A stretch of 64,000 nucleotides of DNA, taken from NCBI GenBank assembly GCA_964035015.1, contig OZ035997.1:83628769-83692768 (forward strand), written 5' to 3'. The notes under the pieces are model-generated. The model saw only the letters and a list, made by a program, of their open reading frames with translations, had not been told where the DNA came from and did no database searches. Positions 1-64,000 of this stretch are shown one piece after another; the stretch's first letter is position 1; every line of letters starts with the position of its first letter. Origin of the DNA: Corallium rubrum. Its lineage: Eukaryota > Cnidaria > Anthozoa > Scleralcyonacea > Coralliidae. Made by a program: the position numbers and the translations under genes.

Positions 1-545
1 GTCAAGAAGGCGTTAAAGAAGGAATTCGACAAAGTCGCTGTGGACCATGAGACGGCCGTGACAGAATTGTCTCCAGCATAGTTGGCGTGGCGTGTTGAAA
101 AAATCATAAGAAAAGCTTACCCAGGTTTGAGCGAAGCCGAGGAGCCAGCCGCAGCGACCACGTAAAAACAGATGTTGCAGGATAAATTTTTAGCTACTAT
201 TGACGACGACATGAGCAAAAGGCTAAAGAACGACGGGAAATATCGAGACATGAACATAACAGCGTTAGGCGAAGAACTTGAACGATTGGAATTATTTACA
301 AAAGAAAACCTTAACTAAAAACGTCCAATGTGAACGAGGTAACGAGAACTGAAGATACGCAACCACAAAATCTACGACAAATCGTTAAAGAAGAAATCGA
401 AGCAGTTTTTGGCGCTGGAGTTGACGAGGAAGATGACAAGCAGATTAATTATGTCGGTGGTCGTCAAGGAAGCGCTCGAAGTTCGATTCGGGCATAGACC
501 CTAGAAGAAGAGGATAGGAAACTCCATGAGCCACGCTATACGCGC
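1..545 (+). pseudogene. Ty3/Gypsy-type gag remnant, interrupted
   Basis: Frame 1 reads through a lysine- and glutamate-rich stretch resembling the capsid end of retrotransposon gag proteins, with segments around LRKAYPGLSE-like and DKFLATIDDD-like sequence (about positions 85-300). Stops at about 79-81 and 163-165 and a frame change after about 316 break it. The part from about 330 to 535 is acidic then basic, as expected just before a gag zinc knuckle. No zinc knuckle follows here, but one is present at about 10,530-10,580, on the far side of the P-like element. I infer that the two pieces belonged to one element. The assignment to gag rests on composition and context rather than a signature motif, so confidence is moderate. 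Confidence 0.45.
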
Positions 546-2483
546 GGACGACTATGTTGAAACTTCCGGTGAGTCATGTCACGTGATCTTGAAACGACAC
601 AAAGACCCATTCATGAAAATTCATGATATGACTCCATGAATATTAAAATACTTCATCGATGGATAATTTGTGTATTTATGGCTACTTTTTCTTCTTTGAA
701 AGTATCCGTGAATAAAACATGCCCGAGAATTGCGCTTTTCTCGATTGTCCACACAGTAGACGATATGAAGGGATGAGTTTATTTACGATTCCTACTCCTA
801 AAGCATCTGACTCAGAGCACACATCGCAGATCAAACTTGAAGCACGTTCGGCTTGGAAAACTGCTATTCTCCGTACGCGACAAGAAACCAGTGAACTGAG
901 AGAGAGGTTTACAAAGAACAACATTTTCATTTGCGAACATCACTTCGAACAAGGTTGTATCGAATCATTTCCCTACACTGACAAGCACAGCAACGAGAAA
1001 GTGCGTAAAAAGCTAGAAACTGGAGCCATTCCGACTTTGAACCTTCCCGTCAAAACATTGGATATTTTGCCTGGGACTTTGACATCGCAAGAAAGAAGAG
1101 TTCTCATCCGCCACAAACAGCAATCCTCATCAGCATCCAATGTGCCTCCGTCTTTCAATGACTTGAAAAAATACTTTGAAAGGCAGTACCCCTACTTGCG
1201 TGACTGGACTGTCACAATGTCAGACAATAACATCACTGCAGAGATGCAACAGTGCCTAATAGTTGTTCGGTATTTTTTCCTGAAAACCATTCACGACTGT
1301 GCAGTAAATTCAAGGACTTGCACAGTCTGTTATATAGTCTCGGTATCTGCTGTGGAATTTCCTCCGAAAAAGAGCCTTCCAGTGAAACCATTATGCATGT
1401 TATTCCTTTGGTTGCACCCAAAAATCAGTTTTCACCTATCAATTACTCCCAAGTAAGACGATCAAGAAAATGTGAAATTCTCATTAGAGCAGAAACTGAC
1501 AAATGTAAAACATGCACTAAATTTGATGGAAAAAAAGAATCAAGCTAAACCTGTCCTTCCTGCCAAAGCCAAAGCACCACTAACTGCATGTTCAGCTGCT
1601 AAATTGCAAGAAACCGTAAGGGTAAGATAGAATAAAATTGAAAGAATCTGAATTCAGATGCATGCAGCTAGAAGACCGAGTAAAAAGAATGGAAGAAGAA
1701 ATTGGTTCTCATGGTGTAAGAATTGAAGATGATCTCAGCAATTCCTTCCTGGCAATCTTGGAGACTAGTCTTCGAGCAACAGCCGAAAGCAATGATGTCT
1801 AATAAACATGCACGGAGATGGCATCCTCACATTGTTGAGTTCTGCCTGTCAATACATGCAAAGTTGTCATCTGTCTACAACGAGCTCAGAAAGAGTGAAA
1901 AGAACCCAGATGGAATCCATTACCTACCCCACGAGAGAACCCTGCGAGACAACAGGAACCACTGCAAGCCAGCAGCAGGCTTTGTCTTGGAAAATATCGA
2001 GGTACTGAGGTCCATTGTGAAGAGCTACGAGGGCGCTGCTAGATATGTTGTGTTGGTGTTCGATGAAATGAAGATCAAAGGAAGACTGGTGTTTGACAAA
2101 CACTCAGGCAAGTTGATTGGGTTCACCTCAATTGGTGATCCTAATTTGGACTTCTCACAACATTTGAGGAGTTAGAGGTTGCAACCCATGTACTAGCATT
2201 CATGGTTAGAAGTGTTCAGACAACTCTGAAATTTATGCTAGTATATTTCCTTACCCAAACGGTTATTTCCTATCAGTTGGTCCCAATTTACTGGCGAGCA
2301 GTTGGAATTTTGGAACTAAATTGTGGCCTGCATGTTGTTGGCACAGTGAGTGATGGAATGTCAGCCAACCGAAAGTTTTTCCGCGTGCACAAGCATATTT
2401 CTGGTGAACAAGAAAAAGAAGGCACCCAGGGTACGGAATGTGTCAACAAGACCATGAATCTGCATGCACCACAGAGAAATATT

Positions 2484-3864
2484 TAGCCTGCGTAGCAGCC
2501 GGTTTTTTAGGGGAGGAAGCGGGCGGGACTGAAATACCGTCTGCCGGGTTTGGCTAGGCTTTTTATTGCCGCCCCTTTTAATAAGTTTATTCAGACAGCC
2601 AATTAGGTGAGAGATGAAATATGAAACTGACCTTGACCAGACATGAACAACTGATCTGATTGATACATTATTCACATGCAATGAGTTGAGCTGGTCAGGA
2701 AAGTTTTTGTTCATTGCACTTTCCGCGCTACAATATATGAATTGTGGTCGGAGATTTCGAAATTTCAGCTTTCCTTTCCTTTAAAATTAAAGGTCCATTT
2801 CAGCGCAGTTAACGGATACTATTTATATAAATACTTTCAAGACGTGACACAACAACGCTGCTTCGACTGCTGCATTCGCCTTGTCATCTCACTATAAAGT
2901 ACCAATTCAACAAGACTACCAAAACAGCAGCTTTTCCTTGGAGCAACTCTTTGACAGCTATCTCTAGAAATTCTCACGAGAAATTTTGGGCGCGTTTAAT
3001 AAACAGTAGAGTTGATGTTTGCGGGCATCTTGAACGGTGCCAACCCAGACATGGCCAGACATCCCGCAAAATTTATTATCCGCTAGATAAATTTCGCCGA
3101 CACTTGTAGCTTTTTTAAGACTTTTCGCACAGATTTACTTACACGACCAGCAAGAACATATTCATAATACCATTCTTCGTAAATTTTGCAAAGCACTGAC
3201 CTATAGTAAGCGAAATATTAGCTTTAAAGTAAACTAATTTGGGCAGTCGCTTCAGACACTAAACACATTCATGAGCTTTTTGTTTACAATCTTAAATTTT
3301 TCTTACGGACCTTACTCACCTTACGTTCTTATTACGCTTTACACTGACTTTCACGCTTATTTGTTGGCATAGGCAGCAAGAACATAATCAAACATAATTT
3401 GCGATATTGGTTCGATATAATACTTCTCAGAGGAGACACTCACAAGAATACTGCTATGGACACGGCCATTCGGTGCTATTAAAATGTTCTAGACAGACAT
3501 TTACTCTCGGGCCAACAAGAACAACGCGAAAATTAAACTTTTCCCGTAACCTGTTCCCCAACAAGTAATTCTTTAATCGTGATTTCTTGTTCGCATTTTG
3601 GAACTAATTCACGGTTTGAATATTGAGAAATATTCAAACTGAGCCATCGAACTATTAGCCTCTGTCGAACTATGCGTTAAACATTAACGGCTTAATTTAA
3701 CTTGATTGACACTAATTCATCTTGCCCAGCCAATCATCATTTCCCGTCCGCCAGCGTACGGACATATGAAAAGCCTAGCCAAACCCGGCAGACGGTATTT
3801 CAGTCCCGCCCGCTCACCCGCCTGCCCGCTTCCTCCCCTAAAAAACCGGCTGCTACGCAGGCTA
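2484..3864. mobile_element. Mutator-like non-autonomous element, 9-bp target duplication
   Basis: The termini are inverted repeats beginning TAGCCTGCGTAGCAGCCGG. The left copy covers about 2,484-2,565 and the right about 3,768-3,864, identical except for a 14-bp length difference. The flanks are an exact 9-bp duplication, AGAAATATT at 2,475-2,483 and 3,865-3,873. Long inverted repeats with a 9-bp duplication are typical of Mutator-like elements. The interior has no recognisable gene. It splits the transposase pseudogene inside a conserved block, so it inserted after the P-like element. Confidence 0.85.
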
Positions 3865-3916
3865 AGAAATATTTGGTTCTTTGCAGATGCACCACACCTT
3901 ATGAAAACAACAAGAG

Positions 3917-4903
3917 GTAAGAAAATGTTTGTTGTGAAAATTTGAATTTCTTATCTATGTATATACAAGAGGCTGCTTTTCTATAAGTCTAACTTTATAC
4001 ACAACATCAATAAAATAAACATAATATATAATACAATATAAATGAGGGTGCTGCTCCTTCAAAAATCTGAAAAAGGGGATTTACTGTGATACAAACACAA
4101 ATGGCATCATTTCAACCAGGAAATATGCCTAGTGAAAACACAAGGTGCAGCCGAATGTTTTCACACATTTTTTCCCAGTTGAAATTATGTCATTCATGTT
4201 TGTATCACAGCACAAAGACACAAAAGCCATTTTCTATTTGTTTTATAACGTAACTAACCGTTTTTTGATGCAAAAAAACAAACAAACAAACAAACAAACA
4301 AACAAACAAACAAGAAGTCACCGAAATGTCCAAGACTCAGCTGACGAATGATAGTGTAATCAAATAATTACACCCATGATTACTTGAGACTTAATCAAAC
4401 AGAACTTGAGTTGTACAATATAAAATGAAAATGATGGCAGACATGTCTCTGTACTTCGATTTAAAATGGGCTTAGCCATTTTATAAATTTACATTCGCAC
4501 AGGCGTGCAAATATGCACAAATGGAAGGGTTGAATTTTAAAAAACCAACATTTGAGCAGCTCTGGTATTTACAGTACGATTTACAGTATATACATAAAAG
4601 TGTATTGTAATTTTAATTACAGTAATTGTATAAAACAATTTAAGCCTATTTGCCATTTATCACAAAATCTGGCTCACAGCAAGCTGCAAGTGTGAATGTG
4701 CAATTAATAACAGCACTCAGTTATTTTTAATTGCGAGCCAGGTTTTATAAGTGGAAAACAGGCTTTAGAGTTTTACTTTCCAAGGTGATCTTCAGAATAA
4801 ATTCTGTAAACAAGAACAAGCAGCTTGTTGGTTCTTAATACATAGTTCTACATCTTTCGTTTGTTTTTTAATTTTTTGTCCTTATTTTTATTTCTATTTT
4901 AAG
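3917..4903 (+). other. Inferred intron of the THAP transposase gene
   Basis: Conserved transposase sequence ends at AAGAG followed by GTAAGA (donor at 3,917). It resumes after a pyrimidine-rich tract and AAG at 4,901-4,903. Joining at these sites keeps the frame and gives a Gly-Asn junction leading into the SGSGG block expected for this family. The intron contains a CAAA microsatellite and no coding signal. It is inferred from frame and family only. Confidence 0.65.
4271..4313 (+). repeat. (CAAA)n microsatellite
   Basis: About ten uninterrupted CAAA units in the inferred intron. Confidence 0.95.
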
Positions 4904-5597
4904 GCAATCTTCACAGTTCGGGTTCTGGTGGTACTAGATTTCTCTGGAAAAATGGGAAGAATTTGTTGTGGGAGCACATTTCTAGATGCTATTTTGCAGA
5001 TCTAGAATTGGGCCTCCATCAACTGCCAAAGTTGACCATTGAGCACATTAATTTAACATCATATGCTAAAATGAAAGTTAACTTGGCTGTGCAAATTCTC
5101 TCCAAATCTATGGCTGAAGTACTCCGAAGAAACATGCCAATTTCTGTCAGTTGATGAATGATTTCTTCGACTGCTGCAATCTTAGATCGACTCATGAGCA
5201 ACAACGAAAGCAGAATCCACTTCTGGCACCATATAAGAGTTGTGATGATTCACACTTCATATGGTTAACAGAGACATTCCTCAAGTACTTCACTAACTGG
5301 AAGGATGCCATAAGCAGAAGACCAAATTTCACCAAGGACCAGATGGCACGAATGTTCATTTCACCACAAACTTTTGAAGGTTTGAAAATAACAGTGAACA
5401 GCCTCATTGAGTCTATCAAGTTTCTGTTGGGGGAAGGAGTGCCATATGTTCTCACAGAGCGCGTTATGCAAGACTGCCTTGAAGAATACTTTGGTCATCA
5501 AAGACAACGCGGGCGACGATCTGACAACCCTGATCTGATGCAGTTGAGCATGGCCAGAAATGAGGGACAGTCAGCGCAATGCATCGCGGGCGCATAA

Positions 5598-7513
5598 ATT
5601 AGCCAAATTCTATGCCTGGAATAGGAATATCAGACATCTTAAAAGAACTTAGAACCTAAAATAAACCAAAAGAACTTAGAATAATATAAATTTAAATCAG
5701 TTAAACAGTGTGGCAAAGATTTCTTGAATGTATAATCTTTTAATGAAATGAAGTGAACAGAGTATTTTATAACTTGACAAGTACAAAAGTACACCAAAAT
5801 ATATTGAATTGGAGGGATTTTTTTGTATTTTGGAGCCCTTCGTACCTCATTAAGTTAGTCAGCGGCTGTACGTATAAATGTTTTCAAAATGGTTGACAGG
5901 AAGGCACTGAAACGCTCGTAATTTTGGAGTATTTCGCACTTTGTCTTCTCTGGAACGTTTGCATTGGTAACAGGATCAGCTTACAGTTTTCATGAAAAAC
6001 AGACTATTTTAAATGTATTTGGCGGAGCGAATACAAGCTAAGATGTCTCTAAATCAACACAAAATGAAGAATCAAACATCGTACAAGAAATGTGGACGTG
6101 TGCATTTCGTCGTCGAATACTTCGAACAATACTACACTGGCCTGAACTTAGCACATAATGGGGATTTTGCTGTACTTAATAGGAGTTTACGTTGCGAAGT
6201 AATATTGTAAAATTGACTTACTCGGGCGGAGTATTGGAAAATCGTGACATATCAAGAGTTACAAGACCACTCATTGAGGTATTTTATAGATTTGTAGACG
6301 TGTGCACTTTGCAAATTCTATTTTGTTTCAGTTTGCGCATCGCATTTGTATGTTTTTAGTGTTAAAGCTTAGTATTTCCGCCATCTTGAATTCGCAAAAT
6401 TGGTTACTTTTGCGCATAACTGGCAGCCATACTGTCCTTAATTTCTGGCCATGTTTGGATATAATGACAGAATCCTTCAGGTCCAAAGAAATGCTGGCCT
6501 TGTATCCAGAGGAAATGTTGGAGCACGTCGTAAAGAAGGAGAATCACGCTGGGCTACTATCAGGGAAGAGCCTTTATTGAAGAAGAAAAAGAAATAATAC
6601 AATATGTGAATATTTTTTAGTTTATATTATTTTACTTTTGCATATTGTTACGAGCGTCCCGACTTAAGATATTTTCATTCTATTTTACTCGCAACAAAAA
6701 ACAGTGTGAACCAGTTACTTTCTTAAAACTATTTATTTACTTCAATTATACATTTAATTAGCGTCTTTATAACTTTAACGGATAGTTAATTAATTCTTAA
6801 CAGTTCAAACTTATCTCTTAATCTCTGCCTGAGCACAACTCTTTAGGTGTTCGTCTTCTTGATTTCTATTTCTTCGGTTCAACAAATATACTTTCTTCGT
6901 TATTGGTGATTTTAACTTGGTTTCCTGTAATAATTCTTCTTATAATCTTCTTTATTAATAACTTCTTTGATGATATTCAGGCACTGAGGCCTTATGAATA
7001 ATGCATGCCTCGCTTAGTTGCGCTCAAGCTTTTATAATACTGGTAGAGGAAGATATTGTGAAACTATGACTAATTTCCTCTACGTAGAATGAGTCAGTAG
7101 TTTTATATAAAGTCTCTTATCAAACCACCGATTACAACATCTCCGCCAACTCATGTCCGTTTACGTAACTTGTGATTTCTCAATCTATATCCTTTACGTA
7201 ATTGGAATTTGCTAAATCATGCTTTACGTATTGGATGCGGGGTATTTGCTAAATCATGCAACTACAAATTATTTCCCATAGGTAAATTAGAATAACGTAA
7301 ACTATATTACAATATTATAGTATACATGATAATTGTATATCATGTAAAAATATGAATACATGTATATCTGTTTTAAAATTACTCTTTGATCCATGATTCT
7401 TTGATAATTTTTTTTGTTAGAAATTGTGAATACTTATAGACCTTCTTATATCTTCAATAATAATTATTGTAATATATATTTAATTTTTGAATGTTTGCAT
7501 GCATGGTGACAAA
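5598..7513. other. No gene recognised (interior of P-like element)
   Basis: AT-rich sequence with short open frames only (for example 6,013-6,210 and 6,302-6,580) that resemble no family I know. It may be the decayed 3' part of the transposase unit or unrecognised insertions. Confidence 0.5.
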
Positions 7514-7658
7514 TTACAGTAAAAAATAATTTGTGGAAACACCACGTTTTTATTAGTTGCTGAACTTTCAGCCTGTTGACTTAGACCTTTTATTGGTCAA
7601 CTGGGTGAAAGCTCAGTGATGAAAAAGTGGTGTTTCTACAAATTATCTTTTAGTGTAA
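7514..7658. mobile_element. Palindromic MITE, about 145 bp
   Basis: Two arms of about 65-70 bp (7,514-7,582 and 7,593-7,658) are near-perfect reverse complements around a 10-bp loop. The arms start TTACAGTAAAAAATAATTTG and its mirror. This is the shape of a foldback MITE or of a stem-loop RNA locus. No target duplication was resolved. Confidence 0.7.
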
Positions 7659-7937
7659 CAATTTTTTCTTTGTTGTAAATTTACAGCTGATTTCATATTT
7701 TCTGTGGTGCGTTCTGTGGTTTGGATGTTCAGATGTTCATTGCCAAGTTGAAAAATTATCCAATCAAATTGTGGGCTCATTATCAGAGCGTGTAGGGGCT
7801 TTTTGGAAAACTTGTCGGTAATACAGAGATTTTGCAGAGAAAAACGTGATTTGTCGGTAAATTGATAGGAAATTGATCAGTAAATTGGTCATAAAAATGA
7901 GTTGGTCGGTAATTGAGGAAGTGCGATAGAGGTACAC

Positions 7938-8913
7938 CCACTGACCTGTATATAACTGGACCGCTTGCTTTTGCCAAAAAAGTGTGGCCATTTGAACATG
8001 GCATCAAATGGCGAATTTGAGTCCTTCTGCTCATGGGAGCAGCCACTGACCAGTGCTTGACACTGGTCTGTAGGCGTTTTATGCTATGTTATGTTCTTTT
8101 CGTAAAAAAAATTTTTCTCTGTTTGAAAATTGATCTAAACTGGCCATGTTTTTTCAGTTTAATATATTTTTACGCTCCGTTGTTGGCAACTAGTGACACC
8201 TGGAGAACACCAGCTTATAGTAAGTGCAGTTAAAACTTTCAATGTAGTCTGTCGAAATACAAAATAAATGTTTTACATCGTACATTTTTCAGTATATGAT
8301 GTTTCAGGATTAAGTTTTAATAAGCTTAACAGTTATGTTTACTTCGTATTTGCCTTCACTGGCCCAGATTCAGATTTCAAACTCATTACTCACTGGAACA
8401 TTTCAACATAAGGACAGAATTTTTCGCAAGATTTGGTATATGTTTTGCAACGAGAAATATTGATGTTTTACAACAGTAAGCTCATTAAATCCTTTTCGAA
8501 AAGTACTAAAATGTCCCGAAAGCCTACGAAAAGTATTAAAATATAAGCCGTTGAATTGCCGGCCTGCTACTCACTTGTCAGTTCAGTTGTCCTTCGTTTC
8601 AGCAACAAAAACAATTAAATATATGCAACAACAAAACCGAGTAACCGACAGGAATTAACAATATAACTGCTTTGTGTATTTAGATTTGTTGTGTTTATCT
8701 TTGAAAATATCAGTGAGTCGAGGATTTTTTTCTTCATTTTCATGGGATATTTTATATAGCCTGCGTCTGTAATCCAGTCAAAATCGCGGTCAGTGTTGTC
8801 TACCATGAGCAGAAGGACTCAAATTCGCCATTTGACGCCACATTCAAATGGCCACACTTTTCATAACTCAAAGATCATAGGAGCAAGCGGTCCAGTTATG
8901 TACAGGTCAGTGG
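7938..8913. mobile_element. Non-autonomous DNA transposon, CCACTGACCT ends, 6-bp duplication
   Basis: The inverted termini start CCACTGACCTGTATATAACT and extend about 105-125 bp (7,938-8,043 and 8,795-8,913). GTACAC flanks both sides exactly (7,932-7,937 and 8,914-8,919). The terminal repeats match those of the element at 45,855-47,161. The interior shows no coding region. A 6-bp duplication fits few superfamilies (Dada and some hAT are possible), so I do not assign one. Confidence 0.82.
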
Positions 8914-9204
8914 GTACACCGCCCTGCTCAGAATGGTCACGCTACATCACTGCTCATTATTATTGGATAATTTGTCAACTTGGGAATGAACTTCAGAACA
9001 CACAGTGGAAAAGTATTATGAAATCAGCTGTATAAGTATAAGTTATTGTATATATTATATTGTATTCTAAAATTTCTTAAATTTAAATGCACCACAATCA
9101 GTAAATTGATAACCAAACCACTACTTGCATAATGGCTCAGTCATACTATGTATGATACAAGGTAAGCAGATAAAAATACTCACTTGTTTCAGCAAGTCTG
9201 TATT

Positions 9205-10393
9205 TTATGTCTTTGAGCTACAAGCCTCTGACTGTTTCTTTAGACTCTTTCGCAAGGCTTTCTGGTGTAGTCCTACCTTCTCTTTGATTTTTATTTGAGT
9301 TAGCACATCTTTTGTGTAAGAGAAGGACCTTACCCGAATATAGAGCATGACAATGTTCTCCAAACAAATATCACTTACAGATGTTTTGCTTTTATCCAAG
9401 CTTGCATCACAAAGAATAGCATCCCATGCTGACTTAACTTTAGGCTTTTGCAATACATCTGCACTGACCTGGTCTAGTGGAATTTGTCGCACTAAACAAT
9501 CACTGTATTGCCTGAATATTTTCTCACATTCAGCAGTTATTGTCAACAAATTTCCGCAAGGATTCCACAGTTTTCCTCGAGAAAGAGAGTCAATGTATTC
9601 ACTGTCATCCAATGACTTCATAGACAACAACATGCAGAGACTGAAGTTCAAGTTGTTCAATAGTTTGTTTCACTGCAGCTTTACTTTTACGGTACATCTT
9701 CGAAATTATATACCCAGCGACGTATGATAATGGTCCATACCCGAGTTCTCAATTGGCTTTATGAAGTTTTTCTTTGACATTTCCACATTTGTAGAACCCA
9801 ATGAGTAAATCAGGAATATGAACCATTATGAGATTGTACGCTGCAGCGTACTTTTCTTGCGATTCGGCGGTGAACATTTCTGCACTTTTCGGCATTTGTT
9901 TATAAAAATTTTTCAAGAGTTTGTCTCTGTCCAACCTTTCGCAAAATTCTGCGTAAAAACTAACCAAAGATTCCACGAGAAGTTCAGATGGCTTAAGGTC
10001 GGCTTCAGAAATCAACTTTGTTATCGACTCTCCGTACAACTTTGAGTTTACCACAGATTCGACTGCTTTACCAACGATTTCACTCACAACTTTTGAATCA
10101 ATTGGCGAGACAGACTTGGTTACTGGTGTTTTATCACCATGTTTTGTTCTGGCGTGTAGTGTAAGTCCACCCTTTGACTTACAAACTTTCGAGCAGAGCC
10201 CACATGGATATTTCTTCAACAGATTACACTCATCCACTCCTTCGTCTACACATCTCTCAAACTCGACATTCTCATTACTTTCTTCCAAAAGAGAATCCAC
10301 TACCGCTTCCATAAGTACTCGTCCATCAATTGAGCTTTCTCCTTCACAATCCATCTTCGAAAAATCAAAATATTTGCACGGGAAGGCAATCAA
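9205..10393 (-). pseudogene. C2H2 zinc-finger protein convergent to the THAP transposase, broken
   Basis: The protein starts at 10,393 (or at an internal Met at about 10,354). After an acidic stretch it has one C2H2 finger at about residues 61-84 (Cys-X2-Cys, then HARTKH), then an alpha-helical stretch. An in-frame TGA at about 9,749 interrupts it, but the same frame continues with LSYVAGYIISKMYRK, then shifts frame near 9,640 into EYIDSLSRGKLWNP and a CEKIFRQY block ending at 9,205. The AGYI and SLSRGxLWxP pieces resemble the C-terminal part of P-like transposases as I remember them. The gene faces the THAP transposase tail to tail within the same inverted-repeat ends. I infer that it is a second gene of the same transposon. 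Function unknown. Confidence 0.65.
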
Positions 10394-10504
10394 GACAAAT
10401 TAAGGTCAAACCATCGCAATATGATCCTATATTATTCAAACATTTGTCAACATTGTGTCGGCTTAAGATCACGTGACCGGAAAAAATTGATAACACCGAG
10501 CATC

Positions 10505-11478
10505 ATTTTAAGGAAGATTACCCATATGTTCACTCATCAACGGTGCTGGAAACCAGGGCATACAGCTCGAGTATGCAAATCAACATCCCCAGTTCCATCA
10601 CCTTCTTTAAACGACCAAGCGGCTGGGAACAACCAGTAACGATTAACACGTTCTCAGCCGCGGATAAACGATGTATTACGATATCAGGAACAGTTAAACA
10701 AGATAATAAAGAGCGTCAGTGTGAATTTATATGTGAGTCGGGGGCGGAAGTGTCAATATTACCGTTTTCATTCGCAGTTAAAGAAGGGTTAAAGGTAGAG
10801 AAAGCTTCAAGACAACTAGAAATGGCAGATGGAACAAGAGCTAGCTGTAAAGGAGTCGCAAAAATGGAGATAAGTGTTGCAAAAAATTCATGCAAGATAG
10901 ACTGTTATGTAGTGGAGGCTGTTCAAACAGCAATTATGGGTTTAGATGTTTTAGGAGCATTGGGCATTGTTCTAGACCCAAAAACTAAATCAGCCTATAT
11001 AGATGGAGTGAACCTACATGAATCTGAAGTACCAACTAATCAGCCATCAACACAGAAATGCTACCTGATATACGATTAGCTCAGACCTGTTTGGTAAAAC
11101 CAGGAAAAGAGACTTTCATATGGGGAAAACTAGAGGAAGGAAATACAAATTTCGACAGCACAATAAATGTAGATGGAACAGAACGGTTCAAGGCGAGAAC
11201 TGGCCTTATGACAGCTCCAGTTCGTATAACACCAGAAGCGATTGAAGATGGAAAAATCCCAATCTGTGTTTGGAATATATCTGACAAACCAATTCGTGTA
11301 TACAGAGAACAGTCAGCAACAACGGTAGAAGAACTGCCAGTCAAGATAGTAAATAAGATGACAGAAGTAAGTCCAGAAACAGCTACCACGGTGGAGTATG
11401 ACCCGGTTTCGGAAGTACAGATGGGAAAAGAGTTAACGGAGAGCGAGTCGACAAGATTGAAGAATCTAATAAGAAAGG
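10505..11478 (+). pseudogene. Ty3/Gypsy gag zinc knuckle and aspartic protease region, broken
   Basis: A zinc knuckle lies at about 10,537-10,575 (CWKPGHTARVC). The first Cys of the CCHC set is replaced by His. A retropepsin-like domain follows at about 10,700-10,990. Its active-site motif reads ESGA instead of the usual D(S/T)GA, so the catalytic Asp is lost. A matching MGLDVLGALG block lies near 10,938. A frameshift where two frames overlap at 11,058-11,079 leads into a linker ending near 11,478, where a repeat fragment interrupts it. Proteases of this kind process the retroelement polyprotein. This copy is inactive on sequence grounds. Confidence 0.8.
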
Positions 11479-11736
11479 ATAATCGTGGGGAGTATCATGA
11501 TGAATAATGCTAGCCAGTTGCATTTATGATAAAGGTTCACATGAGTGATTCGACAGAGCGTTAAATATTTCTTATTTAGTATTCATGTATACGTATTATA
11601 CAAAAATGAAACACAAAACCGCATAAATTTGCTTGCCAAAACACCCCAAAATTCTGGGTGTCACGTGACCAGCCGATGCCAGGGCCATTTTCGCCGACTC
11701 CCAACGTGGAGGCAAAATGCCCTGGGGACGAGGCTG
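11478..11736 (+). mobile_element. Half copy of the 520-bp Mutator-like element
   Basis: The sequence is the reverse complement of about 30,501-30,760, with a few substitutions. It includes one inverted-repeat end (about 11,668-11,736, ending in GGGGACGAGGCTG). The other end is missing, so this copy is truncated. It lies between retroelement linker sequence and the start of the reverse transcriptase. Confidence 0.8.
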
Positions 11737-11739
11737 GCT

Positions 11740-11915
11740 GGGCATATTAGGCCATCAAGGTCTCCATGGGCATTTCCCATTGTGCCGGTACTGAAACCAG
11801 ACAAGACTGTGAGATTATGTGTTGACTACAAGCCTCTCAACGATGTAACAGAATCAGATGCTTTTCCCACTGGAAACATCAACGAAGTACTTGATAACAT
11901 GGCAGGAGCCCAGTA
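11740..11915 (+). pseudogene. Ty3/Gypsy reverse transcriptase, N-terminal fragment
   Basis: One open stretch encodes the fingers region of a retroelement reverse transcriptase: RPSRSPWAFPIVPVLKP, then VRLCVDYKPLN, then a leucine-aspartate block ending in AGAQY. All are standard Ty3/Gypsy landmarks. The palm domain with the catalytic YxDD motif is missing because unrelated sequence begins at about 11,914. RNase H sequence resumes near 13,100. Confidence 0.88.
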
Positions 11916-13095
11916 TATATATATATATATATGTTATTTACCGGCTGGGAGGTCCGTATAGAAAAATATTTGCCCGAGGTCTTAAAAAAGGCCCGAGGCC
12001 GCAGGCCGAGGGACATTTTTGAGACCGAGGGCAAATATTTTTCTATATGGACCGACCAAAACGGTAAATAACATATTTATTTTTTTGCTTATCGTACAAT
12101 TTATAATTTACATAATTAGTAAATTAACATAATTGAATAAAGTTGCGTAATCGAGATGACGTTCACGTGATATTAAAAAGTCCAAAGTTTATCGTTCGAC
12201 AATAAACAACTGCCGACATGCAGTCTGACAGGGAAGCTTGGAACCTTTTTTTGTGGTGAAAAACAGTCAAAACGTGAAGATCCAGTTACGAAGGGAATTT
12301 AGAATGCAGTCCAAGTGTTTTTAAAGTTTAGTTGATAAAGATTCTTCGTCGTTCTTCTTCGTCGCTTGCTCGTTTTTGGCTGCTCGCTTGGAAAGTCGCT
12401 TTCAATACTCGACTGACTCCGTGGAAATTGAAAGTGTGTTGTTCGAGTTTGAAGACGAAAATGCTTGTTCTAAGTCATTTGTAACTTTTTTTCAAAGACA
12501 TATGGCACGATGAGGTTGGCATGTGGAAAATATTTGACTAAAAGGTAAAGACTTGTAGCGGTTTTGTTAAGTATAGTTGAACAACAGAAGAAAGACAGTT
12601 TAGTGTCAAAAGGTGTCAGCTTTTCTGTCTTCTCGTGGTATGTTTTTTATATATAGTCTATATAGTTTCATTTAGTGATTCAAAATACCATGTTCACAAG
12701 TTCATGTATATGTTTTGCCTACCGTTTTAAACTGTTTTCATACGTCGTTGATTGTTGAGCAATAATACTTGAAAACTTTATAGATGTCGCTCGCAAATTT
12801 TTTTTTGTCACAGTTTTCCCAGCATTTCTTTTAAAATTCGCTGTTTTCACATGAAGTTGTCAAAACCATTTGGATAAACCATCTTACTTTGCTTTTACTG
12901 GCATTCTATTGTAGTCTAAAATAGTGAAAAGCGTCGAGTATACGAAATATTAAAAAACTTTTTTGTTTTTGTTTTGAAATCCGCAGCGGTTCCGTATCGG
13001 GGTCCGTATCGTGTGATACGGACCGCTCGCTAAGCCAATCAGAGCGCGCGAATCAGATGGATACCGGACCGCAAAAAAATAATTCAGTGTTATCG
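11914..13095. mobile_element. Insertion replacing the reverse transcriptase palm, with a foldback end
   Basis: The segment begins with a short TA run and a foldback structure (arms 11,933-11,983 and 12,022-12,072, both starting GTTATTTACCG or its mirror). It ends with palindromic GTATCGTGTGATACGGACCG sequence at about 12,993-13,030. No coding region was recognised. About 1 kb of expected reverse transcriptase sequence is absent, so this was insertion plus deletion, or an older rearrangement. Its own boundaries are uncertain. Confidence 0.55.
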
Positions 13096-13099
13096 ACCA

Positions 13100-14667
13100 C
13101 TGGGAAGTAAATTCGTCTCCGCACTCCGACCACAAGCCGTTGCTGAAAATGTTGGAAGTAAAAGATCCATTTGGTAGAAGAGCCACTATCTTGCGGGACA
13201 TTTCAGAGTTTGAACCACAGTTGGAATTCATCAAAGGATGTCATAATCTGGTCGCTGACGCCTTAAGTAGACTGGGAATAACGCCAACGGAAAACAACAA
13301 TGTTGAAGATGCGCGTACAGTGGGAGTAATAGCAAGCGACCGAGTGAAACATTTCGTCGATAACCTGGATGACTTCCGGCTAGCTTAGATAAATGACCCC
13401 TCTCCAAGGACTTGGTCAAGTGTTAGTGCCTTCGTCAAGCGTCCCCAAGTTGCTATGCCTGGCCCATGATGAAACCGGACACCAAGGAAGTGAGAAAGTC
13501 GTAGAAAGGATTGCTCGTCATTTTTGGTGGCCCACCATAAACAAGGATATTGTGAACTATGTACAATCGTGTCACAGGTGCGCGGCAACGTTATCACAAG
13601 GGAAAAGAGAAGCTCCACTCAATGTGCGACCAAAGGAACGCAGACCATTTCAACTCGTGGAAGCAGATCTGAGAGGCCCGCTCCAGAAAGCAAGAAATGG
13701 ATACAATAACATCCTTGTGCTCATGGACCCAACCACAAAATTTGCTGAGATGCATCCAATCACTGATCAACAGAGTGCATCGGTCTGTAAGAAGTTGAAA
13801 GATTGGATATCTCGCTACGGAATACCAAAGCGCCTTCATACAGACAACGGACCCTGTTTTACCAGTGAAGTGATGCAGAGTATTTGCATGGAGAATGGGA
13901 TGGAACATACATTTAGTGACCCGTACCGTCCTCAAGGAAATTCTGGAGTAGAGCGTCTAAACCGAACGATGGCAGAATCCATCACTAAGCTGGTGAATAA
14001 TCACCAAAAATCCTGGCCAGAACATCTTCCAGAGGTTCAATTGGCATATAATGCGGCCAAACATAGCAGCACCGATGTGGCACCGTACGAGCTAGTCTTC
14101 AAAGCACATCCTCGAACGAAGTTAGACATTGTTGCCGAAAGAGTATCTCCAGAGACGGTGGAAAAGCACACAGCATTGCTAGAAGAAGAGGGAGAAGAGA
14201 TTTATGAAAGAGCACGAGCAAGAGGTGAAGATTGTAGCCGGCAGAGAGTTGAGAAGCATAACCGAAGTATCAAACCATTTCAACCACTACGACAAGGGGA
14301 GAAGGTCTGGAGGATGAAAGGAAAGAAAAGAACATTCAGTGATCGTTGGGAAGGCCCGTTTGTTATTGTGCGACTTGGATCGAAGACAGGAACGTCATAC
14401 ATCATACATAGGGTCGGTGGAACCAAGGAGAGGACTGTGCATTACAACCATTGAAAGCCATATGTCGTCGAAGACCAACAAAGACGTGAAGGACAAGTTG
14501 GAAGGAAGAAAAGTAAGAAAGATATTACGACAGAAGAAACGCAAAAAGTAGCGGACACCCGAGAGAGCGAAAGCTCAGAAAGTGAATAGGAAGACGAGGA
14601 ACTTGTAGAACTAGAAAAAAGATATCCATTGAGGATCCGACATGAACCAGAGAGACTGTCTTACTAA
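13100..14667 (+). pseudogene. Ty3/Gypsy RNase H end and integrase, nearly intact
   Basis: The C-terminal end of RNase H (SDHKPLL at about 13,120; EFIKGCHNLVADALSRL near 13,230) is followed by a stop at 13,386-13,388 and a frame change. The integrase frame then runs from 13,393 to 14,454. It has the HHCC zinc-binding module with GHQGSEK and CHRC, and the catalytic core with its Asp in VEADLRGP, Asp in HTDNGP and Glu in SGVERLNRT, so the DDE triad is present. A GPF-type C-terminal module lies near 14,355. TGA at 14,452-14,454 and a TAG near 14,587 interrupt the same frame, which otherwise continues to 14,667. The family joins retroelement cDNA to host DNA. Confidence 0.9.
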
Positions 14668-14676
14668 AGGAGGGAG

Positions 14677-14815
14677 TGGTGTAACCGGAAATGACTATAG
14701 TAATTCCCGCCCACAGCAGCGCTCTGCTGGGGGTTGAGTAAACGATTGGATCAGTCTGAGATCAGTCTGTTGTGTTATTGCTAACATTCATAATAAAGAC
14801 GTTAAAACCTTTACA
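14677..14815 (+). repeat. 3' LTR of the Ty3/Gypsy-type element
   Basis: A purine-rich tract (AAAGGAGGGAG, 14,666-14,676) lies directly after the last coding codon, as polypurine tracts do. The sequence after it starts TG(GTGTAACC) and runs to TTTACA at about 14,815, with a polyadenylation signal AATAAA at 14,792-14,797. No matching 5' LTR lies in the window, so the boundaries rest on these signals alone. Confidence 0.6.
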
Positions 14816-15578
14816 CGATTCTAATTACTTTGCTTCAAATTTGGTGTAGATATACTCCATAGGAGTAAGCGATTTCATTTTCTTATTCGAAAATGTCAAA
14901 CTGAATAATTACTCGGGCTACTGTGGTAGCCGAGTCTAGGTTTCGGCTCTGTTTTGTTCTTTTTTTGTTTGTTTTTTTGTGTCGACAAATTGCAATTATT
15001 GCATCATCCCGATAGGCTTTTCGAAACCACGCGGTGTATCATGGCTGATTTTCGTGCAGGACTGGAGCGTGCAGGAGTCATGCGTTTTTTTTTCTCCTGA
15101 CGGCCTTTGGTTGTGTTGTTCGGAATGAATTTATGTTTTAATGATAAACACGCTCACAATGCTTACAATAGACTATAGTAGACCTGGGTTGGTCGGCGAT
15201 CTCGATAACCGTACGCTGAAAATGTGTAGTACTCGATCAAACTTTATACGAAAATTCTCGATCAATTTACATGATCTTACATGTGTTATTAATTAAATTG
15301 TCCTGAAAATGTTGCTCAAGTGCTGTAAATCAAAGAACAAAGAAAGTTGATAAAGCCAACTTGCAATTGAAAGGTAAACATACTGTGTTTTACATCTTCA
15401 TCGAGGTTGACATTTAACTGAACTGACTTGTGTCTGTGAATGCCGTATGTGGTTTGCTTTATTTTTGCTTGTATTGTTTATAATTGTACTGATGTCTTGC
15501 AAATAAAAGTGGATGTTATTAAACAGTTTATACATTACTTTCATTAAGTGTGTATTATTGTTTGGAAAAACCATTACG
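14816..15578. other. No gene recognised
   Basis: AT-rich sequence between the LTR and the satellite. Only poly-T tracts and short open frames are visible. Confidence 0.5.
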
Positions 15579-17039
15579 GTCACCATTTCAATGTTTTGGC
15601 ACACCAGTATGGCCACGATTTCAATGTTTTGGCACACCAGTAAGGCCACCATTTCAATGTTTTGCACACCAGTATGGCCACCATCTCAATATTTTGCTAC
15701 ACTAGTATGGCCACCATTTCATTGTTTTGGTACACAGGTATGGCCACCATTTCAATGTTTTGGAACAACAGTATGGCCACCATTTCAATGTTTTGACACA
15801 CCAGTAAGGCCACCATTTCAATGTTTTGGCACACCAGTATGGCCACCACCATTTCAATGTTTTGGTACGCCAGTATGGCCACCATTTCATTGTTTTGTGC
15901 ACCCGTATGGTTACCATTTCAATGTTTTGGTACACCAGTATGGCTGCCATTTCAATGTTTTGCTACAATAGTATGGCCACCATTTCAATGTTTTGGTACA
16001 CCAGTATGGCCACCATCTCAATGTTTTGCTACACTAGTATGGCCACCATTTCATTGTTTTGGTACGCCAGTATGGCCACTATCTGAACGTTTTGGCACAC
16101 CAGTATGGCCACCATTTCAATATTTTGGCACACCACTATGGCCACTATTTCAATGTTATGACACACCAGTGTGGACACCATTTCAATGTTTTGGCACACC
16201 AGTATGGCCACCACCATTTCAATGTTTTGGTACGCCAGTATGGCCACCATTTCAATGTTTTGGCAGACCAATATGGCCACCATTTCAATGTTTTGGCACA
16301 CCAGTATGGCCACCATTTCAATGTTTTGGCACACCAGTATGGCCACCATTTCAATGTTTTGGCACACCAGCATGGCCACCATTTCAAAGTTTTGGCACAT
16401 CAGTATGGCCACCATAACCATTTCAATGTTTTGTGGCACACCAATATGGCCACCATTTCAATGTTTTGGCACACCAGTAAGGCAAACATTTCAATGTTTT
16501 GGCACACCAGTAAGGCCACCATTTCAATGTTTTGGCAGACCAAAATGGCCACCATTTCAATGTTTTGGCACACCAGTATGGCCACCATTTCATTGTTTTG
16601 GCACACTGGTATGGCTACCATTTCAATGTTTTGGCACACCAGTATGGCCACCATTTCAATGTTTTGGCATACCAGTATGGCCACCATAACCATTTCAATG
16701 TTTTGGCACACCAGTATGGCCACCATTTCAATATTTTGGCAGACCAATATGGCCACCATTTCAATGTTTTGGCACAACATTATGGCCACCATTTCAATGT
16801 TTTGGTATACCAGTATGGCCACCATTTCAATGTTTTGGCACACCAGTATGGCCACCATTTCAATGTTTTGGCACACCAGTATGGCCACCATTTCAATGTT
16901 TTGGCACACCAGTATGGCCACCATTTCAATGTTTTGGCACACCAGCATGGCCACCATTTCAAAGTTTTGGCACATCAGTATGGCCACCATAACCATTTCA
17001 ATGTTTTGTGGCACACCAATATGGCCACCATTTCAATGT

Positions 17040-20000
17040 TTTGGCACACCAGTAAGGCAAACATTTCAATGTTTTGGCACACCAGTAAGGCCACCATTTC
17101 AATGTTTTGGCAGACCTCAATGGCCACCATTTCAATGTTTTGGCACACCAGTATGGCCACCATTTCATTGTTTTGGCACACTGGTATGGCTACCATTTCA
17201 ATGTTTTGGCACACCAGTATGGCCACCATTTCAATGTTTTGGCATACCAGTATGGCCACCATAACCATTTCAATGTTTTGGCACACCAGTATGGCCACCA
17301 TTTCAATATTTTGGCAGACCAATATGGCCACCATTTCAATGTTTTGGCACAACATTATGGCCACCATTTCAATGTTTTGGTATACCAGTATGGCCACCAT
17401 TTCAATGTTTTGGCACACCAGTATGGCCACCATTTCAATCTTTTGGCACACCAGTATGGCCACCATTTCAATGTTTTGGTAAACCAGTATGGCCACCATC
17501 TCAATATTTTGCTACACTAGTATGGCCACCATTTCATTGTTTTTGTACACCAGCATGGCCACCATTTCAATGTTTTGGCACACCAGTATGGCCAACATTT
17601 CAATGTTTTGACACACCAGTATGGCTACCATTTCAGTGTTTTGGCACACCAGTATGGCCACCACCATTTCAATGTTTTGGTACGCCAGTATGGCCACCAT
17701 TTCATTGTTTTGTGCACCCGTATTGTTACCATTTCAATGTTTGGTACACCAGTATGGCTGCCATTTCAATGTTTTGCTACAATAGTATGGCCACCATTTC
17801 AATGTTTTGGTACACCAGTATGGCCACCATTTCAATGTTTTGGCACACCAGTATGGCCACCATTTCAATCTTTTGGCACACCAGTATGGCCACCATTTCA
17901 ATGTTTTGGTAAACCAGTATGGCCACCATCTCAATATTTTGCTACACTAGTATGGCCACCATTTCATTGTTTTTGTACACCAGCATGGCCACCATTTCAA
18001 TGTTTTGGCACACCAGTATGGCCAACATTTCAATGTTTTGACACACCAGTATGGCCACCATTTCAGTGTTTTGGCACACCAGTATGGCCACCACCATTTC
18101 AATGTGTTGGTACGCCAGTATGGCCACCATTTCATTGTTTTGTGCACCCGTATGGTTACCATTTCAATGTTTGGTACACCAGTATGGCTGCCATTTCAAT
18201 GTTTTGCTACACTAGTATGGCCACCATTTCATTGTTTTGGTACACCAGTATGGCCACCATCTCAATGTTTTGCTACACTAGTATGGCCACCATTTCATTG
18301 TTTTGGTACGCCAGTATGGCCACTATCTGAACGTTTTGGCACACCAGTATGGCCACCATTTCAATATTTTGGCACACCACTATGGCCACTATTTCAATGT
18401 TATGACACACCAGTGTGGACACCATTTCAATGTTTTGGCACACCAGTATGGCCACCACCATTTCAATGTTTTGGTACGCCAGTATGGCCACCATTTCAAT
18501 GTTTTGGCAGACCAATATGGCCACCATTTCAATGTTTTGGCACACCAGTATGGCCACCATTTCAATGTTTTGGCACACCAGTATGGCCACCATTTCAATG
18601 TTTTGGCACACCAGCATGGCCACCATTTCAAAGTTTTGGCACATCAGTATGGCCACCATAACCATTTCAATGTTTTGTGGCACACCAATATGGCCACCAT
18701 TTCAATGTTTTGGCACACCAGTAAGGCAAACATTTCAATGTTTTGGCACACCAGTAAGGCCACCATTTCAATGTTTTGGCAGACCAAAATGGCCACCATT
18801 TCAATGTTTTGGCACACCAGTATGGCCACCATTTCATTGTTTTGGCACACTGGTATGGCTACCATTTCAATGTTTTGGCACACCAGTATGGCCACCATTT
18901 CAATGTTTTGGCATACCAGTATGGCCACCATAACCATTTCAATGTTTTGGCACACCAGTATGGCCACCATTTCAATATTTTGGCAGACCAATATGGCCAC
19001 CATTTCAATGTTTTGGCACAACATTATGGCCACCATTTCAATGTTTTGGTATACCAGTATGGTCACCATTTCAATGTTTTGGCACACCAGTATGGCCACC
19101 ATTTCAATCTTTTGGCACACCAGTATGGCCACCATTTCAATGTTTTGGTAAACCAGTATGGCCACCATCTCAATATTTTGCTACACTAGTATGGCCACCA
19201 TTTCATTGTTTTTGTACACCAGCATGGCCACCATTTCAATGTTTTGGCACACCAGTATGGCCAACATTTCAATGTTTTGACACACCAGTATGGCTACCAT
19301 TTCAGTGTTTTGGCACACCAGTATGGCCACCACCATTTCAATGTTTTGGTACGCCAGTATGGCCACCATTTCATTGTTTTGTGCACCCGTATTGTTACCA
19401 TTTCAATGTTTGGTACACCAGTATGGCTGCCATTTCAATGTTTTGCTACAATAGTATGGCCACCATTTCAATGTTTTGGTACACCAGTATGGCCACCATT
19501 TCAATGTTTTGGCACACCAGTATGGCCACCATTTCAATCTTTTGGCACACCAGTATGGCCACCATTTCAATGTTTTGGTAAACCAGTATGGCCACCATCT
19601 CAATATTTTGCTACACTAGTATGGCCACCATTTCATTGTTTTTGTACACCAGCATGGCCACCATTTCAATGTTTTGGCACACCAGTAAGGCCACCATTTC
19701 AATGTTTTGCACACCAGTATGGCCACCATCTCAATATTTTGCTACACTAGTATGGCCACCATTTCATTGTTTTGGTACACAGGTATGGCCACCATTTCAA
19801 TGTTTTGGAACAACAGTATGGCCACCATTTCAATGTTTTGACACACCAGTAAGGCCACCATTTCAATGTTTTGGCACACCAGTATGGCCACCACCATTTC
19901 AATGTTTTGGTACGCCAGTATGGCCACCATTTCATTGTTTTGTGCACCCGTATGGTTACCATTTCAATGTTTTGGTACACCAGTATGGCTGCCATTTCAA

Positions 20001-23000
20001 TGTTTTGCTACAATAGTATGGCCACCATTTAAATGTTTTGGTACACCAGTATGGCCACCATCTCAATGTTTTGCTACACTAGTATGGCCACCATTTCATT
20101 GTTTTGGTACGCCAGTATGGCCACTATCTGAACGTTTTGGCACACCAGTATGGCCACCATTTCAATATTTTGGCACACCACTATGGCCACTATTTCAATG
20201 TTATGACACACCAGTGTGGACACCATTTCAATGTTTTGGCACACCAGTATGGCCACCACCATTTCAATGTTTTGGTACGCCAGTATGGCCACCATTTCAA
20301 TGTTTTGGCAGACCAATATGGCCACCATTTCAATGTTTTGGCACACCAGTATGGCCACCATTTCAATGTTTTGGCACACCAGTATGGCCACCATTTCAAT
20401 GTTTTGGCACACCAGCATGGCCACCATTTCAAAGTTTTGGCACATCAGTATGGCCACCATAACCATTTCAATGTTTTGTGGCACACCAATATGGCCACCA
20501 TTTCAATGTTTTGGCACACCAGTAAGGCAAACATTTCAATGTTTTGGCACACCAGTAAGGCCACCATTTCAATGTTTTGGCAGACCAAAATGGCCACCAT
20601 TTCAATGTTTTGGCACACCAGTATGGCCACCATTTCATTGTTTTGGCACACTGGTATGGCTACCATTTCAATGTTTTGGCACACCAGTATGGCCACCATT
20701 TCAATGTTTTGGCATACCAGTATGGCCACCATAACCATTTCAATGTTTTGGCACACCAGTATGGCCACCATTTCAATATTTTGGCAGACCAATATGGCCA
20801 CCATTTCAATGTTTTGGCACAACATTATGGCCACCATTTCAATGTTTTGGTATACCAGTATGGCCACCATTTCAATGTTTTGGCACACCAGTATGGCCAC
20901 CATTTCAATCTTTTGGCACACCAGTATGGCCACCATTTCAATGTTTTGGTAAACCAGTATGGCCACCATCTCAATATTTTGCTACACTAGTATGGCCACC
21001 ATTTCATTGTTTTTGTACACCAGCATGGCCACCATTTCAATGTTTTGGCACACCAGTATGGCCAACATTTCAATGTTTTGACACACCAGTATGGCTACCA
21101 TTTCAGTGTTTTGGCACACCAGTATGGCCACCACCATTTCAATGTTTTGGTACGCCAGTATGGCCACCATTTCATTGTTTTGTGCACCCGTATTGTTACC
21201 ATTTCAATGTTTGGTACACCAGTATGGCTGCCATTTCAATGTTTTGCTACAATAGTATGGCCACCATTTCAATGTTTTGGTACACCAGTATGGCCACCAT
21301 TTCAATGTTTTGGCACACCAGTATGGCCACCATTTCAATCTTTTGGCACACCAGTATGGCCACCATTTCAATGTTTTGGTAAACCAGTATGGCCACCATC
21401 TCAATATTTTGCTACACTAGTATGGCCACCATTTCATTGTTTTTGTACACCAGCATGGCCACCATTTCAATGTTTTGGCACACCAGTATGGCCAACATTT
21501 CAATGTTTTGACACACCAGTATGGCCACCATTTCAGTGTTTTGGCACACCAGTATGGCCACCACCATTTCAATGTGTTGGTACGCCAGTATGGCCACCAT
21601 TTCATTGTTTTGTGCACCCGTATGGTTACCATTTCAATGTTTGGTACACCAGTATGGCTGCCATTTCAATGTTTTGCTACACTAGTATGGCCACCATTTC
21701 ATTGTTTTGGTACACCAGTATGGCCACCATCTCAATGTTTTGCTACACTAGTATGGCCACCATTTCATTGTTTTGGTACGCCAGTATGGCCACTATCTGA
21801 ACGTTTTGGCACACCAGTATGGCCACCATTTCAATATTTTGGCACACCACTATGGCCACTATTTCAATGTTATGACACACCAGTGTGGACACCATTTCAA
21901 TGTTTTGGCACACCAGTATGGCCACCACCATTTCAATGTTTTGGTACGCCAGTATGGCCACCATTTCAATGTTTTGGCAGACCAATATGGCCACCATTTC
22001 AATGTTTTGGCACACCAGTATGGCCACCATTTCAATGTTTTGGCACACCAGTATGGCCACCATTTCAATGTTTTGGCACACCAGCATGGCCACCATTTCA
22101 AAGTTTTGGCACATCAGTATGGCCACCATAACCATTTCAATGTTTTGTGGCACACCAATATGGCCACCATTTCAATGTTTTGGCACACCAGTAAGGCAAA
22201 CATTTCAATGTTTTGGCACACCAGTAAGGCCACCATTTCAATGTTTTGGCAGACCAAAATGGCCACCATTTCAATGTTTTGGCACACCAGTATGGCCACC
22301 ATTTCATTGTTTTGGCACACTGGTATGGCTACCATTTCAATGTTTTGGCACACCAGTATGGCCACCATTTCAATGTTTTGGCATACCAGTATGGCCACCA
22401 TAACCATTTCAATGTTTTGGCACACCAGTATGGCCACCATTTCAATATTTTGGCAGACCAATATGGCCACCATTTCAATGTTTTGGCACAACATTATGGC
22501 CACCATTTCAATGTTTTGGTATACCAGTATGGTCACCATTTCAATGTTTTGGCACACCAGTATGGCCACCATTTCAATCTTTTGGCACACCAGTATGGCC
22601 ACCATTTCAATGTTTTGGTAAACCAGTATGGCCACCATCTCAATATTTTGCTACACTAGTATGGCCACCATTTCATTGTTTTTGTACACCAGCATGGCCA
22701 CCATTTCAATGTTTTGGCACACCAGTATGGCCAACATTTCAATGTTTTGACACACCAGTATGGCTACCATTTCAGTGTTTTGGCACACCAGTATGGCCAC
22801 CACCATTTCAATGTTTTGGTACGCCAGTATGGCCACCATTTCATTGTTTTGTGCACCCGTATTGTTACCATTTCAATGTTTGGTACACCAGTATGGCTGC
22901 CATTTCAATGTTTTGCTACAATAGTATGGCCACCATTTCAATGTTTTGGTACACCAGTATGGCCACCATTTCAATGTTTTGGCACACCAGTATGGCCACC

Positions 23001-23040
23001 ATTTCAATGTTTTGGCACACCAGTATGGCCACCATTTCAA
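17040..23040. repeat. Higher-order duplication inside the satellite, offset 3,470 bp
   Basis: About 17.0-19.57 kb and about 20.5-23.04 kb match in the same order of unit variants at an offset of 3,470 bp. They share rare variants, for example a GGTCACC unit at about 19,060 and about 22,530. Other offsets include 2,013 bp (24.4 to 26.4 kb) and 4,428 bp (about 33.0-33.6 to 37.4-38.0 kb). Confidence 0.85.
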
Positions 23041-26000
23041 TGTTTTGGTAAACCAGTATGGCCACCATCTCAATATTTTGCTACACTAGTATGGCCACCA
23101 TTTCATTGTTTTTGTACACCAGCATGGCCACCATTTCAATGTTTTGGCACACCAGTATGGCCAACATTTCAATGTTTTGACACACCAGTATGGCCACCAT
23201 TTCAGTGTTTTGGCACACCAGTATGGCCACCACCATTTCAATGTTTTGGTACGCCAGTATGGCCACCATTTCATTGTTTTGTGCACCCGTATGGTTACCA
23301 TTTCAATGTTTGGTACACCAGTATGGCTGCCATTTCAATGTTTTGCTACAATAGTATGGCCACCATTTCAATGTTTTGGTACACCAGTATGGCCACCATT
23401 TCAATGTTTTGGCACACCAGTATGGCCACCATTTCAATCTTTTGGCACACCAGTATGGCCACCATTTCAATGTTTTGGTAAACCAGTATGGCCACCATCT
23501 CAATATTTTGCTACACTAGTATGGCCACCATTTCATTGTTTTTGTACACCAGCATGGCCACCATTTCAATGTTTTGGCACACCAGTATGGCCAACATTTC
23601 AATGTTTTGACACACCAGTATGGCTACCATTTCAGTGTTTTGGCACACCAGTATGGCCACCACCATTTCAATGTTTTGGTACGCCTGTATGGCCACCATT
23701 TCATTGTTTTGTGCACCCGTATGGTTACCATTTCAATGTTTGGTACACCAGTATGGCTGCCATTTCAATGTTTTGCTACAATAGTATGGCCACCATTTCA
23801 ATGTTTTGGTACACCAGTATGGCCACCATTTCATTGTTTTGGTACGCCACCACTATGGCCACTATTTCAATGTTTTGACACACCAGTGTGGCCACCATTT
23901 CAATGTTTTGGCACACCAGTATGGCCACCACCATTTCAATGTTTTGGTACGCCACCACTATGGCCACTATTTCAATGTTTTGGCAGACCAGTATGGCCAC
24001 CATTTCAATGTTTTGGCACACCAGCTTGGCCACCATTTCAAAGTTTTGGCACATCAGTATGGCCACCATAACCATTTCAATGTTTTGTGGCACACCAATA
24101 TAGCTACCATTTCAATGTTTTCGCACACCAGTAAGGCCACCATTTCAATGTTTTGGCACACCAGTAAGGCCACCATTTCAATGTTTTGGCAGACCAAAAT
24201 GGCCACCATTTCAATGTTTTGGCACACCAGTATGGCCACCATTTCATTGTTTTGGCACACTGGTATGGCTACCATTTCAATGTTTTGGCACACCAGTATG
24301 GCCACCATTTCAATGTTTTGGCATACCAGTATGGCCACCATAACCATTTCAATGTTTTGGCACACCAGTATGGCCACCATCTCAATATTTTGCTACACTA
24401 GTATGGCCACCATTTCATTGTTTTGGTACACCAGCATGGCCACCATTTCAATGTTTTGGCACACCACTATGGCCACTATTTCAATGTTATGACACACCAG
24501 TGTGGACACCATTTCAATGTTTTGGCACACCAGTATGGCCACCACCATTTGAATGTTTTGGGACGCCAGTATGGCCACCATTTCAATGTTTTGGCAGACC
24601 AATATGGCCACAATTTCAATGTTTTGGCACACCAGCATGGCCACCATTTCATTGTTTTGGCAGACCAATATGGCAACCATTTCAATGTTTTGGCACACCA
24701 GAATGGCCACCATTTCAATGTTTTGGCAGACCAAAATGGCCACCATTTCAATGTTTTGGCACACCAGCATGGCCACCATTTCATTGTTTTGGCAGACCAA
24801 TATGGCCACCACTTCAATGTTTTGGCACACCAGAATGGCCACCATTTCAATGTTTTGGCACACCAGTATGGCCACCATAACCATTTCAATGTTTTGGCAC
24901 ACCAGTATGGCCACCATTTCAATATTTTGGCAGACCAATATGGCCACCATTTCAATGTTTTGGCACAACATTATGGCCACCATTTCAATGTTTTGGTATA
25001 CCAGTATGGCCACCATTTCAATGTTTTGGCACACCAGTATGGCCACCATTTCAATCTTTTGGCACACCAGTATGGCCACCATTTCAATGTTTTGGTAAAC
25101 CAGTATGGCCACCATCTCAATATTTTGCTACACTAGTATGGCCACCATTTCATTGTTTTTGTACACCAGCATGGCCACCATTTCAATGTTTTGGCACACC
25201 AGTATGGCCACCATTTCAATGTTTTGACACACCAGTATGGCCACCATCTCAATGTTTTGCTACACTAGTATGGCCACCATTTCATTGTTTTGGTACGCCA
25301 GTATGGCCACCATCTGAACGTTTTGACACACCAGTATGGCCACCATCTGAATGTTTTGGCACACCAGTATGGCCACCATTTCAATGTTTTGGTACACCAG
25401 TATGGCGACCATCTCAATATTTTGCTACACTAATATGGCCACCATTTCATTGTTTTGGTACACCAGTATGGCCACCATTTCCATTTTTCGGCACACCAGT
25501 ATGGCCACCATTGCAATGTTTTGGTAAACCAGTATGGCCACCATCTCAATATTTTGCTACACTAGTATGGCCACCATTTCATTGTTTTTGTACACCAGCA
25601 TGGCCACCATTTCAATGTTTTGGCACACCAGTATGGCCAACATTTCAATGTTTTGACACACCAGTATGGCTACCATTTCAGTGTTTTGGCACACCAGTAT
25701 GGCCACCACCATTTCAATGTTTTGGTACGCCTGTATGGCCACCATTTCATTGTTTTGTGCACCCGTATGGTTACCATTTCAATGTTTGGTACACCAGTAT
25801 GGCTGCCATTTCAATGTTTTGCTACAATAGTATGGCCACCATTTCAATGTTTTGGTACACCAGTATGGCCACCATTTCATTGTTTTGGTACGCCACCACT
25901 ATGGCCACTATTTCAATGTTTTGACACACCAGTGTGGCCACCATTTCAATGTTTTGGCACACCAGTATGGCCACCACCATTTCAATGTTTTGGTACGCCA

Positions 26001-29000
26001 CCACTATGGCCACTATTTCAATGTTTTGGCAGACCAGTATGGCCACCATTTCAATGTTTTGGCACACCAGCATGGCCACCATAACCATTTCAATGTTTTG
26101 TGGCACACCAATATAGCTACCATTTCAATGTTTTCGCACACCAGTAAGGCCACCATTTCAATGTTTTGGCACACCAGTAAGGCCACCATTTCAATGTTTT
26201 GGCAGACCAAAATGGCCACCATTTCAATGTTTTGGCACACCAGTATGGCCACCATTTCATTGTTTTGGCACACTGGTATGGCTACCATTTCTATGTTTTG
26301 GCACACCAGTATGGCCACCATTTCAATGTTTTGGCATACCAGTATGGCCACCATAACCATTTCAATGTTTTGGCACACCAGTATGGCCACCATCTCAATA
26401 TTTTGCTACACTAGTATGGCCACCATTTCATTGTTTTGGTACACCAGCATGGCCACCATTTCAATGTTTTGGCACACCACTATGGCCACTATTTCAATGT
26501 TATGACACACCAGTGTGGACACCATTTCAATGTTTTGGCACACCAGTATGGCCACCACCATTTGAATGTTTTGGTACGCCAGTATGGCCACCATTTCAAT
26601 GTTTTGGCAGACCAATATGGCCACAATTTCAATGTTTTGGCACACCAGCATGGCCACCATTTCATTGTTTTGGCAGACCAATATGGCCACCATTTCAATG
26701 TTTTGGCACACCAGAATGGCCACCATTTCAATGTTTTGGCAGACCAAAATGGCCACCATTTCAATGTTTTGGCACACCAGCATGGCCACCATTTCATTGT
26801 TTTGGCAGACCAATATGGCCACCACTTCAATGTTTTGGCACACCAGAATGGCCACCATTTCAATGTTTTGGCACACCAGTATGGCCACCATAACCATTTC
26901 AATGTTTTGGCACACCAGTATGGCCACCATTTCAATATTTTGGCAGACCAATATGGCCACCATTTCAATGTTTTGGCACAACATTATGGCCACCATTTCA
27001 ATGTTTTGGTATACCAGTATGGCCACCATTTCAATGTTTTGGCACACCAGTATGGCCACCATTTCAATCTTTTGGCACACCAGTATGGCCACCATTTCAA
27101 TGTTTTGGTAAACCAGTATGGCCACCATCTCAATATTTTGCTACACTAGTATGGCCACCATTTCATTGTTTTTGTACACCAGCATGGCCACCATTTCAAT
27201 GTTTTGGCACACCAGTATGGCCACCATTTCAATGTTTTGACACACCAGTATGGCCACCATCTCAATGTTTTGCTACACTAGTATGGCCACCATTTCATTG
27301 TTTTGGTACGCCAGTATGGCCACCATCTGAACGTTTTGACACACCAGTATGGCCACCATCTGAATGTTTTGGCACACCAGTATGGCCACCACCATTTCAA
27401 TGTTTTGGTACGCCACCACTATGGCCACTATTTCAATGTTTTGGCAGACCAGTATGGCCACCATTTCAATGTTTTGGCACACCAGCATGGCCACCATAAC
27501 CATTTCAATGTTTTGTGGCACACCAATATAGCTACCATTTCAATGTTTTCGCACACCAGTAAGGCCACCATTTCAATGTTTTGGCACACCAGTAAGGCCA
27601 CCATTTCAATGTTTTGGCAGACCAAAATGGCCACCATTTCAATGTTTTGGCACACCAGTATGGCCACCATTTCATTGTTTTGGCACACTGGTATGGCTAC
27701 CATTTCAATGTTTTGGCACACCAGTATGGCCACCATTTCAATGTTTTGGCATACCAGTATGGCCACCATAACCATTTCAATGTTTTGGCACACCAGTATG
27801 GCCACCATCTCAATATTTTGCTACACTAGTATGGCCACCATTTCATTGTTTTGGTACACCAGCATGGCCACCATTTCAATGTTTTGGCACACCACTATGG
27901 CCACTATTTCAATGTTATGACACACCAGTGTGGACACCATTTCAATGTTTTGGCACACCAGTATGGCCACCACCATTTGAATGTTTTGGTACGCCAGTAT
28001 GGCCACCATTTCAATGTTTTGGCAGACCAATATGGCCACAATTTCAATGTTTTGGCACACCAGCATGGCCACCATTTCATTGTTTTGGCAGACCAATATG
28101 GCCACCATTTCAATGTTTTGGCACACCAGAATGGCCACCATTTCAATGTTTTGGCAGACCAAAATGGCCACCATTTCAATGTTTTGGCACACCAGCATGG
28201 CCACCATTTCATTGTTTTGGCAGACCAATATGGCCACCACTTCAATGTTTTGGCACACCAGAATGGCCACCATTTCAATGTTTTGGCACACCAGTATGGC
28301 CACCATAACCATTTCAATGTTTTGTGATACACCAGTATGGCCACCATTTCAATGTTTTGGCATACCAGTATGGCCACCATTTCAATGTTTTGGCATACCA
28401 GTATGGCCACCATTTCAATGTTTTGGCATACCAGTATGGCCACCATTTCAATGTTTTGGCACACCAGTATGGCCACCATTTCAACGTTTTGGCACACCAG
28501 TATGGCCACCATTTCAATGTTTTGGTACACCAGTATGGCGACCATCTCAATATTTTGCTACACTAGTATGGCCACCATTTCATTGTTTTTGTACACCAGC
28601 ATGGCCACCATTTCAATGTTTTGGCACACCAGTATGGCCACCATTTCAATGTTTTGGTACACCAGTATGGCCACCATCTCAATGTTTTGCTACACTAGTA
28701 TGGCCACCATTTCATTGTTTTGGTACGCCAGTATGGCCACCATCTGAACGTTTTGGCACACCAGTATGGCCACCATCTGAGTGTTTTGGCACACCAGTAT
28801 GGCCACCATTTCAATGTTTTGGTACACCAGTATGGCGACCATCTCAATATTTTGCTACACTAATATGGCCACCATTTCATTGTTTTGGTACACCAGTATG
28901 GCCACCATTTCCATGTTTCGGCACACCAGTATGGCCACCATTTCAATGTTTTGACACACCAGTATCACCACCATTTCAATGTTTTGGCACACCAGTATGG

Positions 29001-30500
29001 CCACCATCATTTCAATGTTTTGGTACGCCAGTATGACCGCAATTTCATTGTTTTGTGCACCCGTATGGTTACCATTTCAATGTTTTGGTACACCAGTTTG
29101 GCTGCCATTTCAATGTTTTGCTACAATAGTATGGCCACCATTTCAATGTTTTGGTACACCAGTATGGCTACCATCTCAATGTTTTGCTACACTAGTATGG
29201 CCACCATTTCATTGTTTTGGTACGCCAGTATGGCCACCATATGAACGTTTTTGGCACACCAGTATGGCCACCATCTGAACGTTTTGGCACACCAGTATGG
29301 CCACCATTTCATTGTTTTGGTACACCAGTATGGCTACTATTTCATTGTTTTGGTACACCAATATGGCCACTATTTCATTGTTTTGGTACACCAGTATGGC
29401 CACCATTTCCATGTTTCGGCACACCAGTATGGCCACCATTGCAATGTTTTGACACACCAGTATGGCCACCATTTCAATGTTTTGGCACACCAGTATGGCC
29501 ACCATCATTTCAATGTTTTGGTACGCCAGTGTGACCACAATTTCATTGTTTTGTGCACCCGTATGGTTACCATTTCAATGTTTTGGTACACCAGTTTGGC
29601 TGCCATTTCAATGTTTTGCTACAATAGTATGGCCACCATTTCGATGTTTTGGTACACCAGTATGGCTACCATCTCCATGTTTTGCTACACTAGTATGGCC
29701 ACCATTTCATTGTTTTGGTACGCCAGTATGGCCACCATCTGAACGTTTTGGCACACCAGTATGGCCACCATCTGAACGTTTTGGCGCACCAGTATGGCCA
29801 CCATTTCATTGTTTTGGTACACCAGTATGGCCACTATTTCATTGTTTTGGTACACCAATATGGCCACTATTTCATTGTTTTGGTACACAAGTATGGCCAC
29901 CATTTCAATGTATTGGCACACCAGTATGGCCACCATTTCAATGTTTTGGCACACCAGTACTAGTATGGCCACCATTTCAATGTTTTGGTACACCAGTATG
30001 GCCACCATTTCAATTTTTTGGTACACCAGTATGGCCACCATCTCAATATTTTGCTACACTAGTATGGCCACCATTTCATTGTTTTGGTACACCAGTATCG
30101 CCACCATTTCAATGTTTTGGCACACCAATATCGCCACCATTTCAATGTTTTGACACACCAGTATGGCCACCATTTCAATGTTTTGGCACACCAGTATGGC
30201 CACCACCATTTCAATGTTTTGGTACAGTAGTATGGCCACCATTTCATTGTTTTGTGCACCCGTATTGTTAGCATTTCAAAGTTTTGGTACACCAGTATGG
30301 CCACCATTTCAATGTTTTGGCACACCAGTATCGCCACCATTTCAATGTTTTGACACACCAGTATGGCCACCATTTCAATGTTTTGGCACACCAGTATGGC
30401 CACCACCATTTCAATGTTTTGGTACACCAGTATGGCTACCATTTCAATGTTTTGGCACACCAGTATGGCCACCATCTGAACGTTTTGGCACACCAGTTTG

Positions 30501-31020
30501 CAACCTCGTCCCCAGGGCATTTTGCCTCCACGTTGGGAGGTCGGCGAAAATGGCCCTGGCATCGGCTGGTCACGTGACACCCAGAATTTTGGGGTGTTTT
30601 GGCAAGAAAATTTATGCGGTCTTTGTGTTTCGTTTTTGTATAATATGTATACATGAATAATAAATAAGAAATATTTAACGCTCTGCCGAATCACTCATGT
30701 GAACCTTTATCATAAATGCAACTGGCTAGCATTATTCATCATGATACTCCCCACGATTAGCCAGGATGCATTTAAATGTCGGGAAGAAACATATATCTAA
30801 TGTTGTTCTTGACTTTAACCAAAGCTATCTTTACAATTCTTTGGATGAACTTCGCAGAGTGGATTTATTACAATTCATATTTTGATGAATAAATTACACT
30901 GTATCTGAATTAATCAAGTTTTTAAACCGGCCAATCCGATTATAGAATCGACCAGCCGATGCCAGGGCCATTTTCGCCGACCTCCCAACGTGGAGGCAAA
31001 ATGCCCTGGGGACGAGGTTG
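30501..31020. mobile_element. 520-bp Mutator-like non-autonomous element in the satellite
   Basis: The two ends are 71-bp reverse complements with no mismatch seen (30,501-30,571 and 30,950-31,020), starting CAACCTCGTCCCCAGGGCAT. Nine satellite bases are duplicated around it, ACCAGTTTG at 30,492-30,500 and ACCAGTATG at 31,021-31,029, with one difference. The interior (about 380 bp) has no gene. A truncated relative lies at 11,478-11,736. The matching termini suggest a fairly recent insertion. Confidence 0.92.
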
Positions 31021-34000
31021 ACCAGTATGGCCACCATTTCATTGTTTTGGTACACCAGTATGGCCACTATTTCATTGTTTTGGTACACCAATATGGCCAC
31101 TATTTCATTGTTTTGGTACACAAGTATGGCCACCATTTCAATGTATTGGCACACCAGTATGGCCACCATTTCAATGTTTTGGCACACCAGTCCTAGTATG
31201 GCCACCATTTCAATGTTTTGGTACACCAGTATGGCCACCATTTCAATTTTTTGGTACACCAGTATGGCCACCATCTCAATATTTTGCTACACTAGTATGG
31301 CCACCATTTCATTGTTTTGGTACACCAGTATGGCCACCATTTCAATGTTTTGGCACACCAGTATGGCCACCATCTGAACGTTTTGGCACACCAGTATGGC
31401 CACCATTTCATTGTTTTGGTACACCAGTATGGCCACTATTTCATTGTGTTGGTACACCAATATGGCCACTATTTCATTGTTTTGGTACACAAGTATGGCC
31501 ACCATTTCAATGTATTGGCACACCAGTATGGCCACCATTTCAATGTTTTGGCACACCAGTACTAGTATGGCCACCATTTCAATGTTTTGGTACACCAGTA
31601 TGGCCACCATTTCAATTTTTTGGTACACCAGTGTGGCCACCATCTCAATATTTTGCTACACTAGTATGGCCACCATTTCATTGTTTTGGTACACCAGTAT
31701 GGCCACCATTTCAATGTTTTGGCACACCAGTATCGCCACCATTTCAATGTTTTGACACACCAGTATGGCCACCATTTCAATGTTTTGGCACACCAGTATG
31801 GCCACCACCATTTCAATGTATTGGTACAGCAGTATGGCCACCATTTCATTGTTTTGTGCACCCGTATTGTTACCATTTCAAAGTTTTGGTACACCAGTAT
31901 GGCCACCATTTCAATGTTTTGGCACACCAGTATCGCCACCATTTCAATGTTTTGACACACCAGTATGGCCACCATTTCAATGTTTTGGCACACCAGTATG
32001 GCCACCACCATTTCAATGTTTTGGTACACCAGTATGGCTACCATTTCAATGTTTTGGCACACCAGTATGGCCACCATCATTTCAATGTTTTGGTACGCCA
32101 GTATGACCGCAATTTCATTGTTTTGTGCACCCGTATGGTTACCATTTCAATGTTTTGGTACACCAGTTTGGCTGCCATTTCAATGTTTTGCTACAATAGT
32201 ATGGCCACCATTTCAATGTTTTGGTACCCCAGTATGGCCACCATCTCAATGTTTTGCTACACTAGTATGGCCACCTTTTTTATTGTTTTGGTACGCCAGT
32301 ATGGCCACTATCTGAACGTTTTGGCACACCAGTATGGCCACCATCTGAATGTTTTGGCACACCAGTATGGCCACCATTTCAATGTTTTGGTACACCAGTA
32401 GGGCGACCATCTCAATATTTTGCTACACTAATATGGCCACCATTTCATTGTTTTGGTACACCAGTATGGCCACCATTTCCATGTTTCGGCACACCAGTAT
32501 GGCCACCATTGCAATGTTTTGACACACCAGTATGGCCACCATTTCATTGTTTTGTGGACCCGTATGGTTACCATTTTAATGTTTTGGTACACCAGCTGTA
32601 TCGCCACCATCTCAATGTTTTGCTACACTAGTACGACCACCATTTCATTGTTTTGGTACACCAGTATGGCCACCATCTCAACGTTTTGGCACACAAGTAT
32701 GGCCACCATTTCATTGTTTTGGTACACCAATATGGCCACCATTTCATTGTTTTGTGCACCCGTATGGTTACCATTTTAATGTTTTGGTACACCAGCTGTA
32801 TCGCCACCATCTCAATGTTTTGCTACACTAGTACGACCACCATTTCATTGTTTTGGTACACCAGTATGGCCACCATCTCAACGTTTTGGCACACCAGTAT
32901 GGCCACCATTTCATTGTTTTGGTACACCAATATGGCCTGGACTATTTAATTGTTTTGCTACACCATTTTGGCCACTATTTCATTGTTATGGTATGCCAGT
33001 ATGGCCACTATTTCATTGTTTTGGTACACCAGTATGGCCACCATTTCCATGTTTCGGCACACCAGTATGGCCACCATTGCAATGTTTTGACACACCAGTA
33101 TGGCCACCATTTCAATGTTTTGGCACACCAGTATGGCCACCATCATTTCAATGTTTTGGTACGCCAGTATGACCACAATTTCATTGTTTTGTGCACCCGT
33201 ATGGTTACCATTTCAATGTTTTGGTACACCAGTTTGGCTGCCTTTTCAATGTTTTGCTACAATAGTATGGCCACCATTTCAATGTTTTGGTACACCAGTA
33301 TGGCTACCATCTCCATGTTTTGCTACACTAGTAAGGCCACCATTTCATTGTTTTGGTACGCCAGTATGGCCACCATCTGAACGTTTTGGCACACCAGTAT
33401 GGCCACCATCTGAACGTTTTGGCACACCAGTATGGCCACCATTTCATTGTTTTGGTACACCAGTATGGCCACTATTTCATTGTTTTGGTACACCAATATG
33501 GCCACTATTTCATTGTTTTGGTACACAAGTATGGCCACCATTTCAATGTATTGGCACACCAGTATGGCCACCATTTCAATGTTTTGGCACACCAGTATGG
33601 CCACCATTTCAATGTTTTGGTACACCAGTATGGCCACCATCTCAATATTTTGCTACACTAGTATGGCCACACACATTTCATTGTTTTGGTACACCAGTAT
33701 GGCCACCATTTCAATGTTTTGGCACACCAGTATGGCCACCATTTCAATGTTTTGACACACCAGTATGGCCACCATTTCAATGTTTTGGCACACCAGTATG
33801 GCCACCACCATTTCAATGTTTTGGTACACCAGTATGGCCACCATTTCATTGTTTTGTGCACCCGTATTGTTACCATTTCAATGTTTTGGTACACCAGTAT
33901 GGCCACCATTTCAATGTTTTGGCACACCAGTATCGCCACCATTTCAATGTTTTGACACACCAGTATGGCCACCATTTCAATGTTTTGGCACACCAGTATG

Positions 34001-37000
34001 GCCAGCACCATTTCAATGTTTTGGTACACCAGTATGGCCACCATTTCAATGTTTTGGCACACCAGTATGGCCACCATCATTTCAATGTTTTGGTACGCCA
34101 GTATGACCGCAATTTCATTGTTTTGTGCACCCGTATGGTTACCATTTCAATGTTTTGGTACACCAGTTTGGCTGCCATTTCAATGTTTTGCTACAATAGT
34201 ATGGCCACCATTTCAATGTTTTGGTACCCCAGTATGACCGCAATTTCATTGTTTTGTGCACCCGTATGGTTACCATTTCAATGTTTTGGTACACCAGTTT
34301 GGCTGCCATTTCAATGTTTTGCTACAATAGTATGGCCACCATTTCAATGTTTTGGTACTCCAGTATGGCCACCATCTCAATGTTTTGCTACACTAGTATG
34401 GCCACCTTTTTTATTGTTTTGGTACGCCAGTATGGCCACTATCTGAACGTTTTGGCACACCAGTATGGCCACCATCTGAATGTTTTGGCACACCAGTATG
34501 GCCACCATTTCAATGTTTTGGTACACCAGTAGGGCGACCATCTCAATATTTTGCTACACTAATATGTCCACCATTTCATTGTTTTGGTACACCAATATGG
34601 CCACCATTTCCATGTTTCGGCACACCAGTATGGCCACCATTGAAATGTTTTGACACACCAGTATGGCCACCATTTCATTGTTTTGTGCACCCGTATGGTT
34701 ACCATTTTAATGTTTTGGTACACCAGCTGTATCGCCACCATCTCAATGTTTTGCTACACTAGTACGACCACCATTTCATTGTTTTGGTACACCAGTATGG
34801 CCACCATCTCAACGTTTTGGCACACCAGTATGGCCACCATTTCATTGTTTTGGTACACCAATATGGCCTGGACTATTTAATTGTTTTGCTACACCATTTT
34901 GGCCACTATTTCATTGTTTTGGTATGCCAGTATGGCCACTATTTCATTGTTTTGGTACACCAGTATGGCCACCATTTCCATGTTTCGGCACACCAGTATG
35001 GCCACCATTGCAATGTTTTGACACACCAGTATGGCCACCATTTCAATGTTTTGGCACACCAGTATGGCCACCATCATTTCAATGTTTTGGTACGCCAGTA
35101 TGACCACAATTTCATTGTTTTGTGCACCCGTATGGTTACCATTTCAATGTTTTGGTACACCAGTTTGGCTGCCTTTTCAATGTTTTGCTACAATAGTATG
35201 GCCACCATTTCAATGTTTTGGTACACCAGTATGGCTACCATCTCCATGTTTTGCTACACTAGTATGGCCACCATTTCATTGTTTTGGTACGCCAGTATGG
35301 CCACCATCTGAACGTTTTGGCACACCAGTATGGCCACCATTTCATTGTTTTGGTACACCAGTATGGCCACTATTTCATTGTTTTGGTACACCAATATGGC
35401 CACTATTTCATTGTTTTGCTACACTAGTATGGCCACCATTTCATTGTTTTGGTACACCAGTATGGCCACCATTTCAATGTTTTGGCACACCAGTATCGCC
35501 ACCATTTCAATGTTTTGACACACCAGTATGGCCACCATTTCAATGTTTTGGCACACCAGTATGGGCACCACCATTTCAATGTTTTGGTACAGCAGTATGG
35601 CCACCATTTCATTGTTTTGTGCACCCGTATTGTTACCATTTCAAAGTTTTGGTACACCAGTATGGCCACCATCTCAACGTTTTGGCACACCAGTATGGCC
35701 ACCATTTCAATGTTTTGACACACCAGTATGGCCTGGACTATTTAATTGTTTTGCTACACCATTTTGGCCACTATTTCATTGTTTTGGTATGCCAGTATGG
35801 CCACTATTTCATTGTTTTGGTACACCAGTATGGCCACCATTTCCATGTTTCGGCACACCAGTATGGCCACCATTGCAATGTTTTGACACACCAGTATGGC
35901 CACCATTTCAATGTTTTGGCACACCAGTATGGCCACCATCATTTCAATGTTTTGGTACGCCAGTATGACCACAATTTCATTGTTTTGTGCACCCGTATGG
36001 TTACCATTTCAATGTTTTGGTACACCAGTTTGACTGCCATTTCAATGTTTTGCTACAATAGTATGGCCACCATTTCAATGTTTTGGTACACCAGTATGGC
36101 TACCATCTCAATGTTTTGCTACACTAGTATGGCCACCATTTCATTGTTTTGGTACGCCAGTATGGCCACCATCTGAACGTTTTGGCACACCAGTATGGCC
36201 ACCATTTCATTGTTTTGGTACACCAGTATGGCCACTATTTCATTGTTTTGGTACACCAATATGGTCACTATTTCATTGTTTTGGTACACTAGTATGGCCA
36301 CCATTTCAATGTTTTGGCACACCAGTATGGCCACCATTTCAATGTTTTGGCACACCAGTATCGCCACCATTTCAATGTTTTGACACACCAGTATGGCCAC
36401 CATTTCAATGTTTTGGCACACCAGTATGGCCACCACCATTTCAATGTTTTGGTACAGCAGTATGGCCACCATTTCATTGTTTTGTGCACCCGTATTGTTA
36501 CCATTTCAAAGTTTTGGTACACCAGTATGGCCACCATTTCAATGTTTTGGCACACCAGTATCGCCACCATTTCAATGTTTTGACACACCAGTATGGCCAC
36601 CATTTCAATGTTTTGGCACACCAGTATGGCCACCACCATTTCAATGTTTTGGTACACCAGTATGGCCACCATTTCAATGTTTTGGCACACCAGTATGGCC
36701 ACCATCATTTCAATGTTTTGGTACGCCAGTATGACCGCAATTTCATTGTTTTGTTCACCCGTATGGTTACCATTTCAATGTTTTGGTACACCAGTTTGGC
36801 TGCCATTTCAATGTTTTGCTACAATAGTATGGCCACCATTTCAATGTTTTGGTACCCCAGTATGGCCACCATCTCAATGTTTTGCTACACTAGTATGGCC
36901 ACCTTTTTTATTGTTTTGGTACGCCAGTATGGCCACTATCTGAACGTTTTGGCACACCAGTATGGCCACCATCTGAATGTTTTGGCACACAAGTATGGCC

Positions 37001-40000
37001 ACCATTTCAATGTTTTGGTACACCAGTAGGGCGACCATCTCAATATTTTGCTACACTAATATGACCACCATTTCATTGTTTTGGTACACCAGTATGGCCA
37101 CCATTTCCATGTTTCGGCACACCAGTATGGCCACCATTGAAATGTTTTGACACACCAGTATGGCCACCATTTCATTGTTTTGTGCACCCGTATGGTTACC
37201 ATTTTAATGTTTTGGTACACCAGCTGTATCGCCACCATCTCAATGTTTTGCTACACTAGTACGACCACCATTTCATTGTTTTAGTACACCAGTATGGCCA
37301 CCATCTCAACGTTTTGGCACACCAGTATGGCCACCATTTCATTGTTTTGGTACACCAATATGGCCTGGACTATTTAATTGTTTTGCTACACCATTTTGGC
37401 CACTATTTCATTGTTTTGGTATGCCAGTATGGCCACTATTTCATTGTTTTGGTACACCAGTATGGCCACCATTTCCATGTTTCGGCACACCAGTATGGCC
37501 ACTATTGCAATGTTTTGACACACCAGTATGGCCACCATTTCAATGTTTTGGCACACCAGTATGGCCACCATCATTTCAATGTTTTGGTACGCCAGTATGA
37601 CCACAATTTCATTGTTTTGTGCACCCGTATGGTTACCATTTCAATGTTTTGGTACACCAGTTTGGCTGCCATTTCAATGTTTTGCTACAATAGTATGGCC
37701 ACCATTTCAATGTTTTGGTACACCAGTATGGCTACCATCTCAATGTTTTGCTACACTAGTATGGCCACCATTTCATTGTTTTGGTACGCCAGTATGGCCA
37801 CCATCTGAACGTTTTGGCACACCAGTATGGCCACCATCTGAACGTTTTGGCACACCAGTATGGCCACCATTTCATTGTTTTGGTACACCAGTATGGCCAC
37901 TATTTCATTGTTTTGGTACACCAATATGGCCACTATTTCATTGTTTTGGTACACAAGTATGGCCACCATTTCAATGTATTGGCACACCAGTATGGCCACC
38001 ATTTCAATGTTTTGGCACACCAGTACTAGTATGGCAACCATTTCAATGTTTTGGTACACCAGTATGGCCACCATTTCAATTTTTTGGTACACCAGTATGG
38101 CCACCATCTCAATATTTTGCTACACTAGTATGGCCACCATTTCATTGTTTTGGTACACCAGTATGGCCACCAATTCAATGTTTTGGCACACCAGTATCGC
38201 CACCATTTCAATGTTTTGACACACCAGTATGGCCACCATTTCAATGTTTTGGCACACCAGTATGGCCACCACCATTTCAATGTTTTGGTACAGCAGTATG
38301 GCCACCATTTCATTGTTTTGTGCACCCGTATTGTTACCATTTCAAAGTTTTGGTACACCAGTATGGCCACCATTTCAATGTTTTGGCACACCAGTATCGC
38401 CACCATTTCAATGTTTTGACACACCAGTATGGCCACCATTTTAATGTTTTGGCACACCAGTATGGCCACCACCATTTCAATGTTTTGGTACGCCAGTATG
38501 ACCGCAATTTCATTGTTTTGTGCACCCGTATGGTTACCATTTCAATGTTTTGGTACACCAGTTTGGCTGCCATTTCAATGTTTTGCTACAATAGTATGGC
38601 CACCATTTCAATGTTTTGGTACCCCAGTATGGCCACCATCTCAATGTTTTGCTACACTAGTATGGCCACCATTTCATTGTTTTGGTACCCCAGTATGGCC
38701 ACCATCTCAATGTTTTGCTACACTAGTATGGCCACCTTTTTTATTGTTTTGGTACGCCAGTATGGCCACCATCTGAACGTTTTGGCACACCAGTATGGCC
38801 ACCATCTGAATGTTTTGGCACACCAGTATGGCCACCATTTCAATGTTTTGGTACACCAGTATGGTGACCATCTCAATATTTTGCTACACTAATATGGCCA
38901 CCATTTCATTGTTTTGGTACACCAGTATGGCCACCATTTCCATGTTTCGGCACACCAGTATGGCCACCATTGCAATGTTTTGACACACCAGTATGGCCAC
39001 CATTTCATTGTTTTGTGCACCCGTATGGTTACCATTTTAATGTTTTGGTACACCAGCTGTATCGCCACCATCTCAATGTTTTGCTACACTAGTGCGACCA
39101 CCATTTCATTGTTTTGGTACACCAGTATGGCCACCATCTCAACGTTTTGGCACACCAGTATGGCCACCATTTCATTGTTTTGGTACACCAATATGGCCTG
39201 GACTATTTAATTCTTTTGCTACACCATTTTGGCCACTATTTCATTGTTTTGGTATGCCAGTATGGCCACCATTTCATTGTTTTGGTACCCTGGATGGTAT
39301 GGCCACTATTTTGTTTTGGTACACCAATATGGCCACTATTTCAATGTTTTGGTACACCAGTATGGCCACTATTTCATTGTTTTGGTACACCAATATGGCC
39401 GATTGGCCACTATTTCATTGTTTTGGTACACCAGTATTGCCACTATTTCGTTGTTTTGGTACACCAGTATAGCCACTTTCATTGTTTTGGTACACCAATA
39501 TGGCCACTATTTCATTGTTTTGGTACACCAGTATGCATGGCCACTATTTCATTGTTTGGTACACCAATATGGCCACCATTTCAATGTTTTAGTACACCAA
39601 TGTGGCCGATTGTCCACTATTTCATTGTTTTGGTACACCAATATGGCCGATTGGCCTCTATTTAATTGTTTTATATTAGTGCACCAGTATGGCCACTATT
39701 TCGTTGTTTTGGTACACCAATATGGCCGCTATTTAATTGTTTTGGTACACCAATGTGGCCACTATTTCAATGTTTCGGTACACCAGTCTGGTCACTATTT
39801 CATTGTTTTGGTACACTAGTATGGCTACTATTTCATTGTTTCGGTGCACCAATATGGCCACTATTTCATTGTCTTGGTACACCAGTATGGGCACTATGTC
39901 ATTGTTTTGGTACACCAGTATGGCCACCATTTCATAATGTTTTGGTACACCAGGATGGCCATTATTTCATAGTTTTGGTACACCAGTAATGGCCACCATT

Positions 40001-40070
40001 TCAATGTTTTGGCAGACCAGTATGGCTGCAAAATCAATGTTTTGGTACACCAGTATACCCACCACGATTT

Positions 40071-41590
40071 TCTCTATGATGAATATTCCACTACTACAGT
40101 CAATTGACTGAAAGTTGCATCAAATTCAACCATTAACTCCAAACAGCAGTGCTGTTGTTATATTATTTTGCAAGGCACCAGCCCACAGTAGCCCGAGTTC
40201 ACGCCTAGCGGGCGTCTTGTTTCCATTAATTTCGGGCCAATGTGTTCATGATTTCATCACTCGTCTATACATAAATTTAAGTGAACGCCATGTTTGGCCT
40301 AGTTTCCAGGTTTTGCTTGCAGCATGAATATACCATGGCTTATGATTGTTAAGAATAGGAGTATTCCAGTTATAAGAAGGTTTATCATTGGATAGCGCTA
40401 CCAGTGGTCTATCACCAATAGACCACTAGTAGCTTGGCCAATCAGAAAGCCGGATTTGTAATAGACCATTGGTTGATACTAATATCTAATATTCAATACA
40501 TGTATCTAGTTTTACAGGCTATAATGTTGTCAAACAACTAATCTTTTCAAAAAAAACAACAAAATTTTCACTTTAAATCCAGTGAAAAATTCGTTTAAAA
40601 TTAGTATTTCCCATTGGCAACCAGATACATTACAAAAAACATATGATCCAAAATGTATACATGTGGTAAAAAGAACAATTGGTAATGTTCTTGTTCAAAA
40701 GGTGTTCACTCATTCCCACATTCCCAATGCTATATCCAGGGGTGCTGACATGCTGGTACACGAGTTTGGATTCGCAAATACTGTACATAGGTGCCCAAAA
40801 CTCTATAAATCACCAGTAAAGCCCAAAATATGCCAGGTAGCACACTGCCAGAACCTTTGAAAGAGCTCTAAATATCATCACAACTTTACCATTGACAAGT
40901 GTGCTGAAAATATCTCAGGATATGACACTTACTCAATACTTGTAACCTTGTATTTGACATAATTATGTGGTTCATACCATCTTAAACCGACTTCTCAGAA
41001 TTTCAAAATTCTTCTGTGTCAAAGATAAGTGTTAAAAGAGTTAGCTTTATTCTAAGAAAAATGCCCCCCAGATGACAGCTATTTTGACAAAAAGTAAAGG
41101 CAAAAACACAACTCCCTTGATGCAATGCTAGAATGGGAATTGCCCATTGCCTACCAAAAAATTATTGGCCAATCAGAAGAAGGCCTGACGTTCATGACAT
41201 CAGACCTGATAAAGCTTCATTATAATAAAATTTATTATTCACAAGGAGTATGATACTAATTACAGGTACTTACATCAACCAGGATTCATTGTAAGCAACA
41301 ACTGTTATGGTCCTCAACCACTACTCATGGTTTCAAATTTACATTGTACCTGTATTACACAAATTCTGCACTTACTTCTGGCAAAATAGACAGAACCACC
41401 TTAACACTTTCCCCATCTGGTGTTAGCCACAGTAAAATAATAAAAGGCTACCATGGTAGGAAAGACAGTTTTTAACCCTTTTCTGACTAAGGTTCTTCCC
41501 TTGACAAGTAAAATCATCTAGCATTAGCCAAAGTAACTCTGTTCTTAGCCAGAGTAAAATACTAAGAGGCCACCACAGTAGGGAAAGGGG
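40071..41590. other. No gene recognised; degenerate repeat near 41.4-41.6 kb
   Basis: There is a short inverted repeat around GGTCTAT(CACCAA)TAGACC at about 40,410-40,432. Near the zinc-finger gene, TTAGCCA-AGTAAAATA-type motifs recur at about 41,427-41,470 and 41,550-41,590, suggesting an old tandem duplication. Open frames here resemble nothing I know. Confidence 0.5.
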
Positions 41591-42598
41591 TTAATGAAGT
41601 TCAGTCATGTGCTTTACCAATGCACTAGCTAAGTCAAATGTGACATCACATTTCAAGCATATGTACTGCATCCCATTTGGTTCTGTAGCTTCAAGTTCAT
41701 GGGTAAACAAATGTCGATCAAATACTTTACAATCAAAATTCATGTTACAGTAATTACACTTGAAACTTTTTCCTGTGTTATGTGTCTTTTGATGATTTAC
41801 AAAACTAGAACGACAGGAAAACGCTTTGTCACAGATATCACAAGTGTAAGGTTTCTCTCCAGTATGTGTTCTTTTATGATATTGTAAGCCACTTGAATGA
41901 AAAAATGTCTTCTCACAGACATCACATTTGAATGGTTTCTCTCCAGTATGTGTTCTTTTATGAGATAGTAAGCCACTTGACAGGAAAAATGTCTTCTCAC
42001 AGACATCACATTTGAAAGGTTTCTCTCCAGTATGTGTTCTTTTATGATATGCTAAGCCACTTGAATGAAAAAATGTCTTCTCACAGACATCACATTTGAA
42101 TGGTTTCTCTCCAGTATGTGTTCTTTTATGAGATAGTAAGCCACTTGACAGGAAAAATGTCTTCTCACAGACATCACATTTGAATGGTTTTTCTCTGACA
42201 GTATGTGTTCCTTTATGATATAGCAAGCTACTTGTCTGGGAAAATGTCTTGTCACAGACATCACATTTGAATGGTTTCTCTCCAGTATGTGTTCTTTTAT
42301 GATTTATTAAAGTACCTGAATGGTAAAATGTCTTCTTACAGACATCACATTTGAATGGTTTCTCTTCAGTATGTAATACCATATGACGTCTTAAACTTGC
42401 CAAACTGCCAAATGTCTTGGTGCAGGCTGGACACCTCTGAGACTTTTTACCATTCATGCTAGAACTCCTTTTCGTCAAGTCAGAATTATTACTCATTGTA
42501 GATTCTTCACGTTTCGGACAGCTTTTCCTCTTATCAACTCTCCCCACACAACCTTTTGATTTCCAACAAAATATGTGAAATATAAATCCGAAATTCAC
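41591..42598 (-). CDS. C2H2 zinc-finger protein, ten fingers
   Basis: The uninterrupted 335-residue frame is read from 42,598. An alternative start at residue 35 (about 42,496, context CTACAATGA) fits a compact protein better, and an upstream exon is possible. Ten C2H2 fingers begin at about residues 56, 84, 112, 141, 169, 197, 225, 253, 281 and 314, most joined by TGEKPF linkers. Finger pairs 4-5 and 6-7 are almost identical, which points to duplication of a two-finger module of 168 bp. The linker between fingers 3 and 4 has an extra residue (HTVREKPF), and fingers 9 and 10 are divergent. Such proteins usually bind DNA in the nucleus. No KRAB, SCAN or BTB domain is visible. It is the best candidate for a host gene in the window; the DNA target is unknown. 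Confidence 0.85.
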   Translation of the reverse strand: MNFGFIFHIFCWKSKGCVGRVDKRKSCPKREESTMSNNSDLTKRSSSMNGKKSQRCPACTKTFGSLASLRRHMVLHTEEKPFKCDVCKKTFYHSGTLINHKRTHTGEKPFKCDVCDKTFSQTSSLLYHKGTHTVREKPFKCDVCEKTFFLSSGLLSHKRTHTGEKPFKCDVCEKTFFHSSGLAYHKRTHTGEKPFKCDVCEKTFFLSSGLLSHKRTHTGEKPFKCDVCEKTFFHSSGLQYHKRTHTGEKPYTCDICDKAFSCRSSFVNHQKTHNTGKSFKCNYCNMNFDCKVFDRHLFTHELEATEPNGMQYICLKCDVTFDLASALVKHMTELH

Positions 42599-45483
42599 AA
42601 CACGTCAATATATATGCAATCCGCACAGAGGAGGTTGGACAGCTGCCGCAAAGCATCATGGTCCAAACGCTAAAATTGATAAATTATCGATTCATTTGCA
42701 TCTGACCGCCGACGAGGAATGAACTATGCCCGGTGGACTAAATGCGCAAAAACTTTTGAAAACTCGTCACAGTTGATCCAGAATTGTTAAATCTGATAGT
42801 CAGAAATATACGAGAACAATTCGTGGTTATCATAGACAATTAATATGATCAGATTGCGGATGGGCATTCAAGACTACTCAAGTTCCTTCGGATTCGACGC
42901 ATTTTATGTTACAATTAATAATGGAACAAATCAGAAACGAATTAGATGTTTACAACAAAGAAGGATTTGGTTGTGCTGTGCAACGTGTGATTCGTTACAA
43001 CTGGAGAAAAGCGTGAGGTGAGAAATCAACATTATTTGTTGTTTAGTGGTTAATGATTTCCCTCTCAAATGTTTCCTATTCTATACTACCTTATGATGCA
43101 TTTTCCGTGGTTTAATGTTTGCATTCTGCAGTATTACTGTAAACTTCTATAACTGTTGTGTGTAACAATTATCTGGATCAATTAGATACAACTATCATCC
43201 TTGGTTTGTTTGGGGTTTTCCCCCCGATTTTTTAACAAACAGTCTTGTTTCCTTTTATACTTTATACTGTACTTGTAGTATCCCAAATTTTATAAAATTG
43301 TGAATAAAGCTAGCTTAAAATTTATTATTCAATAACAATCTTGTATTTTTCTTTATAATTAAGGTGAATGAAAAATCGGGATAATTTATTGGATTGCCTC
43401 CAGAATCTATTGATAAATTTGGTATATAACTGGACTGGTCAAATATTTCTATTTTATCAAATAAAGGGTATTTCCTGTATCCTCAATATATATGTAAATA
43501 AGGAACTTGAATAAAATTAAAATGTCTTGTCTCAATATTGATCTTGGTCACTTCTATTCAATCAGGGCATTGTTACCATTTTAACATTGGTCCAACATTT
43601 TTGCAGTGAAGCAACCCCCCCCCCCCCCTGCCAAGAAAACATCAACTTTGGCCATTTAGAGATGACATCAGAAAAGTTACTGTATTAAGGTAGACATATG
43701 AATGAACTATAAGACAGACAATGTCCAGCCCAAGGGTGTCTGTCTTAGACATAGTTCATAGCACTCAAAGGCAAAGGGATGAATAATAGCATTTGGATTG
43801 TATAATAATATGCAAGATAATACTTCTGTGTTAAAATTTTATTAATTACGTCCACAATTATTATGCATTGCCTTATATAATTATACAACATGACAACATG
43901 CAAAACTTCAAACTACATATTATTTGAATGTTATTCAGTAAAAGAGAATCCATCAATTTATCATTGTAAAAATCCAGTTCAGATTGGTGCTCGTGCCTGG
44001 GCACTCAGTCTGAACACCACCAAAGTAAGTTCTTCCAACACTTACATCTGTACTGTATCTCTTCACGTCCTGTAAAAAATACAATGTGATATGGAGTTAT
44101 TAACTCTTCCATGTCTTAAGAGTTGACTGTACAGCCAATACCTAACTATTGTATTCACTTTGTGGGTACAACCCCCCCCCCCCCCAACCACTTGGAGTCC
44201 CCCTTTATAATTTTGCAACAAAAAAGACCTTTATCAGTAAACCTTTATCAGAAGACATGTGCCTCAAGGGTCATTTTAAAACTCTGCTCTGAAACAAGGT
44301 ACTTTTGAAAGTGTACACTTCCCCCTGGCACCCCATCAGCTTGCTTCCCACATCACTGACTCAGTTGAAATGGACAACTAGGGCAAAAGGGATAATAAGT
44401 ATTTGTATACTGAAAAACAATACGAACAACAAATTATAACAAATTAGCAAAAAATAAAAAAATACTACAACTACAATATATTATTCACAATAACAATGAC
44501 CAATAATAAACTACAAATAATCCACACATCAATTTTAATAATCATACTGCTGGCATGGAACACGTTATTTAATATATAAAAAATATCTATACATATCAGT
44601 TCTGTATACAGATATAGCAGATCTTTAAGAAAGTTAAGTACATTCTGTATGCAGGCCTGATATGTATACAATTTTTCCAGAATATGATGGTGTTTTTATA
44701 CAGCGACGTCAGCGTTTTGGACCATAAGAACAGACAAATACCAAATTTTACTATGTAATAATTGTCCACCACTCATTCTACACTTACTCTAAAGAATAAA
44801 GCTCGAAATATTAGGAAGCTTCCACAATTCATGAGAGAAAAACAGGCTTTAGTGGCGAGAGGCTCTCTTAAATTATTGGGCGCCATCTTAGCGAAAGCCG
44901 AAATACCATGGTCGGTTCAACGGCGAATATCTCGAAAACGGTGAGGGGATCGCTGGGGATCGCCTCCATAGCATCCAAGATTAGACATTTCTTTAACTTA
45001 TTACGCAAAAATTAGAGAATTCGAACCATGGGAATTCGAGATTTTTTGCTTTGAAGATTGTTGAAAAACCGGAAGTGGGGTCTTCGCTTAGCGCGACACG
45101 ACCTACATAAACCATCAAAATAAAGTAGAAAAATACATTTACCTTGCAAAATCCTGCAGATATGGATAGTCCAACAATATATGAAACCATATCACTGCTT
45201 TTTTAAAGAAAAAAATGAATGACAACAGCGTAATATTCGGTATTCTGAGTCCAATGCAAAATTTTCAGCCGATCAAGGATAAGAAAATAGCGCAATTTCA
45301 TTGGTCGACAATATCACGTGATAGCTGTCCTGTCTCCTCTGAATCCGCATAAACAAACACTGAGCCTGCGTTCCAATTGACCTGCGTGACAAAAAGATAA
45401 AAGCGCAGGAAAATATACTTCATTTACGGCCACATAACAGTGTTAGCTTTAGGAAAATATGAAAAAAAATATATTAAAATTGA
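42599..45483. other. Intergenic, no gene recognised
   Basis: AT-rich sequence with two poly-C runs (about 43,617-43,629 and 44,172-44,186). A short frame at about 42,921-43,010 is followed by a GTGAG that could be a splice donor, but there is no family match. A frame at 44,762-44,944 is also unrecognised. Confidence 0.5.
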
Positions 45484-46016
45484 GACCCCGTTCACACGAG
45501 TCCGGTATAGAAAACAAACGGAAAATGTGCTTACGTTCACACGGATCCGTCATAATTTGACGACGCTTTGAAGGTGTTCACACGAGTTCGGCACACTCTG
45601 GCAACGTGCCGATAGTAGCTCGGTTTACCACGGCGCGGGAATTGCCGCCACGATAGCTTCACGAGGTGATTGGTTTGTGTTCGAACGTTTCTGTGAGTTG
45701 TTTTCGGCTTTTCGCTCAGGTTTTGGTATGGGTGAGGTTATTCTCCACTCAGTTGATGTAGTGACGTCATTCCGACGATTCGTCGGAAAGCTTCGGTACG
45801 TAAAATCGGAAATAGACAAGTCAAGATGGCGGCGATTAAGGAGTGGAGTTATTTCCACTGACCTATATATTTAACTGGCCTGCGTGCTCCTATTACCTTT
45901 GAGTTAGGAAAGTGTCCGCATTTTCACTTTCAAAATGGCGGCATTTATGGGTCCTTTTGCTAATGGTGAAGGTCGCTGACCGATACCAAAGAACCGCAAG
46001 CATCTCTAATTCGTGT

Positions 46017-46372
46017 TGGACATGTTCGGTATTTCGCTTTTTTTAAGAAAACTAATATATTTGGTCGGATAAAATGTACGTATGTTGTAGCCAGATGAAT
46101 TATCTTTCTTCCAGTATATTTGATAGCTTCTACAGTGGTTTATTTCTTGAGAAAACATTCGGAGAAGACATTATAATATATACGGAAAAAACTTCAAAAT
46201 AACGGCCGCTATTATGATTTGGACATGTTCGGTATTTCGCTTTTTTTAGGGAAACTAAGCTATTTGGTCGGATAAATTGTACGTATGTTGTAGCAAGGTG
46301 AATTATCTTTCTGCCAATATATTTTATAACTTCTACAGTGGAGTATTTCTTGAGAAAACGTTCGGAGTAGAC
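46017..46372. repeat. Internal direct duplication, about 150 bp
   Basis: Both copies start GGACATGTTCGGTATTTCGC and continue through TTGGTCGGATAAA and TTTCTTGAGAAAAC with scattered differences. Confidence 0.8.
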
Positions 46373-46828
46373 GGACTAGTAGGCAAACTTTGTCGAATTT
46401 CTGCCAAGTCAGCATAATATCGTCCCGGTCTCGAGTTTGTGTGAACGAAATATTTCGGTGGTTTTGCCATGTATATTTAATATTTATGTTTGTTGCCGAG
46501 CGGCCCGGGATGTTTTCATGATAAGAGTCTCATTGTAGTTCTGAACAACGATAATAATAATATTCGTAGACAATTACTGTTTTAGCTTTAGACGTGCCGG
46601 CTGGCGGTACCGCACGAACACTTGGCAATAAAATAAACAAGACTGTCAATACACATGGTCATGGAAATCTACAAACAATGTTTTATGAAGTCGCCAGCTC
46701 TATAAAGAACCGCTGAAGATCACGAGAAAATCGTAAAGAAGCGAGGCGTACCGAGTTCTTCTTAGGGGCTGTTTACATAGTATTTGGTCAGACAAATAAT
46801 CCAGCAGGCCTCTTGAGTCGTTCCAACA

Positions 46829-46990
46829 CCAGACGATTTTATTCACCTCTGGGGAAGCCCTCGGACAGGAACGATTTATAAACTATCTCTCTAACTCTTC
46901 CCTGTCCGAATTGGTATTTGGTATTTTATTCTGGCTAACGCCAGACGATTTTATTCACCTCTGGGGAAGCCCTCGCATAGGAACGATATA
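46829..46990. repeat. 112-bp tandem repeat, about 1.5 units
   Basis: CCAGACGATTTTATTCACCT recurs at 46,829 and 46,941, a period of 112 bp. The same repeat appears at 63,886-64,000. Confidence 0.85.
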
Positions 46991-47520
46991 TTAATAAAGT
47001 AAGAAAATCGCTTTGTGTTTACATAAATATTCTGTTTTCCTACGATAAGTACATGTCAGTGGTCGCTACCATTAGCAGAAGGACCCATAAATGCCGCCAT
47101 TTTGAAAGTGAAAATGCGGACACATTTTTGACGCAGTCCAGTTAAATATATAGGTCAGTGGTTATTTCATTGAAAGGAGTATTTATAGGGCTACAGGAGT
47201 CATTTGGACATTTCCATTGAGGACTTGAGGTAATTACCATTATTTTGACTTGTTTTAATGTGGTTTAAAATTTTATTGCGATGTAATAACTGTTTTAAAG
47301 TAGAATAAACAGCCAGAGTTGTGCACAGCACAAATACAACTGTACAAGTAAGTACTTGCTTTGTGCCTTCAAACCTTCAAACTTTATCAGATTTGGAAAA
47401 AAAATATGAAAGGTTTACTGAGTACTTGTCTAGTTCAAAAAGCAACCTGATATTTGTAAAGACGTGTGCTATGAAATTATACATGTACTGTAATTTCCTC
47501 TATGTAGCTCCCAAGGGCTT

Positions 47521-47563
47521 ACAATACAATACAATACAATACAATACAATACAATACAATACA
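47521..47563. repeat. (AATAC)n microsatellite
   Basis: About eight units, interpreted as the tail of the minus-strand retroposon. Confidence 0.9.
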
Positions 47564-47575
47564 TTATTATATGGC

Positions 47576-48254
47576 AGCAGCGCACAGGGAGCCCATCTTG
47601 GCAGCACTTGGGCACCTGTGGCGGACTCGAAAGACGCGCGGGGGACTGTGGCAGGGGATTTAAAAAAAATACGGAAAACGGTTACCGGAAGCGAGGGAAA
47701 AACGGGGGAAAGGGGGGGAGGGAGAGAAAAAAATATAAGGGATGAAACACCAAACGTTCAACGTGGAATGTGTTCCGCAAGTAGCCAGGAGTCCCAGGAC
47801 ATCTCGTATCGTCGGGAGCCACCGTTGGAATACTGAAACCTACTGAAACTCAGAGTCAGATGAATGTGCAATAAATCAATAATCCTGAGACTTCCCGCTT
47901 TATCCGAAAAGCTTATCGTTGGATTTCGTAGCTATCCGAAGTGTCAACGATGACGTAGTGTCCTAGCTTACTTGCGGAACACATCTCTCGAAAATACGAT
48001 ATGTAATTTAGCTGCAAAATCACGGCTAAAAGGTGAGATTTTGCCTCATTTTGATTATATTTTGATAAATGAATCATTATCACAACTACTTCGCTCAATT
48101 GTCTTACAATTTTAATACCTATAGCCGCTTAAAACGATGTTCAAAACAAGGAAGAATTCGTGTTTCATCCCTTTATTATTTTCCTGAACACACCGATCGA
48201 GTGTGCCACAGCGTACCCACGCTCTGCCAAGATGGGCTCCCTGTGAGCAGCGCT
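47576..48254. mobile_element. Inverted-repeat element, about 0.68 kb
   Basis: The arms at 47,576-47,630 and 48,197-48,254 are reverse complements sharing CACAGGGAGCCCATCTTGGC. A second, inner complementary pair surrounds TGTTCCGCAAGTA (about 47,769 and 47,970). No gene and no clean target duplication were seen. Confidence 0.6.
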
Positions 48255-48803
48255 GAGAGGTCCGAATACGGAAATCCTGTAATTTGATTGGTTGATAAGC
48301 GGTCGGATATTTCCCGTATCCGCCCGCTCAGAGCGGAAGCTGCCGTTCGGGACCGTAAGTCAATTTTATAAACAAAATGGCAGTCATGTCAGTATATCGT
48401 CAACAAGATGGATTATAATTTTAGAACTACTCATTGTTGAAATATATCGTGCAGGTATGTTGTTAGAAACTTTATAAGCTTTCATTTGATGTATAGTTCG
48501 AGTTTCCACGTTTTGTGAAAGTTTTTAAAATGTCGAAAACGTTGGTTCGTAATAATATAACATTTACTTCTCACAAGTATTAGAATTTCAGATGATATTT
48601 TATTCAACTACTTAACGTACGATCTTGAGCAATATGTCAAACAAAAGCAATTGAAAAATACTATTTGGGGGTAGAAAGTTCAGGATTCTACCTCAACGGA
48701 AAGTACTTTAAAAATGGGAAAATGTCTGCTATTTTCGTTTAGTTCGCAAGAAAGATAGATCGAGTTTTCACAGAACGTTCATAACATTTATGGCCATATA
48801 ATA

Positions 48804-48964
48804 AACTACTTATTGACCTCGCTTGTTCGGTCTGTACTAGTGAAATATCGGACCTCTGTTTCTTGCACAGACCTCAACTCGCTGGGCTCGTCTCGGTCCG
48901 TACTAAAAAAACATCGGTCCGATATTTCACTAGTACAGACCTCACGCTCGGTCAATAAGTAGTT
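48804..48964. repeat. Foldback repeat, about 160 bp
   Basis: The arms read AACTACTTATTGACC inward from both sides, each with GGTCTGTACTAGTGAAATAT or its mirror. A central GGTCCGTACTA block recalls the foldbacks at 11,933 and 58,145. Confidence 0.75.
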
Positions 48965-49117
48965 AATATTTAATTGACCACTCCCCATAGGGAGAGTTAG
49001 TAATTTTTTATTACTTTGTATTATTTAGTACCTAACGTATTTACAATGTTAAAAATTAGATACAAGAAACATAATTAGAATACTGCAATATATGATATGC
49101 CTTATGATAAAGCTATC

Positions 49118-49351
49118 TTAGTAGGTCATTACATTTAATTTACATTTAAATTCCTGAATTGTCTCGCTTAGTTTTAGTTCTGGTCGTAATTCATTCCATA
49201 ATTTTGCAGTGTGATAATGAAAGGTTCTCTGACCTGTTGCACTTTTAAGAAGTGGAATGTTTAATTGATTAGCATTTCTAGTTGACCTTCCACTTATACT
49301 ACCTCTAGTTAAAAATTGAGAACTTAAATAAATAGGCACCATTCCAGTCAT
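49118..49351 (-). pseudogene. Non-LTR reverse transcriptase, C-terminal fragment
   Basis: A 77-residue frame ends at 49,118. It contains STRNANQLNIPLL, TGQRTFHYHTAKLWNEL and a final FKCKLN block. This is the conserved tail found after the reverse transcriptase of jockey/CR1/L2-like elements in invertebrates. The upstream catalytic part is missing, so this is a 5'-truncated copy. Confidence 0.8.
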
Positions 49352-51304
49352 GCATTTAAAAGTAAGGGTAGTGTCACGATAGTAAGGGTAGCATAATTTA
49401 TTTAAGGGGCTTATTTATTTTCCTTATAAAAGGGAGCTAAACAGAGCCTGGGGCTGCTGGGCGATATTTGGTTAAACTTAGCCATGTATTTTGCTGATTT
49501 ATAATGGTGAATCAGGGGCTGTGGAGCATTTCAGAGTGGAAGGGGCAGTCAAGTTGCAAAGATGTGTGTGTGTGGGGGGGGGGGGGGGGAGGGGTGCAGT
49601 TGTGTACGTTGCACAAGTCTAAAGTTCTAAACATTGTGTGCTATTTGATTGTGAATCAGTTTTTTGCAGCGAAGTATGTATTTCAAACTTTATAGATACA
49701 CATTTTCTATTTGAATAATGTCAGCTGAATAATATTATAAAGAACCACTCTATGCCCAGTATAAACAAATTAATATCAGGAAAGTGACCCCCTCACTCTG
49801 CAGTCCCTTTGAATGTAGTAGATCTCAGCGATGGCAGAAGATGTTTTATATTTTGGGTGTTTGTGTGTGGGGTAATTCATCAAATAATAAGGCATGGCAG
49901 TGCATTGTCCCATATTGTCCCCCCTTTGCATCATCGGTTCATGAATTTTTTTTGGACGAATCCACATAGTCCATGTGATCCCCCCCTTTGTGTCCACTTT
50001 CTATCATCAGTCCATGAAATATCTCAGTGATATCAGTGATATCAGTGAGATATCTCACATCCTGGTAAGAAAGATAGGGCTAAAAATTGACTAAAATTTT
50101 TTGTCACAATGCATTGCCGTGCCTTATTATTTAATGAATTACCCCCCCCCCCCCAATATATAAAACATTTGCCACCACTGACATATACTACATTCAGGGG
50201 CCGCAGAGTGAGAGGGGGGTCACTTTCCTGATATTAATTTGTTTATACTGGGTATAGAGTGGTTCTTTATAATATTATTCAGCTGACATTATTCAAAAAG
50301 AAAATGTGGATCTAAAAAGTTTGAAATACATACTTCGCTGCAAAAAGCTGATTCATAACCAAATAGCACACAGTGTTTAGAACTTTAGACCATTGCACGC
50401 AACTGCATCCCCCCCCCCCCCAATCGTTTCCATTTGACTGCCCATTCCACTCTGAAATGCTCCACAACCCCTGATTCGTCATTATAAATAAGCAAAATAC
50501 AGGGCTAAATTTAACCAAATATCTCCCAGCAGCCCCAGCCTCTGTTTAGCTTCCTTTCATAGGGAAAATAAAGAAGCCCCCAGGGGGGAAGGGGGCTACA
50601 TAGAGGAAATTACAGTAGTCTGAGTACATGTATAATTTCATAGCACATGTCTTTACAAATATCAGGTTGCTTTTTGAACTAGACAAGTACTCCGTAAACC
50701 TTTCAATTTTTTCCAAATCTGATAAAGTTTGAAGGTTTGAAGGCACAAAGCAAGTACTTACTTGTACAGTTGTACTTGTGCTGTGCACAACTCTGGCTGT
50801 TTACTCTACTTTAAAACAGTTATTACATCGCAATAAAATTTGAAACCACATTAAAACAAGTCAAAATAATATACACTTAATGTCTGCTCCCGAGGGAAAC
50901 AGTTAGTTTTGTTTTCCCGAGAGTCTTGATATTTAACTGTTTCCCGAGGGATCAGACATTAAGTGTTTTGTTATATAGCTTGAATTTCGCCGAATAATTT
51001 CGACGCTTATCAAGGGAAAGTACGCAAAAGACAAACGCTATTAAGACTTACCAAAACATTTCACCTGGCTCCGTAATTTCACTTCAACCAAACAAATATA
51101 AGTCTCAGAACAACAGAACAGCAATACACTTCTCCAGTTAATCTTCACACATGCTTTGAAGACCTATAAATATTCTTTTTTTCGTACCAAACAAGCTTTT
51201 GTTTATAGGATGCCGTGAAGAGTTCAAAGTTCTAGCGGTCAACAATTGAAAACTTATTGACTGAGCGGGCAATAAGTTCTCAATTATTGCCTGCTCGGTA
51301 GACA

Positions 51305-52335
51305 TTATACACTTGTTGACTGGCGCCGAGGGAAACATCGAGTTTTACGGACCCGAAGGCTTCAATGTCACCCAAGGGCTTTAGCCCGAGGGTGACATTG
51401 AAGCCTGAGGGACCGTAAAACTCGATGTTTCTCGAGGCAAAAGTCAACAAGCGTTTTGTTATATACCAAAGACTTTTAAAATACAAAATACAAAACTGCC
51501 TTGAAACTTGCAAACGGCGAAAAGACTTACTAAAACACTTTGACTTTGTCTTCGTAATTTCAATTCAAGTCATTCAACTAAACAAATACACCACACTCAA
51601 CACTAAGAACAGCTTTAAATTTCTCCAAGTGTTTTCAGAACTTCTTTGAAGATATGTATAGCAATTCTTTCTTTCGGAAAATGGACTATTTCGTACCAAA
51701 GAAGCTCGAAACAAGCCCTTGTTTTCAAAATGCCCGAAGAGTCCAAAGTTCTTGATCTGATTGCAATTGTGTATTCACGTGAACAACGCATGATTAAAGC
51801 GACGTCAGAGGGAAACATTGCACTGTTTCCTTCTTCGTTGTTGACGTCAGAGGGAAACAGTGCAATGTTTCCCTCGGCAGAAAGAAACACTGAGTTTGTT
51901 AAACAACACGTGACCATGATTTGACCAATAGGATTTCATTATTGGCAAAGGAAAGTCTTTGGTATATAACAATATACACTTGTTGACTGGCGCCGAGGGA
52001 AACATCGAGTTTTACGGACCCGAAGGCTTCAATGTCACCCGAGGGCTTTAGCCCGAGGGTGACATTGAAGCCTGAGGGACCGTAAAACTCGATGTTTCTC
52101 GAGGCAAAAGTCAACAAGCATTTTGTTATATACCAAAGACTTTTAAAATACAAAATAGAAAACTGCCTTGAAACTTGCAAACGGCGAAAAGACTTACCAA
52201 AACACTTTCACTTTGTCTTCGTAATATCAATTCAAGTCATTCAACTAAACAAATACACCAGACTCAACACTAAGAACAGCTTTAAATTTCTCCAGGTGTT
52301 TTTCAGACCTTCTTTGAAGATATGTATAGTTATTT
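51305..52335. repeat. Two direct copies of a hairpin-rich element
   Basis: About 51,307-51,655 and 51,970-52,325 are near-identical. Both start TACACTTGTTGACTGGCGCC and contain a hairpin built on GGGAAACATCGAGTTTTACG and its mirror. The first copy continues to 51,971 with a GAGGGAAACATTGCACTG hairpin and ends in a mirror of GTTATATACCAAAGACTTT (51,451 versus 51,953). Sequence matching 51,672-51,971 recurs at 58,259-58,560. Confidence 0.75.
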
Positions 52336-53341
52336 TTTCCCGGTCCGGAATTCCTTAAAATCCTGCTTTCTTATATTGGCTAACGAGCGGTCCGGAATTT
52401 TAGAGTACGGACCTCGCAGGCTAAAACTGCCCGACAAATGTTTTAAAATTTGGTTTTGAAATTACTTTTTAATATAAAAGATATCGAAAAATGAATTGGG
52501 ACGAAAGCGAGCATAGCGAAAGTGAATTTTATTACCCGTCAGATGATTGGACTGAAGAACAGCTTGTGAATAATGAATGCCCAACAACTCACTGCCCAAC
52601 TAGCGACACTGCAGCAGTAGTAAACACAGAAGACGAAAGTAACGCCGACGATATAAACATAATTCAGAACTTTATTGAGAAACAACGACCTGAAGCTACG
52701 AAGAAGAAGACGGAATACGACCTAAATGTCCTCAAAAGGTACTTTTTATCAATTAAGGAAACAAGAGAAATTGAAATCATACCTGCTCATGAATTAAATG
52801 TTCTGCTTCGTAAATTTATTATTAACGCACGAAAAAAAAATGGCGAAATGTATGAGCCGTCGTCCCTTACTTCATTCCAGAGAAGTTTGCAGAGATATTT
52901 GAATAACAAGAATTCAAGGGTAAATATATTCAAAGACCAAGAATTCTCCAAGTCCAGAGAAGTTCTCTTGGCGAAAAAACGATAGCTTGTGCCGCAACAC
53001 GCTAAAGGAAACAGGCCGCAGGCAGCTAGAGAGTTGACAACAGCTGAAGAAGATCGTCTTTTTGAAACCGGGATGTTTGGTGACCACGAACCCGAAGTGC
53101 TACAGAGAACCGTTTGGTGGGTTCTATCACTTCACTTTGGATTTAGAGCTCGTGACGAATCAAGAAGGCTGAAGTGGGGAGATTTGGATCTTGGGAAGGA
53201 TCCAGAAACAGGAGACGAAGTCTTGATATGGAAAGCCGAACGTGGATCCAAAACAAGACATGGCAACGGCGAAGACAGACGGGCGTTTAATCCAACAGCT
53301 CAAGCGACCAACAACGAGCGTTGCCCAGTTAAATTGGGGTA

Positions 53342-53655
53342 GGGATAAAACGCGGATGCGGATAGCGGACGGCGGATGCGGATGGCGGACGGCGGATGCG
53401 GATGGCGGATGAGAAAAGGCGGATAGAGGATAAAACGCGGATGAGAAAAAGCGGATAGAGGATAAAACGCGGATGAGAAAAGGCGGATAGAGGATAAAAC
53501 GCGGATGAGAAAAGGCGGATAGAGGATAAAACGCGGATAAGAAAAGGCGGATAGAGGATAAAACGCGGATGAGAAAAGGCGGATAGAGGATAAAACGCGG
53601 ATGAGAAAAGGCGGATAGAGGATAAAACGCGGATGGGGGATAAAACGCGGATGGG
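53342..53655 (+). repeat. 32-bp minisatellite in the left inverted end
   Basis: About seven units built on GGATAAAACGCGGATGAGAA, preceded by shorter GCGGATGCGGATG-type variants. Confidence 0.92.
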
Positions 53656-53711
53656 CAAAATAACGTGGGAACATAAAATCAAATCATATTAGATATAAAA
53701 CCCTAACTACA

Positions 53712-53785
53712 CTGCTAGCGGGATTTGAACTCGCACCTTCGGGATTCCGGTCCGCCGCTCTAGGAGGCGGGTTATATCCAACATA
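53712..53785 (-). other. tRNA-like sequence
   Basis: On the minus strand, GGTGCGAGTTCAAATCCCGC resembles a tRNA T-arm with a B box, and CCGCCTCCTAGAGCGG resembles an anticodon arm. No matching acceptor stem or D-arm was found. It is probably a tRNA-derived fragment in the transposon arm, not a functional tRNA. Confidence 0.35.
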
Positions 53786-53829
53786 AGTGCACGAGATATT
53801 CTCGGGACAACTTAACGCTTATGTCCGTG

Positions 53830-54470
53830 AGGACTTTATCTAGCTCTCGTCCGTTACTCTATTCCCATGAACTCGCTTACGCATCGCAAGTCTGGGCTCC
53901 ACAGTCTGTCGACCTTATCAAGCGCACGGAACGCGTCCAAAGACGCGCATCAAAACATATAATGGATCTACCCTTCTTCTGTGACATCAGTTATAACCAT
54001 CGTCTCTTAACGTTAAATCTACTTCCTTTATGTTACTGGCCACGAATACCTTGACATGTTGTTCCTTTTCGAATCAAATCGTAACATTATTAACTTAAGC
54101 AGTGACATAGCTACTATACCAGAACCTCAAAATTCAAATAGACCCACACGATCAGCAAACCCAAACTGTTTACAATTTCAGACAACAAAATGTAAAACAT
54201 CTTAACTATGAAATGTATAACTTTAAAAGACTTTAAAAAAGGACTATATAATTACTATATTTTAGCACTAGAACACTGTTTTAATGCAGATGATCAACGG
54301 ACATGGAAAATGCAACAAAGCGCGTGATCTAACTAAGTTATATTTGTTGTAATCTTTAGGGACCGCAGTAATTGGCGTAAGCTGTTGCGGTTGCCCTGCC
54401 AGTTGTTTGTGTCGATGTCTGTACGTATTGTTTGAGTATGGCAAAGCAAATAAAATAAAATAAATATATA
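53830..54470 (+). pseudogene. Non-LTR retrotransposon 3' fragment
   Basis: A frame from about 53,830 to 54,054 reads ELAYASQVWAPQSVDLIKR, then ERVQRRASKHIMDLP and LLTLNLLPLCYW. This is the region just downstream of the reverse transcriptase in jockey/CR1-like elements. Broken coding sequence and a 3' region follow, ending in an A-rich AATAAAATAAA tail at about 54,450-54,470. It is 5'-truncated and interrupts the left arm of the surrounding element. Confidence 0.82.
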
Positions 54471-54862
54471 ACCCTGTAGATATAAAACGAAAGAGAAAGA
54501 GAATTTAAAATGTCGGAAGAATTCAAAGTTTAATACGCGTCACATGCCTAAAACATAACCCCAACTCTAAACATAACACATGTCCGTAGGTTGAAGAATC
54601 CTCCTGATTTACATAAACTTTAGCTTTGATTTTCTCGGCATAGACAACGTTATTTTTCAAACTTACTACGCCAATCAACTTATCAAATGGGTCGTTTTTG
54701 AGGCTATTTAACTACATTCGCAGTACGTGTTTTATCAGATCTAAAACACTCGGCTATCGCCTCGTGTTTTTAATATGATACAACACTGCTGCTCATATGT
54801 TTTAAATGATTACTTAAACAATCATATAAAATAAATGTACACATATACACACATACATGTAA

Positions 54863-54966
54863 TGTTTACAACATGAACGGCCGTGTTGTATCGAATATAC
54901 AATCACGAGCCGAAGGCGAGTGATTATATATTCGATACAACACGGACGCGAATGTTGTAAACAGCT
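54863..54966. repeat. Hairpin, about 46-bp arms
   Basis: 54,863-54,908 and 54,921-54,966 are reverse complements with few differences, around CGAATATACAATCAC. A smaller palindrome, CAACCACTAGTGGTTG, lies near 55,075. I see no gene from 54,546 to 55,254. Confidence 0.7.
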
Positions 54967-55254
54967 TAAAACACGCAGAGTCTTTGATGTTAATATGAGT
55001 AATATTTGTTCAGATTAATTCAGAAAAAGCTCAATTTCAATGTTTTAGAGCGGAGATAGTGACCTGATATACAACCACTAGTGGTTGTATATGTGATACA
55101 ACCACGTGTGGTTTGTATCAGATATACAACCTCCTTCACGGTCATGATTTCTTTTGTGTTTTCTTCATGAATTATTAATGAGTGTTTTAATATGTATTTA
55201 CATCAAGGAAACGACTTCTCTTTTCTCAAACTGCTACCTCTAAAAGTGTTCTAA

Positions 55255-55670
55255 ACTACTGGCATGAATATCTCGACATATTTTTCTACAAGATAACTCA
55301 TGGTATCAACATTCTGAAAAAAAATATCCAAGCAACTCTTCAAAATCATGCACAGACAAACAAGATCATCTAACACCTCTACCTATCAAAAATCCTATAC
55401 AATTCGGACAACAAGAATCTGGAACACACTACCCAAATCCCATTACAAGGAAAACTATCACACCAACTATCTTGGTATTGCGAAATACTTATAACATAGA
55501 CGATCCACGGATATGGAAGAGCGTTTGTCTTACAAACTCACTATCATGTTGTTTTTAAAATATTGCATGTCATATGTGTAGGATGTATTTTGATGTCCGT
55601 CTTTACTACCGTCTTGAAGTTATTTACTGTAACTTCAAGATTTTTACAATCAATCAATTTATATATATAT
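55255..55670 (+). pseudogene. Second non-LTR 3' fragment
   Basis: A broken frame includes TYQKSYTIRTTRIWNTLP (about 55,378-55,432), the conserved tail of non-LTR reverse transcriptase proteins, and a 3' region ending in a TA-rich tract at 55,660-55,680. It contains stops and frame changes. Sequence from 55,680 to 56,311 shows no gene. Confidence 0.6.
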
Positions 55671-56463
55671 ATATAAATTGATTCAGGGTCAACAGCCAAT
55701 AAAAATGTATATATATATATAAATTTATAAATAAATATATCTATATATAGAAGAGACTTATGCCTTTATTAAATATACAGTTCATGATTCCGATGCAATA
55801 ACAAAGGGAAAAGGTTTAAATTTACCACTTATATATAAACTTATTAACTTTCCGTTTGCATGCGCGTTCTTAACAACAAGAGGAAATGCAGAACTTTATT
55901 GATCAGTCTGATCATTCGAGAAATTTCTGGTTCTCACCGAAGGAAGTAACGGCCTAAACAGAACGCTGGCTACGAATGAAGCGTTGCCGGACGGACTCCC
56001 AATGCCATTATATAGCGACTTCACATTGAAACGTCGGCAAAACCACCAGCAAAAATAACACCGGATTAAAGCTAATTAGCCAAAAGCGGTCGATGACTGA
56101 TAAAGTAAAGAACTACGAACAGTGCCATATTAAATGTGCGTGTTGTAAAAACCCTCTGATTCATGCCACAATGAGAACAGTACTGTGCTTTCTAATCTAC
56201 AATCTCGTAAATTCGTAATATTATTTGGGTCGTTAGCGATGTTTAGTCAGTAGATATAGACAAACTCTAAATTTTGAAAAAACAGCTTGCCTTCGATAAA
56301 CCGCACCATGTAACGCGTATTAAACTTTGAATTCTTCCGACATTTTAAATTCTCTTTCTCTTTCGTTTTATATCTACAGGGTTTTATATGAAACACTGCA
56401 CGTCCTCACGGATATAAGCGTTAAGTTGTCTGTTGTCCCGAGAATATTTCGTGCACTTATGTT

Positions 56464-56545
56464 GGATAGAACTCCGCTCGCCTCCTAGAGCGGCGGACCG
56501 GGATTTGAACTCGTACCTTCGGGATTCCGCTAGCAGTGTAAGACA
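56464..56545 (+). other. tRNA-like sequence, internally inverted copy
   Basis: This is the mirror-arm counterpart of 53,712-53,785. The anticodon-arm-like half is in the expected orientation, but the T-arm-like segment between CCGG and CCGC reads in the opposite orientation (GGATTTGAACTCGTACC on the plus strand). Confidence 0.4.
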
Positions 56546-56610
56546 TCATGAAAAATGTTCTTAGGGTTTTATATCTAGTATGATTTTATTTTATGTTCCC
56601 CACGTTATTT

Positions 56611-57022
56611 TGCCCATCCGCGTTTTATCCTCTATCCGCCTTTTCTCATCCGCGTTTTATCCTCTATCCGCCTTTTCTCATCCGCGTTTTATCCTCTATC
56701 CGCCTTTTCTCATCCGCGTTTTATCCTCTATCCGCCTTTTCTCATCCGCGTTTTATCCTCTATCCGCCTTTTCTCATCCGCGTTTTATCCTCTATCCGCC
56801 TTTTCTCATCCGCGTTTTATCCTCTATCCGCCTTTTCTCATCCGCGTTTTATCCTCTATCCGCCTTTTCTCATCCGCGTTTTATCCTCTATCCGCCTTTT
56901 CTCATCCGCGTTTTATCCTCTATCCGCCTTTTCTCATCCGCGTTTTATCCTCTATCCGCCTTTTCTCATCCGCCATCCGCCATCCGCATCCGTCGTCCGC
57001 CATCCGCATCCGCGTTTTATCC
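56611..57022 (-). repeat. 32-bp minisatellite in the right inverted end
   Basis: About twelve units, the reverse complement of the array at 53,342-53,655, ending in CCGCATCCG-type variants and CCCTACCC. Confidence 0.92.
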
Positions 57023-57654
57023 CTACCCGTTAAATTGTTTAAATCCTTTGCCAGCCATCGGTCCGAAGGAATGAAAAAGCCAGATGCACCGTTTTACCTG
57101 GCCATTAACCACCGACGAAAACCAGGCTCCAAAATTTGGTACACAAATGGTCCGTTGGGTAAAAACGAAATCGGAAAGCTGCTCGTAAAAGCTGCCAAGT
57201 CTGTTGGTTTGCCAGGTAAAATCACCAATCACTCTGTTCGGAAAACGTGCATTTCGCGGTTAATGGATGCTGACATTCCGGAAAATTACGTGGCCCAACT
57301 AAGCGACATAAGAATCTTAAAAGTCTGGATTCCTACAAGTCAGCTTCAACAAGCCACCAGCGAAAGATGTCCATGGTCTTGAGTCGGTCAAACTCTTCAA
57401 GCATCACTGCCTTGTCTGGAAGTTTACCAGAACACCAAGCCGCAAGCTCAGCATCGCAGTCGTTGCAACAACAAGAATTTTCTTTTACGCGAAGGTCGGT
57501 TATTGAAGGAGTGTTTTCCGGAGCAACGATTTCAAATATCGAAGGCTGCACCTTTAATTTTTACCTAAATCCGATGTCGAACGAAGAGCGTGGCGAAGTT
57601 TCAACACACAAGAAACGCCATGTGATCGTCAGCGCCGAGTCCGAATCAGACTGA

Positions 57655-58144
57655 ATTAATTTCTTACAGTAACAAAGCATTGATGCGGTTGTAAAATTGT
57701 TGTATTTAAAAAAAAAGTTACGCTAAACACGAACGAATTAAGTCAACTAACCTTTCTCGTTTAATCGTTTTGCCAGACATCGAAAGCAATGTTCATAGAA
57801 CAGTTTCAAAGCAAGCAAAAAACAATGTGTAACTAGGCGCGATGATCCAGACTCCGACTGAGTTGCATCTCATTTACCCTCCTTTGTAAGATCCAAGTAT
57901 TTTGATGTAAACTTTTCGTTAACGTAATGCCAAAAATTAGGTTACACACAAACAACCGATGTTAAAGAACTTTGTTCGCTTTGCCTGTTTTGAAATAAAT
58001 ATTTTTTTACCCCCAGCTGACTTCCTTATTTGGTCGCAGCTGAGTGGCTTTTTGTTCTGACGTCAATGTTAAGTTTGTTCTTTTTTTTGGTTGGGAGGGA
58101 GGGGTGGAGGCATGAACGTACACCATCAGGGAAAAAATAAATAC
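57655..58144. other. No gene recognised
   Basis: Sequence downstream of the recombinase pseudogene, with a poly-A tract and a poly-T tract. Nothing else is recognisable. Confidence 0.5.
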
Positions 58145-58246
58145 GTTATTTACCGTTTTTGTCGGTCCGTACTAGAAAAATATTTTCCCTCGGTCTGCAA
58201 AAACGTATATATTTTTCTAGTACGGACTTCCAAGCCGGTAAATAAC
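58145..58246. repeat. Foldback repeat of the GTTATTTACCG family
   Basis: The arms read GTTATTTACCG inward from both sides, each with a CGTACTAGAAAAATAT-type block. The same design occurs at 11,933-12,072. Confidence 0.8.
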
Positions 58247-58258
58247 ATATATATATTT

Positions 58259-58560
58259 TTCTTTCGGAAAATGGACTATTTCGTACCAAACAAGCTCGAA
58301 ACAAGCTCTTGTTTTGAAAATGCCCGAAGAGTCCAAAGTTCTTGATCTGATGCAATAATCGTGTATTCACATGAACAACGCATGATTAAAGCGACGTCAG
58401 AGGGAAACATTGCACTGTTTCCCTCTTCATTGTTGACGTCAGAGGGAAACAGTGCAATGTTTCCCTCGGCAGAAAGAAACATTGAGTTTGTTGAACCACA
58501 CGTGACCATGATTTGACCAATAGGATTTCATTATTGGCCAACGAAAGTGTTTGGTATATA
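58259..58560 (+). repeat. Copy of the 51,672-51,971 segment
   Basis: It starts CTTTCGGAAAATGGACTATT and includes the GACGTCAGAGGGAAAC hairpin and the CAATAGGATTTCATTATTGG end, in the same orientation as the earlier copy. Confidence 0.85.
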
Positions 58561-58562
58561 AC

Positions 58563-58738
58563 AATGAAATTTAGCTAAGGTCATGTGACCACAAACCAAC
58601 CAATGACAGTCATCGTTGTATCCAGTGAAACTCTAGCTATATAACAATGGTAATTGTTATATAGCTAGAGTTTCACTGGATACAACGATGACTGTCATTG
58701 GTTGATTTGTTGTCACATGACCTTAGCTAAATTTCAAT
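58563..58738. repeat. Near-perfect palindrome, 86-bp arms
   Basis: 58,563-58,648 and 58,653-58,738 are reverse complements with only a few differences, around the loop GGTA. The arm centre reads GTTATATAGCTAGAGTTTCA. Confidence 0.9.
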
Positions 58739-59358
58739 GTCTACCGAGCGGGCAATAATTGAGAACTTATTGCCTGCTCGGTCAATAAGTTTTCAATTGT
58801 TGCCCGCTAGAACTTTGAACTCTTCACGGCATCCTATATAAACAAAAGCTTGTTTGGTACGAAGAAAAGAATATTTGTAGGTCTTTAAAGCATGTGTGAA
58901 GATTAACTGGAGAAATGTATTGCTGTTCTTTTGTTCTGAGACTCATATTTGTTTGGTTGAAGTGAAATTACGGAGCCAGGCGAAATGTTTTGGTAAGTCT
59001 TAGCGTTTGTCTTTTGTGTACTTTCCCTTGATAAACGTCGAAATTATTCAGCGAAACTCAAGCTATATAACAAAACACTTAATGCCTGATCCCTCGGGAA
59101 ACAGTTAGTTTTGTTTTCCCTCGAGTCTCGATGTTTCCCTCGACTTCGTCTCGGGAAATATCAAGACTTTCGGGAAAACAAAACTGTTTCCCTCGGGAGC
59201 AGACATTAAGTGTATATTATCTCAAGTCCTTAACCGAAAAGTCCAAATATTTCCGATTTTACGTACCGAAGCTTTCCGACGAATCGTCGGAATGACGTCA
59301 CTACATCAACTGAGTGCTGAATAACCTCACCCGTTTTGGTATCCGTTTTGTAATTAAT

Positions 59359-60244
59359 ATGTCTGCAAATGAAAGCACATCAAATTTCACATGGACTGAT
59401 CAACGAAGTTGAGTTGCTATTGGGAGTTCTTGTTGATTTCAAGTCGCAAAAGGAAGCGCTAGCCGAAGGATATGACTGGGAATCTGTAAAGACGAAATAT
59501 GAAATCATCACAGAATCGTACCTGAAAAGATACCCGAAAGACGACAAGGACAACTTTCCAAAATCCGATCCGCAAAAGGAGTTTAGCAAAGCGAGAATCA
59601 TAACGAAAATTAAGGCTCTTCGCTTGAAGTTTCGCAAAGCAGTTGATGCTGGCAGAAGAAGTGGCGGTGGTCGTGTTGTGGCAACCTTTTATGACTTATG
59701 TGAAAGTATTTGGGGAGGTTCTCATGCTGCACAGATGATCGACGGTGGTATGGATTCGTCTCACTCGTTGTCCGTCTCAGAAACAGGTGAGAGATCAAGA
59801 TGAAACCAACGAGTCATCTGTCAAAGCTGCAGAGAACCCAAACAAAAGGAGAAGCCTTGTTGACTATTTGAAAGATCAGAGGAACTCCAAGATGAGGACA
59901 AAAATCCCAGCCGAAAAGATAATGATTGATACTGCGAAAGAAGATATGTCTTTAAAGAAAGAGTTTATAGATCAAATGAAAAGCATGGATAAAGAAGAGT
60001 CTGCCCAATTAAAAACTCTAAATGACACTATGGTAAACTTAACCAAATCATTCAGTAATACTGTAGTATGTCAATGTTTGCCCAGATTCAGGGCCATGCA
60101 CTGCAAGGCCAAATGAATCCCTATCCTTTCCAACCTGGTTTTCCAGTGGGTCACGGTGAACAAACAGTCTTTAGTCAAATCACTGGGATGATGCAAGCCG
60201 TGCAGAAGCAGTCAAACACTTATTATATTTACCATGACCCATAA
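59359..60244 (+). pseudogene. Myb/SANT-like partner gene of the Harbinger element, frameshifted
   Basis: The ATG at 59,359 gives an N-terminus reaching FTWTD. An extra base near 59,400 breaks the frame before EVELLLGVL. The rest of a trihelix/Myb-SANT-like DNA-binding domain follows: YDWESVKTKYEIITESY, ITKIKALRLKFRKA and FYDLCESIWGG (about 59,480-59,720). Frameshifts near 59,790 and 60,065 break a lysine-rich coiled region and a Gln/Pro-rich tail that would end at 60,244. PIF/Harbinger elements typically encode such a protein alongside the transposase, where it binds the ends and helps bring the transposase to the nucleus. The gene is convergent with the transposase at 61,151-62,413. Three frameshifts make it non-functional here. 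Confidence 0.82.
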
Positions 60245-61150
60245 AAGGGAGCAACTATTCATGGCTTTTGTAAGTGCTAACAATAAACATTGCAAAAACT
60301 AAACTGTTGCATCTGTTATTACTTTTTCATATTTTTAATTTATCATTATTTATAATGGTACTAAAGACATTTGTAGCACAGTATATATTTTACTATAATT
60401 AGTTAACATTAGGCTACATGTATTGAACCTTTAATATTTATAGACAAATAAACATGTAGGTTGTTGTTATATTAAAGCATTATGTTATATTGTGCATTTG
60501 TTGGTAGTTTTGAAATAATACAATCAAGACTGATATTAATTTTGTTTGTTTTCAACATTTTATTGGAATAAAGAATATAAATTTTGGAAACTTTGTTGGT
60601 TGTGTATCCTGGTACTCAAATAACCATCACATCCTCATAGTCATTATATTATTTATTTACATATTTACAATCCTGCACCTAGGACTATTTGATCTGTCCG
60701 TTCTGTCTGATACCATACTCCTGGAACCAGGATAGTAATCTGTGAAGTGCTCAGAAGCACTGGTGTATGCATTTTGTAATCAATTTTTCATTCAAATTAC
60801 CCAACCTTTGCCCTTTGTTATATAATGGGTCATCCCAGAAAAGATCCATGCCCCCCCCCCCCCCCCCCCGAGGAAATTTGTGCTGGCTAAAGGGGGAAGG
60901 GGTAAAATTAACTAAAGATTTACTTAAATGATTGTAGGATGTCTGAAACAGAGGGGAGGACCCATCTACCATTTCCTCCATGGGGGGAGTATGGATATTT
61001 TCTGAAACGACCCAATATGCCGTAGTAGCTGACAAGAATGTTTTTACTTATGTTTAACGCAAATCAATTTGTCAGCGAATACTTTTTGTTATACGCATTT
61101 AACAAGTGAAAATAGGCCCTATCCAGTTTATCATTTCAATGTTTATGAAA
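60245..61150. other. Intergenic within Harbinger; poly-C tract
   Basis: The region between the convergent genes is AT-rich, with a 20-base C run at 60,852-60,871. No coding region is recognised. Confidence 0.6.
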
Positions 61151-62413
61151 TTAATTAAAATATTCCACAAAAATGTTTCTGATTTTCTCATTGTTATTGC
61201 CTGTATTTGATCTGATGGCAACACTTGCTGGCTGGAATTCTAAATCATAATTTTGTGCAGCTTGAATTCTTTGCTCATTCACTTGTTCTCTCTTGCTTTC
61301 ACAAATATTGTGAAGAATGAAGCAAGAATGAATGACCTCTGGGACATCTGACAAATGTGTATCCAAGGGTCTCCTTAAAATGCCAAATCTTCCCTTAAGA
61401 CGACCAAAAGCTCCCTCTATTGTCATCCTGGCCGATGATAGTCGATATCCAAAAAACTGCTCCGGGTTTGAACCCCCATTAGGAAATTCTTTCATATTAT
61501 ATGGCAGCAGGGGGTAGGCTGGATCACCAAGAAGGCATACTGGGACTGGGTCATGGCCAGCAACAATGACCTTGGGGCATGGTGGTATTGCTTTGTCTTG
61601 TAAATTCTGATTTATATGTGAGTTGGCAAAAATGCAAGCATCGTGGACTGAACCAGGCCACTTAATTACAACATCAATGAAGCAATAATTAAAGTCACAA
61701 ACAGCCTGGACATTTAAAGAGTATCGTCCTTTTCTACTAATGTAGTCGGTGTAGTTCTCTGCAGGTTGATTTATGTAAATATGTGTACAATCCACAGCAC
61801 CAATGCATTGTGGAAACCCATGAGACCTATAAAGGTTTGCAATTAAATCTTCAACCTCATCTTGAGTTGTGGGAAGACATTTAAACCTTGGTCCAAGGTG
61901 GGATGAAATAGCTGATGTTACTCGTTTAATTATAGAGGATACTGTGCTTCTTCCTAAGCCAAAAGCATTTGCAACTTTTCTCAATCTTCCCTCATCTGAC
62001 AGGTAGTACAATGTCACTGCTATCTGTGTCTGGACACTCACTGGTTTTCGCTTATTTGTTTCGTGTTTAACAACGTATGGACTAAGTTCAGAGCGCAAAA
62101 AATTGAATGTTTCTCTTGTCACACGAAAGTTCTCGCGCCATTCATCTTCGACAGAAACACCAGAAATAATATTGTCCCACCAATGAGTACTCCTACCAGG
62201 TTGTACCCAATACCTTTTCTCTACCCGGCCTGATTTTCTTCTTGGATTTTGCCTTCTTGATCTGAGTATAATTTCCCTTGCTTGTCTTGTCCGATTTCTT
62301 GTCACTAGCAGTCGTATCAATGATATATTTGTCAAAATAGTGACGCATATATTCAACAGAATTTGTCCAAACAAGATGAATATATTTCGTATGAATATAT
62401 TTCGTACTGCCAT
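61151..62413 (-). CDS. PIF/Harbinger transposase (DDE_Tnp_4 nuclease), intact
   Basis: The uninterrupted 420-residue frame is near the usual length for this family. A helix-turn-helix-like region at about residues 127-165 ([20 protein letters not shown]) precedes the nuclease core. The catalytic residues are visible: Asp208 in GAVDCTHI, Asp297 in LLGDPAYPL and Glu333 in [17 protein letters not shown]-terminal CFILHNICE motif is also typical. The enzyme cuts the element at its ends and inserts it at a short target in the nucleus. The N-terminal 40 residues are hydrophobic and may not be translated; a later Met or a spliced start is possible. It is related to vertebrate HARBI1, but this is a transposon gene. 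Its partner gene is broken, so the copy could act only with a partner supplied elsewhere. Confidence 0.93.
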
Positions 62414-62734
62414 TTAAAAAAAAGCGCAACTGAAAATTTATCAACGAGAAGAGCTTGGGTACTAACTACTAAAGAGGAGCGAAAAAGTGCCGGATCTTGT
62501 GTCACACGACGCCACCATGGGTTCCGTTTTCATCTCGCTCCGTCTAGAAATCGTTTTCAAAACGCTCCGGTTAGAGCGCCGTTTTCACACAATTTCGATC
62601 CGGTGCCGTGTGAACGCCACGGCGTTTTGTGACTTTTTAGCGCCGTTTTCAACTCGCTCCGGACACGTGTGAACGGGGTCTGATATATTGAAAAAAGACC
62701 CTATGCCGAAAAAATCAGTATGGAAACAAAAGTT

Positions 62735-62763
62735 GATATATATATATATATATATATATATAC

Positions 62764-62805
<42 letters not shown>

Positions 62806-62815
62806 TACGTATACG

Positions 62816-62875
<60 letters not shown>

Positions 62876-62958
62876 GAAACGAAACGAAACGAAACGTTAG
62901 AACTTTAAATAAATATTATGATTTCACTCTTGTTTTACTCTATATAATGGTTTATATC

Positions 62959-63045
<87 letters not shown>
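62735..63045. repeat. TA microsatellites and (GAAAC)n
   Basis: Long TA runs at 62,735-62,871 and 62,960-63,045, with a short AAACG/GAAAC pentamer run at 62,873-62,897. Confidence 0.95.
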
Positions 63046-63119
63046 GTTCTAAGGATTTGGGGTGAAGGAAAACTCGAGTGTAGAATATATACATTTTAAG
63101 ACCAAACCGCGACCAGTTG

Positions 63120-63205
63120 CGAAAAATGCAACTACAGTGCGCAGGAATTGAACGCACGACCTTACGATTCTAGTGCAATGCTCTGAATGACTCTGGATGG
63201 CTGAG
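63120..63205 (-). other. tRNA-like sequence, possible SINE head
   Basis: On the minus strand, GGTCGTGCGTTCAATTCCTG resembles a B box and T-arm. TCATTCAGAGCATTGCAC resembles an A box and D-arm about 30 bases upstream. Stems pair poorly, so a tRNA-derived repeat is more likely than a working tRNA. Confidence 0.35.
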
Positions 63206-63297
63206 TGGGACGTTGTTCTGGTTCTTGGGGACGTGAAGCCATATCCGTTACGTCCAGCTCCTCAAACGCCAAACTGTCCTGATGTGCTTACCCTTGC

Positions 63298-63521
63298 CAC
63301 AGAATAAAGACTATACAGAAGGGCCACTCGGGTCGGAACCTTTGAAGTTTTTGTCTCCGCGCATGTCGCATTACGCATGTTGCTCAGCCAGTAATCTGCA
63401 TGTTCTGGCCAATAAGCACGCTGAACTGGCTGTCCTAGCCAGTAAACTGCATATTTTTGCATAAAAATACGAGGACACGTTGTACCGCTAAGTGGCCCTT
63501 CTGTATAGTCTTTATTCTGTG
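63298..63521. mobile_element. 224-bp inverted-repeat element, 7-bp duplication
   Basis: The 31-bp ends are exact reverse complements starting CACAGAATAAAGACTATACA. They are flanked by CCCTTGC at 63,291-63,297 and 63,522-63,528. The interior is non-coding. Confidence 0.85.
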
Positions 63522-63804
63522 CCCTTGCCTATTATATAGTGTTCGTTACGCATGGTTGCACTTAAAATAGTGATGCATGAAGCATGGATGTTGTTGCGAT
63601 CAACACCTCGAATTTTAATTTATCTGCAAATGGTTCATCGGATAGTTAAATTGCTGTGTAGTTGAGTTAAGCGATTCAAGAGAAGATATTTTATCGCTTA
63701 TATATACTCTTCAAGAGAGAGACGACGAGTACAGAACAGCCATCATTAATAATTCCAAACAGTGAACTAAAAATAGTGTGCTACGTAGACAGTGTTAAAC
63801 TAGA

Positions 63805-63871
63805 ACTGAAAGCCAGCCGCCGGTCTCATCTCGTTCTCACTCCTGAGATGAGATCGGCGGCTGGCTTTCAG
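63805..63871. repeat. Hairpin, 28-bp arms
   Basis: 63,805-63,832 and 63,844-63,871 are reverse complements with one mismatch, around an 11-base loop. Each arm contains CTGAAAGCCAGCCGCCG. Confidence 0.85.
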
Positions 63872-63885
63872 TCTAGTGTTAAAAC

Positions 63886-64000
63886 TCTTTCTTGTCCGAA
63901 TTGGTCTTTAGTATTTTATTCTGGGTAACGCCAGACGATTTTATTCACCTCTGGGGAAGCCCCCGGACAGGAATGAGTTATAAACTATCTCTTTCTTGTC
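63886..64000. repeat. 112-bp tandem repeat running off the window
   Basis: One full unit shares CCAGACGATTTTATTCACCT with 46,829-46,990, and TTTCTTGTC begins the next unit at the window edge. Confidence 0.8.

Follow-up and report, generated by a model that had tools for sequence, protein, structure and literature searches.

A probable nest of mobile elements with one kind of end in common around a Crypton-type recombinase gene in Corallium rubrum

In a 64,000-nucleotide stretch of DNA from Corallium rubrum, referred to here as the window, a damaged tyrosine recombinase (YR) gene lies in what is, under a model of attachment at a circle junction, probably a nest of mobile elements having one kind of end in common. 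As read from the sequence, the order is that of a YR element within an M2 shell within the left of two M1 copies, M1 and M2 being hairpin-ended repeats of about 568 and 667 bp, respectively (Table 1). The YR elements are read as Crypton-type transposons with an attachment site resembling those of integron attC and DIRS elements, which would be worked by the exchange of one strand.

A preliminary description of the locus had noticed long inverted ends with a DUF3504-like recombinase gene between them. Both are present, the gene as pieces of the DUF3504/QRICH1 type (Pfam E-values of 1.3e-11 for DUF3504 and 1.6e-12 for QRICH1), and motifs of the GAGGGAAACA type, as judged by reading, do recur in the interior. 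The ends had been taken for the termini of one element; instead, they are two inverted copies of M1. The empty site for the insertion is likewise confirmed by an alignment made by eye: near 47.23 kb, on the minus strand of the opposite palindrome arm, AAAATAAT-GGTA-ATTACCTCAAG stands where the filled site has AAAATAAT / ATACACTT...AAGTGTAT / ATTATCTCAAG. The empty site for the insertion of M2 into M1 is supplied by solo M1 copies. The window holds a second element with the ends of the YR element, in which no YR gene was seen.

Table 1. Coordinates of the nested elements at 50870-59221 and of related features in the window.
Feature	Position	Strand	Remarks
Second element, ending like the YR element (palindrome and GCAAAAAAATAA end)	11918..13082	-	Borders by eye
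Empty site of the whole insertion (AATAATGGTAATTACC)	47228..47245	-	Coordinates approximate
Inverted segments facing each other	50866-51306 and 58736-59220		84.8% over 492 aligned columns
M1(+), first part	50870..51305	+	Left target arm AATAA directly upstream
M2	51306..51972	+	Inserted into M1(+) at GACAT^TGAAAT
Second M2 copy in tandem, first part (shell around YR element)	51973..52329	+	96% to M2
YR (putative Crypton-type) element	52330..58251	+	Ends shared with three further subfamily copies elsewhere; right boundary uncertain by about 6 bp, owing to a TA repeat
YR 5' arm TTATTTTTTCCC	52330..52341	+	
YR gene, 5' half (QRICH1 and DUF3504 domains)	52491..53336	+	In-frame TAG at 52983
Nested element	53337..57028		TIR GGGTAGGGATAAAACGCGGATG; 32-bp tandem repeats
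YR gene, 3' half (HxxR)	57038..57655	+	H..Y portion read past a frameshift (about 57.30 kb); residues checked against alignment A1
Inner inverted copy of 5' arm (GGGAAAAAATAA), "internal complementary region"	58129..58140	+	
Terminal hairpin GTTATTTACCG...CCGGTAAATAAC	58145..58246		Followed by spacer (C)ATATA
M2 shell, remainder	58252..58564	+	Ends GGTATATAACAA; 94.5% to M2 from 58258 on
M1(+), remainder	58565..58647	+	Ends TATATAACAA
Target spacer TGGTAA	58648..58653	+	Separates both M1 copies
M1(-), complete	58654..59221	-	Opposite orientation; 95% to the L010 copy

The YR gene of the window is broken three times, by a stop codon, a frameshift and a 3.7-kb insertion (partly read by eye). The nested element is flanked by 9-bp repeats (GTTAAATTG, at 53328-53336 and 57029-57037), and from the length of this target site duplication it is presumed to be MULE-like. 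Open YR genes, for which a search had been proposed, were found in the genome. The gene encodes a tyrosine recombinase with R-H-R-Y and DUF3504, as in CryptonA, and its relatives are of the QRICH1/ZMYM type; the woc/ZMYM/QRICH1 gene lineage descends from animal Cryptons. In the only complete element read (L049, about 2.2 kb), the YR is the sole ORF of at least 120 aa, and this one element itself encodes neither a reverse transcriptase nor a DDE transposase, nor does it have an RT/RNase H or methyltransferase ORF of the DIRS1-like kind. At two other loci, tandem copies spaced by 2137 and 2167 bp suggest the same single-ORF make-up. The autonomous kind would be a Crypton-type DNA transposon, its tyrosine recombinase composed of a QRICH1-like DNA-binding domain and a DUF3504 catalytic domain. 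A structure model of the YR has a mean pLDDT of 70.1, with low confidence at residues 1-9, 15-39, 244-250, 367-370 and from 392 on; residues 367-370 adjoin the presumed catalytic tyrosine. A scan of viral contigs with the YR profile gave just one distant locus.

The suggestion that the recombinase element has unusual hairpin-bearing ends was right, with the correction that these lie at 52330 and about 58251 and not at 50871 and 59220. The terminal hairpin of the YR elements measures about 100-150 bp, and its foot is an inverted repeat of the other end of the element, being therefore complementary to the circle junction. The hairpin was found in 20 of the 21 YR elements examined; C1_22 lacks it, though its gene is open. 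An automatic test detected an inverted arm of at least 11 nt in 16 of the 20 hairpin-bearing elements, one of these arms (C56a) being a T-run; 10 nt is reached by chance in 52 of 2000 shuffles, and also in 72 of 360 mismatched family pairs, related families having AT-rich arms in common. Among the four elements missed by the test, the arm is visible with borders placed by eye in C188, C28 and the distant C8, while even so none is seen in C309. TA repeats make the right borders of YR elements indistinct. The same layout occurs in YR-coding elements of about ten families, and in 12 families (borders by eye) the internal foot is complementary to the two ends as they follow each other in the joined junction. 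Two earlier arm tests had used poor hairpin borders. In one, the mean arm was 11.1 nt within an element, 8.1 nt with other families and 7.1 nt with shuffled feet; the other gave 28.6 for true pairs, 23.5 for mismatched and 22.6 for shuffled ones, the controls lying near the true pairs because the hairpin stem dominated the statistic.

The hairpin end of an element comprises, in order, the inverted copy of the other end at the inner foot of the hairpin, a short spacer and the lower stem. According to the proposed mechanism, in a tandem array, or in a circle, which is the likely intermediate, the joined ends would pair with the hairpin foot, and one strand alone would therefore fold into a duplex-like attachment site with its spacer wholly or partly unpaired. 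When the junctions of 12 families were folded in silico, the arms paired in all 12 (they had been picked as complements by eye), and at least three of the six spacer bases were unpaired in nine families and two of six in the other three. An early fold of the M1 junction included a few extra flank bases; those of M2 and the YR elements are unaffected. The recombinase would join this folded site to a genomic target having two inverted arms, a single strand being swapped at one spacer border in both sites. Exchange at one border would therefore keep the spacer of the element beside the hairpin and put that of the target at the opposite side, with no duplication. Neither a circle nor a transposition event was observed. 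As the right junction would constitute the target anew, tandem arrays (M2-M2, M2-shell) would follow; copies in opposite orientation would arise because the target is nearly palindromic, and M1 copies so placed account for the "inverted ends" at this locus.

The target site, whose determination had been proposed, was established for M1 as the dyad AAYAW-N6-TTATT. Targets in general have inverted arms on either side of 6-7 bases of almost any identity, and insertion into them occurs without target duplication. A 3-bp duplication (AAT/ATT) was considered and rejected, since the two sides differ across many copies. The hairpin side carries the spacer of the element, and the opposite side that of the target; the copies were gathered using queries that include the spacer, and copies of opposite polarity could therefore be missed. 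AAYAW describes the hairpin-side flanks of M1 better than those of YR elements. In M2, the T at +8 is invariant and the right target arm is weak beyond it (+9 is G in 9 of 18), so that this arm follows M2's own end only loosely. A serious, if minority, possibility is that a circle recombines in the ordinary double-stranded manner of YRs, with the hairpin and inner foot serving as protein-binding or regulatory sequence. Duplex YR sites also have two inverted arms with a spacer of 6-8 bp, according to the part of the source available (PMC3212892), and no single-stranded intermediate was observed. On the other hand, the inner foot is complementary to the two ends in junction order, and the target spacer, present on one side only, is hardly like that of the element (against TATACA, 2.1 of six bases match on average, slightly above base composition). 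The use of folded single-stranded DNA with a single strand exchange is somewhat less likely than not.

M1 and M2 have the layout of the YR element, with hairpin, inner foot and the other end inverted. The M1 part at 50870..51305 has 40 scored primary matches of 86-98% besides itself. The 20 copies first fetched (L009-L028) are all units of 508-587 bp, mostly solo, and an inverted partner lies near one of them (L019). For the M2 stretch 51973..52329 there are 40 scored primary matches of 97-100%, counting itself and the other M2 of the window. A de novo scan of the fetched loci for the layout returned mostly M1 again, because these loci had been picked via M1. The shared layout, the type of target and a resemblance by eye of M2 ends to sub4 YR ends (TTGTTATATACCAAAG vs TTATTATATGGCAAG; CCAGTCAACAA vs CTCAGTCAATAA) link M1 and M2 to the YR, by which they would be mobilized in trans. 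It is unlikely that they are instead HINEs (Helentron-associated repeats), transposed by a Rep/helicase of the rolling-circle kind, with the YR element having merely landed inside one. HINEs do have subterminal inverted repeats and a palindrome near one end and lack target duplication, as far as the accessible text describes them (PMC4067079); Rep-type genes are plentiful in the genome (150 scored matches, all above the cut-off), and no coding copy of either repeat turned up in a look that was not systematic. The YR-coding families with the same layout, the sub4-like ends of M2 and the inverted target arms, spaced as a recombinase dimer would need, nonetheless argue against it, and the same source gives Helentrons and HINEs a Rep/helicase/endonuclease and a TT target.

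A single 8.35-kb element with true terminal inverted repeats of 0.45 kb, carrying the recombinase gene, would agree with the inverted flanks and the empty site for the whole insertion but is rejected as highly improbable, the fetched flank copies being mostly solo and the gene lying, at the other loci examined, between ends that belong to it. The idea of a recombinase element with acquired ends of 0.43-0.48 kb fails by the refuting condition proposed for it: fetched copies of these ends are mostly gene-less, and at the other loci examined the gene lies in different ends. A hairpin-rich, non-autonomous element carrying the gene as a passenger came nearly right as a description of the nesting, except that the ends of the YR element are its own. 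The reading of the M2 shell (51973-58564) as the autonomous element was also rejected, since in L049 and other copies the YR element is bounded by these ends.

Animal Cryptons have been reported, in the part of the study available, to have neither direct nor inverted repeats at their termini (Kojima and Jurka, 2011; PMC3212892). This absence is not found here, the 5' arm being copied in inverted form beside the terminal hairpin. The family name Crypton (CryptonA type) is kept for what these elements appear to be by their genes, because the lack of terminal repeats is a published negative and not a family rule. Like CryptonA, they have one YR gene with DUF3504, lack both a recognised C-terminal domain and the usual TIR, and occur also as gene-less derivatives; they differ in their defined ends, terminal hairpin, inverted copy of the other end at the inner foot and dyad target, as judged from the same partial source (PMC3212892). 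Among the literature matches listed (titles and beginnings of abstracts, limited to the top 12-20 where there were more, such as 15 of 199 and 12 of 1,588, and exclusive of Repbase entries and most subscription papers), hairpin ends of Cryptons are undescribed. DIRS1-like elements, in the sections available (PMC3266345), also have a YR, internal regions near the 3' end complementary to the two ends, no target duplication and a circle model; here, however, there is no reverse transcriptase ORF (in L049), long ITRs are absent and the complementary region lies within a terminal hairpin. In integron attC sites, a strand folds so that its arms pair on both sides of a central spacer, recombination exchanges one strand and arrays are formed (PMC2727003, in part), whereas here a eukaryotic transposon would use its own recombinase and many targets, with a spacer only partly unpaired in some families. 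The spacer polarity seen here is compatible with recombination of a single-stranded site of the attC kind. A bacterial YR system also has 19-bp inverted end motifs, a 6-bp spacer and the use of one strand, but comprises four shared genes and an attB for which the text available mentions no detected inverted-repeat structure (PMC9345347). The reported repeat-less ends had left end and target recognition unexplained (PMC3212892, as available), and an integron-like layout could explain how animal Cryptons insert without target duplication. It is tentatively proposed that animal Cryptons might be eukaryotic counterparts of integron cassettes, in which a single-stranded circle folded at its junction would be joined to double-stranded targets by one strand exchange; the same folded region would explain DIRS elements, giving one circle-junction mechanism for both. 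If other animals prove to have this layout, the ends of elements and their points of insertion could be called exactly, a plasmid assay would become possible, and Cryptons, DIRS elements and integrons would be directly comparable in mechanism.

The long inverted ends described earlier around the tyrosine recombinase (YR) gene (50870-59221) are real, as confirmed by sequence comparison within the window, and the empty site claimed for the insertion as a whole is indeed present in the opposite palindrome arm. These ends had been taken for the termini of a single element; they are instead separate hairpin-ended repeats of about 568 bp (M1), since all retrieved copies of the left end are units of 508-587 bp. 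The search of the G000 assembly (474 Mb, 312 contigs), to which the window belongs, with this end gave 40 scored primary copies from 3153 first-look candidates; 20 of the copies were retrieved, each together with as much as 9.6 kb on its inward side. All 20 begin with TATACACTTAATG and finish with TATATAACAA, or near variants. One, at locus L019, has an inverted partner at a distance of 0.4 kb; in another (L015), M1 directly follows a copy of M2, a 667-bp hairpin-ended repeat, and a second M1 lies 9 kb further. In the window, the forward M1 is interrupted by an M2 plus a tandem M2 shell that encloses the YR element, and the reverse M1 begins six bases (TGGTAA) past it. Solo M1 copies show how the site of the tandem insertion looks when unoccupied, GACAT^TGAAAT, against GACAT/TATACAC...AACAA/TGAAAT when filled.

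Features of the window, with their positions and strands
Feature	Position	Strand	Details
THAP-domain ORF and following ORF	719-2175	+	Pfam E 5.2e-9; possibly a P-element-type transposase
Inverted repeat pair	11477-11736 and 30501-30762		96.6% identical, ~19 kb apart
Tandem repeats, ~25 kb	15513-40070		read WPPFQCFGTPV / HQYGHHFNVL in several frames; many listed ORFs look like repeat artefacts
Palindrome arms (93%)	47239-47512 and 50591-50870		larger palindrome housing the whole nest
YR element	52330-58251	+	Crypton-type; right border known to within ~6 bp
Nested element splitting YR gene	53337-57028		9-bp flanking repeats, TIR, 32-bp subterminal tandem repeats (7 and 11 copies)
420-aa ORF, Harbinger-like	61151-62413	-	DDE_Tnp_4, Pfam E 1.2e-30

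The insertion sites of M1 were compared in 44 M1-type copies with both ends, among them a few M2-like ones that fitted the pattern. The left flank is AAYAW (-5 A in 24, -4 A in 32, -3 T/C in 43, -2 A in 38, -1 A/T in 40) and, past six variable bases, the right flank is TTATT (+7 T in 33, +8 T in 35, +9 A in 36, +10 T in 31, +11 T in 26). The two junction sides have no base in common in 25 of the 44 copies, one in 15, two in three and three in one; therefore, there is no target duplication. On the hairpin side, exact TATACAC is found in 33 of 44 copies, and the other side holds 40 different 6-mers that match TATACA at 2.1 of 6 bases. For M2, 20 copies were used (two with identical flanks), with the right end matched in 18, two of them loosely: -2 is A in 20/20, -3 is C/T in 19/20 and +8 is T in 18/18, the right arm being weak beyond this point (+9 G in 9/18). 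In three of the 18, a further M2 follows immediately. The left flank gtggaggtgaatag is common to M1 and M2 copies (L030, L046 and the M2 at G000:C1:42630162), as if one repeated target had been hit by both. All 40 primary M2 matches begin at query base 1. For M1, the start falls within bases 1-4 in 35 of the 40 and at base 64 in four, which are split in the hairpin; the remaining one, L039, starts at base 7 and is truncated at both ends. By these start positions, none of the 80 matches was seen to have the opposite polarity, although queries that include the spacer could miss such copies. No coding partner of M1 or M2 was seen in the loci examined; Rep/helicase genes are abundant in the same genome (150 scored matches, all above cut-off).

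The recombinase element carries ends of its own. The edge of the L019 copy bears a YR gene, and the trail from there led to locus L049, where an intact gene (482 aa) is followed by a palindrome homologous to that behind the window's gene. At L049 2498-4963, this intact element lies within a TIR element of palindromic form, which reads CAGGGTGTATC... and has an apparent TA duplication; the empty site is displayed by the other arm of the palindrome. Genome-wide, 663 candidates gave 138 scored YR matches, of which 46 lie in frames open for 470 aa or more; named relatives among 120 listed of 400 protein matches, most of them unnamed, include anthozoan proteins (Paramuricea, Actinostola, Acropora, Oculina). 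The window has another element with the YR element's ends (11918-13082), in which no YR gene was seen; it is set in a Gypsy-like pol region of incomplete appearance.

Both ends of 21 elements out of the 138 matches, L049 and the window included, were examined together with two tandem junctions, in one genome and with borders placed partly by eye. The automatic test detected a terminal hairpin in 20 of the 21 (none in C1_22) and, beside the hairpin foot, an exact inverted copy (11-23 nt) of a left-region stretch in 16 of these 20. The 16 represent about ten families, several being copies of one family, and the arm of C56a is a T-run. Arms of at least 10 nt were attained by 52 of 2000 shuffled left regions and in 72 of 360 pairings with left regions from other families; AT-rich arms are common to these families. 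Once borders were placed by eye, the arm was visible in three of the four automatic misses, C309 having none. With borders by eye and arms picked as complements, the joined-end strand of 12 families folds with 10-23 arm pairs and a lower stem of 9-14 pairs, leaving 2-6 of the six spacer bases unpaired (at least three in 9/12). In the most distant element tested (protein 37% identical to the window's), the hairpin and the greater part of the arm have a different sequence, so that the layout is conserved despite changed letters.

Eulor repeats form hairpins. The human Eulor5/6 repeats are described as Crypton-derived (PMC5753468), and terminal repeats are reported to be absent from animal Cryptons (PMC3212892). 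In DIRS elements, internal regions are complementary to the element's ends, and insertion is modelled without duplication (PMC3266345). The central spacer of a folded attC site is unpaired, and one strand is used (PMC2727003). The bacterial SEs are likewise YR elements; their spacer is 6 bp long and they show strand bias (PMC9345347). Judged from its sequence, the layout of the Corallium elements would unite features of Cryptons, DIRS, attC sites and SEs.
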